A stretch of 64,000 nt of DNA from the NCBI GenBank assembly GCA_938082545.1, contig CALKCL010000016.1:25519-89518 (forward strand), in the 5' to 3' direction. Shown piece after piece: positions 1-64,000 of the stretch. The stretch's first letter is position 1. Each line of letters starts with the position of its first letter. The notes under the pieces were generated by a model. That model saw only the letters and a list, made by a program, of their open reading frames with translations, ran no database searches and had not been told where the DNA came from. Both the position numbers and the translations under genes were made by a program. The stretch is from an uncultured Gammaproteobacteria bacterium (GTDB lineage Bacteria > Pseudomonadota > Gammaproteobacteria > Ga0077536).

Positions 1-45
1 TTGTGGTATGATTCTTTTTCATAAATTCTTAGGAACGTCAGGGGA

Positions 46-963
46 ATGATAAAGCAGAGAACCCTGAGAAACAGCATCCGCGCGACTGGCGTAGGCCTTC
101 ACTCAGGAATAGAGGTCTGTCTGACCATCAAACCGGCGCCAGTGGATACAGGCATAGTGTTTTGTAGAAAAGACTGCGACCCTGAGGTCAGAATCCGTGC
201 GAGTGTAGAGAACGTTGGCGCGACAAGTTTATCTACCAGTTTGAGACAAGACGATGTCACGGTGTCGACTGTTGAACATCTCCTTTCAGCATTAGCTGGC
301 TTAGGAATAGACAATGCTACTATAGACCTGACGTCTTCTGAACTTCCGATTATGGATGGCAGTGCAGGACCTTTTGTTTTTCTCTTACAGTCCGCTGGTA
401 TCGAAGAACAGGAAGCCGAAAAAAAATTCATGCGCATAAAGCGTGAAATTTCAGTGACAGATGGTGATAAATGGGCCCGATTTGAGCCCTTTGAAGGTTT
501 TAAAGTCTCGTTTGGCATTGAGTTTGACCATCCAGTATTCCATAAGAAAACTAGTCATGCAGTCATCGATTTCTCTACTACTTCATTTGTGAAAGAAGTG
601 AGTCGTGCGCGTACCTTTGGCTTCAGTAAAGACGTGGAAGCATTAAGAGAGAGGAATCTTGCTCTAGGAGGTAGTTTAGAGAACGCAATCGTTATAGCTG
701 ATAGCGGAGTCTTGAATGAGGATGGGCTACGCTATGAAGATGAGTTTGTGAAACACAAAATTCTTGATGCCATTGGAGATTTATACTTGCTAGGTTACAG
801 TTTAATTGGTGCATTCAATGGTTATAAATCAGGTCATGAGTTAAACAACAGACTAATGAAGAAAGTATTGTTGGAAACGGATTCGTGGGAGTTGGTCTCG
901 ATGGAAGACTCAAACCTTTCTTCGATAGTTTTTCAGCAACCAACAACTGCGGTAGGGCATTAG
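46..963 (+). CDS. lpxC: UDP-3-O-acyl-N-acetylglucosamine deacetylase LpxC
   Basis: [21 protein letters not shown] start; [43 protein letters not shown] and KSGHELNN motifs typical of LpxC; next to dciA/secA. Confidence 0.97.
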
Positions 964-967
964 ATAC

Positions 968-1405
968 CTATAGTTTTAGCTTCTTGGCTATCCGTTTGAA
1001 CGCCTCGCGCGCTTTATCGTTGGCGAGACTAGATGAGTATCGATTGATCGCGTCGGCAGCAGCTCGACTTAGCGTTAAAGGTTTTCTCTGCCGGTCAACT
1101 GGCAATGATTCTGGCCTCACTTTCACTTGGATGTCTAGGATATTTTGGAATTCTTCTACGGTATTTAGCGATTCTACTAATTCTGGTGTTATATATTTTA
1201 ATTGCGCCGCCCAAGCGGCAGAATCTGAGTGCAGAAGGATAGTTCGATCTTTGATCGTAGATAGGGTGATATGTTCAGCAAACTTCGCAGGTAAATGCTG
1301 TTTTAGTAAGGTGTTGAGCTCAGAGAGGGCAAATGCTTGTTTTACCAGAGAGCCAGTCGCGCTATCTTTCCCAAGCAGTGAGGCAATTGTATTTAAGCGG
1401 CTCAT
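968..1405 (-). CDS. dciA: DUF721 family protein, DciA-like helicase loader
   Basis: 145 aa, N-terminal DUF721-like fold sequence (HITLSTIKDRTILLHSDSAAWAAQLKYITPELVESLN); conserved position between lpxC and secA in non-enteric gammaproteobacteria. Confidence 0.8.
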   Translation of the reverse strand: MSRLNTIASLLGKDSATGSLVKQAFALSELNTLLKQHLPAKFAEHITLSTIKDRTILLHSDSAAWAAQLKYITPELVESLNTVEEFQNILDIQVKVRPESLPVDRQRKPLTLSRAAADAINRYSSSLANDKAREAFKRIAKKLKL

Positions 1406-1633
1406 ATTTGGTGTCCAGTTAAGTTTCGCAGTTGTATAGTTCTGTTTCTCACGTAATTCGCTGTGGCTTGTGTGTTTATATCATAGGTGCGAACTGATCA
1501 TATAAAATGAATAACTCTAATTACTTATTTTATCAAGAGAATAACGATTTTCGATTTGCTACAATAGGGACCTCTGGCCTATCCTACGCATGGTAGCAAG
1601 AGTCTTTAAATCTATAGGTAGCTCAATAAATTA

Positions 1634-4348
1634 ATGTTGCTCGATTCTAAATCTCGTATTAGCAAAGTATTGTCTTCGGTCTTTGGTAGCCGAAATAGTC
1701 GTTTGTTGAAACAAACCCAGAAGAAAATATCTGCCATTAATGCGCTTGAGGAAAATCTTCTTGAATTATCTGATGAAGATCTAAAAGGGAAAACGGATGA
1801 GTTTCGGGTGCGGTTTTCGAGCGGCGAAACGTTAGACCAGCTGTTGCCTGAGGCATTTTCGGTAGCTAGAGAAACGAGCAGACGCGTGTTAGGGATGCGT
1901 CATTTTGATGCTCAGTTAGTTGGTGGCATTGTTTTGCATGAAGGAAAGATTGCGGAAATGCGAACAGGAGAAGGGAAGACGCTGGCTGCTACCTTGCCTG
2001 CATATCTAAATGCACTTTCTGGGAAATCAGTACATGTCGTAACAGTCAATGATTATTTGGCGACACGAGATGCTGGTTGGATGGGGGTTTTATATAATGC
2101 TCTAGGTTTGTCCGTTGGCGTGATCGTCAGTGGAATGGAGCATGAGATGCGTAAAGAGGCATATTGTGCTGATGTTACTTACGGTACTAATAACGAATTT
2201 GGTTTTGATTATCTTCGCGATAATATGTGCTTTTCTTCAGACCAACAGGTACAGAGGGACTTAGCTTTTGCAATTATAGACGAGGTCGATTCAATCTTAA
2301 TCGATGAAGCAAGAACTCCTTTAATCATATCTGGTCCCGCAGACGACAAAACCGACCTTTATATAAAAATGAATACTCTGGTTTCGCCTCTGAAAAGACA
2401 GATAGAAGATGATGACGAGGGAGACTACTCTCTGGATGAGAAGACTAGACAAGTCTATCTCACGGAGAAAGGACACATTAATATTGAAGGTATTTTGTTA
2501 AAAGCTGATCTTCTATTAGAGAATGATAGCTTATACAGTGCTGCTAACATTTCATTAATACATCATGTTTACGCGGCGATACGCGCACATAATTTATTTC
2601 AGAAAGATGTCGATTATGTTGTTCAAGAGGGGGAGATAGTTATAGTTGACGAGTTTACTGGTAGAACCATGCCTGGACGCCGGTGGTCGGAAGGATTACA
2701 TCAAGCAGTTGAGGCGAAAGAAGGATTATCGATTAAAGAAGAAAATCAGACTCTCGCATCCATCACTTACCAGAATTATTTTCGTCTATATGGAAACCTA
2801 TCTGGGATGACAGGGACGGCGGATACGGAAGCCTATGAGTTTCAGGAAATTTATGGGCTAGAAGTAGTTGTGATTCCGACGAATAAAAAAATGGTTCGAG
2901 AAGACAATGGCGATTTGGTTTACCTCACTACTCGCGAAAAATTTCTAGCGATAGTTGTAGATGTCGAGGACTGTGTAAAAAGGAAGCAGCCTGTTCTTGT
3001 TGGTACGACATCCATAGAGACATCGGAATACTTATCCTCCTTACTTACAGAACGAGATATCAAGCATAAAGTATTAAATGCCAAGTTCCATGAACAGGAA
3101 GCTAGAATAATTGCAGATGCTGGGATGCCTGTTAGCGTTACGGTAGCTACTAACATGGCTGGGAGAGGCACGGATATTATTTTAGGTGGCAATCCGGATT
3201 TTCAGAGGGAGGCCATAGGAGATCCGGTTCTAGAGGGTGTCGACAACTGGAAGAGTAATCATGAAATAGTTATATCCTCTGGCGGTTTACATATTATCGG
3301 CACGGAGCGGCATGAATCTCGACGAATAGATAACCAACTTCGGGGCAGGTCTGGTAGGCAAGGTGACCCTGGATCGAGCCGATTCTATCTTTCGTTGGAA
3401 GATAATTTAATGCGTATTTTTGCTTCTGAAAAAGTTGCAGGCCTTATGCAAAAGCTTGGTATGAAAGATGGCGAGGCTATAGAGCACCCTTGGGTCAGTA
3501 AAGCAATTGAGAATGCGCAAAGAAAAGTTGAAGGTCGAAACTTTGACATTCGTAAGCAATTATTAGACTTTGATGATGTTGCTAACGATCAGAGAAAAAA
3601 TGTTTATGAGCAACGTCGAGAGATCATTGAGTCTGCAGATATAGAACAAACAATTATTCAGATCAGAGAGGATGTTGTTGGAGAAATTTTAGAACAAAAT
3701 ATGTCATTATCCTCGGGCGATGCAGGATGGAATTTGATAACTCTATCCAGAGATCTCGAAAAAGACCTTGGCGTAGTTATCGACTTTAGTGATTTTGAGG
3801 ATGACTCGGTGACTCAGGCTGCGTTGGAAGATGTTGTGTTTCGAAGCGTAGATGAGGCGTACAGAAAGAAGGAATTAGTGGTTGGTTCGGATGCTTTAAG
3901 AAATTTTGAAAAGAGTATTATGTTGCAGGTGTTAGATACTCAATGGAAGGAGCACTTGGCTGCAATGGACTACCTGAGGAAAGGGATCCACCTTAGAGGT
4001 TTTGCCCAAAAGAACCCCAAGCAGGAATATAAGCGAGAAGCTTTCGAAATGTTTTCCCAAATGCTGGATGATATTCAGCGTTCGGTTGTCGGTCTCCTTT
4101 TGAGAGTACAGATTTCGAATGAGTCAGACTTGCAAAGGGCGGAGCGTAAAGAACTTGAATTGTCAGAGGCAAACTATCATCACGGAGGATCGGCGCCAGA
4201 TACTGCAGATTCTGTCGCCACGAATCAGAAGGAATTAGCAGTCTCCTCCAAACCCTTTAAACGAGGTGGAGAAAAAGTTGGTCGGAACGAGCCGTGCCCC
4301 TGCGGTTCTGGTAAAAAATTCAAACAGTGTCACGGGAGAACCCCTTAA
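1634..4348 (+). CDS. secA: Protein translocase subunit SecA
   Basis: 904 aa; [68 protein letters not shown]-terminal SEC-C zinc motif [19 protein letters not shown]. Confidence 0.98.
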
Positions 4349-4393
4349 TCTACTCAAGCTTATGGATGCTCTGAAATAAATAAGAAAATAAAA

Positions 4394-5590
4394 ATTCTGC
4401 CTGAAGTCCTCCCTATCGACGGTATCCGTTTAGGTACCGTAGCCATGGGTGACCGCTATAAAGGCAGGCCAGACTTGGCCCTGATCGAGCTGGTTGAAAG
4501 CGCGAAGACAGCATGTGTCTTTACTCAGAATAAATTTTGTGCAGCGCCAGTGTCATTAGCCAAATCCCATGTAAAGAAAAGCAGGCCGAGATTTTTAGTG
4601 ATCAACTCGGGAAACGCTAACGCAGGAACAGGCCTAGCAGGCGATAAAGCAGCATTAAGTGTGTGTCGTGCTGTAGCTAAGCACGGTAGTTGCCGGCAAG
4701 AAGAAGTGCTACCTTTTTCAACTGGAATTATTGGTGAGCTCTTAAACAGCGACCTTATAGTAGATAGTATTCCGAAGGCTTTTTCCGATTTAAGTTCTGA
4801 TAAATGGCTGGATGCGGCTGGTGCAATAATCACTACAGACACGAGAATCAAAGCGCGAAGTGCGCAGATTTATATTGGTGACAAGAAAGCATCTATTACA
4901 GGGATAGCTAAAGGTAGCGGCATGATAAAGCCAAATATGGCAACAATGTTGGCATTCGTCGCAGTAGACGCAAATATTTCCCAGAAAACCCTTGATCGGA
5001 TCTGTAGTGACGCTAGTGAATTAAGTTTTAATAGAATAACAGTCGATGGCGACACTTCTACTAATGATGCGCTGGCGTTAATTAGCTCAGGCTCTTTAGG
5101 AAATTCTGAAATCAACGTTGGTGATGCAGATTACGAGAGTGTGTACAGAGGAATACTCCTGGTCTGTCAAGAATTAGCAAAGGATATCGCTCGGGACGGA
5201 GAAGGAGCAACCAAATTTATTACGGTCAATGTGTCTGGTGGGAAAAGTGAAGGCGAATGTAAGAATGTGGCTTTTGCCGTGGCAGAATCGCCGCTAGTAA
5301 AAACTGCTTTATTCGCTGCGGATGCTAACTGGGGTCGAGTCTTAGCAGCTGTTGGCAGAGCCATTGATTCGGAGACACGTATTGAAGATATTGATATAAA
5401 ATTTGGAGAGCACTCGATTGTAGCAAACGGACTACCTGCTGATCACGATGAAGATAAGTTAAATGATCTACTGCTTTTATCCGATATTGAAATAAATATA
5501 GCACTAGGTAAGAGTCAAGAAGAAGTTACAGTATGGTCTTGTGACCTTTCATATGACTATGTCCGTATCAATGCAGAATATCGGTCTTAA
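4394..5590 (+). CDS. argJ: Glutamate N-acetyltransferase / amino-acid acetyltransferase ArgJ (start uncertain; first ATG is 4445)
   Basis: VFTQNKFCAAPV, INSGNANAGTG, GIAKGSGMIKPNMATMLAF, TVDGDTSTNDA, AADANWGRVLAAVGRA are ArgJ hallmarks; conserved N-terminus (LPIDGIRLGTVA) lies upstream of ATG 4445 in the same frame. Confidence 0.9.
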   Translation: MLPEVLPIDGIRLGTVAMGDRYKGRPDLALIELVESAKTACVFTQNKFCAAPVSLAKSHVKKSRPRFLVINSGNANAGTGLAGDKAALSVCRAVAKHGSCRQEEVLPFSTGIIGELLNSDLIVDSIPKAFSDLSSDKWLDAAGAIITTDTRIKARSAQIYIGDKKASITGIAKGSGMIKPNMATMLAFVAVDANISQKTLDRICSDASELSFNRITVDGDTSTNDALALISSGSLGNSEINVGDADYESVYRGILLVCQELAKDIARDGEGATKFITVNVSGGKSEGECKNVAFAVAESPLVKTALFAADANWGRVLAAVGRAIDSETRIEDIDIKFGEHSIVANGLPADHDEDKLNDLLLLSDIEINIALGKSQEEVTVWSCDLSYDYVRINAEYRS

Positions 5591-5636
5591 GTGCTCGGTC
5601 AGATCTTATTGATGAAAAAAAATTTGCACTTATAAG

Positions 5637-6584
5637 ATGAAGGAGCTATTTCGTGTTTCGGTCGGGGTGATACGCCAGAAGCATGGATTGTATCTGCTTT
5701 CCTTAAGAAATAAAGATCGTTCCTTCCCCGGTTTATGGGAGTTTCCTGGTGGAAAAATTGAGAAGGGAGAGTCAGCCGTTCAAGCACTAACGCGCGAGTT
5801 ATACGAAGAAGTGGGCATTAAGGTCAGCGCTGAACCCATACCCTTGATTAATTTCAAGTATGAGTACCCGGACTTCATCGTCGACATGCATGTTTATAGG
5901 CTTGAAGAGTGGGAAGGGTCACCAATTAGCTGCGAAGGCCAGCAACTCATGTGGGTAACCTTAGAAGAGCTGCTCTCTAGTAAAATGCCAGATGCTAATC
6001 AGTCTATAAAGTTAGCACTGAGGTTACCGAACATGTCCTTAATCACACCTGACTTCGAGGGTGATGAGTTATCGTATTTGAACCAGCTTGAAGTATGTTT
6101 GAGTAATGGAGTGAAATTGGTACAGCTAAGGATGCCGGGGAGCTCGCAAGTGTGTGTTGCCAGAATAGCCAGAGAGGCTTTGGCTCTTTGTCGAAATCAT
6201 ATGGCGACACTGCTAATTAACAATCAACTTTCATTAGTACGTGAACTGCATGCCGATGGTCTCCATTTGCCGTCCTATATTTTAAAGGGTTTAAGTGAAA
6301 GACCTATATCAGAACAGTCTCTTTTAAGCACTTCTTGCCATAACAAAAGTGAAGTCGCTCATGCCAATACAATTGGCGTAGATTTTGGTTATATTAGCCC
6401 AATAAAGAAGCCTCTTTCGCATGATTCCTCAAGCAGTTTAGGTTGGCAAGCGGCAGCAGAGTTAGCAAGTCTGGCCACTTTCCCTGTCTTTGCTCTGGGA
6501 GGCTTGAACAAGAGTGATACTAAGCACGCTGTTAATTTGGGCTTTCAAGGCGTAAGTATGGTGACAGCGCTTTGGAGAGAATGA
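5637..6584 (+). CDS. mutT: Nudix hydrolase (MutT) with C-terminal thiamine-phosphate-synthase-like domain
   Basis: Nudix box GGKIEKGESAVQALTRELYEEVGI; C-terminal half ThiE-like (VKLVQLRMPG, LHADGLHLPS, FALGGLN). Confidence 0.88.
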   Translation: MKELFRVSVGVIRQKHGLYLLSLRNKDRSFPGLWEFPGGKIEKGESAVQALTRELYEEVGIKVSAEPIPLINFKYEYPDFIVDMHVYRLEEWEGSPISCEGQQLMWVTLEELLSSKMPDANQSIKLALRLPNMSLITPDFEGDELSYLNQLEVCLSNGVKLVQLRMPGSSQVCVARIAREALALCRNHMATLLINNQLSLVRELHADGLHLPSYILKGLSERPISEQSLLSTSCHNKSEVAHANTIGVDFGYISPIKKPLSHDSSSSLGWQAAAELASLATFPVFALGGLNKSDTKHAVNLGFQGVSMVTALWRE

Positions 6585-6643
6585 AGCTTCAACAAACGAT
6601 ATTAAACCTCATGACAGAATATTTAGGCTTGACCCGTCCTATT

Positions 6644-7444
6644 TTATACACCGCAGATCTGTACTTGAAACTGAATGGCATCAGAGGTTTGTTTTGGTTT
6701 GCTACTAGTATCATAATGGCGGAAAAAACGAACTGTGAAGCGATGCTTGCCGCTACTTGCTTCGGGGAAAACAGGTAATGACATCGGTAGGGAAAAGCGC
6801 AATAGATAATTCACTTTCTCCTTATCTAGATTCCGTTGAAAAAAACCTTCTGATGCCGTTTCAAAAGATGTAACTGAGCTTCCTCTGATGATTTCAAGCA
6901 TGAGTGCATTGGCATTTTTCAGTGGCAGAATATCTGACATCCATTTTTCAATTTGGAAAATTTTTTCCTCTTGGCTCAGGTTGCTCCAGAAATAAAATCG
7001 GGGGAGATCAAATTTAGCAACTCCTTTTTGAGAACCGTTCTTTTGGCGGACCTGATGAATTAGCTCGTCAGATTTTATGCAATTCCCCGGGTTATAGTCG
7101 CGTGATTTTAGGGTGGCGAGACTGTCTCTTATAGTAGCTATCACTTGTTCTAAATTATTTGGATCCACCTGAGGGTTACCGGAAAAAACCCTGAAAGCAT
7201 TTTCCACACGCTCTAACTCCGTTATTAAATCCTTTCTCAAATCTGAGCGACGAATGAAATCAGATAATTCTATTAACAGACTTACTGTTGCGCCACTGTC
7301 TAATTTTTCTCCTACAATACAGGCATCAATCTGTGAATAAAAGTACTCCATTTTTAGAAAATTACGAGCTTTTTCATTTATTGGCGACTCATAAGTTACT
7401 AGGTTTTCTTGAAGAAAGAAGTCTTGGTGATCGTGACTATTCAT
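6644..7444 (-). CDS. zapD: Cell division protein ZapD
   Basis: DUF1342-type sequence (VTYESPINEKARNFLKMEYFYSQ...), adjacent to coaE. Confidence 0.88.
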   Translation of the reverse strand: MNSHDHQDFFLQENLVTYESPINEKARNFLKMEYFYSQIDACIVGEKLDSGATVSLLIELSDFIRRSDLRKDLITELERVENAFRVFSGNPQVDPNNLEQVIATIRDSLATLKSRDYNPGNCIKSDELIHQVRQKNGSQKGVAKFDLPRFYFWSNLSQEEKIFQIEKWMSDILPLKNANALMLEIIRGSSVTSFETASEGFFQRNLDKEKVNYLLRFSLPMSLPVFPEASSGKHRFTVRFFRHYDTSSKPKQTSDAIQFQVQICGV

Positions 7445-8077
7445 TCATGGGACTCCGTTTTGCGCAAGCTGTTTGTAAAGCTTATGGAGCCTTCGTATCT
7501 CTGCAGTCAAACTAATCTGCTGTGACGAGTTGTCTATAACATCGTCAGCAATTCTGAGCCTTTCTTCTCTAGTAGCTTGAGCTTCCATGATAGCTGAGAC
7601 TTCTTCTTTTTGGAGTAGGTCTCGACTCATGACTCGGTCTAACTGTTCTTTTTCAGGGCAATCAACCACCAGAATGCGGTTGAATTTTTGACGCCTTTCG
7701 CTTTCTGCTACTAACGGTATAGAAATAAGACAATATGACATTTTTAAAGATTTAATTTGATTAGAAATTTCTTCTCTGATCTTTGGGTGAGTGATTTTTT
7801 CAAGAGCTTTTCTTTTGCTTTCGTCAGAAAAAATAACCGATTTTAATGCCGTCCTGTTCAACGTATTATCGTTATTAAGAACACCTGCACCAAATTCGCT
7901 AATGATCTCCTTAAGACAGGGTTTTCCAGGCTCTACTATTTCCCGAGCTATTAGATCAGCGTCTATAACTTTTATATCGAACATCGCGGAAAACCGGTCG
8001 CAGATATAGGTTTTCCCTGATCCTATACCTCCAGTGACCGCTACTACATAAGGGTATTGAGATTGGTTTGAGGCCAT
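7445..8077 (-). CDS. coaE: Dephospho-CoA kinase
   Basis: VAVTGGIGSGKTYICDRFS P-loop, VIDADLIAREIVEPG, THPKIREEI. Confidence 0.95.
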   Translation of the reverse strand: MASNQSQYPYVVAVTGGIGSGKTYICDRFSAMFDIKVIDADLIAREIVEPGKPCLKEIISEFGAGVLNNDNTLNRTALKSVIFSDESKRKALEKITHPKIREEISNQIKSLKMSYCLISIPLVAESERRQKFNRILVVDCPEKEQLDRVMSRDLLQKEEVSAIMEAQATREERLRIADDVIDNSSQQISLTAEIRRLHKLYKQLAQNGVP

Positions 8078-8189
8078 CTAGTTATCCTGACTTTGGAATG
8101 CTACAGTAGATTTTACACATAATGTTAAACTAAATCTGCCTATAGGTTGGTGGTCAAAAAGGATGTGTTAGTTTCCAGTGAACTGTTTC

Positions 8190-8952
8190 CTAGTTTATCC
8201 AGATAATTGCGGCCATCCTTCCTTCTGAATCCCTTCGTCTATGAGAGAAGAAATTTTGTGTATTATCAAAAGTATATCTAGCATCAGTATAAATTTCTGA
8301 CATTCCAAGTGTCTTTAGCTGCATGGTTGCGTAGAGCGCGAGATTCAGATGCCAATTTCCTTTAATAAGTTTGAAGCAGGCTTCATTGGCAGAGTTAAGA
8401 GCTGGAAAAGGATTACGCAGGGACTCCCCTGCGGGATAGTGGGTTTGACTAATATGAGGCCCGATCCAGGCAATTATTTCTTCTGGCGGCGTGTGAAAAG
8501 AAAGAGGGGTATTTGGGATTACTCCCGCAAGTAATCCGCGCCATCCTGCATGGACTGCGGCTACTTCCTTACCTCTTCGGCAGGTCAATAAAACTGGTAA
8601 ACAATCTGCAACTGACACGGCACACGGTGTCTTAGGTTCAGATGTTAAACACCCATCTGCTAAAATAGACTTTTCTTTAGTAGGAAACCTTTTAACAGTT
8701 GCTTGGTGTACTTGGTTTATCCAGGTAGGACGGGTTTGGCAGACCTAGATTTTGACAAAATTTCTGTTCGGCATTCTGGATTAATTGGCTTTCATTGAGG
8801 CTTGTACTATTGTTCTCTGAGAGTAGATCGGGGACTTCGGGTATCTCTAAGGGTTTCTCGTTGAAAACTGCCGAGATGTTTTTTGGCGCCGGCCAAAGAG
8901 GGTTGAAAAACCCGTTTTTTTTCATGACCGTTTTATTATCTTTGTATATCAC
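8190..8952 (-). pseudogene. pgeF: Purine nucleoside phosphorylase / polyphenol oxidase family protein (YfiH/PgeF), split by an apparent frameshift
   Basis: Downstream ORF 8190..8618 has SVADCLPVLLTCRRG, AAVHAGWRGL, FFSHRRRDSEGRMAAIIW. ORF 8692..8952 begins at an ATGA overlap with rluD and carries the N-terminus. WINQVHQATVKRFPTKEK...ADGC is encoded only after a frame change near 8723-8737. Confidence 0.75.
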
Positions 8953-9914
8953 GTTGCCTGTCTCTGTACATCACATCTGAGCTCTGACATCAGATGGCCA
9001 AAATCGTCGGGAGGGTTGGCAGTGAAAGTTTGTAATTGATCTGGTGAGGGGTAGAAGAATTCTAGTTGTTTTGCATGAAGAGCTTGCCGCTTAAATGCTC
9101 TAATTGTGTCTTTTAGGTTTTCGTCACAATTCTTCGGCACGATTGGCCTTGCACCATAGGTAGTGTCTCCAACTAATGTATGACCTAGCGATGACATGTG
9201 GACTCTAATTTGATGGGTCCTGCCGGTTTCTAACCGCACCTCGAGTAGGCTGTGGCGTCTAAATTTCTCTAAGATTGTAAAATGACTGACAGCATTTCTG
9301 CCACTAGGTGCTATGCGCATTTTGGTTCTCTGTCGATGATCTCTAGCTATTGGAGCATTTACTGTCCCACCCGATATTGGGACACCATTGACAATAGCTT
9401 CATAGACTCTTTTGATTTTTCGAGCAGCCATGCTCTCATTCAAAGAGGTATAGCTATGTTGTTGTCGTGCAACTAAAAGTAAGCCGGAAGTATCCTTGTC
9501 AATACGGTGCACAAGTCCTGCTCTCGGCAACATACTTAGTTCTGGATATTTTTCTACTAAGCCATTAGCTAGAGTTTGATCGTGATTGCCTGCCCCTGGA
9601 TGCACCACTAAGCCGGCAGGCTTATTGACAATAATGAAGTCGAGGGTTTCCGAGACTATCTCAAATTCTATTTTTTGAGGAATTATTGTATTGTCGACTA
9701 GTGTTATTTCGGCTGTGGCCAATGTTAAAACATCACCGACATGAACTTTAGCTCTCGGCTTCGCGCTTACATTATTTAGGTACGCTCGGCCTAGGACAAT
9801 TTGGTTTTTCAGCATCTCTCGAGAGTATTGTTCGAAAAGTTTTGCAAGAGCTTGATCGAAACGTTGACCGTCTAATGATTCGGGTACGATTGAGGTTAAG
9901 AGTATGTCGGACAT
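8949..9914 (-). CDS. rluD: 23S rRNA pseudouridine(1911/1915/1917) synthase RluD
   Basis: S4-like N-terminus, AGLVHRIDKDTSGLLLVAR catalytic motif, LETGRTHQIRVHMSSLGHTLVGD. Confidence 0.94.
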   Translation of the reverse strand: MSDILLTSIVPESLDGQRFDQALAKLFEQYSREMLKNQIVLGRAYLNNVSAKPRAKVHVGDVLTLATAEITLVDNTIIPQKIEFEIVSETLDFIIVNKPAGLVVHPGAGNHDQTLANGLVEKYPELSMLPRAGLVHRIDKDTSGLLLVARQQHSYTSLNESMAARKIKRVYEAIVNGVPISGGTVNAPIARDHRQRTKMRIAPSGRNAVSHFTILEKFRRHSLLEVRLETGRTHQIRVHMSSLGHTLVGDTTYGARPIVPKNCDENLKDTIRAFKRQALHAKQLEFFYPSPDQLQTFTANPPDDFGHLMSELRCDVQRQAT

Positions 9915-10062
9915 TTATGAGTTACCTGAATCTTAAGGCCTGTTATTTGGTAGGTGTATAGTATGTTATTTTCTTCATGTTATTTATAGTAGGATCGGTT
10001 AAAATTTTAATGCAGCGCGGCTGCCGGCAAATATAAAAGTATTACTGGGATTCACCACTTAT

Positions 10063-10866
10063 ATGAAAAGTAAATTGCAAGCCTCTCTCTGGCGCAAAAT
10101 GTTCCTATTTGTCTTCCTGTTGGCGTCAGGGTGTGGATATTTTCAGAGTCAATCGGATAAAGATAAAGAAGAAAGTAAGTGGCCTGAGGACAGGCTTTAC
10201 AATATGGCCAAGGAAAAACTCGACTTCGGCTCTTGTGGAGGGGCAATTGAGTATTATGAAAAGCTGCAGGCTCGATACCCTTTTGGTATTTACACGCAGC
10301 AGTCGCAAATTGAGCTAGCTTATTGTTATTTCCGAACAGATGATCCGATGATGGCGATTACTACAATCGACCGTTTCATTAAACTTTACCCGACTCACGC
10401 TAATATGTCGTATGCCTTCTACCTTAGGGGATTAATTAACTTCGGAAGAGGGAAAGGACTTGCTGAGCGTTGGCTTCCTAAAGATGGCTCGCAACGAGAT
10501 CCTGGAATGGCGTTAGAGTCTTTCGGTGATTTTAGTGAAGTTGTTAAGACTTTCCCAGAAAGTGTCTATGTCGAAGATTCTAGATTGCGTATGCGGTACC
10601 TGCGAAATCAGCTCGCACAGCATGAGGTTAACGTCTCTAATTACTATATGAGGAGGGGCGCATACGTGGCGTCTGCAAACAGGGCTCGCTACGTGATTGA
10701 GAAGTACCAACAAACACCCGCTGTCCCAGCTGCGCTAGTATTGTTAGTGAAGTCATATAAGATTCTAGAGTTGAATGATCTCGCGGCGGACGCACTGTCA
10801 GTTTTGGAACTTAATTACCCAGACCATCCTCGATTACTAGAGATAAAAGCGGTCACCGTCGAGTAA
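10063..10866 (+). CDS. bamD: Outer membrane assembly lipoprotein BamD
   Basis: Lipobox LASGC; TPR protein YNMAKEKLDFGSCGGAIEYYEKLQARYPFG; divergent from rluD as in many gammaproteobacteria. Confidence 0.93.
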   Translation: MKSKLQASLWRKMFLFVFLLASGCGYFQSQSDKDKEESKWPEDRLYNMAKEKLDFGSCGGAIEYYEKLQARYPFGIYTQQSQIELAYCYFRTDDPMMAITTIDRFIKLYPTHANMSYAFYLRGLINFGRGKGLAERWLPKDGSQRDPGMALESFGDFSEVVKTFPESVYVEDSRLRMRYLRNQLAQHEVNVSNYYMRRGAYVASANRARYVIEKYQQTPAVPAALVLLVKSYKILELNDLAADALSVLELNYPDHPRLLEIKAVTVE

Positions 10867-10867
10867 T

Positions 10868-12502
10868 TTAAAAGCTCTCTGTTTCTTTGTATTTTGAAGT
10901 AATTGGGAACCGTCGATCTCTACCAAATGCTCTAGTAGTGACACGCACGCAAGGGGCAGATTGACGCCTTTTGTATTCATTTTTATCGACCATCGCTGCT
11001 ATTTTTTTTACAATAAGTAATTCAAAGCCCAGGGAAGAGATTTCCGTTGGTGTCTTGTCGCACTCAATATACAACTCTAGAATTTGGTCGAGTAGGTCAT
11101 AGGATGGAAGTGAGTCTGAATCCTTTTGGTCTGGAGCTAGTTCAGCACTAGGAGGTCGCTCAATGACTCTTGATGGAATAGCGTATGACTGGGTGTTTCT
11201 CCATTTAGCTAGTTCGAATACTAATGTTTTAGGTATGTCTTTGAGGGGAGCAAAGCCACCTACCATGTCTCCATAGAGCGTTGAGTACCCCACGGCTACT
11301 TCACTTTTATTACCAGTAGTTAGGACCATTCTTCCCGTAGCATTCGACTCGGCCATTAGAATTACTCCGCGGACTCTCGCTTGAATATTCTCTCCAGTCA
11401 CCCCTTTTGTTTTATTCGCTTCATTAGCGTTAAGACATTTCTCGAAAGAATCAACCATTTCATGTATCGGGATTGTTTCAAAGCTGCAATTTAATAATTC
11501 TGTTTGTTGATGGGCGTCATCAATACTCATTTGCGCAGTAAATTTTGATGGCATAGAAATCGCAGCGACTCGATCTGCACCTAAGGCATCGACCGCAACT
11601 GAAAGTGTAAGCGCTGAATCTATTCCTCCCGACAGCCCGACAACACAACCTGGAAAGTTATTTTTATCAACATAATCTTTTATGCCCAAGACTATAGCTC
11701 GATAAATTGATTCATGCCGATTAGGCAACAGTTCAACGGTACCGGAAAGAATAGGCCCCGTATTTCCACGTTTCGCTGTTATTAAAGAAAGTGACTCTTT
11801 ATAAGCGGGCTGCTGCGATACAACGTTTCCGAGCTCATTGACTGCAAATGAGGCACCATCAAATACAAGTTCGTCTTGTCCGCCAACACAGTTAAGGTAG
11901 ATGATAGGTAACTTCGCAGCCTTCGCAGCGCGGCCCAAAGCCGCAACTCGCTCTGCGGGTTTTCCTATATGGTATGGAGACGCATTAATGTTGAAAATAA
12001 TCTCGGCACCTGCGTCTTTGGCCTGCTGTGCAGTGCTAGGGTTCCAGATATCTTCGCAGATGCTGAAGCCAACTTTAAAGCCCAGAATATTAGCTACACG
12101 TGGATTTTCTCCGGGGGAGAAGTATCGTTTTTCATCAAACACTGAGTAATTCGGAAGTTCTCGTTTCCGATAATTAGAAACGATACAACCATCGTGCATT
12201 AACGCACAGCTGTTATATAGAAGATCGTTTTCTTTTTCGGGGTACCCTACAATTACGAACATATCTGAAGTGTTCTTTGCTATTTCATCAAGAGCAGTTT
12301 TTACTTGTCGATGTAATTCCGGTCTCAGAATCAGATCTTCCGGTGGATAGCCGGTAATAGCTAGCTCTGGAAATATGACTACATTAGCGCCAAATTCTAG
12401 TTGTGCACGATTGATATCTCGAATAATAATTTCACAATTACCTAGGATATCCCCAACACAAAAGTTGGTCTGCGCCATAGCAATTTTTAGGGTTTCGCTC
12501 AT
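10868..12502 (-). CDS. nadE: Glutamine-dependent NAD+ synthetase
   Basis: N-terminal nitrilase domain (FPELAITGYPPEDL, GFSICEDIW) and C-terminal GLSGGIDSALTLSVAVDALGADRV, TTGNKSEVAVGYSTLYGDMVGGFAPLKD. Confidence 0.97.
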   Translation of the reverse strand: MSETLKIAMAQTNFCVGDILGNCEIIIRDINRAQLEFGANVVIFPELAITGYPPEDLILRPELHRQVKTALDEIAKNTSDMFVIVGYPEKENDLLYNSCALMHDGCIVSNYRKRELPNYSVFDEKRYFSPGENPRVANILGFKVGFSICEDIWNPSTAQQAKDAGAEIIFNINASPYHIGKPAERVAALGRAAKAAKLPIIYLNCVGGQDELVFDGASFAVNELGNVVSQQPAYKESLSLITAKRGNTGPILSGTVELLPNRHESIYRAIVLGIKDYVDKNNFPGCVVGLSGGIDSALTLSVAVDALGADRVAAISMPSKFTAQMSIDDAHQQTELLNCSFETIPIHEMVDSFEKCLNANEANKTKGVTGENIQARVRGVILMAESNATGRMVLTTGNKSEVAVGYSTLYGDMVGGFAPLKDIPKTLVFELAKWRNTQSYAIPSRVIERPPSAELAPDQKDSDSLPSYDLLDQILELYIECDKTPTEISSLGFELLIVKKIAAMVDKNEYKRRQSAPCVRVTTRAFGRDRRFPITSKYKETESF

Positions 12503-12569
12503 AGATATAGGCCTAAATAGTAATTGGCTGAATATTAACCTCTATAGCACCACCGTCGAGAGAGGGCTG

Positions 12570-13442
12570 CTAACGCAGCGCTCCAGCCATTGCAGGGCCC
12601 ATATCGGACGGCGATCTGACGATTTTGACTCCCGCTTTTTCTAGTGCGATGAATTTGTCATTTGCGGTACCTTTCCCACCCGAGATTATTGCTCCAGCAT
12701 GCCCCATTCTCTTTCCTGGGGGAGCTGTAACGCCAGCGATATAACCGATTACGGGTTTGGTGACATATTCGCCTATAAATATAGCGGCTTCTTCTTCAGC
12801 TGTGCCCCCTATTTCGCCGACCATGATGATGCCTTCTGTCTGAGGATCATCCTGAAAGAGAGCTAAACAGTCAATAAAGCTCATTCCATGTATAGGATCC
12901 CCACCTATTCCCACGCAGGTGCTTTGTCCTAAGCCTTCTGCCGTAGTCTGGTGAACTGCTTCATAAGTAAGAGTTCCCGATCTAGACACGATACCAATTC
13001 GTCCCGGTTGATGGATTGCCGCAGGCATGATGCCTATCTTGCATTCTCCTGGGGTAATGATACCGGGGCAGTTAGGGCCGATCAATCGAACATCGAGTTG
13101 CCTACTAAGGCTATCTTTGACCTTAAGCATATCCAATACCGGGATGCCTTCCGTGATACATGCGATAACTTTTATTCCCGCAGAAGCGGCTTCAATAATA
13201 GCATCCGCCGCAAACGGTGGCGGTACAAAGATCAATGAAGCATCCGCTCCAGTAGCTGCGACGCCTTCTGCGACGGTATTAAATATGGGCCTCTCTAAAT
13301 GCTCTTTTCCTCCGCGGTTTGGTGTAATTCCACCAACAATCTGAGTACCGTATGCGATTGCCTGCTCTGCATGAAAAGTACCTTGCTTGCCAGTAAAGCC
13401 CTGCACTAGAACCTTAGTATCTTTATTAACTAATATCGACAT
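12570..13442 (-). CDS. sucD: Succinyl-CoA ligase subunit alpha
   Basis: [52 protein letters not shown]. Confidence 0.98.
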
Positions 13443-14608
13443 TACTTTTTGCCTCCTACAGCACTTACGGCCTTTTCTGCAGCATCTGCGAGATTTTCTG
13501 CGCTAATAATGGCTAAGCCACTTTGAGCTAGCATTTCTTTCCCTTCATTCACTTTAGTCCCCTCTAGTCTGACTATGACTGGGACTTTAACGCCGACATC
13601 TTTTACAGCGCTGATAATTCCTTCAGCTATGAGGTCACAACGTACGATTCCACCAAAGATGTTCACAAGTATGGCTTCAACATTGCTATCGGACACGATA
13701 ATTTTAAACGCCTCTGCAACTCTTGCAGCTGTAGTCCCTCCGCCGACGTCAAGAAAATTAGCTGGTTTTGCGCCGCTTAGCTTAATAATGTCCATTGTCG
13801 CCATTGCAAGTCCCGCACCGTTGACCATACACGCGATATTTCCATCAAGAGTCACATAATTGAGTTCAAATTCAGCAGCTTTGCGCTCTTTTTCGTCTTC
13901 TTGAGAGGCGTCACGCCAAGCTGCAACTTCTTGTCGGTAGAGAGCGTTGTCGTCGATGGTTATCTTTGCGTCAATAGCGCACAAAGAATCGTCTTCTAAT
14001 ATTGCTAGAGGATTTATTTCAACTAGACTGAGATCCTTTTCATTGAATAGTAGGTAGAGTCCTTTCAGTATTTGCTGCAGCTCTGCGCGTTGATTCGCTT
14101 CCAATCCGAGCGCAAAACCCATTTCTCTGCATTGATGATCTTGTATTCCTAGCCCCGGCTCAATACTGAATGTGACAATTTCCTCAGGGGTATTTGCGGC
14201 CACTTCTTCGATGTCCATTCCGCCGGCTAGTGATCCCATGAAAGTGATTTGTCTAGAACCCCTATCTACGACTGCCCCTAAGTAGAGCTCTTTAGCAATA
14301 TCGGCAGCTGCAGCTATTAGAACGCAATTTACTGGTTGTCCGTCTGGGGCTGATTGCTTTGTAATAAGCTGAGAACCTATTAAATTCCTAGTTATTTTTT
14401 CGACATCCGCTAAATCTTTAGTAAACTTAACGCCGCCGGCTTTCCCTCTTCCACCAGCGTGAACTTGTGCTTTAACAAGCCATGCATCGCCACCAAGAGC
14501 CTTTGCATTTTTAACTGCCTCTTCGGCGGTATGTGCGACTAAGCCATCCTGAACTGCGATTCCGTATTCTGCAAACAACTGTTTTGCTTGATATTCATGT
14601 AAGTTCAT
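13442..14608 (-). CDS. sucC: Succinyl-CoA ligase subunit beta
   Basis: [52 protein letters not shown]. Confidence 0.98.
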
Positions 14609-14826
14609 TTCCGTTAACTCCGTTCCTGATACAATTGACCTTGCTATAAGGCTCTAATAATAACCTAGAAGTATTTGTTAGGCTTGTTTAGTGCCATACA
14701 AAATTTGACTATATGCTAAACTTGAAAGATATAACCTTGTACGGTCCCAAGTATGGCGATTCCAGCTTGTTTTGTCATTGAAATTTTTGGGAGAAACTAT
14801 AAAAATTTGTTGTAAGAGAGTTTTGC

Positions 14827-15048
14827 ATGTTGATGAGGATGGTCTTAGCGATCTTGATAGCGACTTTCGTTTGTTGGCTGTTCAGTGTCCTGCGCACGCG
14901 TCTTATGAAAAAAAGGACTTCGATTGCAAATGGTGAGGTAGTTGCGTGTACTTATTGTAACTTATATGTCCCTTTAGAAGAGAGTATTGTCCTCAGTGAG
15001 AGACCTTACTGTTCTGCTAGACACGCAAAGCTTGGCCCGAAAAAATGA
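14827..15048 (+). CDS. PP0621-like small membrane protein with C-terminal CxxC...C-x4-H-like motif
   Basis: N-terminal TM segment, then ACTYCNLYVPLEESI...RPYCSARHAK. Confidence 0.7.
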   Translation: MLMRMVLAILIATFVCWLFSVLRTRLMKKRTSIANGEVVACTYCNLYVPLEESIVLSERPYCSARHAKLGPKK

Positions 15049-15159
15049 GAAAGATGACCGTTATAGAGACACTATGTGTTGTCGCATTATCAGCTCTTTT
15101 GCTAAGGATAGTAATACCTTACATTTAAGCAATTTAGCAGTGTCCTTGATTACTGCCGC

Positions 15160-15936
15160 TTAACTGCTCCGCAAGGCGGCTAGTATTTGCCTAAAAATTT
15201 TAGGGTTCGCTGCCACGACATTACCCGTTTGCAGATGCGTTTCCCCGCCTTTAGGGTCACCAATGAGTCCCCCCGATTCTTGCACCAGAAGAGCTCCGGC
15301 CGCTATATCCCATTCGTGTAGGTCAAATTCCCAGTATCCGTCAAGCCTGCCACAGGCGACGTAAGCGAGGTCTAAGGCGGCAGACCCGGTACGTCTAATA
15401 TCAGCGCTTTTATTTAGCAGCGTCGTGAAGCCGAGAAGATAATTTGGCAATTTATTTTTGTTCCTTAACGGAAACCCAGTTCCTAAGATCGAAGAATCTA
15501 GTTCTGTCCTAGGACTCACTCGGATTCTTTGTCCGTTGAGTTGCGCTCCTGCACCCCTAGACGCCGTATACATTTCATCTCGGGTAGGATCGTAAATAAC
15601 AGCTTGTTCTAGCCTGCCTTTGACTTGCAGAGCGATAGAAATCGCATAGCTTGGGAAGCCGTGGATAAAATTCAGCGTTCCGTCAATCGGGTCAATGATC
15701 CATTTGAAATCAGAGGCTCCGGAAGAACCTGATTCTTCTGCTACAATAGAATGAGAAGGGTACGCTTCATTGAGGACTTCAATGATGGCTGCTTCTGCCT
15801 CGACGTCTGTCTGTGTCACGTAGTCGTTGTGCCCTTTTAATTCGATTTTCAGGTCGTAAAGGCGATTTTGGGCCCTAGAAATAATCGTACCGGCTCTCCG
15901 AGCTGCGCGAATAGCGATGTTAAGCATTGGCTGCAT
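15160..15936 (-). CDS. suhB: Inositol monophosphatase family protein SuhB
   Basis: IVAEESGSS, WIIDPIDGTLNFIHGFPSYAISIA, EWDIAAGALLVQESGG. Confidence 0.93.
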   Translation of the reverse strand: MQPMLNIAIRAARRAGTIISRAQNRLYDLKIELKGHNDYVTQTDVEAEAAIIEVLNEAYPSHSIVAEESGSSGASDFKWIIDPIDGTLNFIHGFPSYAISIALQVKGRLEQAVIYDPTRDEMYTASRGAGAQLNGQRIRVSPRTELDSSILGTGFPLRNKNKLPNYLLGFTTLLNKSADIRRTGSAALDLAYVACGRLDGYWEFDLHEWDIAAGALLVQESGGLIGDPKGGETHLQTGNVVAANPKIFRQILAALRSS

Positions 15937-15991
15937 AAGATGATGTCACGTTTTAAAAGAAGTTAGTTTAACCTATTAGTGGAAACTGTTA

Positions 15992-16768
15992 TTGAATTAC
16001 TTTAGCGAAGAATTAGGTATTGAGGCTGGTTTGAAGTTGTCTAGATTGCGTATAGTACTAGTTGGGACTAGCCACCCAGGCAATATTGGTGCAGCGGCTA
16101 GAGCTATGAAAGTCATGGGCCTTGATCAATTGCATTTAGTGAATCCAGTTAGATTCCCTGCGATGGAGGCGACGGCGCGAGCAGTTGGCGCAAGCGATTT
16201 GCTAGACGGCGCAGAGGTCCATTCAGAGCTGGAGCACTCAATAAAAGATTGTTCGTTGGTTTACGGTACTACTGCTCGGAACAGGCAAATAAATTGGCCG
16301 ATACTGTCGCCTCGCGACGCTGCTTTAGAAATTGCGCAGACTGAGACACCAGTGGCCATTGTCTTTGGTCGTGAGCAAGCAGGTTTGAGTAATTCCGAAC
16401 TCGACCTCTGCCAGCGTTCTATATGTATTCCGACTCAAAGTCAGTTTAAGTCTTTGAATTTGAGTCAAGCGGTTCAGATCATGGCATATGAGTTACGGAT
16501 GGCTCATTTGTCCTCGGGGTCTCAGAAGCGAACGCCTATAGACCAAGAAAAGGATCCTCTAGCTACGGCTTCGGAAACTCAACTCTTGAGAACTCATCTT
16601 TTATCAGTAATGGCATCAGTGGGCTACTATGATCCTAGTTACCCTAAGTTATTGGAGCGTAGGATAGGGCGCTACCTGAATTCGACTAATTTACGTCACA
16701 GCGAGGTACAAATTGTTAGAGGTTTCTTGGCGGCGGTAGAGCAACAGTTAGATTCTTCTATTTCTTAA
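15992..16768 (+). CDS. trmJ: tRNA (cytidine/uridine-2'-O-)-methyltransferase TrmJ
   Basis: IVLVGTSHPGNIGAAARAMKVMGL, VFGREQAGLSNSELDLC; TTG start. Confidence 0.92.
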   Translation: MNYFSEELGIEAGLKLSRLRIVLVGTSHPGNIGAAARAMKVMGLDQLHLVNPVRFPAMEATARAVGASDLLDGAEVHSELEHSIKDCSLVYGTTARNRQINWPILSPRDAALEIAQTETPVAIVFGREQAGLSNSELDLCQRSICIPTQSQFKSLNLSQAVQIMAYELRMAHLSSGSQKRTPIDQEKDPLATASETQLLRTHLLSVMASVGYYDPSYPKLLERRIGRYLNSTNLRHSEVQIVRGFLAAVEQQLDSSIS

Positions 16769-16782
16769 AAAATTGCGGTAGA

Positions 16783-17841
16783 TTAATTGTTCATAAATAA
16801 TTCGTTTTTATACTCGACACAAGCATCCCCTTCAGTTACTTCACCAATTCTATAGGTTTTCTCTCCCGCAGCTTTGAGGTAAACCTCTGCATCGGCAACC
16901 ATATCCTCAGGGATTATTAAAACCATTCCTATACCGCAGTTAAAGGTGCTAAGCATTTCGCTAGAAGAGACTTGGCCTTTTTCTTTTAGCCAACTAAATA
17001 TAGTGGGCGCAGACCAGCTACTCAGGTCGATCCGCGCACTAAGGCCTTTTGGTAAAACACGGGGTATATTTTTCGTTAGCCCGCCACCTGTGATGTGGGC
17101 TATAGCATTCACTTTGTGCTGCTTTATTAGACTGATAATCGTTTTGACATATATTCGAGTAGGCTCAAGTAGGATTTCTCCCAGCGACTTTTTTTCTAAA
17201 ACATAGTCGTAATTGACACCACTTTTTTCTATAATTTTTCTTACGAGAGAGTATCCGTTTGAATGGACTCCAGATGAAGTCAAACCCAAAATAATATCTC
17301 CACTTTTGACATCGGAACCGTCGATTAAGTCTTCTCGTTCAACTGCTCCTACACAGAAGCCAGCAAGGTCGTAATGGTCTTTAGAATACATTTGTGGCAT
17401 TTCTGCGGTCTCTCCACCTAAAAGCGCCGCCTCTGACTGAAGACAACCCTCCACAATACCTTTAAGCGCAGACTCTGCAACTTCGAGGCTCAATGTTCCT
17501 GTAGCGAAATAATCTAGGAAAAATAGCGGTTGAGCTCCTTGTACCACCAGGTCGTTTACGCACATAGCGACAAGGTCTATTCCTATTGTGTGATGGCGGT
17601 TTAAATCAATCGCAAGAAGTAATTTAGTCCCAACTCCATCAGTGGCAGCGACTATTAAAGGATCGTGAAACCCTGTAGCTTTGATATCAAAAAGTCCGCC
17701 AAATCCGCCCAATCCGCCCATAACGCCGATTCTTGCCGTCGCCTCTGCAAGCGGCGCTATATTCGCTACAAATTGTTCGCCGCGCTCGATATTAACTCCC
17801 GCGTCGCTGTATGAAAGTCTTTTTTTCGTGGTTTTTGTCAT
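16783..17841 (-). CDS. purM: Phosphoribosylformylglycinamidine cyclo-ligase
   Basis: LSYSDAGVNIERG, DGVGTKLLLA, GGETAEMPQMY, GLTSSGVHSNGYSLVR. Confidence 0.97.
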   Translation of the reverse strand: MTKTTKKRLSYSDAGVNIERGEQFVANIAPLAEATARIGVMGGLGGFGGLFDIKATGFHDPLIVAATDGVGTKLLLAIDLNRHHTIGIDLVAMCVNDLVVQGAQPLFFLDYFATGTLSLEVAESALKGIVEGCLQSEAALLGGETAEMPQMYSKDHYDLAGFCVGAVEREDLIDGSDVKSGDIILGLTSSGVHSNGYSLVRKIIEKSGVNYDYVLEKKSLGEILLEPTRIYVKTIISLIKQHKVNAIAHITGGGLTKNIPRVLPKGLSARIDLSSWSAPTIFSWLKEKGQVSSSEMLSTFNCGIGMVLIIPEDMVADAEVYLKAAGEKTYRIGEVTEGDACVEYKNELFMNN

Positions 17842-18169
17842 ATGCTTTTAGTGTTGCATTTGTGTTGATGCCTGCTCAGTTGAAACGCATCAGTAGGGTT
17901 TATTACATGAGGCCATTCTGCAGGCGGGTCTACACTCGCAACGATTTTAAGTAAAAAAGGTTGAGAGTAACATATTTTAAAATGTCTGGTTAGAGAGTTC
18001 GGCTGAGTTCTTACTAATGTTGGCCCAATACTTGGGGAAGGAATTTCTGTTATGTATAATCGGGGAGCCTTAACTTAATAGCTATTGAAGGCACAGGATG
18101 ATTCGCTCGACTAATTAGAGTGTATCCTGTCGTTAGAATAAAAATTGCGGTTTTTTTAAAAGGAATTAG

Positions 18170-19225
18170 ATGATGTCTGAATCAGTTAGAGGACCATCTT
18201 ACACTATGCTCATTGGACTTTTTTTAGCCGCCACGATACTCATTGTTTATCTACTGGCGCCAGTTTTATCGCCTTTTTTCTTAAGCGGTATAGTCGCTTA
18301 TCTCGGTCAACCAATAGTACACTTTTTAGAATGCAGAAAATTGTCTCGGGGTTTCGGTGTATTGACCTTTTTTCTCATCCTCATACTATTCTTTTTCGTT
18401 GTGGTGGTAATTATCTTACCTATCTTACAAGCTGAATTGGCAGCCTTAATAGTTGTGATCCCTGATATCATAGAGAAGCTTCGCGATAGCTTTTCCGAGC
18501 CGGCAAAAACCTTGTTTGGGGCTAATGCAGCAACCTTGCAGTCAGATCAGTTGAAGAATATGTTGTTCGCAAATTGGAGAGAGTTGGGGTCGCTTGCTAC
18601 TCAAGTGTTCTCAAAGATTGGTCAGTCAGGTCAGTATGTCCTTGGGGGCTTTGCATATCTAGTTCTGGTCCCTGTGATAACTTTTTATTTAATGCGAGAC
18701 TGGAACAAGGTATTGCGTAGCGTGGTGAATATCTGTCCGCAACGGTTCATTGAAGAACTAAAAACGGTCGCTTGCGAAGTGGACGCTGTTCTGTCCGAGT
18801 TTTTGAGAGGACAGCTCCTAATAATGCTCGTTTTGGGTCTGTTTTATGGGATTGGGCTTCAGATAGTCGGAGTTAAGTATGCTTTCCTTATTGGCTGTAT
18901 CGCCGGCTTAGTTAGTTTTGTCCCATACTTTGGTGTGATAGTTGGGTTATTGTTGGCGGTTGTCGTGGGGTTTGGGCAATTTGATCATTATTTAGAAATG
19001 CTGAAAATTTTTGGAGTTTTCGCTTTGGGTCAATTACTTGAGAGTATGGTTTTGAGTCCTCTTCTAGTGGGCGACCGAATAGGCTTGCATCCGGTATGGG
19101 TTATTTTTGCGGTCATGACAGGAGGGCATCTCTTTGGATTTTCCGGCGTTTTATTAGCACTTCCCGTGGCCGCGATTACTGTTGTCTTATTGAGGCATCT
19201 TAGGCTCCTTCAGTTACAGCCCTGA
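18170..19225 (+). CDS. AI-2E family transporter / PerM-like permease
   Basis: 351 aa multi-TM; YLVLVPVITFYLMRDW, EFLRGQLLIMLVLGLFYGIGL, GLHPVWVIFAVMTGGHLFGFSGVLLALPVAA; purM-perM-hda synteny. Confidence 0.9.
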   Translation: MMSESVRGPSYTMLIGLFLAATILIVYLLAPVLSPFFLSGIVAYLGQPIVHFLECRKLSRGFGVLTFFLILILFFFVVVVIILPILQAELAALIVVIPDIIEKLRDSFSEPAKTLFGANAATLQSDQLKNMLFANWRELGSLATQVFSKIGQSGQYVLGGFAYLVLVPVITFYLMRDWNKVLRSVVNICPQRFIEELKTVACEVDAVLSEFLRGQLLIMLVLGLFYGIGLQIVGVKYAFLIGCIAGLVSFVPYFGVIVGLLLAVVVGFGQFDHYLEMLKIFGVFALGQLLESMVLSPLLVGDRIGLHPVWVIFAVMTGGHLFGFSGVLLALPVAAITVVLLRHLRLLQLQP

Positions 19226-19252
19226 TATGATGACGACCATTCAGGAAAGCCC

Positions 19253-19960
19253 TTGATTTCGCAACTCACGCTCGATCTATATCGTACCCCCCACCACGAA
19301 TTTGAGCGTTATATGCCGGGTGTGAATTTGGAAATACTGTCCGCCTTGAAGGCGTGGCGTTCAGTTAGTAGTTATTCTTCTGTTTATCTCTGGGGTGGGC
19401 GAGGGACGGGTAAATCACATTTGCTTGAAGCTGCGGTCAGAGAAGCTAACCGTCTAGATCAGCGTGCCATATACCTGCCGGTTAAAACGATACTTCCTAA
19501 CTTAGAAATGATTCTTTGCGACCTTACGGAAGTTTCTCTTGTCGCTATTGATGACGTTGATCTATGCTGTGGGATTCATGCAAATGAGGAAAAACTCTTT
19601 CATTTATACAACGAGCTAAAAGAGCGCGGTGGACGGCTGTTACTTTCTTCAACGTCGCGACCAGATGTGGTCGGATTTAAGTTACAAGATTTAAGCTCTC
19701 GTTTTAGGGAGGGGCTTGTCTATCAATTACGTGAATTGCCAGATAGCGACAAAACAGAGTTACTCGTAAACGAGGCTAATATTCGTGGCCTTGATCTCCC
19801 CCAAAGCACAGTAAATTTCATCATGAGAAATTATAAAAGAGATATGGTATTTTTGATGGAAGTTTTGGCACTACTTGACGCGGCATCTCTTGAGCATAGT
19901 CGCTCGCTCACCATTCCATTTGTTAGAGTATTCTTAAAGGAACATGAACTTGGGACGTAA
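19253..19960 (+). CDS. hda: DnaA-homologous regulatory inactivator Hda
   Basis: N-terminal QLTLDL clamp-binding motif, LWGGRGTGKSHLLEAA P-loop, DnaA domain III-like; TTG start. Confidence 0.9.
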   Translation: MISQLTLDLYRTPHHEFERYMPGVNLEILSALKAWRSVSSYSSVYLWGGRGTGKSHLLEAAVREANRLDQRAIYLPVKTILPNLEMILCDLTEVSLVAIDDVDLCCGIHANEEKLFHLYNELKERGGRLLLSSTSRPDVVGFKLQDLSSRFREGLVYQLRELPDSDKTELLVNEANIRGLDLPQSTVNFIMRNYKRDMVFLMEVLALLDAASLEHSRSLTIPFVRVFLKEHELGT

Positions 19961-20055
19961 TTAAGATCATTAGAGAATTTTTCTCTAAGTGATGCTCCGC
20001 CGTTAGAGCTTTTCCGGTACTCCATCAATAATATGCAGAGTTTTGGAGTGAGACA

Positions 20056-20406
20056 TTAACTTTCTAACAACGTCATGATGTTTTCCATCGGTCTACCAAT
20101 TGCTGCTTTGGAACCGTTGATAACAATTGGACGTTCTATTAATTCTCTATTTTCCAGCATGGCGTTGATAATTTGAGTTTCACTCGACTCTGCCTGTAAA
20201 CCTAAACATACCCATGATTGCTCTTTTCTCCTGACCAATTCTATGGCTTTCATGTTGAGTGCTTTCAAGAGAAATTTGATATCTTCTTCTCCTAAAGGGC
20301 TTTGTAAATAATCGATTACATTGAGCTTATAAGATTTACGCCGCAATAGTTCTAAAGCGGCACGAGATTTTGAGCAATTCGGATTGTGGTAGATTGTTAC
20401 CTCCAT
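20056..20406 (-). CDS. arsC: ArsC/YfgD-like thioredoxin-fold reductase
   Basis: VTIYHNPNCSKSRAALELLRRK, NRELIERPIVINGSKAAIGRP. Confidence 0.9.
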   Translation of the reverse strand: MEVTIYHNPNCSKSRAALELLRRKSYKLNVIDYLQSPLGEEDIKFLLKALNMKAIELVRRKEQSWVCLGLQAESSETQIINAMLENRELIERPIVINGSKAAIGRPMENIMTLLES

Positions 20407-20412
20407 AGTGGA

Positions 20413-22116
20413 TTACCGGAGCTTGTCTAAAAAGCTCGAGATCTCACTCCACTTAACCTCAAGAGTCTCTTCAGACGTACGGCCTTTATATTCGATCACA
20501 TCTTTAGCTAGACCTCTTTCTGTGAGGACTAGGCGATGAGGCACGCCTATTAGTTCAAGATCTGTAAACATTACACCAGGTCGCTCTGGCTTATCGCAGA
20601 AAAGAACCTCATACCCCTCTTTCGACAACGTTTCATAGAGCATAGTTGCTTTTTGGAGGACAGAAGGTGACTTATGCATGTTAATCGGGACAATTGCACA
20701 ATAAAAAGGCGTCATCTGTTTGGGCCAAATAATACCCTTAGAATCGTTATGCTGCTCTATAGCCGCGGATACGATTCTAGAAACTCCAAGACCGTAGCAG
20801 CCCATAGTCATTGTCACAGCTTTTCCATTCTCGTTGAGTACGCTAGCTTTCATAGCTGAGCTGTATTTTGTTCCAAGTTGGAAAATATGACCTACTTCAA
20901 TACCTTTTTTGATGTCTAGTGTTCCTAAGCCTTCAGGTGCAAGGTCGCCCGTGGTAACTTCCCGCAAATCAAAGACTTTAGGGCTGGGAAGATCGCGTGT
21001 CCAATTTACTCCAGTAAGGTGATATCCATGTTTATTTGCTCCGCAGATGAAATCTGAAGCTAGTGCGGCATCTTGGTCGACTAAAACATCAATAGGGAGG
21101 CCAACCGGACCTATTGAACCAGGAGGGCAACCAATTGCGGCTAAAATTTCGTCGTGTTCAGCGAAACGAAGAGGGATTGCTACTTCGTCTAATTTCTGAG
21201 CTTTTACAACATTTAGATCGTGATCGCCCCTTAACACTATCGCTATCAAATTGCCCTTAGAGCCGTCTAAAACAAGAGTTTTAAGACATTTAGATAAAGG
21301 AGTATTCAGAAATTCACAGACCTCTTTTACTGTCTGTTGCTGCGGAGTTTCAATAGTTTGCATTACCTCTGTTTCCGGTAACGGTTCCGATGTTGCCATA
21401 GTGACTGGAGTCATTTCTACATTTGATGCGTAATTACCTAGAGAGCTGAAGGCAATTCTGTCTTCTCCAGAATCAGCTAAAACATGAAATTCGTGGGATT
21501 TCGATCCTCCGATGTTACCTGTGTCTGCTATAACGGCCCGATACTCTAGGCCTAGACGGTCGAAAATTTTACAATAGGTGGCATGCATTTTTTGATACGT
21601 TTCTTCGAGAGAGTCTGCATCTATATGAAAAGAGTAGGCGTCTTTCATCAAAAATTCGCGGGCGCGCATAATGCCGAAGCGAGGTCTTATCTCATCTCTA
21701 AATTTCATTTGTATTTGATAGAGGTTGCAGGGTAGTTGCTTGTAGCTGGTTATTTCGCCTCTGACTAAATCAGTAATAATCTCCTCATGGGTAGGTCCTA
21801 AACAGAAGTCTCTGTCATGTCTATCGGTAAAGCGAAGAAGCTCTGGACCGTAAGCCTCCCATCTTGTCGATTCTTTCCAAAGTTCGGCCGGCTGCACACT
21901 TGACATCAAGATCTCTTGAGCCCCTGCAAGATCCATTTCTTCTCGTATGACAGCTTCAACTTTGCGAAGTACCTTGAGGCCTAGCGGAAGCCAAGTATAT
22001 ATCCCAGCGGCTAGTTGTCGCACTAGACCAGCTCTCAACATCAGGCGGTGGCTCGATATTTCAGCTTCAGAGGGGGCCTCTCGCAAGGTAGGTATAAAAA
22101 AATTCGAAGTTTTCAT
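20413..22116 (-). CDS. proS: Prolyl-tRNA synthetase (bacterial type with INS domain)
   Basis: LMLRAGLVRQLAAGIYTWLPLGLKVLRKVE, LCLGPTHEEIITDLVRGEITSYKQLP, FLMKDAYSFH. Confidence 0.98.
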   Translation of the reverse strand: MKTSNFFIPTLREAPSEAEISSHRLMLRAGLVRQLAAGIYTWLPLGLKVLRKVEAVIREEMDLAGAQEILMSSVQPAELWKESTRWEAYGPELLRFTDRHDRDFCLGPTHEEIITDLVRGEITSYKQLPCNLYQIQMKFRDEIRPRFGIMRAREFLMKDAYSFHIDADSLEETYQKMHATYCKIFDRLGLEYRAVIADTGNIGGSKSHEFHVLADSGEDRIAFSSLGNYASNVEMTPVTMATSEPLPETEVMQTIETPQQQTVKEVCEFLNTPLSKCLKTLVLDGSKGNLIAIVLRGDHDLNVVKAQKLDEVAIPLRFAEHDEILAAIGCPPGSIGPVGLPIDVLVDQDAALASDFICGANKHGYHLTGVNWTRDLPSPKVFDLREVTTGDLAPEGLGTLDIKKGIEVGHIFQLGTKYSSAMKASVLNENGKAVTMTMGCYGLGVSRIVSAAIEQHNDSKGIIWPKQMTPFYCAIVPINMHKSPSVLQKATMLYETLSKEGYEVLFCDKPERPGVMFTDLELIGVPHRLVLTERGLAKDVIEYKGRTSEETLEVKWSEISSFLDKLR

Positions 22117-22660
22117 GGTCGCAGCAACTTTTTTTTTGGTGAACTACAAATGTGCGAGGTAAAAAACACCCCTACACGAAAATAAATATACATTTAGTAT
22201 ACTGATATTTCGCTATCAAATATTTAGATCCTTCTGTGAGTGGTAACAGACCACGCAAACTCTATATAAATTAGGTAATTAAGCTAATTTAAGTCTTTTT
22301 GATGGGATAAAATTGCTCCTTTTTTAGTGAGAATACAAAAATAAGATACCGGTTTCGGGCATGGACTTGTTTTGGAATACTGCTATCTCCCGAGCGGAAT
22401 TTGAGACTCAAGCTTTCAATTACGTGAGATTTCTCCGACAGTGGGGTGATAAAGCACCAATCTGGCGCAGTGGCGACTTGACTAAACTCAGGAATATCAT
22501 TAGCCTAGCGTTCAATTACACTGAATTGTCTAATATCCCTTAAAAATGTTGCTACTACTGTATTTAAGTCTCTAAATAGGAAGTAATCCTTCCCCTTTTA
22601 GTCTAATATTTTCGCTACTTCGTATATAGGTTTCATTGGACTATAAAAAAGGCAAAACTA

Positions 22661-24382
22661 TTGGATGAGCAAATGCGTGGAGCAGAAATATTTGTAAAAG
22701 CCCTTGCTGATGAGGGCGTAGAGTTCCTTTTTGGCTATCCTGGAGGTGCTGTCTTGCACATCTATGATGAAATTTTCAAGCAGGACAAAGTCAAACATAT
22801 ATTAGTACGGCATGAACAAGGCGCGACACATGCAGCGGATGGATATGCGCGCGCCTGTGGAAGACCTGGAGTTGTGCTTGTGACATCCGGTCCTGGTGCG
22901 ACAAATGCTGTTACAGGAATTGCTACGGCATTTATGGACTCAATTCCTATGGTCGTTTTCACCGGTCAAGTGTCAACTGCATTGATTGGTAATGATGCTT
23001 TCCAAGAGGTAGATTGCGTTGGGATAACTAGGCCATGCGTTAAGCACAACTTTCTGGTGCAGCGAGTCGAAGACTTAGCAGAGACTATAAAAAAAGCTTT
23101 TTATGTCGCCAGTACCGGGCGGCCTGGCCCAGTTGTAGTTGATTTACCTAAAGATGTTACAGCTGCAGTTACATCTTATAGCTACCCTAAAACGGTTACC
23201 ATGAGATCCTACAAACCCCCAGTTGAGGGTGATCCTGAGCAAATACATCGAGCCTGTGATTTGTTATTGTCGGCTAAAAAGCCCATGATTTATTCTGGTG
23301 GTGGGGCTGTGATCGGTAACGCGTCTGAGGAGCTCACTAAGTTTGCCCGATTACTAGGCTACCCTGTAACGCAGACTTTGATGGGGCTGGGTGCTTATCC
23401 TGGAAGTGACCCTCAGTTTGTTGGGATGCTTGGTATGCATGGGACGTATGAGGCCAATATGGCAATGCATCACTGCGATGTTTTGATATCCATTGGGGCT
23501 CGTTTTGACGACAGAGTAACTGGAGATCTAGAGAAATTTTGTCCAGAAGCGAAAATCATTCATATCGATATAGATCCTGCTTCAATATCTAAAAATGTTT
23601 ACGTTGATGTGCCTATTGTAGGAACTGTGCGCAGCGTCCTTAGAGAGTTGAATCAAGCTATAGAATCAAGTGGTAGAGCTCCTGTCGATCGTGCCACGAA
23701 TCTCTGGTGGGCTCAGATTAAAGAATGGGCAAGTATAAAATGTTTAGATTACGACAAAACCAGTAAGCTAATTAAGCCACAATCGGTGATCGAGGCCTTA
23801 CACAAAGTCACGGATGGGGATGCTTATATTACCTCTGATGTAGGCCAGCACCAGATGTGGGCTGCTCAATACTACACCTTCGACAAACCGCGCAGGTGGA
23901 TAAATTCAGGCGGATTAGGGACTATGGGTTTTGGTTTGCCAGCGGCTATTGGCGTACAATTGGCTTTTCCTGACAGCGTTGTAGCCTGTGTTACTGGTGA
24001 GGCGAGCTTCCAAATGTGTATCCAAGAGCTATCCACATGTCTTCAGTACAATTTACCTATCAAGGTGGTAAGTCTCAACAACAGATATATGGGGATGGTA
24101 CGGCAGTGGCAGGAATTTTTCTATGAATCAAGATATTCTAATTCTTATATGGATGCACTGCCAGATTTTGTGAAGCTGGCTGAAAGCTATGGGCATATAG
24201 GTATGCGAATCGATCAACCCGGAGACGTAGTTGGTGCATTAGAAGAGGCTTTTGGCTTGCGAGACAGACTCGTAGTCATGGATTTCATTACAGATCAAAC
24301 TGAAAATGTCTACCCCATGATTGCTGCAGGCAAAGGGCAACATGAGATGCATTTGGCAACAGACGATCGTGAGCTAGCATGA
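22661..24382 (+). CDS. ilvB: Acetolactate synthase, large catalytic subunit
   Basis: LFGYPGGAVLHIYDEIF, VRHEQGATHAADGYARACGRPGVV, QWQEFFYESRYS; followed by ilvH and ilvC; TTG start. Confidence 0.96.
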   Translation: MDEQMRGAEIFVKALADEGVEFLFGYPGGAVLHIYDEIFKQDKVKHILVRHEQGATHAADGYARACGRPGVVLVTSGPGATNAVTGIATAFMDSIPMVVFTGQVSTALIGNDAFQEVDCVGITRPCVKHNFLVQRVEDLAETIKKAFYVASTGRPGPVVVDLPKDVTAAVTSYSYPKTVTMRSYKPPVEGDPEQIHRACDLLLSAKKPMIYSGGGAVIGNASEELTKFARLLGYPVTQTLMGLGAYPGSDPQFVGMLGMHGTYEANMAMHHCDVLISIGARFDDRVTGDLEKFCPEAKIIHIDIDPASISKNVYVDVPIVGTVRSVLRELNQAIESSGRAPVDRATNLWWAQIKEWASIKCLDYDKTSKLIKPQSVIEALHKVTDGDAYITSDVGQHQMWAAQYYTFDKPRRWINSGGLGTMGFGLPAAIGVQLAFPDSVVACVTGEASFQMCIQELSTCLQYNLPIKVVSLNNRYMGMVRQWQEFFYESRYSNSYMDALPDFVKLAESYGHIGMRIDQPGDVVGALEEAFGLRDRLVVMDFITDQTENVYPMIAAGKGQHEMHLATDDRELA

Positions 24383-24879
24383 CAGAAAGACACACGCTTG
24401 CCCTGTTGTTAGAGAACACTGCAGGATCATTATCGAGAGTGGCGGGTCTTTTCTCCGCTCGCGCATACAATATAGAGTCCCTTTCAGTTGCGCCAACTGA
24501 GGATCCTACTATGTCGAGAATGACCGTTGTGACTAGTGGTTCTCCTCAGATTATTGACCAAATTGTCAAGCAGCTAAACAAGCTTATTGACGTTATTGTT
24601 CTTGTTGATCTGAGTGATGGTTTGCGAGTTGAGCGTGAACTTCTTTTGGTAAAGATGTGGTACGACAATGATCTAGAAAAAGACAAAATTCTGAAGGCAG
24701 TCCGTAAGTTAGAAGGTGTCCTCTTAGATACTACCGAGGGGGTTTACACTGCTGAGATTACCGGTTCCTCAGCGCAACTAGATGAGTTTGTCAGATTAGT
24801 TGATTCAAGTATCCTTGAATTAGCCCGTTCCGGGACTTTAGGTCTCCAATTAGGTCCTAAATCGCTAAATTCGAAATAA
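24379..24879 (+). CDS. ilvH: Acetolactate synthase, small regulatory subunit
   Basis: ACT domain LALLLENTAGSLSRVAGLFSARAYNIESLSVAPTEDPTMSRMT; ATGA overlap with ilvB. Confidence 0.96.
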   Translation: MTERHTLALLLENTAGSLSRVAGLFSARAYNIESLSVAPTEDPTMSRMTVVTSGSPQIIDQIVKQLNKLIDVIVLVDLSDGLRVERELLLVKMWYDNDLEKDKILKAVRKLEGVLLDTTEGVYTAEITGSSAQLDEFVRLVDSSILELARSGTLGLQLGPKSLNSK

Positions 24880-24905
24880 TTTAATACAATATATAAATTG
24901 ACTAA

Positions 24906-25949
<1,044 letters not shown>

Positions 25950-26104
25950 AGTCTTCAATGACGTCTAATTCGTGGGTTACTTGGGTGGGACTGGTATCAC
26001 ATTAAGGAAAATCGTTGTATTGTGATAGCGACTTGATGTCTTTTTTTGGCGAGGCGTATTCTGAACTTCGTTGATGATTTTCAGTTAAGATTGTAGCTAA
26101 GGGT

Positions 26105-26914
26105 ATGGTGAAAACGCCGATGCGATTACTTGGTAGAAAGCCAGACACAGTAAGGACGACCGAAGTCGTGAAGAAGCGCACAGGAATTTACCTGCTCCCG
26201 AATTTATTTACTACCGGGGCCTTGTTTGCTGGGTATTATAGTATAGTCGCTGCTATCAACGACCGTTTTGAAGCAGCGGCGATTGCCGTCTTCATCGCCA
26301 TGGTGCTAGACGGGATAGACGGGCGTATAGCACGCTTAACTAATACACAAAGCGACTTTGGGGCTCAATACGACAGCTTGGCAGATGTGGTGTCTTTTGG
26401 TTTGGCGCCAAGCATCATCATTTATGAGTGGTCTTTGTTTCAGTTAGGTAAATTTGGATGGCTAGCAGCCTTTGTTTATACCGCTGCCGCTGCCTTGAGG
26501 TTAGCCCGATTTAATGCGCAAAGCTCCGACACTGATAGTACTTTTTTTCAAGGGTTGCCTAGCCCTGCTGCTGCTGCCGTAGTGGCCGCTACGGTATGGG
26601 TTGGTCAGAGTTTTAGTTTCCTCAGCCTCCATGGGTTTGCGTTTCTAGTCATGACGATTACCTTATGCGTTGCCTTGCTTATGGTAAGTAACCTGATGTA
26701 CTACAGCTTTAAAGATTTTGACTTGCGTGGAAAGGTTCCATTTGTAGCAGTACTAGCCGTTGTTATGGTGTTTGTTTTGGTTTCACTAGAGCCAGCCAGT
26801 GTCCTTCTAATTCTTTTTGGTGGTTACGCATTATCTCCGTTAGGGGCTAGATTGAAGAGAATATGGTTTAAAGGAGAGCAGAGCTCGACTGCGCTGCATC
26901 TTGATGAAGACTGA
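26105..26914 (+). CDS. pssA: CDP-diacylglycerol--serine O-phosphatidyltransferase
   Basis: CDP-alcohol phosphotransferase motif DGIDGRIARLTNTQSDFGAQYDSLADVVSFGLAP. Confidence 0.95.
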   Translation: MVKTPMRLLGRKPDTVRTTEVVKKRTGIYLLPNLFTTGALFAGYYSIVAAINDRFEAAAIAVFIAMVLDGIDGRIARLTNTQSDFGAQYDSLADVVSFGLAPSIIIYEWSLFQLGKFGWLAAFVYTAAAALRLARFNAQSSDTDSTFFQGLPSPAAAAVVAATVWVGQSFSFLSLHGFAFLVMTITLCVALLMVSNLMYYSFKDFDLRGKVPFVAVLAVVMVFVLVSLEPASVLLILFGGYALSPLGARLKRIWFKGEQSSTALHLDED

Positions 26915-26982
26915 TGTAGAGTTCTCATGAGGATATGGCCATCTGGACAGACTATGAAAACGCCGCGTTTTGATAGTATCTG

Positions 26983-27525
26983 GTGGAAACGATGAGCTCT
27001 TCAAGCTCCGGAACTGCTCATTTATCAGAAATGGGGATTGATGTTTGGAGCCCGCGAATTATTGAAGTTCCCAAGTTTCAACACCATTTCTTTTCAGATG
27101 ATAGCAACAAGCGGACCTGTTGTGTTGTGCTTAAAGTTGGAAATGAAGCTGCGGGAGTTAGTGTTGCGCTTCTTTTGGACAATATGATGCTGGCAGTTGG
27201 TTTATCTAGACGCTCTCTCAAAGACGATTCACAAGTGCGTGACAACCGAAAAGATATCATTGAGGAGGAGGCTTCGCTTGACGAGATATTGAAATACCAT
27301 ACTCCAGATTTTCTATTATTATCAGGCTTTAAAATACACCATCTAATAACCAATGCTAATGAGAAAAAAAAATCTCCAAGTGTTCTAAATTTAGGTGATT
27401 ATGATCTTAGCTTTTATTCTATAGAGTCGTTGCTTGAGCTCCTTGAAAATCCAGATCGAAAACGAGAAGTTTGGCAAACGTTGAGTAAGTTGCAAAATAG
27501 ATTCGAGAAGGTCGAGACTAAATGA
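26983..27525 (+). CDS. Uncharacterised protein; candidate DNA polymerase III psi subunit (HolD-like)
   Basis: Position directly upstream of rimI, as E. coli holD; N-terminal LSEMGIDVWSPR resembles E. coli psi LQQLGITQWSLRRP; C-terminal NPDRKREVWQTLSKLQNRF resembles NPTARAALWQQICTYEHDF. Confidence 0.55.
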   Translation: METMSSSSSGTAHLSEMGIDVWSPRIIEVPKFQHHFFSDDSNKRTCCVVLKVGNEAAGVSVALLLDNMMLAVGLSRRSLKDDSQVRDNRKDIIEEEASLDEILKYHTPDFLLLSGFKIHHLITNANEKKKSPSVLNLGDYDLSFYSIESLLELLENPDRKREVWQTLSKLQNRFEKVETK

Positions 27526-27986
27526 GTAGCCCTTTGCCGCTAGAAATGCTTATTCAGCGTTCTATGCGAATAGAAGATGTGCCTGAAGTAATTGATATAG
27601 AAGTGCGTTCTTACGATTTCCCTTGGTCGGAAAAAATTTTCTTGGACTGTATGAAAGCCGGCTATTTATGTAATGTCGCTCATTTTGGAGGGGTTTTGGC
27701 AGCGTATGGGATAATGTCTTTCGGGGCAGGAGAAGCACATATTTTAAATGTATGTGTTGATGCGAGCTATCGAAGGGAAGGTTTTGGTAAGCTGTTGATT
27801 ACCAAGTTACTGGAAATAGTTAAAACTCATAATGTAAGTAGTGTGTATTTGGAAGTTCGTCCGTCTAATCCCGCAGCTATTGATCTGTATTCTCAGATAG
27901 GTTTTTCCAAAGTCGGTGAGAGACTCAAATATTACCCTGCCCTTAATGGGCGCGAGGATGCTCACGTTTTAAAACTGACTATGTAA
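27522..27986 (+). CDS. rimI: Ribosomal protein S18-alanine N-acetyltransferase
   Basis: GNAT fold: NVCVDASYRREGFGKLLITKLLEIVK, YLEVRPSNPAAIDLYSQIGFSKVGERLKYYP. Confidence 0.93.
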   Translation: MSSPLPLEMLIQRSMRIEDVPEVIDIEVRSYDFPWSEKIFLDCMKAGYLCNVAHFGGVLAAYGIMSFGAGEAHILNVCVDASYRREGFGKLLITKLLEIVKTHNVSSVYLEVRPSNPAAIDLYSQIGFSKVGERLKYYPALNGREDAHVLKLTM

Positions 27987-28066
27987 TCTAATGTGGACTT
28001 GTGTGCAGAGGCTTAAACCTTTACCTTTATCATCAACTGTAAATACTGTTTTTCTAGGAGTTCCGG

Positions 28067-28633
28067 ATGAAATTTCCTGATATGCGTGCCTCAAAATTAA
28101 TTCAAAACATTTTCTATATAACACTTTTGTTTGCTGGAGCTAATACTGCTTTTGCAAACTCGGTAGCTTTAGAGCTCGGGACGATAGAAGGTGACGAGAA
28201 TGCTGAGCGGTTTGGTGGGGTATTTCGTGTGGAGTCCGATAAAAAATGGTTTGCGGCTGGAGATTGGTATTTGGGTACCTATTTCGAATTTGGCCTTACT
28301 TATTGGGATGGCGACAAGGGCACTGAAGGCAAGGATAGTCTCGTAGATTTTGCGGTAACGCCTATTTTCCGCTACCAGCGGAAGCTTGGAGATAGTATTG
28401 CCCCTTTCGTAGAGTTCGGTACAGGCGCGCATGTTCATACTGAGACAGGAATTGGCAATAAAGATATAGATATTCCTTTTTCTTTCGGGACTCATGTTGG
28501 TGCGGGTGCTCGTTTCGGTGCGAGAGGAGCATATGAAGTTGCTTATCGGTTTCAGCACTTATCAAATGCCGGTTTAGGCGATGAAAACCCCGGACTTAAT
28601 TTTCATGTCATTCAATTAGGCTACCATTTTTGA
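28067..28633 (+). CDS. pagL: Acyloxyacyl hydrolase / lipid A 3-O-deacylase PagL-like
   Basis: Signal peptide, beta-barrel-like, C-terminal YRFQHLSNAGLGDENPGLNF (PagL His-x-Ser...Glu pattern), terminal GYHF. Confidence 0.82.
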   Translation: MKFPDMRASKLIQNIFYITLLFAGANTAFANSVALELGTIEGDENAERFGGVFRVESDKKWFAAGDWYLGTYFEFGLTYWDGDKGTEGKDSLVDFAVTPIFRYQRKLGDSIAPFVEFGTGAHVHTETGIGNKDIDIPFSFGTHVGAGARFGARGAYEVAYRFQHLSNAGLGDENPGLNFHVIQLGYHF

Positions 28634-28871
28634 GCTCGTTCTCGTGCTCGTGTTTCTGCTTACTGCGTGTTTATAAAATATAAGCTATTGAACGGTAGAC
28701 CTTAGAGAGCTGTGTTGGTAACCACCAATCTTGTCAGATTTCGGATTTTAAAGGTTATAAGCAGTAGTAGCATGTGATCAATACCGGAAGTGTCTAGTGT
28801 AAATATCACATGTGTTATTTTTGATCGAAGGAGGTAAGTACGTTTTCAGGAACGTATTTTGAAAAAACGTA

Positions 28872-29666
28872 ATGAATGTATTTGCTTTTCAGATAAAAAC
28901 CGTTCCAGATCTCGATGCAGGGCGTAAATTTTGGAGTCTAGGTGATTTAGGAGATAAAGAAGCCGGCGCCGTCATGCATAGTAAAAGACGGCAGGAGACT
29001 AACAGTATAAGTAACTCCTTGCGTCAGCACTTTCAAAAAGTAGTATCTATTTCGGCAGTTTATAGAGTGGATGAAAGCATTAAAATCTGGTCGCTGGGAG
29101 AAGGAAATCTCACTGAAATTGATTCTGCTGAAAGCAGATTGCTTCGGGAATTTTATGGATATATAGAGGCCCATGGTCCGGCGCTGATTTCATGGAACGG
29201 TGCGGTATTTGACTTGCCCGTCTTGCATTATAGAGCTCTTGTTAATAAAGTTTCTGCGCCAAAGTATTGGAATAGTGAGAGTAGATACGTAAATATGGAG
29301 GAAAATTGCTGTCAAGAAGATACAACTGCCATGCATACAGATCTTATGAATCAGCTAGGTGGCTCTAAAGACGCACCGTATTCTCCTCTTTCAGAAGTTG
29401 CTAGTTTGCTAGGTTTCCCTAACACACTAGATATGGATAGTAGAAAGATGTTTGAAGTATATCTAACTGGCGGCACAGAAATCATTCGAAAAAAGAATGA
29501 AGTGGACGTACTTAAACTCTGGTTCGTTTACCTTAACTACCAATCTATGGCTGGCCAGATCGACATTAATATTGAGATGGAACGAACTAGGAACTGTCTC
29601 GCCTCCAGTAATCAGCCTCATGCGTCTGAACTATTGGCTCTATGGCCAGCTATGGCCTTATTTTGA
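28872..29666 (+). CDS. Homolog of predicted PolB-like 3'-5' exonuclease with degenerate catalytic motif
   Basis: KRRQETNSISNSL, KIWSLGEG, LISWNGAVFDLPVLHYRAL, LLGFPNTLDMDSRKMFEVYL typical of the family; catalytic DIET motif reads QIKT. Confidence 0.8.
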   Translation: MNVFAFQIKTVPDLDAGRKFWSLGDLGDKEAGAVMHSKRRQETNSISNSLRQHFQKVVSISAVYRVDESIKIWSLGEGNLTEIDSAESRLLREFYGYIEAHGPALISWNGAVFDLPVLHYRALVNKVSAPKYWNSESRYVNMEENCCQEDTTAMHTDLMNQLGGSKDAPYSPLSEVASLLGFPNTLDMDSRKMFEVYLTGGTEIIRKKNEVDVLKLWFVYLNYQSMAGQIDINIEMERTRNCLASSNQPHASELLALWPAMALF

Positions 29667-29694
29667 TTGTCTGTTGTGGGCCCCTTTATTCCCT

Positions 29695-30993
29695 ATGAAA
29701 AACGATGAGCATGATACGCTGACCATCCAAAAATTTGCTCACGATGGGCGTGGCGTGGCTCGATTAAAAGGAAAAACCGTATTTGTGTCTAATGCGCTGC
29801 CCGGAGAAACGGTAGAGGCGGAGATTGTTTACACGCATCGTAGCTTTGATGAAGCAAAAGCCATTAGTGTACTAAGCGGGAAAAGTCATCTTCGCGTTAC
29901 TCCAAAGTGTGAATATTTTGAGAAATGCGGTGGTTGCGATTTGCAGCATATTCAAGACTCTTATCAATTAAAGTATAAGCGAGATGTATTGGCCGAAATA
30001 TTGGCTCGTCAATCAGATTTGACTGCAGAATATGAGTTGGAGGCGGTCACTAGTCTCCCATGGCGATATCGCCGAAATGCTAGAATTGCTGTTTCCACCT
30101 CTCTTGAACACGGACTTACGTTAGGCTTTCGTGAGAAGGGCAGTAGAACTGTTGTCCATTGCTTAAAATGCGACATCCTTGAACCTTCATTATCAGATCT
30201 ATTGCCTCATTTAACTGATCTGATTCAAGGGTTAGACTTTAAAAACTGTATACCTGAAGTAGAGTTACTTTCGACAGAAGACAATGTGACTGTAACCCTA
30301 TTTATTGAACCCAAATTCAATGCTTCAGATCGAATAAAGTTAAGTGATTTTGCCAATGCACATAAAGTTAGTGTCTGTCGTAAATCTGGCAAGACGATTG
30401 AGTCTTTAGGAAGCTCAAACGCAGATCATGGCTACTATATTAATGACCTATATTTTGAGATCTCTCCTGGTAGTTTCTTGCAAACGAACCATGAAATAAA
30501 CACAGCGTTAGTGGCTCATGCTTTAGAGGTCTTGGCGCCATCAAAAAACGAAACTATTGCGGACTTATTTTGTGGTATGGGTAATTTCAGTTTACCTCTA
30601 GCGCAGTTGGCTGGTTCAGTTGTAGGCGTTGAGTCCGACAGAGATCTACTTGCACAAGGGCGCGCGAATGCTGATTTAAATGCGATTCTGAATTGCGAAT
30701 TTTTGCGAGGAGACCTTTTTAAATGTAGCAAATTCTTATTAGCGCGGCTTGCAGATTGCGAAAAAATTCTACTAGATCCTCCACGCGTAGGTGCATTGGA
30801 TTTCGTGACTAATTGTGATTTTGAAAAAATTAATCATATCGTCTATGTTTCTTGCAGCCCCTCTACATTTGCTAGGGATGCTAAAGTATTGTGCGGTAGA
30901 CATAAATTTACACTTATCAGCACACGTGTTTTTGATATGTTTCCTCAGACAGCTCATGTTGAACTTGTTGGTGTGTTTAAAAAAGGGATATAA
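29695..30993 (+). CDS. rlmD: 23S rRNA (uracil(1939)-C(5))-methyltransferase RlmD
   Basis: TRAM domain, FeS cysteines CEYFEKCGGC, IADLFCGMGNFSLPLA, LDPPRVGA, YVSCSPSTFARD; start chosen at ATG 29695 rather than the longer ORF start. Confidence 0.92.
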   Translation: MKNDEHDTLTIQKFAHDGRGVARLKGKTVFVSNALPGETVEAEIVYTHRSFDEAKAISVLSGKSHLRVTPKCEYFEKCGGCDLQHIQDSYQLKYKRDVLAEILARQSDLTAEYELEAVTSLPWRYRRNARIAVSTSLEHGLTLGFREKGSRTVVHCLKCDILEPSLSDLLPHLTDLIQGLDFKNCIPEVELLSTEDNVTVTLFIEPKFNASDRIKLSDFANAHKVSVCRKSGKTIESLGSSNADHGYYINDLYFEISPGSFLQTNHEINTALVAHALEVLAPSKNETIADLFCGMGNFSLPLAQLAGSVVGVESDRDLLAQGRANADLNAILNCEFLRGDLFKCSKFLLARLADCEKILLDPPRVGALDFVTNCDFEKINHIVYVSCSPSTFARDAKVLCGRHKFTLISTRVFDMFPQTAHVELVGVFKKGI

Positions 30994-30998
30994 GTGCT

Positions 30999-32483
30999 AT
31001 GTATTTATACCTCAGGTTAATATTAGTTTTATTAATGGTTCAATGCTTTCAAGTCCACGCAGAAACTGAGCGAAATAGAATTCGCTTTGGTATCCCTACA
31101 GCGCCGAGTTCTCTTGACCCTAGATTCTCTGTTGATGCAGTGTCAGCGAGGTTGCAGAATTTGGTACATCGCTCTTTAGTTCGATTCGAAGAGACTCAGA
31201 TGGTGGTTCCTGATTTAGCCGAGTGGGAGAAATTAGCACCACTGCATTATCGTTTTACAATAAATGAGGGCGCATACTTTAATAATGGGAATAAGGTAGT
31301 GGCATCTGATGTCCACGCTACTTACAAATCTATTCTAGATCCTAAAATTCTGTCTCCCCACATAGGTAGTTTGAAAAACATTAGAGAGATAATCGAACTT
31401 GACGATCGGACAGTGGATTTTATTTTAAATGAAGCTGATCATTTTTTCCCTGATTCTTTGTCCATTGGCATTTTGCCAGCTGCATACGTTCAGAATCCTC
31501 CCCCCAAAAATATTTTCGCAGCAAGTGCAGGTCCATTCGAGGTTTTAAGTTGGACGACAAATGAGCCATTAGTATTGCGTCGAAGAAAAGACGGTCATAT
31601 ATTTGAGTTCATCGCAATTAAAGATAGCAACGCTAGATCTTTACGATTGATCTCCGGCGAGATAGATATTATGCAAGGAGATGTTCCTCCCCATATTTAT
31701 GCATCGCTTTTACAGCGCCCGTATTTGTATGGAAAAAGAATTGCGGGTAATACGTTCTCTTATTTAGGGTTTAATTTAAAAGATGGGATTACTTCTGACC
31801 CAAGATTTCGTCAAGCCTTAGCCCATGCAATTAATCGAGATGCAATTTTAAAATTTCTTTTTCAAGGCTCCGCAAGAAAAGCATGGGCGCTATTTCCCCC
31901 TAGCCATTGGGCGGGAGCAGAAAATTTGACGGGGTTTTCGTATAATCCCACGTTATCACGAAAAATTATTGCAGAAATAAACCCTACAGCAACACCAATT
32001 ATTTTGAATTATAAAACATCCACGAATAAATTTAGACAGCGTGTCGCAAACGTAATACAAAGCCAACTAGCATCTGTTGGAGTGGAGATGAAGATTGAAA
32101 TTTTAGACTTCGGTACGCTGATGGGAGAGATTTCTCGAGGCGATTTCCAATCTTATTCGCTATCATGGGTGGGGCTACGAACGTCTGATATGTATCGCCA
32201 GATTTTTCACAGTAAATCCGTGCCTCCTTTGGGGAAAAATAGAGGGCATTACAAGAGTATCCGAGCAGATGAGCTAATAGAAATGGCTGAGAAAGAAAGT
32301 GACTTACATTTGCGACGCAATCTCTATAAGAAACTTCAATTTCTTTTGCTAGAAGAGTTGCCTTATGTCCCTTTATGGTTTGAAGATCACTTAGTAGTGA
32401 TGCGAAAAGATATACAATCCTATACTACAAATATTGATGGGGGCTACGCTGCATTAATTGATACGCAGAGATCTCGAAAATGA
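30999..32483 (+). CDS. ABC transporter substrate-binding protein, peptide/oligopeptide family (SBP family 5)
   Basis: N-terminal signal peptide, LDPRFSVDAVSARLQNLVHRSLVRF, SYLGFNLKDGITSDPRFRQALAHAINRDAIL, LFQGSARKAWALFPPSHW. Confidence 0.92.
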   Translation: MYLYLRLILVLLMVQCFQVHAETERNRIRFGIPTAPSSLDPRFSVDAVSARLQNLVHRSLVRFEETQMVVPDLAEWEKLAPLHYRFTINEGAYFNNGNKVVASDVHATYKSILDPKILSPHIGSLKNIREIIELDDRTVDFILNEADHFFPDSLSIGILPAAYVQNPPPKNIFAASAGPFEVLSWTTNEPLVLRRRKDGHIFEFIAIKDSNARSLRLISGEIDIMQGDVPPHIYASLLQRPYLYGKRIAGNTFSYLGFNLKDGITSDPRFRQALAHAINRDAILKFLFQGSARKAWALFPPSHWAGAENLTGFSYNPTLSRKIIAEINPTATPIILNYKTSTNKFRQRVANVIQSQLASVGVEMKIEILDFGTLMGEISRGDFQSYSLSWVGLRTSDMYRQIFHSKSVPPLGKNRGHYKSIRADELIEMAEKESDLHLRRNLYKKLQFLLLEELPYVPLWFEDHLVVMRKDIQSYTTNIDGGYAALIDTQRSRK

Positions 32484-32971
32484 AACCAGATACAAGCGTT
32501 ATATATATATCTGTCGGCAAGCAGACTCTCACCGTTGTCGATGTGAATCAAAATAAGCGCCAATATTCTATCTCGACTGCGCGCAATGGACCTGGAGAGC
32601 TACTTGGCAGTGAATGCACTCCTTTGGGGCTACATTGTATTGCGGAGATGATTGGTCAAGGAACTGCCGAAGGGACTGTTTTTATCGGCCGCAAGCCAAC
32701 TGGAGAGGTCTCTTCGCAGGAAGTACTTAAACAGTTCCCAGAACGAGATTGGATAGTCACACGTATTATGTGGTTGAGTGGACTTGAGCCCGGCAAGAAC
32801 TTGGGGGGAAAGGTGGATACAAAGGCCCGGTACATCTATATTCACGGGACACCTTATGAAGAGTTTTTAGGTAAGCCTAACTCAAAGGGATGTATCCAGA
32901 TGGGGAACCGAAACATCATTGAGTTGTTCAATATAGTCGGGGTAGGAACAAAAGTGATGATTCAAGAATGA
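32480..32971 (+). CDS. L,D-transpeptidase (YkuD domain)
   Basis: YIHGTPYEEFLGKPNSKGCIQMGNRNIIELFNIV with catalytic Cys; no evident signal peptide. Confidence 0.88.
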   Translation: MKPDTSVIYISVGKQTLTVVDVNQNKRQYSISTARNGPGELLGSECTPLGLHCIAEMIGQGTAEGTVFIGRKPTGEVSSQEVLKQFPERDWIVTRIMWLSGLEPGKNLGGKVDTKARYIYIHGTPYEEFLGKPNSKGCIQMGNRNIIELFNIVGVGTKVMIQE

Positions 32972-33035
32972 TTCACTGTCTGCCAACCAAGTTAGGCACT
33001 GCTCAGTTCACGTTGTCAAAAAGAGAGAGTTTCGC

Positions 33036-33965
33036 GTGGGAAAATTAGAGTCAGTTTTTACCCATGTTATCACAGCTTTTATTGTAACTATCTGTGTCGT
33101 AACAATAGTCTTTTTTTTTATTCACTTAATTCCAGGAGATCCGATCGTAGCTATTCTGGGGGAGCAGGCGGCATTGCAAGATGTCGAGCAATTAAGGGCG
33201 CAACTGGGCTTAGACCTTCCTTTAACTTCCCAGTGGATTCAATTTATTACAGATCTGGTGGTTGGAGATCTAGGGTTCTCCTTTTATTATCATGCACCAG
33301 TTGCACCTATCATCGCTAAAAGTACTGTCATGACATTTTATCTTACCGGCGCGGCTTTTATCATTGCGACTAGCGTGGGAATTTCTCTAGGCATTGTGGC
33401 CGCTTTATATCAAGAAAAAGTGTGGGACCGATTAGCTGTTTTTGTCGCGCTCGTTAGCATGTCTATTCCAAATTTCGTATTTGGACCTATCTTAATTATA
33501 GTATTTGCAGTTAAGCTTCAATGGCTTCCGATTGGGGCCTCAGAGGGAGTCTTATCCATAGTTTTGCCTGCTTTAGCTTTAGGACTGTCTTTGGCCGCCC
33601 TGACTATGCGCATGACTCGTGCCTCCGTGATCGAGGTTCTCAGAGAGCCCTACATTCTTGCCATTAGAGCTAAGGGATTGTCTCAATCGAGAATTATGCT
33701 GGCACACGTTTTTCGTAACGCTCTGCTTCCCGTTGTCACAACGTTAGGTTTACAGCTTGGTCTGTTATTGGGTGGCGCCGTTATTACGGAAGCGATTTTC
33801 AGTTGGCCAGGATTAGGATCGTTAGTCATAGAGTCTATTTCTAGAAGAGACTACCCGATGGTGCAGGCTTCTGTTTTAGTAATAGCAGTCAGCTACATTA
33901 TCATTAATATGCTGACCGACATTTTATATAAAGTACTAGACCCACGCGTGGTTCTGGGCTCGTGA
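33036..33965 (+). CDS. ABC transporter permease, DppB/OppB family
   Basis: PGDPIVAILGEQAALQDVEQLRAQLGLDLPL, YILAIRAKGLSQSRIMLAHVFRNALLPVVT; GTG start. Confidence 0.95.
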   Translation: MGKLESVFTHVITAFIVTICVVTIVFFFIHLIPGDPIVAILGEQAALQDVEQLRAQLGLDLPLTSQWIQFITDLVVGDLGFSFYYHAPVAPIIAKSTVMTFYLTGAAFIIATSVGISLGIVAALYQEKVWDRLAVFVALVSMSIPNFVFGPILIIVFAVKLQWLPIGASEGVLSIVLPALALGLSLAALTMRMTRASVIEVLREPYILAIRAKGLSQSRIMLAHVFRNALLPVVTTLGLQLGLLLGGAVITEAIFSWPGLGSLVIESISRRDYPMVQASVLVIAVSYIIINMLTDILYKVLDPRVVLGS

Positions 33966-34771
33966 AGAAATCAACTTTTGTCCTGATTTTTTCTATGGTT
34001 CTTTGGTTAGTTGTTTTGATCTTTTCATCTTGGGATCAATCAGTCTTAAACACTATTGATTTAGAAAAAATTCTTATGCCTCCAAGTAGTGAGAGTCTTT
34101 TTGGATCTGATGATTTAGGAAGAAGTATTGGACCCAGAATAGTCTCGGGTGCTCGACTATCACTTTTTGTCGTCATAATCGTGCTCACTGTTACAAGTGT
34201 TTTTGGAACGCTAATAGGTATTCTCTCTGGCTTGGTTGGTGGAACATTCGATTCGATTATGATGCGCATTATTGATATTTTTCTTTCTTTCCCTGGCATA
34301 CTGTTAGCAATCAGTTTGGCTGGAATCTTGGGTGGTGGCTTGCATAATGTTGTCCTAGCATTGTCGGCGGTCGGTTGGGTAGGGTTTGCCCGATTATCCC
34401 GGGCACAAACTTTAAGAGTTAAGCAATTAGATCATGTCTTAGTTGCCCAACTTTTGGGAACGACTACGCCAAAAATTATTATATTACATGTCTTGCCGCT
34501 GATTGTGAGTCCAATGCTAGTCGAACTCACATACTCGGCTGCCAGTGTTATTCTTTCGGAAGCTGGTCTTTCTTTTTTAGGTATTGGAGTCTCTTCGCCC
34601 ACAGCCTCCCTTGGTTCAATGGTTAGAGACGGCTCTTTTTATCTAATGACAGCGCCACATTATGTTATTTTGACAGGGATGGCCTTGATGAGCCTTGTGT
34701 TTCTCATCAATGTTGCAGGAGATAGGCTTCAGGAGAAATTAGCCGAGGGCTATTCTCGCAACATAAATTAA
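33962..34771 (+). CDS. ABC transporter permease, DppC/OppC family
   Basis: FGSDDLGRSIGPRIVSGARLSL, VILSEAGLSFLGIGVSSPTASLGSMVRDG; overlaps dppB-like stop. Confidence 0.95.
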   Translation: MKKSTFVLIFSMVLWLVVLIFSSWDQSVLNTIDLEKILMPPSSESLFGSDDLGRSIGPRIVSGARLSLFVVIIVLTVTSVFGTLIGILSGLVGGTFDSIMMRIIDIFLSFPGILLAISLAGILGGGLHNVVLALSAVGWVGFARLSRAQTLRVKQLDHVLVAQLLGTTTPKIIILHVLPLIVSPMLVELTYSAASVILSEAGLSFLGIGVSSPTASLGSMVRDGSFYLMTAPHYVILTGMALMSLVFLINVAGDRLQEKLAEGYSRNIN

Positions 34772-34825
34772 TGCAACTATTGAATAGTTAGATAATGATG
34801 CATCTAAAAATAGATTGAGTTACAT

Positions 34826-35863
34826 ATGCTTGGACCTTTGGTTATAGATATACAAGGCACATCTCTCAGCTTCGAAGATAGAGAGCTATTGCTGCATCCG
34901 CTAGTAGGAGGGGTTATATTATTTGCTCGGAACTATTTAGAAGTGGGGCAGTTAGATAGCTTATGTAAACAGATTAAACACTTGCGTAGCCCGAGCCTGT
35001 TAGTAATGGTTGATCAGGAAGGGGGTCGTGTTCAACGATTTAAAAATGGATTCACCCTGCTTCCCGCGTTGGGCATACTTGGCAAGATATACGATATTGA
35101 TTCATACGAAGCTATAAGCCTCACCAGAGATTGTGCGTGGATGATGTCCAGTGAATTGCTTGCAGCAGGAGTAGATTTAAGCTTGGCTCCAGTGCTAGAT
35201 ATCAATGGTGCTCAAAGCGAGGTGATCGGGACTAGGGCTTTCCATACCGACAGTGCTATCGTTTCTGAACTTGCCCTTGTATATATTGATGCGATGCATC
35301 GATGTGGCATGCGGTCTGTAGCGAAACATTTTCCTGGACATGGTTCCGTCCTTGCTGACTCACATAAAGAATTACCAGTAGATTTCAGGGAGCTAAAAGA
35401 AATAGAGAGTAATGATTTGATTCCTTTCGTCGACGTCGCTAAAGCAGGATTAGCTGCAGTAATGATGGCTCATGTTTCTTATCCTAAAATAGATAAACTA
35501 CCGGCAGGATATTCGAAAGTCTGGATATCTAGTATTCTGAAATCAGATTATGGATTCTCTGGGCTAGTAATGAGTGATGATTTGACTATGACAGGTGCAG
35601 CGACCTATGACTCATACATAGACAGAGCCCACGCCTCGTTTTCTGCTGGCTGTGATTCGCTATTAGTATGTAATAATCGCTCAGCAGTAGAAGATTTATT
35701 GAGTGTGAATACTAGTGTATTTGATGAGTTTGAGCTGAAAAATTTGGAGCTACTCAGAGGGATTTCCGTCGATAAGGAACTTAAAGTTCTGCAATCGAGT
35801 GAAAAATGGCATGCTATACGAGCCCGAATTGGCGCGCTCGAATTAGCCCATTACGCTCATTAG
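34826..35863 (+). CDS. nagZ: Beta-N-acetylhexosaminidase NagZ
   Basis: VDQEGGRVQRFKNGFTLLP, VAKHFPGHGSVLADSHKELPVD, GLVMSDDLTM. Confidence 0.95.
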   Translation: MLGPLVIDIQGTSLSFEDRELLLHPLVGGVILFARNYLEVGQLDSLCKQIKHLRSPSLLVMVDQEGGRVQRFKNGFTLLPALGILGKIYDIDSYEAISLTRDCAWMMSSELLAAGVDLSLAPVLDINGAQSEVIGTRAFHTDSAIVSELALVYIDAMHRCGMRSVAKHFPGHGSVLADSHKELPVDFRELKEIESNDLIPFVDVAKAGLAAVMMAHVSYPKIDKLPAGYSKVWISSILKSDYGFSGLVMSDDLTMTGAATYDSYIDRAHASFSAGCDSLLVCNNRSAVEDLLSVNTSVFDEFELKNLELLRGISVDKELKVLQSSEKWHAIRARIGALELAHYAH

Positions 35864-35969
35864 TGATGTGAATTGAGTATATCTTGTCTGTACCTTAAGA
35901 TAGCCAAATATTTTTGAAACTCGATTGAGTACTTAATTAGCAACTAAGGAAAAACTGAAGGGAAGCATA

Positions 35970-37076
35970 ATGATTGAGCAGGTTTTTGACTTTCTTACAG
36001 CCGAATCGTGGATTGTCCAGATTTTTATTGTAATTCTAGCAGCGTTGTCTTTAGACCTCTTTCAGCGCAGATTATGCAATCGACTGCATGCTGAGCTGGA
36101 GAAAACAGAGAATTATTGGGACGACGCTTTAATTATTGCTCTTCGGAAGCCATTGAGACTGCTCATTTGGCTGACAGGAATCTCCTACGCAATAGCTATA
36201 TCTCAGGAAGAAAGAGCGGCAGCTATTTTTACCGCGGTAGATAGTTTAAGAGATGTCGGTGTCATCTTTGCTTTCGCTTGGTTTGTCGTGGGGTTTATAG
36301 CTTCCGCTGAAAAATCTTATATAGGTCGACGCTCTATCTCTGAGGAAAGATTCGATAAAACCACGACATATGCTGTGTCTAAACTTCTTAGGCTCTCAGT
36401 CATCATTACTGCTTCACTCGTAACTATGCAGACGCTAGGTTATAGCGTATCTGGTGTTCTTGCTTTTGGAGGAGTCGGAGGAGTTGCTGTTGGTTTTGCC
36501 GCTAAGGACCTGCTCGCTAACTTTTTTGGTGGTTTGATGATCTATCTCGATCGACCTTTTAGCGTCGGTGATTGGGTGCGCTCTCCTGACCGGGAAATAG
36601 AAGGTACTGTAGAGACGATCGGTTGGCGACTAACAACTATTCGGTCATTTGATAAGCGACCGTTATTTATCCCTAACTCTCTGTTTAATCAGATCGTCAT
36701 TGAGAATCCATCCAGAATGACGAATAGAAGGATTTATGAAACCGTAGGTATTCGTTACGATGATTCACTGAAAATGGAGAACATAGTTGTCAGAGTCAAA
36801 GAGATGTTAAGGGGGCATAATGAAATAGACTCCTCACATACGATGATTGTGAATTTTAATAAAATGTCGAGCTCGTCCTTGGACTTTTTTATTTACACGT
36901 ACACGAAAACTACAGAATGGGTACGGTTCCATGAAATCAAACAGGATGTAATGTTGAAGGTGCTTGAGATCGTGGTATCAGAGGGAGCTGAATGCGCGTT
37001 TCCAACATCAACTATTCATCTCTTTAATTCCGACTCTGAGTCCGAGTCCGAGTTGAGACCGGAGCCAAGTAGGTAG
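35970..37076 (+). CDS. MscS-family mechanosensitive ion channel
   Basis: GVGGVAVGFAAKDLLANFFGGLMIYLDRPFSVGDWV, FIPNSLFNQIVIENPSRMTNRR. Confidence 0.92.
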   Translation: MIEQVFDFLTAESWIVQIFIVILAALSLDLFQRRLCNRLHAELEKTENYWDDALIIALRKPLRLLIWLTGISYAIAISQEERAAAIFTAVDSLRDVGVIFAFAWFVVGFIASAEKSYIGRRSISEERFDKTTTYAVSKLLRLSVIITASLVTMQTLGYSVSGVLAFGGVGGVAVGFAAKDLLANFFGGLMIYLDRPFSVGDWVRSPDREIEGTVETIGWRLTTIRSFDKRPLFIPNSLFNQIVIENPSRMTNRRIYETVGIRYDDSLKMENIVVRVKEMLRGHNEIDSSHTMIVNFNKMSSSSLDFFIYTYTKTTEWVRFHEIKQDVMLKVLEIVVSEGAECAFPTSTIHLFNSDSESESELRPEPSR

Positions 37077-37083
37077 TTCTATT

Positions 37084-37914
37084 ATGCGAATTCCCTTCAC
37101 TAAAATGCATGGTCTGGGAAACGATTTTGTAATTATCGATGAAATAGAGAAAATCTATGGTCTTACTCAAGAGACCTTCTTACTTTTGGCTGATAGGAGA
37201 TTAGGTGTAGGGTGCGATCAAATACTCTTACTCAGTCGTTCTGATGACAAGAGGGCGACTGCGAGATATCGTATTATAAATGCAGATGGTTCTGAAGCCG
37301 AGCAGTGTGGGAATGGTTTCCGGTGTGTTGTTAGATACCTTGAGATGCAAAATCCCTTAAGAGAAACAGTTGTTTTAGAGGTGGCCAGAAAATTTTTAAG
37401 TGGTCGATCTCTAGATGGAGGCAACGTAAGAGTCGAAATGGGGACGCCTGTTTTTGAGCCCGGGGAAATCCCCTATATAGCATCGAGTTATAGCGATTTT
37501 TATAAAGCTGAAATTAGTGAGGTTTCGATCAAATTTAGCGCTGTATCGATTGGAAACCCACATGCGGTGATTCTAGTAGATTCAGTATCCGATGCATTAG
37601 TTCAGCAAGTTGGGTCTGCTTTACAGGGGGCTGGTTTGTTTCCGGAGGGGGTCAATGTCGGCTTTATGGAGATATGCGATACGAATCATGTGCGACTTCG
37701 CGTGTTTGAGCGAGGAGTAGGCGAGACGCCCGCTTGTGGAACAGGGGCTTGTGCTGCGGTAGCTATTGGAAGACGTCTGGGATTATTGAGTCCGAGGGTA
37801 GAAGTTAGCCTACCCGGTGGAATTGTCACTATTGATTGGTCAGATAATCCAATAGATAGTATTTTCATGACTGGCCCTACAGTGAGAGTGTTTGACGGTT
37901 TTATAGAGTTATAA
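37084..37914 (+). CDS. dapF: Diaminopimelate epimerase
   Basis: FTKMHGLGNDFVIID, NADGSEAEQCGNGFRCVVRYL, RGVGETPACGTGACAAV. Confidence 0.98.
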   Translation: MRIPFTKMHGLGNDFVIIDEIEKIYGLTQETFLLLADRRLGVGCDQILLLSRSDDKRATARYRIINADGSEAEQCGNGFRCVVRYLEMQNPLRETVVLEVARKFLSGRSLDGGNVRVEMGTPVFEPGEIPYIASSYSDFYKAEISEVSIKFSAVSIGNPHAVILVDSVSDALVQQVGSALQGAGLFPEGVNVGFMEICDTNHVRLRVFERGVGETPACGTGACAAVAIGRRLGLLSPRVEVSLPGGIVTIDWSDNPIDSIFMTGPTVRVFDGFIEL

Positions 37915-37917
37915 AAA

Positions 37918-38604
37918 ATGGAAATGAAAGACACCAAAAAGAACCAGGCGTTAGTAACAGATGAAACTGTATCTAAATATCTGATAGATAACCCGACTTT
38001 TTTTGATAGGAATGAGTCTGTATTATCGTCTTTGATGATACCGCATGTTCGAGGTGAAGCTGTTTCCTTGGTAGAGCGCCAGCTCTTGAATTTGAGAAAA
38101 AAAAATAGCTCCTTGCATGACCAGTTAGATGAAGTTTTCACTAATGCGAGAGATAATGAACTTGTTAGCGAGAAAGTCCACGCCATCACGCTAATGTTAT
38201 TAAAAGAGAAAGAAGTAGAAAAAAAAATTGAGGTAGTGGAGCACTATTTCGAGCAAGAGTTTGATGCTAGTAAGGTCCAAGTAGCTCTGTTTTCTGGAGA
38301 AAAAAACCTAGAGGGCTTCTTTGCTAGAGAAAGTCCCCTGTATTTGCCTTTGGAAGAATTTATTTTGAAAGGGGAGATAAAATGTGGGTCAGTAGGTGAC
38401 GCACGATTTTTAAGTACGTTCCCTGACTATGAACCGAATGACTCAGTAGTAATGCTGCCAATGAGTGAAAAGGAATGGAATGGGGCTTTCATTATCTGTT
38501 CGAGCAATTCCCAAAAGTATTTCTCGGGAATGAGAACTGATTTTTTAAGCAGATTTGTGGAGTTATTCAGGGAAATAGTTAACACTCACATGAGTTACAG
38601 CTGA
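37918..38604 (+). CDS. DUF484 family protein
   Basis: VSKYLIDNPTFFDRNESVLSSLMIPH, VSLVERQLLNLRKKN; between dapF and xerC. Confidence 0.9.
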   Translation: MEMKDTKKNQALVTDETVSKYLIDNPTFFDRNESVLSSLMIPHVRGEAVSLVERQLLNLRKKNSSLHDQLDEVFTNARDNELVSEKVHAITLMLLKEKEVEKKIEVVEHYFEQEFDASKVQVALFSGEKNLEGFFARESPLYLPLEEFILKGEIKCGSVGDARFLSTFPDYEPNDSVVMLPMSEKEWNGAFIICSSNSQKYFSGMRTDFLSRFVELFREIVNTHMSYS

Positions 38605-38616
38605 GGGATTGTCAAA

Positions 38617-39528
38617 TTGGGGCGAATTAAAGTTGATACGCTAGACGATGCTGGGGAGCTTTTCTTTGACTCCCTTTTGAATAAATCTGCTAATACAGTT
38701 CTTGCCTACCGCCGAGATATCAAAAAATTCACTACCTATCTGAGAGAGAAGAAAATTACCTCCTTGCAGCCAATTGATGTGACTTGTATCCAGGGATATG
38801 TCGCCTTTTGCCATCGAGATCACGCCAGTGCGCGTTCGATAATGAGAAGTTTGTCGGCCTTGAGAGCATGGTTTGATTTTTTAGTCCATCGAGGAGAGAT
38901 GCTTCATAATCCAGCCTTAAGAATTAATGTCCCTAAAACTTCTAGACGCTTGCCTCGCACGCTAGATGTTGATCAAGCCATAAGTCTTCTAGAACAAAAA
39001 CCCGTTACTCTTTTGGATATAAGAGATCTTGCTATGTGGGAGTTACTTTACTCTAGTGGATTAAGAGTGTCAGAGTTGACATCGTTAACACTGGGCGGAG
39101 TTGATCTTAGAAGCAGGGAAGTTCGCGTGCTCGGTAAAGGGAAGAAAGAACGCGTGCTGCCAGTGGGAGTCTGTGCTCAGAGAGCACTAAAAAAATGGCT
39201 GAATGTTCGCCCTCAATTGCTACGACGTGAAGTAGTAGAGGCTTTTTTCTTGACGCGGAATGGATGTAAGATGAGCAATCGTAACGTACAGCTGAGATTG
39301 AGGTTATGGGCCAGGAAATATGGCTTCGATGAGAGCCTTCACCCTCACATGTTAAGACATAGTTTTGCCAGCCATATGCTTGAATCCTCTGGTGACTTAA
39401 GGGCGGTGCAGGAGCTTCTAGGGCATGTAAATATTTCTACTACACAGATTTACACACATCTTGATTTCCAGCACTTGGCTAAAGTTTATGACCAAGCCCA
39501 TCCGCGGGCACGGCGAGATAACAAGTAG
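38617..39528 (+). CDS. xerC: Tyrosine recombinase XerC
   Basis: SGLRVSELTSL, GKGKKERVLPVG, HPHMLRHSFASHMLESSGDLRAVQELLGHVNISTTQIYTHLD; TTG start. Confidence 0.95.
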   Translation: MGRIKVDTLDDAGELFFDSLLNKSANTVLAYRRDIKKFTTYLREKKITSLQPIDVTCIQGYVAFCHRDHASARSIMRSLSALRAWFDFLVHRGEMLHNPALRINVPKTSRRLPRTLDVDQAISLLEQKPVTLLDIRDLAMWELLYSSGLRVSELTSLTLGGVDLRSREVRVLGKGKKERVLPVGVCAQRALKKWLNVRPQLLRREVVEAFFLTRNGCKMSNRNVQLRLRLWARKYGFDESLHPHMLRHSFASHMLESSGDLRAVQELLGHVNISTTQIYTHLDFQHLAKVYDQAHPRARRDNK

Positions 39529-39590
39529 TATATTAAGGCGTGATCACCCATCTATTGGTGTACAATCCTTTGCTCTAATATAAAAGAGGA

Positions 39591-40133
39591 ATGCGAATCG
39601 TGTTTCATGGAACCACTATTATAAGTGTACGAAAGGGTAAAACTGTTGTCATAGGTGGTGATGGGCAGGTTTCCATGGGCGACACCATTCTAAAGGGCAA
39701 TGCGCGGAAAGTACGACGACTATACGAAGGTAAAGTCTTGGCTGGTTTCGCTGGCGGCACGGCCGATGCCTTTACGCTATTTGAACGTTTTGAAGGTAAG
39801 CTGGAAGCACACAGAGGTAACCTTCTGAGAGCAGCAGTAGAATTAGCAAAAGATTGGCGAACAGATAGAATGTTACGAAGGTTAGAAGCGATGCTTATTG
39901 TAGCAGATGCGGAATACTCGCTAATTATCTCAGGGACCGGTGATGTGATCGAGCCTGAAAATGACATTCTTGCCATTGGTTCTGGGGGCTCGTACGCTCG
40001 TGCAGCTGCGGTAGCTTTGCTTGACGAAACAGATCTTGATCCTGAGAAAATTGTAGAGAAGGCGCTCACTATTGCTGGTCAGATATGCGTCTATACAAAT
40101 AATAATCTCACATTAGAAAAAATTGACTCTTAG
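39591..40133 (+). CDS. hslV: ATP-dependent protease subunit HslV
   Basis: [52 protein letters not shown]. Confidence 0.98.
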
Positions 40134-40142
40134 GTAGCAACA

Positions 40143-41468
40143 TTGAAACAAGAAAATGATCTTTCTCCGCAAGAAATAGTTCAACATCTAGATCAACATA
40201 TTGTTGGCCAGGACGACGCGAAGCGTGCAGTCGCTATTGCGTTAAGAAACCGATGGCGTAGGCTTAAGGTTGAAGAATCATTAAGGGAAGAAATCACGCC
40301 TAAGAATATTTTGATGATTGGCCCTACAGGGGTAGGTAAGACTGAAATCGCTAGGCGACTAGCTAAGCTTGTTAAGGCTCCTTTTATCAAGATAGAAGCT
40401 ACAAAGTTCACAGAAGTGGGCTATGTTGGCAGAGATGTAGAATCTATAATAAGAGACTTAACGGAAATTTCTATTAAGCTAGCCAGAGCTAGTGCTGTTA
40501 AGGCAGTTCAGAAGAGGGCAGCTGACGCAGCCGAAGAACGTATCCTGAATGCACTACTCCCTAAATCTGGAGCTGACGATAGCGACAGCCAATCTGATAC
40601 AAGACAAAAATTTAGGAAGATGTTTAGAGAAAACACCTTAGAGGACAGAGAAATTGATATTAAAGTTAATTCTCCGAATATTGGGTTGGAAATCATGACA
40701 CCGCCAGGGATGGAGGAAATGACGGGTCAGCTTCAAAATATGTTTCAGAGTCTTAATTCAGAGAAAAGTAAGAGCAGAAAGGTTACGGTCAGGGCAGCCC
40801 GAAAAATACTACTAGATGAAGAAGCCGCCAAGTTAGTTGATGAAGACGAGATAAAAGCACAAGCAATAGAAAACATTGAGCAAAATGGAATCGTCTTTTT
40901 AGATGAAATCGATAAAATCGCCAAGCGCGGTGATAGCTCTGGGCCTGATGTTTCTCGGGAAGGGGTGCAGAGAGATTTGCTCCCGTTGGTAGAGGGATGC
41001 ACTGTCTCCACAAAGTACGGTCTTATTAAAACCGATCATATTCTGTTCATTGCTTCAGGTGCTTTTCATTTTTCAAAACCTTCTGATCTCATTCCTGAAT
41101 TACAAGGTAGATTACCAAATCGCGTGGAGCTAAAATCTCTTGAAGTTGAAGATTTCGTGAAAATATTAACTGAGCCGAATGCTTCATTAACGTTACAGTA
41201 TAAAGCCCTCTTGGCAACAGAGGGTGTCGTTATTGATTTTTCGGAAGATGGGATAAGGAGAGTCGCAGAATGTGCTTTTGCAATAAATGAGAAGAGTGAA
41301 AATATTGGGGCCAGGAGGTTACATACTGTGATGGAAAAAATGCTTGAGGCTTTGTCTTATACAGCCTCAGAGATGAAAGGCCAAAGCGTTCAAGTAGATG
41401 CGAGTTATGTTGATACGCATATTGGACATTTGATCGGCGACTCAGATCTAGCCAAATATATCCTATAA
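40143..41468 (+). CDS. hslU: ATP-dependent protease ATPase subunit HslU
   Basis: [84 protein letters not shown] start. Confidence 0.98.
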
Positions 41469-41472
41469 GCTC

Positions 41473-41847
41473 ATGGAAAAGCATTACCCTACGAATATTG
41501 ATCTACGGAAAAAATCTCGAAGATTAATAGTAACTTTCGATACAGAGGAAATCTTCGATTTTTCGGCAGAATTTCTCCGTGTCTACTCCCCTTCTGCAGA
41601 TGTAAAGGGTCATAGTCCTGGTCAAGCGGTGCTACAGATCGGGAAGGAAGACGCGACTATAGAGGATGTCGAGCCTATTGGAAATTATGCAGTGAGGCTT
41701 GTTTTTGGTGATGGGCATGATACTGGATTGTATACATGGGATTACTTGTATGAAATGGGCGTCCAGAAAAAAGAGTATTGGGGCAATTATATAGAAGCGC
41801 TTCAATTGGCAGGTCATGTCAGAGTTAGTAAGAATGAAGACTCCTAA
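41473..41847 (+). CDS. DUF971 domain protein (gamma-butyrobetaine hydroxylase-like N-terminal domain)
   Basis: FSAEFLRVYSPSADVKGH, VRLVFGDGHDTGLYTWDYLYEMG; conserved in hslVU-ubiE clusters. Confidence 0.9.
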   Translation: MEKHYPTNIDLRKKSRRLIVTFDTEEIFDFSAEFLRVYSPSADVKGHSPGQAVLQIGKEDATIEDVEPIGNYAVRLVFGDGHDTGLYTWDYLYEMGVQKKEYWGNYIEALQLAGHVRVSKNEDS

Positions 41848-42610
41848 CACGTCCCAGGGAAATTCATCTGATGAATCAAGTGCCTTTGGCTATGAGACAG
41901 TGTCTCATAGTGAAAAAACAAGAAAAGTTCGCGGAGTGTTTGATTCTGTAGCACTGAAATATGACCTAATGAATGATCTCATGTCTTTTGGCTTGCATAG
42001 ATGGTGGAAGGATTATGCGATAAAAATTTTGGATGTTCAGCCAGGACATAAGGTACTAGACCTTGCTTCTGGGACTGGAGATCTGGCCAGGATTATAAAT
42101 GGTCTTCGAAAAGACGATGTTAGTGTGGTCTGTAACGATATTAATTTAAGTATGCTTTCACTTGGGAGAGATAAATCTCTCGACAATGCGGCTGTAAAAA
42201 AAATTAGCTATGCCCAAGCAAGTGCAGAGTCTTTGCCATATCAAGATGGTACTTTTGATCGGGTAGTGATAGGGTTTGGCCTCCGTAATGTTACTGACAA
42301 AGTTAACGCGCTAAACGAAATACGCAGAGTTTTAGCACCTGAAGGCGCTGTCGTTATTTTAGAATTCTCAAAGGTTAAAGCGCCTTTATTATCTGTTGTG
42401 CATAAATTTTATACTTTAAAAATTCTTCCTAAACTTGGTGCCCTTATAGCGAATGATAGCGAGAGTTATCGTTATCTCGGCGAGTCGATAGATCTTCACC
42501 CAGGCCAAACAGAGCTCTCGTACATGATTGAAGACGCTGGACTTAAAGATGTGAGATGCTATAACTTGTTAGGTGGCGCTGTGGCAGTACATGTGGCGAG
42601 GAGCTCTTAG
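41837..42610 (+). CDS. ubiE: Ubiquinone/menaquinone biosynthesis C-methyltransferase UbiE
   Basis: VFDSVALKYDLMNDLMSFGLHRWWKDYAI, VLDLASGTGDLAR; ATG 41837 preferred over the longer ORF start at 41816. Confidence 0.95.
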   Translation, partial: KTPNTSQGNSSDESSAFGYETVSHSEKTRKVRGVFDSVALKYDLMNDLMSFGLHRWWKDYAIKILDVQPGHKVLDLASGTGDLARIINGLRKDDVSVVCNDINLSMLSLGRDKSLDNAAVKKISYAQASAESLPYQDGTFDRVVIGFGLRNVTDKVNALNEIRRVLAPEGAVVILEFSKVKAPLLSVVHKFYTLKILPKLGALIANDSESYRYLGESIDLHPGQTELSYMIEDAGLKDVRCYNLLGGAVAVHVARSS

Positions 42611-42618
42611 TAAGTAGA

Positions 42619-43263
42619 ATGCTCTCTAACAGACTTAATAATACGAGTGACTATGAATTGTTCACAAATAGCTTTTCTACTCACATTAATAAAATTCTTG
42701 GTCTCGACCGCGAGGAGAATATTGAAATATTAGAGCTGAACGGACGGGTAGTCCAAGTTGTTCTGACCCAAATTGACCTTAAGTTTCATATCGTGATTGA
42801 TAATAATCAATTTTCTATCAAACATGGACAAGCTTCAGATCCAGATGTTACTGTTTCTGGTACCGCTTTAAATTATCTAACTTTCTTTGAAAGCAAGTTT
42901 CGTAGACAGCCCTTAGCCGCTGGATCAGTGCAAATTTCGGGAGATCTCGGAGTGGCTAAGCAGTTTGAAAATTTGATTGAAAAAATTGATTTTGATGGGG
43001 AAGAATTATTGTCAAAAATAGTTGGCGATGCCTCGGCGCATGTAGTTTTTTATAATCTAGGGACAATTAGAAATAAGCTTTTAGCTACTGTTGGTAAAGC
43101 TAAATTTGATTTAATAGATTATATACAGTATGAAAAAACACTAGTACCTTCGAGTGGAGATTTCAAAAATTTCGTTGATCAAATGTCTTCATTATCAAAA
43201 AGACTCGAATCAGTTGAACATCAAATGAAGATCATACTGAAAACGGGACGAAGACCCATATGA
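42619..43263 (+). CDS. ubiJ: Ubiquinone biosynthesis accessory factor UbiJ (SCP2 domain)
   Basis: SCP2-like ASDPDVTVSGTALNYLTFF; between ubiE and ubiB. Confidence 0.88.
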   Translation: MLSNRLNNTSDYELFTNSFSTHINKILGLDREENIEILELNGRVVQVVLTQIDLKFHIVIDNNQFSIKHGQASDPDVTVSGTALNYLTFFESKFRRQPLAAGSVQISGDLGVAKQFENLIEKIDFDGEELLSKIVGDASAHVVFYNLGTIRNKLLATVGKAKFDLIDYIQYEKTLVPSSGDFKNFVDQMSSLSKRLESVEHQMKIILKTGRRPI

Positions 43264-44930
43264 AGTTGCGAGACATCTACAGAGTCTTAGTTATACAGCG
43301 TGTCTTAATACGACATGGCTTTGATGACATTATTTTCTCAATGTCAGTTCTTAGACCATTTCGTAGTATTAGGTACTTGTTTCCTTGGAATTGGTTAGGG
43401 AAACAAAAAAATAATCGAGCAAAACGCATTCGACTCGTGTTTGAAGAATTGGGTCCGATTTTTATAAAATTCGGACAAATTCTTTCGACCAGACGAGATC
43501 TTCTTAGTGATGATATAGCTAAAGAGCTCCAGAAACTCCAAGATCATGTGCCCCCATTTCCTGGGGAAATGGCTGTCGATATAATCGAGAAAGCATATGG
43601 CAAATCCGTGGAGCAGGCATTTCTGGAGTTTGATGTAAAGCCTTTAGCGTCAGCCTCAATCGCTCAAGTTCATTCAGCCAAATTGCTTGATGGCTCGGAT
43701 GTGGTAGTTAAAATTGTTCGCCCGAACTTAAAGAAAGCTATAGAACAGGATATCGCATTAATGCACAAGCTCGCAGGTGCCGCTGAGAAGTACTGGGCGA
43801 GTGGTAAGCGCTTAAAGTTGAGTTTAGTGGTATCAGAGTTTGAGAAGACGATACTTGATGAATTAGATATGATGCGCGAAGCCTCTAACGCGGCGCAAAT
43901 TAGGCGGAATCATGACGAGTCGAAAATACTTTATGTCCCGAAGGTTTGTTGGGATTTAACCAGGTCTAATGTTCTCGTCATTGAGCGCGTACACGGTCTG
44001 AACGTAACGCATCGAGACGACTTATTAGCAGCAGGAGCGGATCTGAAAATACTAGCTGAGCAAGGGATCGAGATTTTTTTTAGCCAGGTGTTTCGAGATA
44101 ACTTTTTCCATGCCGACGTACATCCCGGGAATTTATTTGTGATGCCTAAAGATGCAGATGGTGACTGGCGTTATGCGTTAGTCGACTTTGGGATTATGGG
44201 AGCTTTAAGCGATTTTGATCAACGTTACCTAGCAGAGAATTTTTCGGCGTTTTTGAGCAAAGACTACCGACGCGTGGCTCAACTACATGTCGAATCTGGC
44301 TGGGTCCCAGATACTACCAGAGTGGAAGAATTTGAGTTTGCTATTCGTGCTGTTTGCGAGCCTATCTTTGATCGGCCGCTTAAAGATGTATCTGTCGGAG
44401 ATCTGTTGCTGCGCTTATTTCAGACGGCACAACGCTTTGAGATGGAAGTTCTCCCACAACTTCTGTTATTGCAAAAGACACTTATGAATATAGAGGGTAT
44501 GGGGAGGGAGCTTTATCCTGAGTTAGATCTCTGGGCAACTGCGAAGCCCTCGTTAGAGCTATTCATGAAAGAGAGAGTAGGTTTTGAAAGTATTAATCGA
44601 GGTATGAAAGAAAATACCCCACGTTGGGCGGCTCAGTTGCCTGCACTACCAATGGCCATGCTCGATTTATTAGACCAGATGCGGACAGGAAGAATGCGCA
44701 TAAAAACTAGTGATCCGCAGTTAATCAATATTCGAAAAGAGATTAAGGTTCTGCGGAGAACTATCACACTAGTGATCATTGGAGTAGGTTTCATGATATC
44801 GGCTGCAGTACTTTATGGTTTACATACCTCCAGTTTCCCTTTGTCCAGTCCTATACCAAGAGAAACTCTAATATTAGGAAGTGCAGGTTTTGCGAGCCTG
44901 ATGTATGCTATTTTTGGACGAAAGGAGTGA
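43260..44930 (+). CDS. ubiB: Ubiquinone biosynthesis protein kinase-like UbiB
   Basis: LGPIFIKFGQILSTRRDLL, PLASASIAQVHSAKL, FHADVHPGNLFV; two C-terminal TM segments. Confidence 0.96.
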   Translation: MKLRDIYRVLVIQRVLIRHGFDDIIFSMSVLRPFRSIRYLFPWNWLGKQKNNRAKRIRLVFEELGPIFIKFGQILSTRRDLLSDDIAKELQKLQDHVPPFPGEMAVDIIEKAYGKSVEQAFLEFDVKPLASASIAQVHSAKLLDGSDVVVKIVRPNLKKAIEQDIALMHKLAGAAEKYWASGKRLKLSLVVSEFEKTILDELDMMREASNAAQIRRNHDESKILYVPKVCWDLTRSNVLVIERVHGLNVTHRDDLLAAGADLKILAEQGIEIFFSQVFRDNFFHADVHPGNLFVMPKDADGDWRYALVDFGIMGALSDFDQRYLAENFSAFLSKDYRRVAQLHVESGWVPDTTRVEEFEFAIRAVCEPIFDRPLKDVSVGDLLLRLFQTAQRFEMEVLPQLLLLQKTLMNIEGMGRELYPELDLWATAKPSLELFMKERVGFESINRGMKENTPRWAAQLPALPMAMLDLLDQMRTGRMRIKTSDPQLINIRKEIKVLRRTITLVIIGVGFMISAAVLYGLHTSSFPLSSPIPRETLILGSAGFASLMYAIFGRKE

Positions 44931-44937
44931 GTTTACC

Positions 44938-46497
44938 TTATTGATCGTCCGATAACCGAATGAATGGCTTGCCTTGCATTTCTTCAGGTACCGCCAGACC
45001 TATTAGTGATAATAGTGTCGGCGCTATATCAATGAGGCTGGCCCCGTCTATGGCACCTGCCTTTCTTCCAATATAGACTAAAGGGACTGGGTTGTTAGTG
45101 TGGGCTGTATGCGGTTGAGAACCAGCACCCTCTTTCTGGTCTGACATCTGTTCAGCATTGCCGTGGTCTGCCGTGATAAGTATTTCCATGCCATAGGTCT
45201 TACATACTAATGATATCCTCGCTAAACAACTGTCTAGAGTCTCAATAGCTTCGACTGTAGCATCAAAATCACCAGTGTGCCCAACCATATCAGCATTTGC
45301 TAAGTTGCAAATCACTACATCATATTTTTTACTTACCACGGCTGCTTCGAGAGTAGTTGTAACTTCAAGCGCACTCATTTCTGGTTTTAAATCGTAAGTT
45401 GTCACATTAGGAGACGGGATTAATTTTCTTTCTTCCCCTTCCAGTGGTTCTTCCTTTCCCCCATTGAAGAAAAATGTAACGTGGGCATATTTTTCAGTTT
45501 CCGCTATTCGCATCTGTTTAAGTCCAATGTTCGAGATAACCTCGCCAAAAGAATTTTTAATTTCAGTCGGTGGATAAGCTACTGTGACTTGAAAATCTTT
45601 CTTGTATTGAGTCATTGTGAAAACATTCTTTAAAGGAAACCCAGTCGGTCGTGGAAATTTTTCGAACTTTTCCTGACTCATAGGTTCCGTTAGCTGTCTT
45701 GCACGATCAGAGCGAAAGTTTGCAAATACAACAACATCGTTGGGGTCCACTTGGTCTATTTTCGTACCACTGACTATGGCCGTAGGGCTGACAAATTCAT
45801 CGGTTTCATTTCTGTCATATGCCGATAATATCGCTTCATCCGCGGTACGAGCGGTAAATTTACCCACTCCTCGTGTGATCAAGTCAAAAGCGAGTTTCGA
45901 CCTGTCCCAGTTATTATTTCTATCCATTGAGAAGTATCGACCTGACACTGAGCTAATTTTCACATTAGGATGTAGGGAGAGAAAATGACTGAGTTTTTGT
46001 ATAGAGTGTAGAGCGCTTCTAGGAGGAGTATCACGGCCATCTAAAATCAAATGTAGTAGAACACTTTCCACTTTATTTTGACTGCATAAGTCAACCAGAG
46101 CAACGATGTGGTCTTCATGGCTATGAACTCCGCCCGGAGAAAGCATTCCTATAATATGGAGGTTCTGTTTCGTTTCAGCGGCAATGCAGGCTGCTTTTTT
46201 GAGGGCCTTATTCTCGTAGAAATCTCCATTTTTGATCTGCTTGTTTATTTTTGATAGATCTTGGTCAATCAAGCGGCCAGCGCCCATATGCATATGACCT
46301 ACTTCAGAGTTCCCCATTTGGCGATCAGGTAAACCTACATCTCCGCCTGAGCAACTTAGTAACGTGTGAGTTTCATTTCTCCACATTCGATCCCAGTTAG
46401 GGGTTTCAGCGCTGTGGATCGCGTTGTATTCTTTTTTTTCGCTATATCCCCAACCATCTAGAATAAGTAATAGGATAGGTTGCAAATGATTTCCCAT
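44938..46497 (-). CDS. gpmI: 2,3-bisphosphoglycerate-independent phosphoglycerate mutase
   Basis: LLILDGWGYSEKKEYNAI, DRQMGNSEVGHMHMGAGRLIDQDL, LITADHGNAEQM. Confidence 0.97.
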   Translation of the reverse strand: MGNHLQPILLLILDGWGYSEKKEYNAIHSAETPNWDRMWRNETHTLLSCSGGDVGLPDRQMGNSEVGHMHMGAGRLIDQDLSKINKQIKNGDFYENKALKKAACIAAETKQNLHIIGMLSPGGVHSHEDHIVALVDLCSQNKVESVLLHLILDGRDTPPRSALHSIQKLSHFLSLHPNVKISSVSGRYFSMDRNNNWDRSKLAFDLITRGVGKFTARTADEAILSAYDRNETDEFVSPTAIVSGTKIDQVDPNDVVVFANFRSDRARQLTEPMSQEKFEKFPRPTGFPLKNVFTMTQYKKDFQVTVAYPPTEIKNSFGEVISNIGLKQMRIAETEKYAHVTFFFNGGKEEPLEGEERKLIPSPNVTTYDLKPEMSALEVTTTLEAAVVSKKYDVVICNLANADMVGHTGDFDATVEAIETLDSCLARISLVCKTYGMEILITADHGNAEQMSDQKEGAGSQPHTAHTNNPVPLVYIGRKAGAIDGASLIDIAPTLLSLIGLAVPEEMQGKPFIRLSDDQ

Positions 46498-46595
46498 AGT
46501 CCGCCTGGTAGTGTTTTATAATGTTATAATTAATATTTAGTATAACAAATTGTAATAGCACGTTCGGAATAGTTTATCTAAACTGAGATGTCGCT

Positions 46596-47039
46596 ATGCT
46601 AGAGGCTTTTATATTTTTTATGGAACAACTTTCAGAATTTGTAATAAACCATTGGATTCTTGTGACAGCTTTTTGTGTCTCATGTAGCCTGTTGCTGTCT
46701 AGTTTTTTGAATCAGGCTAGCGGTCTGAGCGCATCTGAGGCTGTTATGGCAGTTAATCGAGAAAAGGCTGTGGTTGTAGATGTCAGAGAAGAAAAAGAGT
46801 TCATAAGTGGGCATATCGCTAAGGCTATAAATATTCCTCGTAAAGATTTCAGTTTGTTTTCCGAACGTCTAAAAAAGCATAAAAATAAGCCTCTAATAGT
46901 TTGCTGTTCGTCTGGATCTGTAAGTAGCAAGGCAGTGGGGGAGCTGAAAAAAATTGGTTTTGATCAAAGCTTTATTCTTAAAGGGGGCGTTGTTGCTTGG
47001 AAGTCGGCGAATTATCCATTAGTTAAGCCTTCAGAATAA
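46596..47039 (+). CDS. Rhodanese-like domain protein (YibN-like)
   Basis: N-terminal TM helix, VVVDVREEKEFISGHIAKAINIP, IVCCSSGSVSSKAVGELKKIGF. Confidence 0.9.
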   Translation: MLEAFIFFMEQLSEFVINHWILVTAFCVSCSLLLSSFLNQASGLSASEAVMAVNREKAVVVDVREEKEFISGHIAKAINIPRKDFSLFSERLKKHKNKPLIVCCSSGSVSSKAVGELKKIGFDQSFILKGGVVAWKSANYPLVKPSE

Positions 47040-47079
47040 GCTCATATTCTTTTTTTAAGAAGGGATTAGCGCAATAGAA

Positions 47080-48081
47080 ATGAAACAGCGTACGGTTTTG
47101 GTTATTGGTGCAGGAGCCTGGGGTACAGCTTTAGCTTCAGTGTTTGCTCGGGCGGGCAATAGAACCTTACTCTGGGACCGAAAACAGGCTGTTCTTGAAC
47201 ATATCCAAAAGCATAGATGTCATCCGGTATTTTCGCCTGATGTCCTTCTTCATGAAGGTATTTCTGCCTGTATAGATCTGAAGTTAGCCCCTGTGCTTGA
47301 TTGCGTTGTTTTTGTCGTTCCTTTTCAGAAATTTCGTCACGCGCTACAGCAATTCCGTTACAGCGGAATTGCTGCTAAAAGTATAGTGTGCGCGAGTAAA
47401 GGGCTAGAGCTTGTTACTAGCGCGTTAGCCCACCAAATAGTTGTTGAAGAATTTGGGGCAGAAGTGCCTTTTTCCCAAATTTCGGGACCTAATTTCGCTA
47501 GCGAGGTAATCAATTGTTGTCCTGCTGCGATTTCTGTCGCATCGTCTAATCGTGCTCTAAGAGAATCGCTAGTGAGAATGATGCATAGTACACATTTCCG
47601 GCCCTACCTTACCGACGACGTTGTAGGTGTTGAGCTCGGGGGAGCTTTGAAGAATGTTATGGCTATAGCTGCTGGAATTTCTGATGGTTTGGATTTAGGC
47701 AGTAATGCACGTGCGGCACTAATGACGAGAGGGCTCGGGGAGATTGCTCGTCTTGGGGAAGCATTAGGTGCGAATCGAAATACTTTTATGGGGCTTTCTG
47801 GTATGGGAGATTTGGTGCTCACTTGTACTGACGATCAGTCTCGAAATAGAAGATTCGGTCTTGCATTAGCCCGATTGGGTAGTACTAATTTGGCTGAGTC
47901 TGAGGTTGGTGCTCTGGTCGAGGGAGTTGCTAGTGCGAAAGCTGTCTCAGAAATGGCAGACCGACTGGATATTTCTATGCCCATATCTTCAGAAATCTGG
48001 GCAATAATCTCTGGTGCGAAGTCTGCTCATGCGGCTTTAGAAACTCTTTTGTCAAGAGCTCCCTTTGCTGAGTGGACTTGA
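47080..48081 (+). CDS. gpsA: Glycerol-3-phosphate dehydrogenase [NAD(P)+]
   Basis: VIGAGAWGTALASVFARAG, ISGPNFASEV, GGALKNVMAIAAGISDGLDLGSNARAALMTRGL. Confidence 0.97.
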   Translation: MKQRTVLVIGAGAWGTALASVFARAGNRTLLWDRKQAVLEHIQKHRCHPVFSPDVLLHEGISACIDLKLAPVLDCVVFVVPFQKFRHALQQFRYSGIAAKSIVCASKGLELVTSALAHQIVVEEFGAEVPFSQISGPNFASEVINCCPAAISVASSNRALRESLVRMMHSTHFRPYLTDDVVGVELGGALKNVMAIAAGISDGLDLGSNARAALMTRGLGEIARLGEALGANRNTFMGLSGMGDLVLTCTDDQSRNRRFGLALARLGSTNLAESEVGALVEGVASAKAVSEMADRLDISMPISSEIWAIISGAKSAHAALETLLSRAPFAEWT

Positions 48082-48101
48082 TCTTAAGAGCAAAATAATA
48101 G

Positions 48102-48569
48102 CTATCCCTTGGACCCTAGGAAGGCATTTTGTCTCCATGCCTCGTAAACGGCTATAGCGACCGCGTTAGATAAGTTCAAGCTTCGACTCTCCGGAGCCAT
48201 AGGCAATCTTAAGATGTTATGGTTTAGGACCTTGTCTAGAACATTCCCGGGTAATCCTCTAGTTTCTGGTCCAAATAATAAAATACTTTCGGAAGTGAAT
48301 GAGGTGTTATGCGCAACAACACTTCCTCGCGTGGAAAAAGCAAATACCTGGGAAATATCTCGGATTGTAATGAATTTTTCGAAAGAGTCATGGACTAAAA
48401 CGTCAGCATACTCTTGATAATCCAATCCTGCTCTTTTTAGCCTCGTATTGTCGAGTCTAAAGCCTAATGGGCGTATCAGATGAAGGCGACAACCAGTGTT
48501 TGCGCATAAACGAATTATATTTCCTGTGTTAGGTGGGATTTCTGGTTCGTAGAGAACTATCTCAAACAA
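48102..48569 (-). CDS. trmL: tRNA (cytidine/uridine(34)-2'-O)-methyltransferase TrmL
   Basis: MFEIVLYEPEIPPNTGNIIRLCANTGCRLHLIRPLGF, LLFGPETRGLP, RSLNLSNAVAIAVYEAWRQ. Confidence 0.95.
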   Translation of the reverse strand: MFEIVLYEPEIPPNTGNIIRLCANTGCRLHLIRPLGFRLDNTRLKRAGLDYQEYADVLVHDSFEKFITIRDISQVFAFSTRGSVVAHNTSFTSESILLFGPETRGLPGNVLDKVLNHNILRLPMAPESRSLNLSNAVAIAVYEAWRQNAFLGSKG

Positions 48570-48600
48570 GTTATAATGCTTCCAAGTTAGAGGGTCAGAG

Positions 48601-49557
48601 GTGCAAAAGGTGCAAAAAATTAAACGTGACGCTAGATTGACAGTCGAATTTTGCGGCCTTCATTTCGTAAATCCGCTAGTGTTGCTATCCGGCTGTGTTG
48701 GCTTCGGTGAAGAGTATACACGTGTTGAAGGATTTTCTAACGAGGATGCGGGTGCTGTGTGTTTAAAAGGGACAACCTTAGAACCTCGGTTGGGCAATAA
48801 AGCTCAAAGAATTTTTGAAACTCCGGGAGGAATGCTAAATGCAATTGGTCTGCAAAACCCTGGCGCTAGAGCAGTAGTAGATAAAATACTTCCTCTTTTA
48901 GACTTCAACGAGACACACTTCATTGCTAATGTCTGTGGATCTACTATTGAAGAGTACGCCGCGGTAGCGAGAATCTTTGATCAGTCTCCGGTGAGTGCGC
49001 TAGAGATAAATATCTCCTGTCCTAATGTCAAAGAGGGCGGTGTCGCATTTGGTAACGATCCAGACATGTCTGCAAGAGTGGTGGCCGCTTGCCGCCGAGA
49101 ATCTTCTAAACCGATAATCACCAAGTTATCCCCTAATCAAACGAACATAGCCGAAAACGCTAGGCTGTGTATTGAAGCTGGTAGCGATGGCTTGGCCGTT
49201 ATTAACACTGCCATGGGGATGGCGATTGATGCTGAAAAAAGAAAACCCGTAATTGCTAATAACCGAGCAGGACTTTCTGGACCGGCAATTAAGCCACTTG
49301 CGTTGCTTAAAGTCCACGAGGTATACCAGGTTTCTAAAAAGCACGATGTTCCAATAATTGGCCAAGGAGGAGTTATTTCAGCTGTTGATGTTATTGAATT
49401 TCTAATAGCTGGCGCGACATGTGTGGGGCTAGGCACTGGATTATTTTATGATCCGCTCGTTTGTGAGAAAATAAATAAGGGAGTTTCATCCTACTTAGAC
49501 AGACACAGGCTCGAGCAGGTAAGCGACCTTACAGGATCTTTAATCTTGAACACGTAA
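48601..49557 (+). CDS. pyrD: Dihydroorotate dehydrogenase, class 1B (PyrDB)-like
   Basis: ETPGGMLNAIGLQNPGARAVVDKILPLL, EINISCPNVKEGGVAFGNDPDMSARVV, NRAGLSGPAIKPLALLKVHEVYQVSKKHDVPIIGQGGV; GTG start. Confidence 0.88.
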   Translation: MQKVQKIKRDARLTVEFCGLHFVNPLVLLSGCVGFGEEYTRVEGFSNEDAGAVCLKGTTLEPRLGNKAQRIFETPGGMLNAIGLQNPGARAVVDKILPLLDFNETHFIANVCGSTIEEYAAVARIFDQSPVSALEINISCPNVKEGGVAFGNDPDMSARVVAACRRESSKPIITKLSPNQTNIAENARLCIEAGSDGLAVINTAMGMAIDAEKRKPVIANNRAGLSGPAIKPLALLKVHEVYQVSKKHDVPIIGQGGVISAVDVIEFLIAGATCVGLGTGLFYDPLVCEKINKGVSSYLDRHRLEQVSDLTGSLILNT

Positions 49558-49604
49558 AATTATTCACTGTTTATTGTTTAACGAATCAACCGCCTAATGT
49601 TAGT

Positions 49605-51059
49605 TTATGTTTTCCAAAAAGACGGGGTTAATATTACAAGCAATGTAAAGATTTCGAGTCGGCCTAGCAACATTGCAAGACACAATAAAGACTTTGCTGC
49701 TGCAGAGATATTCCCGTAGTGCTCGCTGACTGTACCGAGACCAGGACCAAGGTTGTTGAGACATGCCGCAACTGCTGAAAATGCGGTAATTTGATCTAGC
49801 CCTGTTACCATTAGTGCCAGCATTAAGAGTAAGAACACTGCCACATAAGCTGCAAAAAAACCCCATACTGCTTCGATGACGCGATTACTTACTGCTTTAT
49901 TCCCCATCGTGATATTCAAAATCGCATTTGGGTGAATTAATCGACGTATTTCTCGCACACCTTGCTTATAGAGGAGTAAACATCGAACGACTTTAATCCC
50001 ACCACCAGTTGATCCAGCACATCCCCCAGCAAAGCTTAATAAAATAAGGATGACAGGGAGGAAGGCAGGCCATGCCTGAAAATCCTCTGTACTGAAGCCA
50101 GCGGTAGTTCCCATAGAAATGGCTTGAAAAAGACTAGCTCTTAATGAGGTTACAATCTCCCCAGATAATACATTGTTTAACATGAGGCCTAGAAAACATA
50201 TCAGGAAGACAGATAAGAGCAGTGCTAGATACATTAAAAATTCAGAATCTTCAAAGTAGTGTTTTAAACTTTTACTACGCCAAGCTAAAAAATGCAGTGA
50301 AAAATTAACGCCAGCGAGAAACATAAACACTATTGTGACCGCCTCAATCTGCCAACTATTAAAGTAGCCAATGCTTTGATCATGGGTGGAAAACCCCCCA
50401 ATTGCCACGGTTGAAAAGCTATGACAAACTGCATCAAAAAATGACATACCTGAGATATAAAACCCTATTGTGCAAAAAATAGTTAGAGCCAGATATATGT
50501 ACCACAACATTTTTGCAGTTTCAGTAATTCTCGGAGTAAGCTTTGCATCTTTCATCGGACCTGGAGTCTCAGCGCGATAAAGTTGCATTCCCCCTATACC
50601 CAGCATAGGCAACACTGCAACAGCCAGAACAATAATGCCCATGCCCCCTAGCCATTGCAGTAATTGTCGATAAAAAAGCAGTGATACAGGAAGGTCCTCT
50701 AAGCCAGTCAGGACTGTCGCCCCCGTAGTTGTTAAACCCGACATTGACTCGAAAATGGCGTCTATTACTGTCATTTTTGGGTCGTCAACAACTATGAAAG
50801 GGATCGCACCACTAAAGCTCAGTACTAGCCAGAACAAAACTACTACAAGGAACCCGTCTCTGAGCTTAAGTTCCCCTTTAAATTTTCTAACTGGGAGCCA
50901 CAAAAAGAGTCCGAGGAATAGTGTGACGAAAATAGCGCTAACGAACGCATATTCAATTCCATCGGCCATAGTAATGGACATAACCAGCGGTGGAATAAGC
51001 GTTAAACTAAAAAGCGCTAACAATAAGCCGAGAATTTTCTGAATGACTTTAAAACGCAT
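49605..51059 (-). CDS. trkH: Trk potassium uptake protein TrkH
   Basis: ESMSGLTTTGATVLTGLEDLPVSLLFYRQLLQWLGGMGIIVLAVAVLPMLGIGGMQLYRAETPGPMKDAKLTPRI. Confidence 0.96.
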   Translation of the reverse strand: MRFKVIQKILGLLLALFSLTLIPPLVMSITMADGIEYAFVSAIFVTLFLGLFLWLPVRKFKGELKLRDGFLVVVLFWLVLSFSGAIPFIVVDDPKMTVIDAIFESMSGLTTTGATVLTGLEDLPVSLLFYRQLLQWLGGMGIIVLAVAVLPMLGIGGMQLYRAETPGPMKDAKLTPRITETAKMLWYIYLALTIFCTIGFYISGMSFFDAVCHSFSTVAIGGFSTHDQSIGYFNSWQIEAVTIVFMFLAGVNFSLHFLAWRSKSLKHYFEDSEFLMYLALLLSVFLICFLGLMLNNVLSGEIVTSLRASLFQAISMGTTAGFSTEDFQAWPAFLPVILILLSFAGGCAGSTGGGIKVVRCLLLYKQGVREIRRLIHPNAILNITMGNKAVSNRVIEAVWGFFAAYVAVFLLLMLALMVTGLDQITAFSAVAACLNNLGPGLGTVSEHYGNISAAAKSLLCLAMLLGRLEIFTLLVILTPSFWKT

Positions 51060-51069
51060 TTTAAAACAC

Positions 51070-52443
51070 TTAGCTTAGAGTAAGGTTAACTTGAAATAGT
51101 TTTTCGACGTCACTTACGTGCCGTTTGTCCGTGACGACAAGAATTACATGGTCATCCTCTACAATCAGTGTGTCATGATGAACAACGATTACTTCTTCTT
51201 TGCGAACTATAGCGCCAATGACAACGCCGGGGGGTAGTTTCAGGTCATCTATTTTTCGACCCACCACTTTACTTTGTCTTGCATTTCCATGGGCGATTGC
51301 CTCCATTGCCTCCGCAGCACCTCCCCGAAGCGAATGCACCTTTACCACATCGCCACGCCTTACATGAGCTAATATGCTTCCAATGGTGGCTTGTTGTGGA
51401 GATATTGCAATATCTATTATGTCACGTTGAACAAGGTCTACATATGCAGCCCGGTTAATTAAAGCCATTACTGTTTTAGCGTCTAGTCTCTTGGCTAGCA
51501 TTGAAGAAATAATATTTGCTTCATCGGCATTAGTGAGGGCGCAGAAAACATCTGTGTTTTCGATGTTTTCTTCTCTGAGAAGATCCTCGTCCGCAGCATC
51601 ACCAAGTAACACAATAGCTCGCTTGAAACTTTGGGAAATTTTGTGCGCTCGCGCAGAATTACTTTCTATAATTTTTATATTACATGTATCTTCAAGAGCT
51701 TTAGCGAGCCTTAGCCCTATATTTCCACCACCGGCAATAATGACATTTCTATTAGGACCATCAATCTTCCTGAACTCACTCATGACAGCCCGAATATTTT
51801 TTTGTGCTGCGATAAAAAAGACATCGTCTCCTGCCTCAATTACGGTCTCTCCGGTAGGGATAATTACATCATTCCGCCTGAATATGGCTGTGACTCTTGT
51901 TTCGACATCATTTAATTGTTCCGGGAGCTCAGCTAGTCTATGTCCGACTAATGGTCCTCCATAAAATGCCCTTGCTGCGACAAGCTGGACTTTTCCGTTA
52001 GCAAAATCAACTACTTGAATAGATCCTGGAAATTCTATGAGGTTCTTAATATAGTCTGTGACTTCTTGCTCCGGACTAATAATAACGTCGATAGGAAACG
52101 ATTCAGCATCAAATAGCTGCTTTTTCTTCTGGTATTGATTTTCTCTGATTCGTGCAATTTTTGTCGGGGTTTGAAAAAGCGTATAAGCGACTTGGCATGC
52201 CACCATATTTATTTCATCACTATTTGTAATGGCAATTATCATATCCGCATCTTGCGCGCCAGCTTTCAAGAGCACGTCAGGGTACGCTGCATGCCCCACC
52301 ACTGTCCTAAGGTCACACCTATCTTGCAAATGATGCAGTGTGCTGGGGTTTAAATCTACTACAGTAATATCGTTCGGTTCACTGCATAAATTAGCTGCCA
52401 ATGATGCACCGACTTGTCCCGCTCCTAATATAATAATTTTCAC
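51070..52443 (-). CDS. trkA: Trk system potassium transport NAD-binding protein TrkA
   Basis: MKIIILGAGQVGASLAANL, two RCK/TrkA-N repeats (VIIAGGGNIGLRLAKAL). Confidence 0.96.
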   Translation of the reverse strand: MKIIILGAGQVGASLAANLCSEPNDITVVDLNPSTLHHLQDRCDLRTVVGHAAYPDVLLKAGAQDADMIIAITNSDEINMVACQVAYTLFQTPTKIARIRENQYQKKKQLFDAESFPIDVIISPEQEVTDYIKNLIEFPGSIQVVDFANGKVQLVAARAFYGGPLVGHRLAELPEQLNDVETRVTAIFRRNDVIIPTGETVIEAGDDVFFIAAQKNIRAVMSEFRKIDGPNRNVIIAGGGNIGLRLAKALEDTCNIKIIESNSARAHKISQSFKRAIVLLGDAADEDLLREENIENTDVFCALTNADEANIISSMLAKRLDAKTVMALINRAAYVDLVQRDIIDIAISPQQATIGSILAHVRRGDVVKVHSLRGGAAEAMEAIAHGNARQSKVVGRKIDDLKLPPGVVIGAIVRKEEVIVVHHDTLIVEDDHVILVVTDKRHVSDVEKLFQVNLTLS

Positions 52444-52449
52444 AATTTT

Positions 52450-53820
52450 TTAGTAGTTGTCTTTTAGTTGTTTCGGATCTATGCCTAGACTTCTGAGTTT
52501 TCTATATAGATGAGTTCTTTCAATCCCAATTTGTGCAGATACCCTGCTGACACTCCCATTAAATATCTGCATTTGATGCTCTATATAAGCTTTTTCAAAC
52601 TGTTCCCTGGCCTCGCGCAAGGGCAAGTTGAAGCCCATGTCGAGCTGATTTGTTCTGCTATCGGCTTGGTGGTTGATTATAGGTGTAATCTCTTTTAATT
52701 CTACATGGTTATGGCTTCCTAAAATTAGAATGCGCTGTATGAGATTTCGTAATTCACGGATGTTTCCTGGCCAGGAGTAAAGTTTAAATTTCTGTCTAAT
52801 TTCACTAGAGAACTCCCGCAAAGGTAAATTTTCACTAGACGCAAACTGCTTCAGAAAATAGTCAAGCAGTTCTTCAATGTCTTCGCTTCTTTCTTTTAGA
52901 GATGGAACTTTCAGCGGCAGCACATTCAAATGGTAGAATAAATCCTCCCTAAAGCGGCCTTCCTCTATTAAAGGTTTCAGATCATGTCTAGAACTCGACA
53001 TAAGGCGGACGTCTATTCGAACATTTTTTTGCCCCCCTGGTCTTATGAACTCTTGATTTTCCAGTGCTTTTAAAAGCCTAGCTTGAGTGCCTAAGTCCAT
53101 GTCGGCAATTTCTTTCAGAAAAACAGTGCCGCCATTAGCGAGCTCTAGAGCACCAAACCGCAGCTTTTCTCCTTTTTCAAAGCCAAACAGCTCCTCTTCA
53201 GGGTTGTCCCGCGTCATAGCGGAAACATTGACTTCTACAAAGCGCCCTTGTGAGCGCAGGCTGTTGTGGTGAATAAAACGTGCCAAGGTCTCTTTACCAG
53301 TTCCGGAAGCTCCGCTTATAAAAACGCTCGTCTTATGGTCTGCTATCTTCAGTGCAGCTTTAAGAAGCAAAGACATAATCTCACTTGAGCCAACTGGCGC
53401 CGCTACTTTTCCTGATCTTTTTTCAAAACTCAAATTCTCAGATTTGAGACGATCCACTTCGAGAGCATTTTCTACGGTAAGAATTATTTTTGCTATAGAG
53501 AGTGGCTTTTCTACGAAGTCATAGGCCCCCAGACGGGTAGCTTCTATTGCTGTATCTACCGTTCCGTGACCTGACATCATTACCACTGGTGGCAGAACTC
53601 CTTGGTCTGATGACCATTCTTTGAGAAGGCTGATCCCATCGGTGTCTGGCATCCATATATCTAAAAGGATAAGATCCGGTCTTCTTTGTCTTCTTAGTTT
53701 CCGGGCTTCGGTAGCATTTTCTGCAACCGAAATTTCGTAACCTTCATCCTCCAGTATGTCCTTCAGGAGACTGCGTATATCAGGCTCATCGTCTATAATT
53801 AGTATATAGCTTTTCTTCAT
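52450..53820 (-). CDS. NtrX-like response regulator with degenerate sigma-54 interaction domain
   Basis: REC domain IIDDEPDIRSLLKDILEDEGYEI...LLDIWMPDTDG; AAA+ Walker A GASGTGKETLARFIHH; Fis-type HTH IGIERTHLYRKLRSLGID; GAFTGA absent. Confidence 0.92.
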   Translation of the reverse strand: MKKSYILIIDDEPDIRSLLKDILEDEGYEISVAENATEARKLRRQRRPDLILLDIWMPDTDGISLLKEWSSDQGVLPPVVMMSGHGTVDTAIEATRLGAYDFVEKPLSIAKIILTVENALEVDRLKSENLSFEKRSGKVAAPVGSSEIMSLLLKAALKIADHKTSVFISGASGTGKETLARFIHHNSLRSQGRFVEVNVSAMTRDNPEEELFGFEKGEKLRFGALELANGGTVFLKEIADMDLGTQARLLKALENQEFIRPGGQKNVRIDVRLMSSSRHDLKPLIEEGRFREDLFYHLNVLPLKVPSLKERSEDIEELLDYFLKQFASSENLPLREFSSEIRQKFKLYSWPGNIRELRNLIQRILILGSHNHVELKEITPIINHQADSRTNQLDMGFNLPLREAREQFEKAYIEHQMQIFNGSVSRVSAQIGIERTHLYRKLRSLGIDPKQLKDNY

Positions 53821-56096
53821 GTTCGTATGTCACCTAGCGCCGTCGGTGTGTCTCCCATGATATTCGAACTGGGTATACGAACTAACACTATGGCCCCTCG
53901 CTCCTTTTTGTTTCTCAAAGCCACCATGCCATCATGCTCCTCTAGGATCTTTTTGACAATTGCGAGTCCCAGACCGCTCCCTTTACTTTTACTAGTGACA
54001 TATGGGTCAAACACAGTTCCGAGAAGATTTTCAGGTATCCCTGAACCGTGATCTTCTATTTCTATCTCAATATGCTCGTTGTTGAGGTAGTCTACTAGCC
54101 TGATCGAAATGATGATATTACTTTTTATGTCACGGGATGAAGCGTCTAAAGCATTTTTCACAAGATTATTGAATACTTGTCTGATGCGGACGATATTAAC
54201 TTTGATTTTTGGTAAATTTGAATCAATATTATATATGAAGTTAACTGCCGGATGGGTAGAACGGAAGAGCTCAACCACCCCTTTCAACAGTTTTTCGGTG
54301 TCAGTCAAGCTCTTTTGTTTTGTTGTCGAGCTGGCGTAATCAGTGAACGAGTTCACCATAGTCTTCATCGTTTCTACCTGCTGTATTATGGTGTCAGTTA
54401 AACTTCCTAGCAGTTCACCATCTTCCTTCCCAAGTTTTTTGAGATATTTGAGCCTTAGTCGCTCTGTTGCTAACTGAATTGGTGTCAGTGGGTTCTTGAT
54501 TTCATGTGCTAATCGCCTTGCGACCTCAGACCATGCGGCATCTCGTTGTCCTTGGACGATTGCCGTTACGTCTTCTAGCACTATGACATAGCCGCTAATG
54601 GTCCCTTTGGATGTTTTTATAGTTGTTCCTTTACACACCAGTTCTTTTCGTGAGTCCGCGTTAAGAATAGCGACTTGTGCTTGCCAATACTCTTTTCCTT
54701 CCTCTATCAAATAAAGAATCTGTTCTCTAAATGGTTCTAAGTCGCCATTTTCAGAGCATAGAGTCAAGAAGCTTTCACCTTCGCAATTGGATTCTTGTAT
54801 CCCTAAAAGATTTCTCGCAGAGGAATTTAATGTAGTAATAATCTTTTCCGATGTTAGAGCGATAACGCCTGATGATAGTTGGCTTAGTAAAGTGTCTAGA
54901 TACTCGCGTTGGCTCTCGATCTCTTCCCGCGCCTTGGCGATTCGAGCTGTCATAGAATTAAAAGAACTGACTAAAAACCCTATTTCATCGTTACTTTCTA
55001 CGGGGAGATTTTTAGTATAGTCGCCTCGAGCGATGGCAGCAGTTCCTTCAGCAAGGTCCCTTATAGGAGCCGATAGCCTTCTAGCCGAATAGAAAGCAGC
55101 CCACACTGAGGTGACAATGCTGAAAAGCAGTACTAAGGTTAGGGTCATGGCAAAGCTTAGCTTTAACTTTTCTCGTAGATAAGAGAGCTCCATATATTGT
55201 TCATAGGAGGATTCGACACTGTCGGCGAGGATATTTATCCGGTTAGAAAAAGGATAAAGTGCGTGCAACGTATAGTAATCTTGCACATTTTTCGTGATGT
55301 TGGTTTTGACTGCTACTCTAACAGAGAGGTTTCCGTCTCTTATCGGGTCAAGCCCAATATAGCTTTGCCCCTGGCGGACTTGAGCTCTTATAAGCTCGGG
55401 AGGAAGACTGGGTACTAGGTTGCCAGTTGCACTGCTTGAGGCAATAAGTACGCCTTCTCTGTTCAGTAAAATAAGTTCTTCTGCCCGGTTTTCTGATCGC
55501 ATTGTATCCAATTGGGCGGGAGTCGGGGTCAGGTAAGGCTTAGTTGACAGCGATGAATTTTTGAAAGCTTCCAAGTTCAATGGGATAATCTCAGTTGTAA
55601 TCTCACTAAGTTCGTCTGCCATTTTTTCGGTTTGCAGAAGAAGGTGGCGCATTCTTAAATCTAGAGATTCTCTTCCTAGTTCTAGAGAATCAGAAAGCGC
55701 ATCCGAGACTCTTAAATCAAACCAGCTGTCGACCCCCCGGCGCAAAAAATCTAATGAAAAACCATACAATACAGTGACTGGGACGACGGCTAGTATTGTA
55801 AAAATAATTACCATTCTAAGCGTGAGTCGAGCACCAGCTTCCTTTGTGCGTAGCTGTCGGATTAGTACCCATATATTGCGACCGATGATGATCATAAAAG
55901 CTAGGATTCCGAAAGCATTAGAGATTAAGAGAACAGCATAAAGAGCACCAAACTTAGCAGAGTTTTGTATTGCGCCACTCATAAGGACGAGGGAACAAAG
56001 AAGCGAGGCACTTAACAGGGCTACAGAAAAGAGAGAGAGCACTCTGGTGTTCATAAGGTTAGGTTTGTTCGCAGCCATTGACTTGATATATGCCAA
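53817..56096 (-). CDS. NtrY-like sensor histidine kinase
   Basis: Multi-TM N-terminus, HAMP, H-box WSEVARRLAHEIKNPLTPIQLATERL, N/G boxes NNLVKNALDASS and GSGLGLAIVKKILEEHDG. Confidence 0.94.
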   Translation of the reverse strand: MAYIKSMAANKPNLMNTRVLSLFSVALLSASLLCSLVLMSGAIQNSAKFGALYAVLLISNAFGILAFMIIIGRNIWVLIRQLRTKEAGARLTLRMVIIFTILAVVPVTVLYGFSLDFLRRGVDSWFDLRVSDALSDSLELGRESLDLRMRHLLLQTEKMADELSEITTEIIPLNLEAFKNSSLSTKPYLTPTPAQLDTMRSENRAEELILLNREGVLIASSSATGNLVPSLPPELIRAQVRQGQSYIGLDPIRDGNLSVRVAVKTNITKNVQDYYTLHALYPFSNRINILADSVESSYEQYMELSYLREKLKLSFAMTLTLVLLFSIVTSVWAAFYSARRLSAPIRDLAEGTAAIARGDYTKNLPVESNDEIGFLVSSFNSMTARIAKAREEIESQREYLDTLLSQLSSGVIALTSEKIITTLNSSARNLLGIQESNCEGESFLTLCSENGDLEPFREQILYLIEEGKEYWQAQVAILNADSRKELVCKGTTIKTSKGTISGYVIVLEDVTAIVQGQRDAAWSEVARRLAHEIKNPLTPIQLATERLRLKYLKKLGKEDGELLGSLTDTIIQQVETMKTMVNSFTDYASSTTKQKSLTDTEKLLKGVVELFRSTHPAVNFIYNIDSNLPKIKVNIVRIRQVFNNLVKNALDASSRDIKSNIIISIRLVDYLNNEHIEIEIEDHGSGIPENLLGTVFDPYVTSKSKGSGLGLAIVKKILEEHDGMVALRNKKERGAIVLVRIPSSNIMGDTPTALGDIRT

Positions 56097-56620
56097 CTTC
56101 GTGAGAGATATGCCATCGGGATCATCGGTGCAGGTAAAGACTCTATGTCAAGCTCGAACAGCAGTTCCATGAATAGGTCAGATGTGTTTGATAGTTCTTT
56201 GACGTCTAGTACTGCTAGATAGTCGACTTCACCAAGATTATCTATTGCGAGTTCAATGGTCCGATAGACGCCCCGTTGACCCGTAACTAAGTTTGTAATA
56301 ACAAATTGGTTACTTAAGGCGTGTTTGCGGAAGCTAAAGGTGTATTTCACTCTATGACGTTCTTTATTCCATATGTAGGGGCGAGGCTGTACCACCTTGA
56401 TATGTAAATCAAAATACAGGGCGATACCACTTTGAACTGCGGCTAGCATGTCACTATTAAAGTTTAATTTAGCTTTTGCTGCGGCCATTAATACCTTATT
56501 GCTAACTTTATACTCTAATTCAGTTAGCTTAATACCGTTGGCTAAGAGCGTTCCTGTTAGGAAAAAACAGCAAAAGTATAGAGTTGAAGCAATTATTACT
56601 TTGCTAGCTGACCGTGACAT
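56051..56620 (-). CDS. DUF4390 domain protein
   Basis: Position between rsmB and ntrY-like; SGIALYFDLHIKVVQPRPYIW, KHALSNQFVITNLVTGQRGVY. Confidence 0.85.
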   Translation of the reverse strand: MSRSASKVIIASTLYFCCFFLTGTLLANGIKLTELEYKVSNKVLMAAAKAKLNFNSDMLAAVQSGIALYFDLHIKVVQPRPYIWNKERHRVKYTFSFRKHALSNQFVITNLVTGQRGVYRTIELAIDNLGEVDYLAVLDVKELSNTSDLFMELLFELDIESLPAPMIPMAYLSRSWHISSQWLRTNLTL

Positions 56621-57927
56621 TTATTTCGCTTCTTGATTAGTGAAAAGTAGAAACCGTCCATGTTTGATGCTCCCGGCAGCGTTTGCCTTCCATGTTTAGT
56701 TTTGAAACCCCACGGAAAATTTTTCATGTCGGTTCGAGCGTCACTGTTTGCCTCAAGAAAACCTTCAATGACATTGTCATTCTCAGCTCTAAGGATACTG
56801 CAGGTTATATAGAGCAGTTTCCCATTATCTGCTAACAAATACCAAAGTGTCTGCAGAAGCTCTAGTTGTTTTGTAGCTAGTTTGGCAATATCGGTCTTCT
56901 GTCGATGAAAGCGAATATCTGGATGCCTTCGAATAACACCAGTCGCGCTGCATGGGCCATCTAGTACGATAAATTTATAGTCTTTTTCTGGGATGGCATT
57001 TAGTTCGGTTGCATCTGCAATCAATGTTTTACAGCTCATCCCAAGCCGTGCGAGATTATTAGTTAATCGTTTCATTCTGTCTTGGTCGCAATCAACTGCC
57101 AGTAATGAATTCTCTTCGTTAAGGTGTTCCAAGAGGTGAGTAGTTTTCCCTCCAGGGGCGGCGCAGGCATCTAATATTGAACCGGATTTGTCAATATTTA
57201 GGACAAGCCTAGCTAGTTGCGCTGCTTCGTCTTGCACACTGAAGTGGCCTTCGTGAAATCCGGGGAGTGACTCAATTGGAGTGGGGTATTTAATGATAAC
57301 TCCATCCGGAGAATGATGCGTGCGAACAGCTTCGATATTTCTTTCAATTAGAGTTTCTAAATATTCTGTGCGAGTTAACCGTTGAGGATTTACTCGCAAG
57401 GTCAGCGGAGGATGTGCATTATTTGCCGCCAAAATACTCTCCCAATCATCCGGCCAGTCTTGGCGTATGAGAGCTGCCAGCCATGGTGGGTGATTGAAGT
57501 CAAAGTGGGTTTTTGAATCTAATGCATCCACCTGATTTTCTTTTAGATATCTTCTTAGTACTGCGTTTATTAATTTGCAGGCCCATTCTTTTTTTAAAAA
57601 CCTTGCTGCTTCGACATTTTCAGATACTAGCGCATGTGGTGGGGTCTGCATAAATTTTGCTTGGAATAACCCGCTTAATATCAGCATATGAATATCCGCA
57701 TCTTTTCGTCTGAGAGGTTTTTTTATCAAAGCGGATAAGTCTTCTGACAAGCTAAAATAATTTCTTAGCACTCCATATATACATGCTTTACAAAATGCCT
57801 GTTGTCTAGGATCTGGAATAGTGAGGCCCAGCTCAGTTGAGCATTTGGACAAAGATCGGCCATCAACAATAATTTTTTTTAGTGTTTTAGCGATAGATGG
57901 CCGTGTTAATAATTCTTGCGCTTTCAG
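56596..57927 (-). CDS. rsmB: 16S rRNA (cytosine(967)-C(5))-methyltransferase RsmB; proposed CTG start at 57927 (ORF track starts at TTG 57852)
   Basis: LDACAAPGGKTTHLLEHL, LDGPCSATGVIRRHPDIRFHR, YITCSILRAENDNVIEGFL; N-terminal TRPSIAKTLKKIIVDGRSLSK lies upstream of the TTG in the same frame. Confidence 0.9.
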   Translation of the reverse strand: MKAQELLTRPSIAKTLKKIIVDGRSLSKCSTELGLTIPDPRQQAFCKACIYGVLRNYFSLSEDLSALIKKPLRRKDADIHMLILSGLFQAKFMQTPPHALVSENVEAARFLKKEWACKLINAVLRRYLKENQVDALDSKTHFDFNHPPWLAALIRQDWPDDWESILAANNAHPPLTLRVNPQRLTRTEYLETLIERNIEAVRTHHSPDGVIIKYPTPIESLPGFHEGHFSVQDEAAQLARLVLNIDKSGSILDACAAPGGKTTHLLEHLNEENSLLAVDCDQDRMKRLTNNLARLGMSCKTLIADATELNAIPEKDYKFIVLDGPCSATGVIRRHPDIRFHRQKTDIAKLATKQLELLQTLWYLLADNGKLLYITCSILRAENDNVIEGFLEANSDARTDMKNFPWGFKTKHGRQTLPGASNMDGFYFSLIKKRNKCHGQLAK

Positions 57928-58850
57928 AAGAGATCCTTGTGGCCATTTAAAAAGGCTTTAGTCATCATTGGATTTTTCCCGCTGAGCTGTAGACTGTTTA
58001 TGACAATGGAACTGTCGCCTGTTACAACAGACAGCTCATCAGCAGCACTACGGAAGACTTCCCCGCACACTTTATTACCTGCGTTTAATATCCCTTCATT
58101 CGCAGAAATAATTTTAAGATCCAGGCCTTTTAGAATAGCTTTTGCGCCTGGTTTTGGACTGAGAGCACGAATTTTTCGCTCAATTTCACAAGAAGGTTTT
58201 GTCCAGTCAATTTGCTGATCTATCGCTGTTATTTTTTTAGCGTACGTTACTAAACCTTCGTCTTGTACCTGTTCGGTCAAAGTATTCGATAAAAACTTAT
58301 CAATGACTTCATTCAGTCCCACAGACCCTAGTGTTGCTAAAACCTCATGTAGAGTTCGTGAAGTTTCATTCTCTTTCATCACATGTACCTTTTTGAGTAG
58401 TACAGGTCCGGCATCAAGTTTTTCAACAATCTTCATGATTGAGATTCCACTTGAGGTATCGCCCGCCATAATCGCTCTTTGTATGGGAGCGGCCCCACGC
58501 CATCTGGGCAGAAGAGAGGCATGTACGTTGATAGCAGCTATTGGAATATCGATAATAGCCTGAGGGAGTAGCAGTCCATATGCAACTACTATTAGCAAGT
58601 CCGGTTTTAGCTCCGCAATTTGATTTCTAGCCTCAGTGCTTTTTAAATCTATTGGAGTATTTACTTTGAGAGAGCATTCCTCCGCAAAGACTTTCACTGG
58701 TGAGGGCTTGAGCTTGCGGCCTCGACCTGCTGGTCTGTCTGGTTGGGTGTAAACAGCGACAATTTCAATGTCTTTTCTAATAGTAAGAGCCTTGAGGCTC
58801 GATACTGCAAATACTGGCGTTCCTGCAAATATAACTCTTAATTTATTCAC
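57924..58850 (-). CDS. fmt: Methionyl-tRNA formyltransferase
   Basis: VIFAGTPVFAVSSLKAL, VYTQPDRPAGRGRKLKPSPVK, INVHASLLPRWRGAAPIQRAIMAGD. Confidence 0.98.
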   Translation of the reverse strand: MNKLRVIFAGTPVFAVSSLKALTIRKDIEIVAVYTQPDRPAGRGRKLKPSPVKVFAEECSLKVNTPIDLKSTEARNQIAELKPDLLIVVAYGLLLPQAIIDIPIAAINVHASLLPRWRGAAPIQRAIMAGDTSSGISIMKIVEKLDAGPVLLKKVHVMKENETSRTLHEVLATLGSVGLNEVIDKFLSNTLTEQVQDEGLVTYAKKITAIDQQIDWTKPSCEIERKIRALSPKPGAKAILKGLDLKIISANEGILNAGNKVCGEVFRSAADELSVVTGDSSIVINSLQLSGKNPMMTKAFLNGHKDLF

Positions 58851-58881
58851 CTGGTATCCTTAATCTGCTGATGCCGTTGTT

Positions 58882-59376
58882 TTAAAGTTTTATTTTCTCT
58901 AGCTTTTTACGTATGCGTTTTTGCTTAAGCGTCGATAGCTTGTCGACAAACAGCTTCCCGTCAAGATGTTCTATCTCGTGTTGTATGCAGACGGCTAGTA
59001 AACCATCTGCTTCTAGCTCAAATACTGTCCCATCGACATTTTGCGCTTTTATTTTGATTTTCTCTGCACGACTTACCTCTTCAAAAATGCCGGGAACAGA
59101 TAAACAGCCTTCTTCCATTTCTTCGGTGCCCACTTCCTCTAATAAGACCGGATTGATAAAGTGCATTGGGGCTTTCTCCTCTCGCGAGCAATCTACAACG
59201 ATTACACGCAAATGGATATTTATTTGGGTTGCGGCAAGACCTATACCGGGCGCGTCATACATTGTATCGAGCATATCTTCGATCAGTGATTCAATATTTT
59301 CATCGAATTTGGTTACCTCAGCCGCTCGCGTTCTCAATCTGTCGTCGGGATGGTGCAGGATGGTTCTTATTGCCAT
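58882..59376 (-). CDS. def: Peptide deformylase
   Basis: [46 protein letters not shown]. Confidence 0.98.
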
Positions 59377-59762
59377 AACGTATAGACTGCTTAAATAATT
59401 GTAATTATGCTCTAAACCTATTGTAACACACTGATTCTCATGACAGAATTCGATTCCATCGTGGATGCTCTCCGTTTATTGTTGGTATTGACTAGCAGTT
59501 TTGTGTTTTTTGCGGAGACAACTGGGCAGGATTTCGGATACGATTGACGACATTGAGTCTTTCCGCCATGCTTGCATGGAAGACACTCTCAGCGATTAGT
59601 GAATAACGATCGCCCTATTGAGGGGGTAAACTGCGCCAGGCGAACAAGTTGGGAGGAGCTATTTTTTCACCCATACAAAATGTGCGCTTTGACTGTTATA
59701 AATTTTGAATTATCAGCTTCTGTCATCATAAGGAGTTGATATACCTTTTTGAGAAATCTAAG

Positions 59763-60242
59763 ATGAAGCAAACGCTTATCGATATTCTAATCTACCTCTT
59801 CGAGAACTACATTGAAGAGGATATTGAATTAGAAGCAGATGGGGAACGCCTCAAATCAGAGCTCCGTAGCGCCGGTTTTGAGTCTACACAGGTGTCTAAG
59901 GCTTTTGATTGGTTGCAGGATTTGGCAGAGTCAGAATCGAGTTCAGCTCACAATATCGGAGCAAACCCATCATCTATTCGTGTTTATTCTGCCGAAGAGC
60001 AGAGAAAAATGGATACTGAATGTAGAGGTTTTGTGCACTTTTTAGAGCAGGCTGGGATATTGAGCGGGACTAGCCGAGAGCTCGTAATAGATAGAATTTT
60101 TGCTCTTGAAACCGATGATATTGACCTCTCGCAGCTAAAATGGATAATTCTGATGGTCTTGCTTAATCAGCCGGATCAAAGTGAAGAATTTCTTTGGATG
60201 GAAGATCTTGTAATGGATGGGATATCAGGAAAATTGCACTGA
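59763..60242 (+). CDS. smg: DUF494 family protein Smg
   Basis: MKQTLIDILIYLFENYIEEDIELEADGERLKSELRSAGFESTQVSKAFDWLQDL; upstream of topA. Confidence 0.92.
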   Translation: MKQTLIDILIYLFENYIEEDIELEADGERLKSELRSAGFESTQVSKAFDWLQDLAESESSSAHNIGANPSSIRVYSAEEQRKMDTECRGFVHFLEQAGILSGTSRELVIDRIFALETDDIDLSQLKWIILMVLLNQPDQSEEFLWMEDLVMDGISGKLH

Positions 60243-60310
60243 CCTCTGGTTTTTTTGATGGACAATTCTGATAATTTAACTGTTAAACCTACAATCACAA
60301 GAATATAAAT

Positions 60311-62797
60311 ATGGCAACAAATCTGGTAATTGTTGAGTCTCCTGCGAAAGCAAACACTATAAAAAAGTATTTAGGTCCTGACTTTGAGGTTCTCGCATCG
60401 TACGGCCACGTTCGGGATTTAAGGAAAAAAAATGGTGCTGTAGATCCCGAAAGTGATTTTTTTATGCATTATGAAATCGGTGAAAGAAGCGTAAAACATG
60501 TAGACGCCATTACCAAGGCGATGAAAAAAGCAAAGGCTCTCTATCTCGCGACTGACTTGGATCGCGAAGGTGAGGCAATATCTTGGCATCTTGTAGAACT
60601 ACTAAAGGAAAAGAACGTTCTAAAGGATAAAGCGGTGCATCGTGTTGTATTTAGTGAGATTACTGAGAAAGCTATAAAGGAAGCCATAGCCTCAACGCGA
60701 GAGGTTTCTATGCCATTAGTCAATGCACAGCAAACACGCCGTGCGCTGGATCACTTGGTAGGTTTCAATTTATCCCCTTTGCTTTGGAAGAAAATAAAAT
60801 ATGGCCTGTCTGCTGGCCGTGTACAGAGTCCAGCTCTGAGATTGATCTGCGAGAGAGAAGATCAGATAGAAAAATTCGAGGGCAGGGAATATTGGAGTAT
60901 TGAGTCAGAAACAGAGAGCTTTCCGGCGCGGCTAATCAAACTTCATGAAGAAAAAATCTCACAATTTTCTATAGTCTCCCAGTCAAAAGCGTCCGAAGCT
61001 AGAGATCAGCTTTTAACTGCGAGCCAAGGCGTTTTAGTTGTAGATAGTGTCGAGAAGAAACAACGTAAAAGGAACCCAACACCTCCGTTTATTACCTCTA
61101 CCCTTCAGCAGGAAGGGGGTAGGAAATTAGGTTTTACAGCACAAAGAACGATGCGGGTAGCGCAGCAATTATATGAAGGACTATCTGTCGGTGACGAAGG
61201 GGGTCCAGTTGGCCTAATAAGTTATATGCGGACTGATTCTTTGAATTTAGCTGTGGATGCCACTGATGAGTTGCGACAGTTTATAACAAGTAAATACGGT
61301 GCAGATCAGCTTCCATCTGAGGTGCGATTTTTTAAAACAAAATCTAAGAATGCTCAGGAAGCACATGAGGCCATCCGACCAACGTCTTGTTTTCGACAAC
61401 CTAGTGATTTAAGAAGTTACCTGACTGACGAACAATATCGGCTATATGATCTCATTTGGAAGAGAACAGTCGCTTGTCAGATGATACAAGCCACAATAGA
61501 CACAGTTTCAGTCAACTTATCTGCCGGTGACGTGGGTGTATTTCGTGCCACGGGATCTACCATAGCTGAGTTGGGGTTTATGGCTGTTTATAAAGAAGGC
61601 TCTGATGAGTCTTCTTCAGTGCCCACTGACGATCAGGAGAAGACCTTGCCTCCGCTTACAGTAGGGCAGAAAATCGGTCAGAAAGCCATTAAGGCAGAGC
61701 AACATTTTACACAGCCACCGCCGAGATACACTGAAGCCAGCTTAGTGAAAATTTTAGAAGAGTACGGCATAGGAAGGCCTTCTACTTATGCGGCAATTAT
61801 GTCTACTCTAGTTCAGCGTGAGTACGTTTCAAATGAGAAAAGGCGTTTCGAGCCAACAGATATAGGCCGACTTGTGAACAACTTTATAACAAGTCACTTT
61901 ACGAAGTATGTAGATTATGAGTTTACGGCTCGTTTAGAAGACGATCTTGATGCGGTGTCTAGAGGGGAGAAAGATTGGGTCAGTTTGTTGAGCGAGTTCT
62001 GGCAGCCTTTCAAAGAAACATTAGACGATAAAGAGATTTCTGTGACTACCGACGAAGCTAAAGGCTCGCGAAACCTAGGAATCCACCCGAAAAGCGGTGA
62101 GCCTGTTTCAGTAAGGATGGGTCGGTACGGATGGGTTCTTGTGATTGGAGATCTGTCAATCCTTGAGAAGAAGCCGATTTTTTCTCCAGTGCCTCCTGGT
62201 ACCAAAATTAGTACTATGACTCTGGAAGATGCGCTTACTTTCACGACAATGCCTAGAAAATTGGCTAACCCTAATACCGATGAAAATATTTTTATGGAAG
62301 CGGATCTAAGCGAGTTAGTTATAGGCATTGGTAGGTTTGGTCCTTATGTGCGTTACGGAGATAAGTTCGCGAGCATAAAGACAAAAAAAGACAAAGACAA
62401 AGACAAAGATCAAGACAAAGATCAAGATAGCGGGATAGAGACTCAACTAGATGACCCTTATTCTATTTCGTATGCCCGTGCCCGTGAATTAGTCATAGAA
62501 AAAATAAAAGCTGATGCGGCTAAATTGATCAAATTCTTTCCTGAGCAAGGTATTTCTATCTTGCATGGACGCTGGGGGCCTTATCTCACTGATGGCTCCA
62601 AGAATGCACGAATACCAAAAGATCAAATAGCCGAGAGCTTAAGCGTTAGCGAGTGTATTGCCTTGATAGAGGCCGCTCCTGAGAGAAGAGGCCGAGGTAC
62701 TAAGAAGAAAGTAGCTACTAAGAAGAAAGTAGCTAATAAGAAGAAAGTAGCTAATAAGAAGAAAGTAGCTACTAAGAAGAAAGCGGACTCTGAATAA
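60311..62797 (+). CDS. topA: DNA topoisomerase I
   Basis: LVIVESPAKANTIKKYLG, LYLATDLDREGEAISWHL, GLISYMRTDSLNL, GIGRPSTYAAIMSTL; C-terminal Lys-rich repeat tail. Confidence 0.98.
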   Translation: MATNLVIVESPAKANTIKKYLGPDFEVLASYGHVRDLRKKNGAVDPESDFFMHYEIGERSVKHVDAITKAMKKAKALYLATDLDREGEAISWHLVELLKEKNVLKDKAVHRVVFSEITEKAIKEAIASTREVSMPLVNAQQTRRALDHLVGFNLSPLLWKKIKYGLSAGRVQSPALRLICEREDQIEKFEGREYWSIESETESFPARLIKLHEEKISQFSIVSQSKASEARDQLLTASQGVLVVDSVEKKQRKRNPTPPFITSTLQQEGGRKLGFTAQRTMRVAQQLYEGLSVGDEGGPVGLISYMRTDSLNLAVDATDELRQFITSKYGADQLPSEVRFFKTKSKNAQEAHEAIRPTSCFRQPSDLRSYLTDEQYRLYDLIWKRTVACQMIQATIDTVSVNLSAGDVGVFRATGSTIAELGFMAVYKEGSDESSSVPTDDQEKTLPPLTVGQKIGQKAIKAEQHFTQPPPRYTEASLVKILEEYGIGRPSTYAAIMSTLVQREYVSNEKRRFEPTDIGRLVNNFITSHFTKYVDYEFTARLEDDLDAVSRGEKDWVSLLSEFWQPFKETLDDKEISVTTDEAKGSRNLGIHPKSGEPVSVRMGRYGWVLVIGDLSILEKKPIFSPVPPGTKISTMTLEDALTFTTMPRKLANPNTDENIFMEADLSELVIGIGRFGPYVRYGDKFASIKTKKDKDKDKDQDKDQDSGIETQLDDPYSISYARARELVIEKIKADAAKLIKFFPEQGISILHGRWGPYLTDGSKNARIPKDQIAESLSVSECIALIEAAPERRGRGTKKKVATKKKVANKKKVANKKKVATKKKADSE
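62389..62429 (+). repeat. Short 6-bp-like coding repeat (acaaag/atcaag) giving a (K/Q)D tract in TopA
   Basis: acaaaaaaagacaaagacaaagacaaagatcaagacaaagatcaagat encoding TKKDKDKDKDQDKDQD. Confidence 0.85.
62699..62788 (+). repeat. Five tandem 18-bp units in the 3' end of topA, encoding (T/N)KKKVA
   Basis: actaagaagaaagtagct x2, aataagaagaaagtagct x2, actaagaagaaagcggac (last unit diverged), read directly. Confidence 0.95.
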
Positions 62798-62872
62798 ATA
62801 TAAGTAGGTATGGTCTCTGACATAAGGGTCAAATTTGATATTTCGCGCTAACTTGAAGAACGAAAGCAAAAT

Positions 62873-63424
62873 ATGAATTATGATTGGAAGCTCACTTCAG
62901 CGGCTAATCATTTGCGTCGTGGTGATCTAATAGCGCATGCTACCGAGTCCGTTGTTGGTCTCGCTACGAGTGTTTACTCAGTAGCCGGCTTTAATAAGCT
63001 GATGAGATTAAAGTCTAGGACGGCAGTTAAAAAATTCTTAGTCATAGCAGCTAATTTGTCCCAAGTTCGGGAAGTCGCTGATATAGAAGTGCCTTTGCAA
63101 GTCGAAATTCTTGAGTCGTGGCCGGGAGCCGTTACGTGGGTTTTACCTTTGTCTAGGCAGGCACCTCCTTGGTTGGCTAGTGAAGAAGGGGAAGTGGCTA
63201 TTAGGATGACTGGGCACAAGCAGGCTAATCAATTATGTCAGCTGAGTGGGCCGCTTGTTTCCACTAGCGCTAATAGGGCAGGTAAGGTGCCGGCTAAAAC
63301 ATTGCATCGTGCTAGATCATATTTTGGGCAAGAGGTTGATTTTTACTTGTCTGGTAAGCTTGGAGGGAGCGTACGTCCATCGAAAATTATGCATGGAGTC
63401 AACGGAGATATAATTAGAGAGTGA
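62873..63424 (+). CDS. tsaC: Threonylcarbamoyl-AMP synthase (TsaC/YrdC family)
   Basis: YrdC-like: HATESVVGLATSV, LKSRTAVKKFLVIAANLSQV, WPGAVTWVLP, LVSTSANRAGKVPAKT; downstream of topA. Confidence 0.88.
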   Translation: MNYDWKLTSAANHLRRGDLIAHATESVVGLATSVYSVAGFNKLMRLKSRTAVKKFLVIAANLSQVREVADIEVPLQVEILESWPGAVTWVLPLSRQAPPWLASEEGEVAIRMTGHKQANQLCQLSGPLVSTSANRAGKVPAKTLHRARSYFGQEVDFYLSGKLGGSVRPSKIMHGVNGDIIRE

Positions 63425-63430
63425 AATGTG

Positions 63431-63460
63431 TTGACACAACCGATGTTAATTTAAGACAAT
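63431..63460 (+). promoter_or_regulatory. Putative sigma70 promoter for the tRNA-Tyr/Gly/Thr (tuf) unit
   Basis: TTGACA (63431-63436), 18-nt spacer, GACAAT (63455-63460), about 17 nt upstream of tRNA-Tyr. Confidence 0.5.
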
Positions 63461-63476
63461 AGTGGGTTACCGTTTT

Positions 63477-63561
<85 letters not shown>

Positions 63562-63589
63562 TCGGGCGTCAGATTCGTAAGAGAGCGAG

Positions 63590-63663
63590 GCGGGTATCGT
63601 ATAGTGGTATTACCTTAGCCTTCCAAGCTAATGATAGGAGTTCGATTCTCCTTACCCGCTCCA
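63590..63663 (+). tRNA. tRNA-Gly (TCC)
   Basis: GCGGGTA acceptor pairs with TACCCGC, anticodon TCC in CTTCCAA, TTCGATTC T-loop, encoded CCA. Confidence 0.97.
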
Positions 63664-63728
63664 CTGAAAGGACTGATGGTTAGTATGATAGGCTGTTGGA
63701 GAAGCCATTGAAGCTGAGCGATTTTAAA

Positions 63729-63804
63729 GCCCATATAGCTCAGTTGGTAGAGCACTTCCTTGGTAGGGAAGAGGTCATCGGTTCGACTCCGATTATGGGC
63801 TCCA
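63729..63804 (+). tRNA. tRNA-Thr (GGT)
   Basis: GCCCATA acceptor pairs with TATGGGC, anticodon GGT in TTGGTAG, GTTCGACTC T-loop, encoded CCA. Confidence 0.97.
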
Positions 63805-63885
63805 CGTAAGTAAAGTGGCAGAAACGGTAATTAACAGAACATAAAGTTTTTAGCTAAATATAGATAGATTAGAGGGTTAGCGACC

Positions 63886-64000
63886 ATGGCGAAGGAAAAA
63901 TTTGAACGAACGAAACCACATGTAAACGTAGGTACTATTGGCCACGTAGATCATGGGAAGACGACGCTAACGGCGGCGCTCACGATAATTAGTGCCAAGA
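63886..64000 (+). CDS. tuf: Elongation factor Tu, 5' end (truncated by window edge)
   Basis: [38 protein letters not shown]. Confidence 0.98.

Follow-up and report, generated by a model that had tools for sequence, protein, structure and literature searches.

The window considered here (the whole 64,000-nucleotide stretch under analysis) carries two closely spaced genes on its forward strand: a small open reading frame at positions 28872–29666, which begins with ATG and encodes 264 amino acids, and rlmD (29692–30993), the gene for the 23S rRNA uracil-1939 C5 methyltransferase, which starts 25 nt past the stop of the first and has both the Fe-S motif CxxxxxCxxC and the catalytic SCxPxT. The product of the first gene, which we call exo, matches the PF10108 (DNA_pol_B_exo2) profile across residues 50–258 (E = 1e-45; 156.5 bits, against a gathering score of 24), bearing out the strong similarity to PolB-like exonucleases that a first-pass annotation had proposed, and is the sole PF10108 match in the whole 2.03 Mb genome. 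Taken together, profile match, alignment, and structural model lead us to predict that this protein is catalytically dead.

An AlphaFold model of the window protein (pLDDT 84.8, pTM 0.84) finds its best PDB matches, using Foldseek, among family B DNA polymerases (E about 1e-6, TM about 0.5), and the model of an intact relative (pLDDT 93.8) has a similar top match; the RNase H-like/PolB exonuclease fold is thus predicted to be intact. A sequence search for a solved homologue returned only a weak match to Deep Vent (E = 0.076). We also considered a phage origin for exo, and rejected it after an exact-pattern scan of viral contigs gave no match.

No obvious Shine–Dalgarno sequence is seen before rlmD in the window. 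The segment at 28828–28871 contains a strong one (AAGGAGGT) located 36 nt 5′ of the exo ATG, with an in-frame TGA lying between that sequence and the ATG. In the sister species UBA4457, the A-run of the equivalent segment is one A longer, which leaves the frame open. The segment folds somewhat better than its shuffles (z = −2.1).

Active-site residues of the window protein

Five positions expected of a DEDDy exonuclease (D7, E9, D114, Y208, and D212) are each invariant among 53 intact relatives. At motif I, the window protein has Q7-I-K9 in place of D-x-E (CAG ATA AAA, 28890–28898, forward strand), just as the first-pass annotation had read it. Motif II, N-x(2-3)-F/Y-D, is present as N109-G-A-V-F-D114, with the Asp (29211–29213) kept in its NGxxFD context. 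Motif III, Y-x3-D, is represented by K208-N-E-V-D212 (29493–29507) where relatives have YCETD, such that the Tyr is replaced by Lys and Asp212 is retained. With D114 and D212 intact, three of the five positions are changed, the same tally that had been proposed from the sequence at the outset. A further lesion had been overlooked at that stage: the conserved loop FRxNNYxxRxHxR (residues 142–154) is scrambled, as part of a degenerate segment at residues 136–154 (29277–29333) that replaces the conserved G..FRxNNYxxRxHxR loop, and the AlphaFold model is least confident at residues 139–151 (pLDDT < 50).

Two trivial explanations for these substitutions were examined and rejected. First, an alternative start or alignment might restore a DxE motif, a possibility that the earlier annotation had itself raised. 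The annotated start is, however, the orthologous one: relatives open with MNVFVFDIETVPDV and the window protein with MNVFAFQIKTVPDL, without a gap, the N-terminal consensus of the orthologues being MNVFxFDIETVPD, and an in-frame TGA lies close by upstream of the ATG, so that no alternative start restores the motif. Second, the substitutions might reflect an assembly or sequencing error, but UBA4457 has the identical QIK and KNEVD residues, so they do not.

Exonuclease-minus polymerases of families B and A are, by standard practice, made by substituting the Asp and Glu of motif I, and for this reason we infer that the cutting activity of the window protein is gone. In two species, both carboxylates of motif I are missing along with the Tyr of motif III, and the proposal that the protein is catalytically dead is well supported at the level of sequence. 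One might object that the protein could still act as a nuclease, weakly active or using metal in a different way, through D114, D212, and further acidic side chains, given that two of the four carboxylates remain and that E210 and D157 are also present. We regard this as most improbable, as it is precisely the motif I pair that is substituted to abolish exonuclease activity, and other dead lineages (described below) also lack D114 or D212.

Selection on exo since the split from UBA4457

The sister species, Proteobacteria bacterium UBA4457, provides a direct view of how exo has evolved after losing its active-site residues. For about 50 kb, its contig runs collinear with the window, and its exo protein is 97% identical to that of the window; the shared QIK and KNEVD place the loss of the active site before the split of the two species. 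Between them, exo has accumulated 14 synonymous and 9 nonsynonymous differences (23 substitutions in all, and hence limited power). Using the NG86 method, we obtained a dN/dS of 0.166 (bootstrap 95% interval 0.06–0.41), ranking 29th of 47 window genes with a median of 0.13, and a pairwise maximum likelihood codon model of the GY94 type gave an omega of 0.225, with omega = 1 rejected (2dlnL = 11.7, p = 6e-4). None of the 9 amino acid changes falls at any of 78 family-conserved positions (p about 0.04). Low omega and untouched conserved positions together argue for selection on the exo protein after inactivation, within the limited power of 23 substitutions.

The comparison also bears on the two readings offered by the first-pass annotation, a pseudoenzyme or an early pseudogene. 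Signs of a pseudogene (stops, gaps, or an omega near 1) are absent from the window copy, for which the two estimates of omega against UBA4457, 0.17 and 0.23, are significantly below 1 and ordinary for the neighborhood; fresh decay is therefore unlikely. The sister genome, where an intact DIET and a dN/dS near 1 would have pointed to decay, instead has QIK and a constrained gene. The constrained half of the original proposal thus gains support, both here and from other families, in which orthologues inactivated on separate occasions have long been retained, none with stops or frameshifts, and the early-pseudogene half loses it.

The same species comparison turned up two side observations. The gene at 42619–43263 has an omega of 0.72 and one in-frame stop in UBA4457, and is possibly decaying; aligning a 759-aa open reading frame at 53817–56096 with UBA4457 reveals two in-frame stops, which may result from an incorrectly assigned start or frame.

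Among five other genomes of the genus searched, an exo or rlmD match was found in UBA4457 only, and the four remaining congeners show a match to neither. In one of these (G003), the locus is collinear with the window (ilvC-pssA-rimI-pagL … SBP-LDT-permeases) except that exo and rlmD are both absent, and only about 145 bp separates the flanking pagL and SBP open reading frames (L186:3669–3814). Absence from the other three congeners was scored by protein searches, with two assemblies 73% and 87% complete. The module is therefore dispensable within the genus.

Recurrent loss of the active site beside rlmD

Considering all homologous loci with enough downstream sequence, exo lies directly upstream of rlmD, on the same strand and within 500 nt, in 120 of 147, which suggests that the pair forms a functional module. 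A survey across the class, taken to be Gammaproteobacteria, combined with four family searches yielded further catalytically degenerate orthologues, and every dead locus found adjoins rlmD, with the RlmD motifs intact where sequence reaches; adjacency is not clearly commoner at dead than at intact loci. The dead copies differ in their lesions and in their distribution. In G019, motif I reads FDIQ, the motif II Asp is replaced by Ala, and the motif III Tyr by Arg; in G162, motif I reads TFA, and the sister genus G313 is intact. Family f58 contains dead copies in seven species of two genera, G238 and G322 are dead and G323 of the same family is intact, and family f141 contains dead copies in three genera (G287, G324, and G329). 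The f141 copies are only about 26% identical to each other, so their alignment and exact residue states are uncertain. In f1, likewise, many genomes carry an intact exo in the same family as dead copies. All of the dead copies are free of stops and frameshifts. As a separate observation, one genome (G015, L041) has, besides an intact exo, a second, divergent PF10108-like copy that is interrupted by a TAG.

How often the active site was lost depends on which tree is used to trace descent. In the exo protein tree, most dead copies cluster, implying 2 changes, with long-branch joins that the tree builder flagged as untrustworthy. The rlmD tree shows 7 changes to the dead state, including one at a duplicated locus (G312), and 6 origins remain when the topology is rebuilt without it. 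As rlmD is the better tracer of descent, we conclude that exo has been inactivated independently about six times. We considered and rejected the possibility that the dead copies all go back to a single ancient lineage and were dispersed by transfer, as the rlmD tree seats the dead loci in their own families.

Taking one representative for each of the six dead lineages, we find the catalytic residue retained in 7 of 30 cells; for the remaining positions that do not vary among intact relatives, the figure is 114 of 186 (Fisher p = 1e-4). All or nearly all of the six lineages have lost E9, Y208, and the NNY loop, and every one of the six still has P12, D13, L26, E87, W108, R121, L173, P183, L221, G228, and L243. 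Omega for the dead pairs tested is 0.125–0.39, in every case significantly below 1, versus 0.02–0.08 for intact pairs. On a shared topology, the ratio of exo to rlmD branch lengths is mostly 2–35 for dead copies, compared with a median of 0.9 for intact ones; the accelerated copies are those of f58, f78, f128, f141, and G019, and the window clade is the mildest, its ratio of 1.43 falling inside the intact range. Given the longer exo branches and an omega several times that of intact copies, constraint on dead exo is clearly relaxed, but not absent.

These data allow us to weigh two further accounts of the dead copies. According to the first, the main rival, exo is dispensable, its active site has drifted, and the open reading frame is slowly on its way to loss, with residual constraint acting only against misfolding. 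The acceleration of most dead lineages relative to rlmD and their elevated omega would fit such slow decay, as would the congeners without the exo-rlmD pair and the absence of exo from part of f1 and from many genomes of the class. We nevertheless consider it rather unlikely, given that omega in each dead pair has stayed well under 1 since inactivation, that 0 stops or frameshifts have appeared, that dead copies have been retained across the two f58 genera and the three f141 genera, and that catalytic positions are preferentially lost while other invariant residues stay. According to the second, exo is kept mainly as a leader whose translation is coupled to that of rlmD or adjusts it, with its amino acid sequence of little weight. 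The 25-nt gap and the missing Shine–Dalgarno sequence before rlmD in the window would suit this arrangement; purifying selection at the protein level, and exo-rlmD gaps that vary and reach roughly 110–250 nt in several dead f58 loci, make it very unlikely.

A candidate noncatalytic role

We consider it probable, if by no means certain, that the window protein is a constrained pseudoenzyme within the exo-rlmD module that keeps a noncatalytic role, perhaps binding of rRNA or of RlmD. The ancestor was an exonuclease-like protein of the DEDDy type, its gene fixed in the position immediately 5′ of rlmD. Both of its motif I metal ligands, its motif III Tyr, and its NNY loop were replaced before the split of the window species from UBA4457, with purifying selection on the protein since then, and about five other gammaproteobacterial lineages went through the same transition independently, each time next to rlmD. 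The product would be a protein of the PolB-exonuclease fold that has lost nucleic acid hydrolysis and is kept as a protein, presumably for a second, noncatalytic role that outlived cutting; most likely it would bind rRNA or RlmD itself and, as ribosomes assemble, help to present the m5U1939 region of 23S rRNA or to protect it.

The window protein resembles the predicted 3′–5′ exonucleases of PF10108/COG3298 in sequence family, length, predicted fold, and rlmD neighborhood, but differs from them in the change of DIE to QIK, the replacement of the motif III Tyr by Lys, and the loss of the NNY loop. A superfamily classification groups PF10108/COG3298 beside the PolB exonuclease domain (PMC3985635). 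With the 3′–5′ exonuclease domain of family B DNA polymerases (PF03104; Deep Vent, Pfu, Tgo), it shares the predicted fold and the order of motifs, but it stands alone, without a polymerase domain and without the motif I carboxylates. Loss of a nuclease site with retention of the fold has precedents among inactivated domains of polymerases: the inactive nuclease (PHP) domain of E. coli Pol III is retained in a structural role (PMC3666897), and PolA2 and PolB2 keep inactive DnaQ-like domains (PMC12926913). In contrast to these domains inside polymerases, the window protein is small and stands on its own, its gene neighboring that of an rRNA methyltransferase.

Our literature search, which had most subscription papers outside its reach, found nothing on PF10108 function, its rlmD linkage, or dead versions, and a search for RlmD, exonuclease, and operon returned nothing on the exo-rlmD pair by title or abstract; the name DNA_pol_B_exo2 also turns up in a Bordetella omics paper. 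For a family so far known only as a "predicted exonuclease," the dead lineages amount to about six natural active-site knockouts beside an rRNA methyltransferase gene. By setting apart the residues that catalysis requires from those that persist in its absence, they point to a testable noncatalytic role and to RlmD or 23S rRNA as a likely partner. A tentative extension, which we regard as possible but on the doubtful side, is that PF10108 as a whole is an RlmD-dedicated rRNA-assembly factor. If its main job were noncatalytic, the exonuclease center would be discardable, and would have been discarded repeatedly: a recurrent pseudoenzyme transition within an uncharacterized, strongly conserved exo-rlmD module. 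The RlmD of the window species pair (29692–30993 in the window) itself sits on a very long branch within its family, at about 2.1 substitutions per column, indicating that the whole locus or lineage evolves fast.
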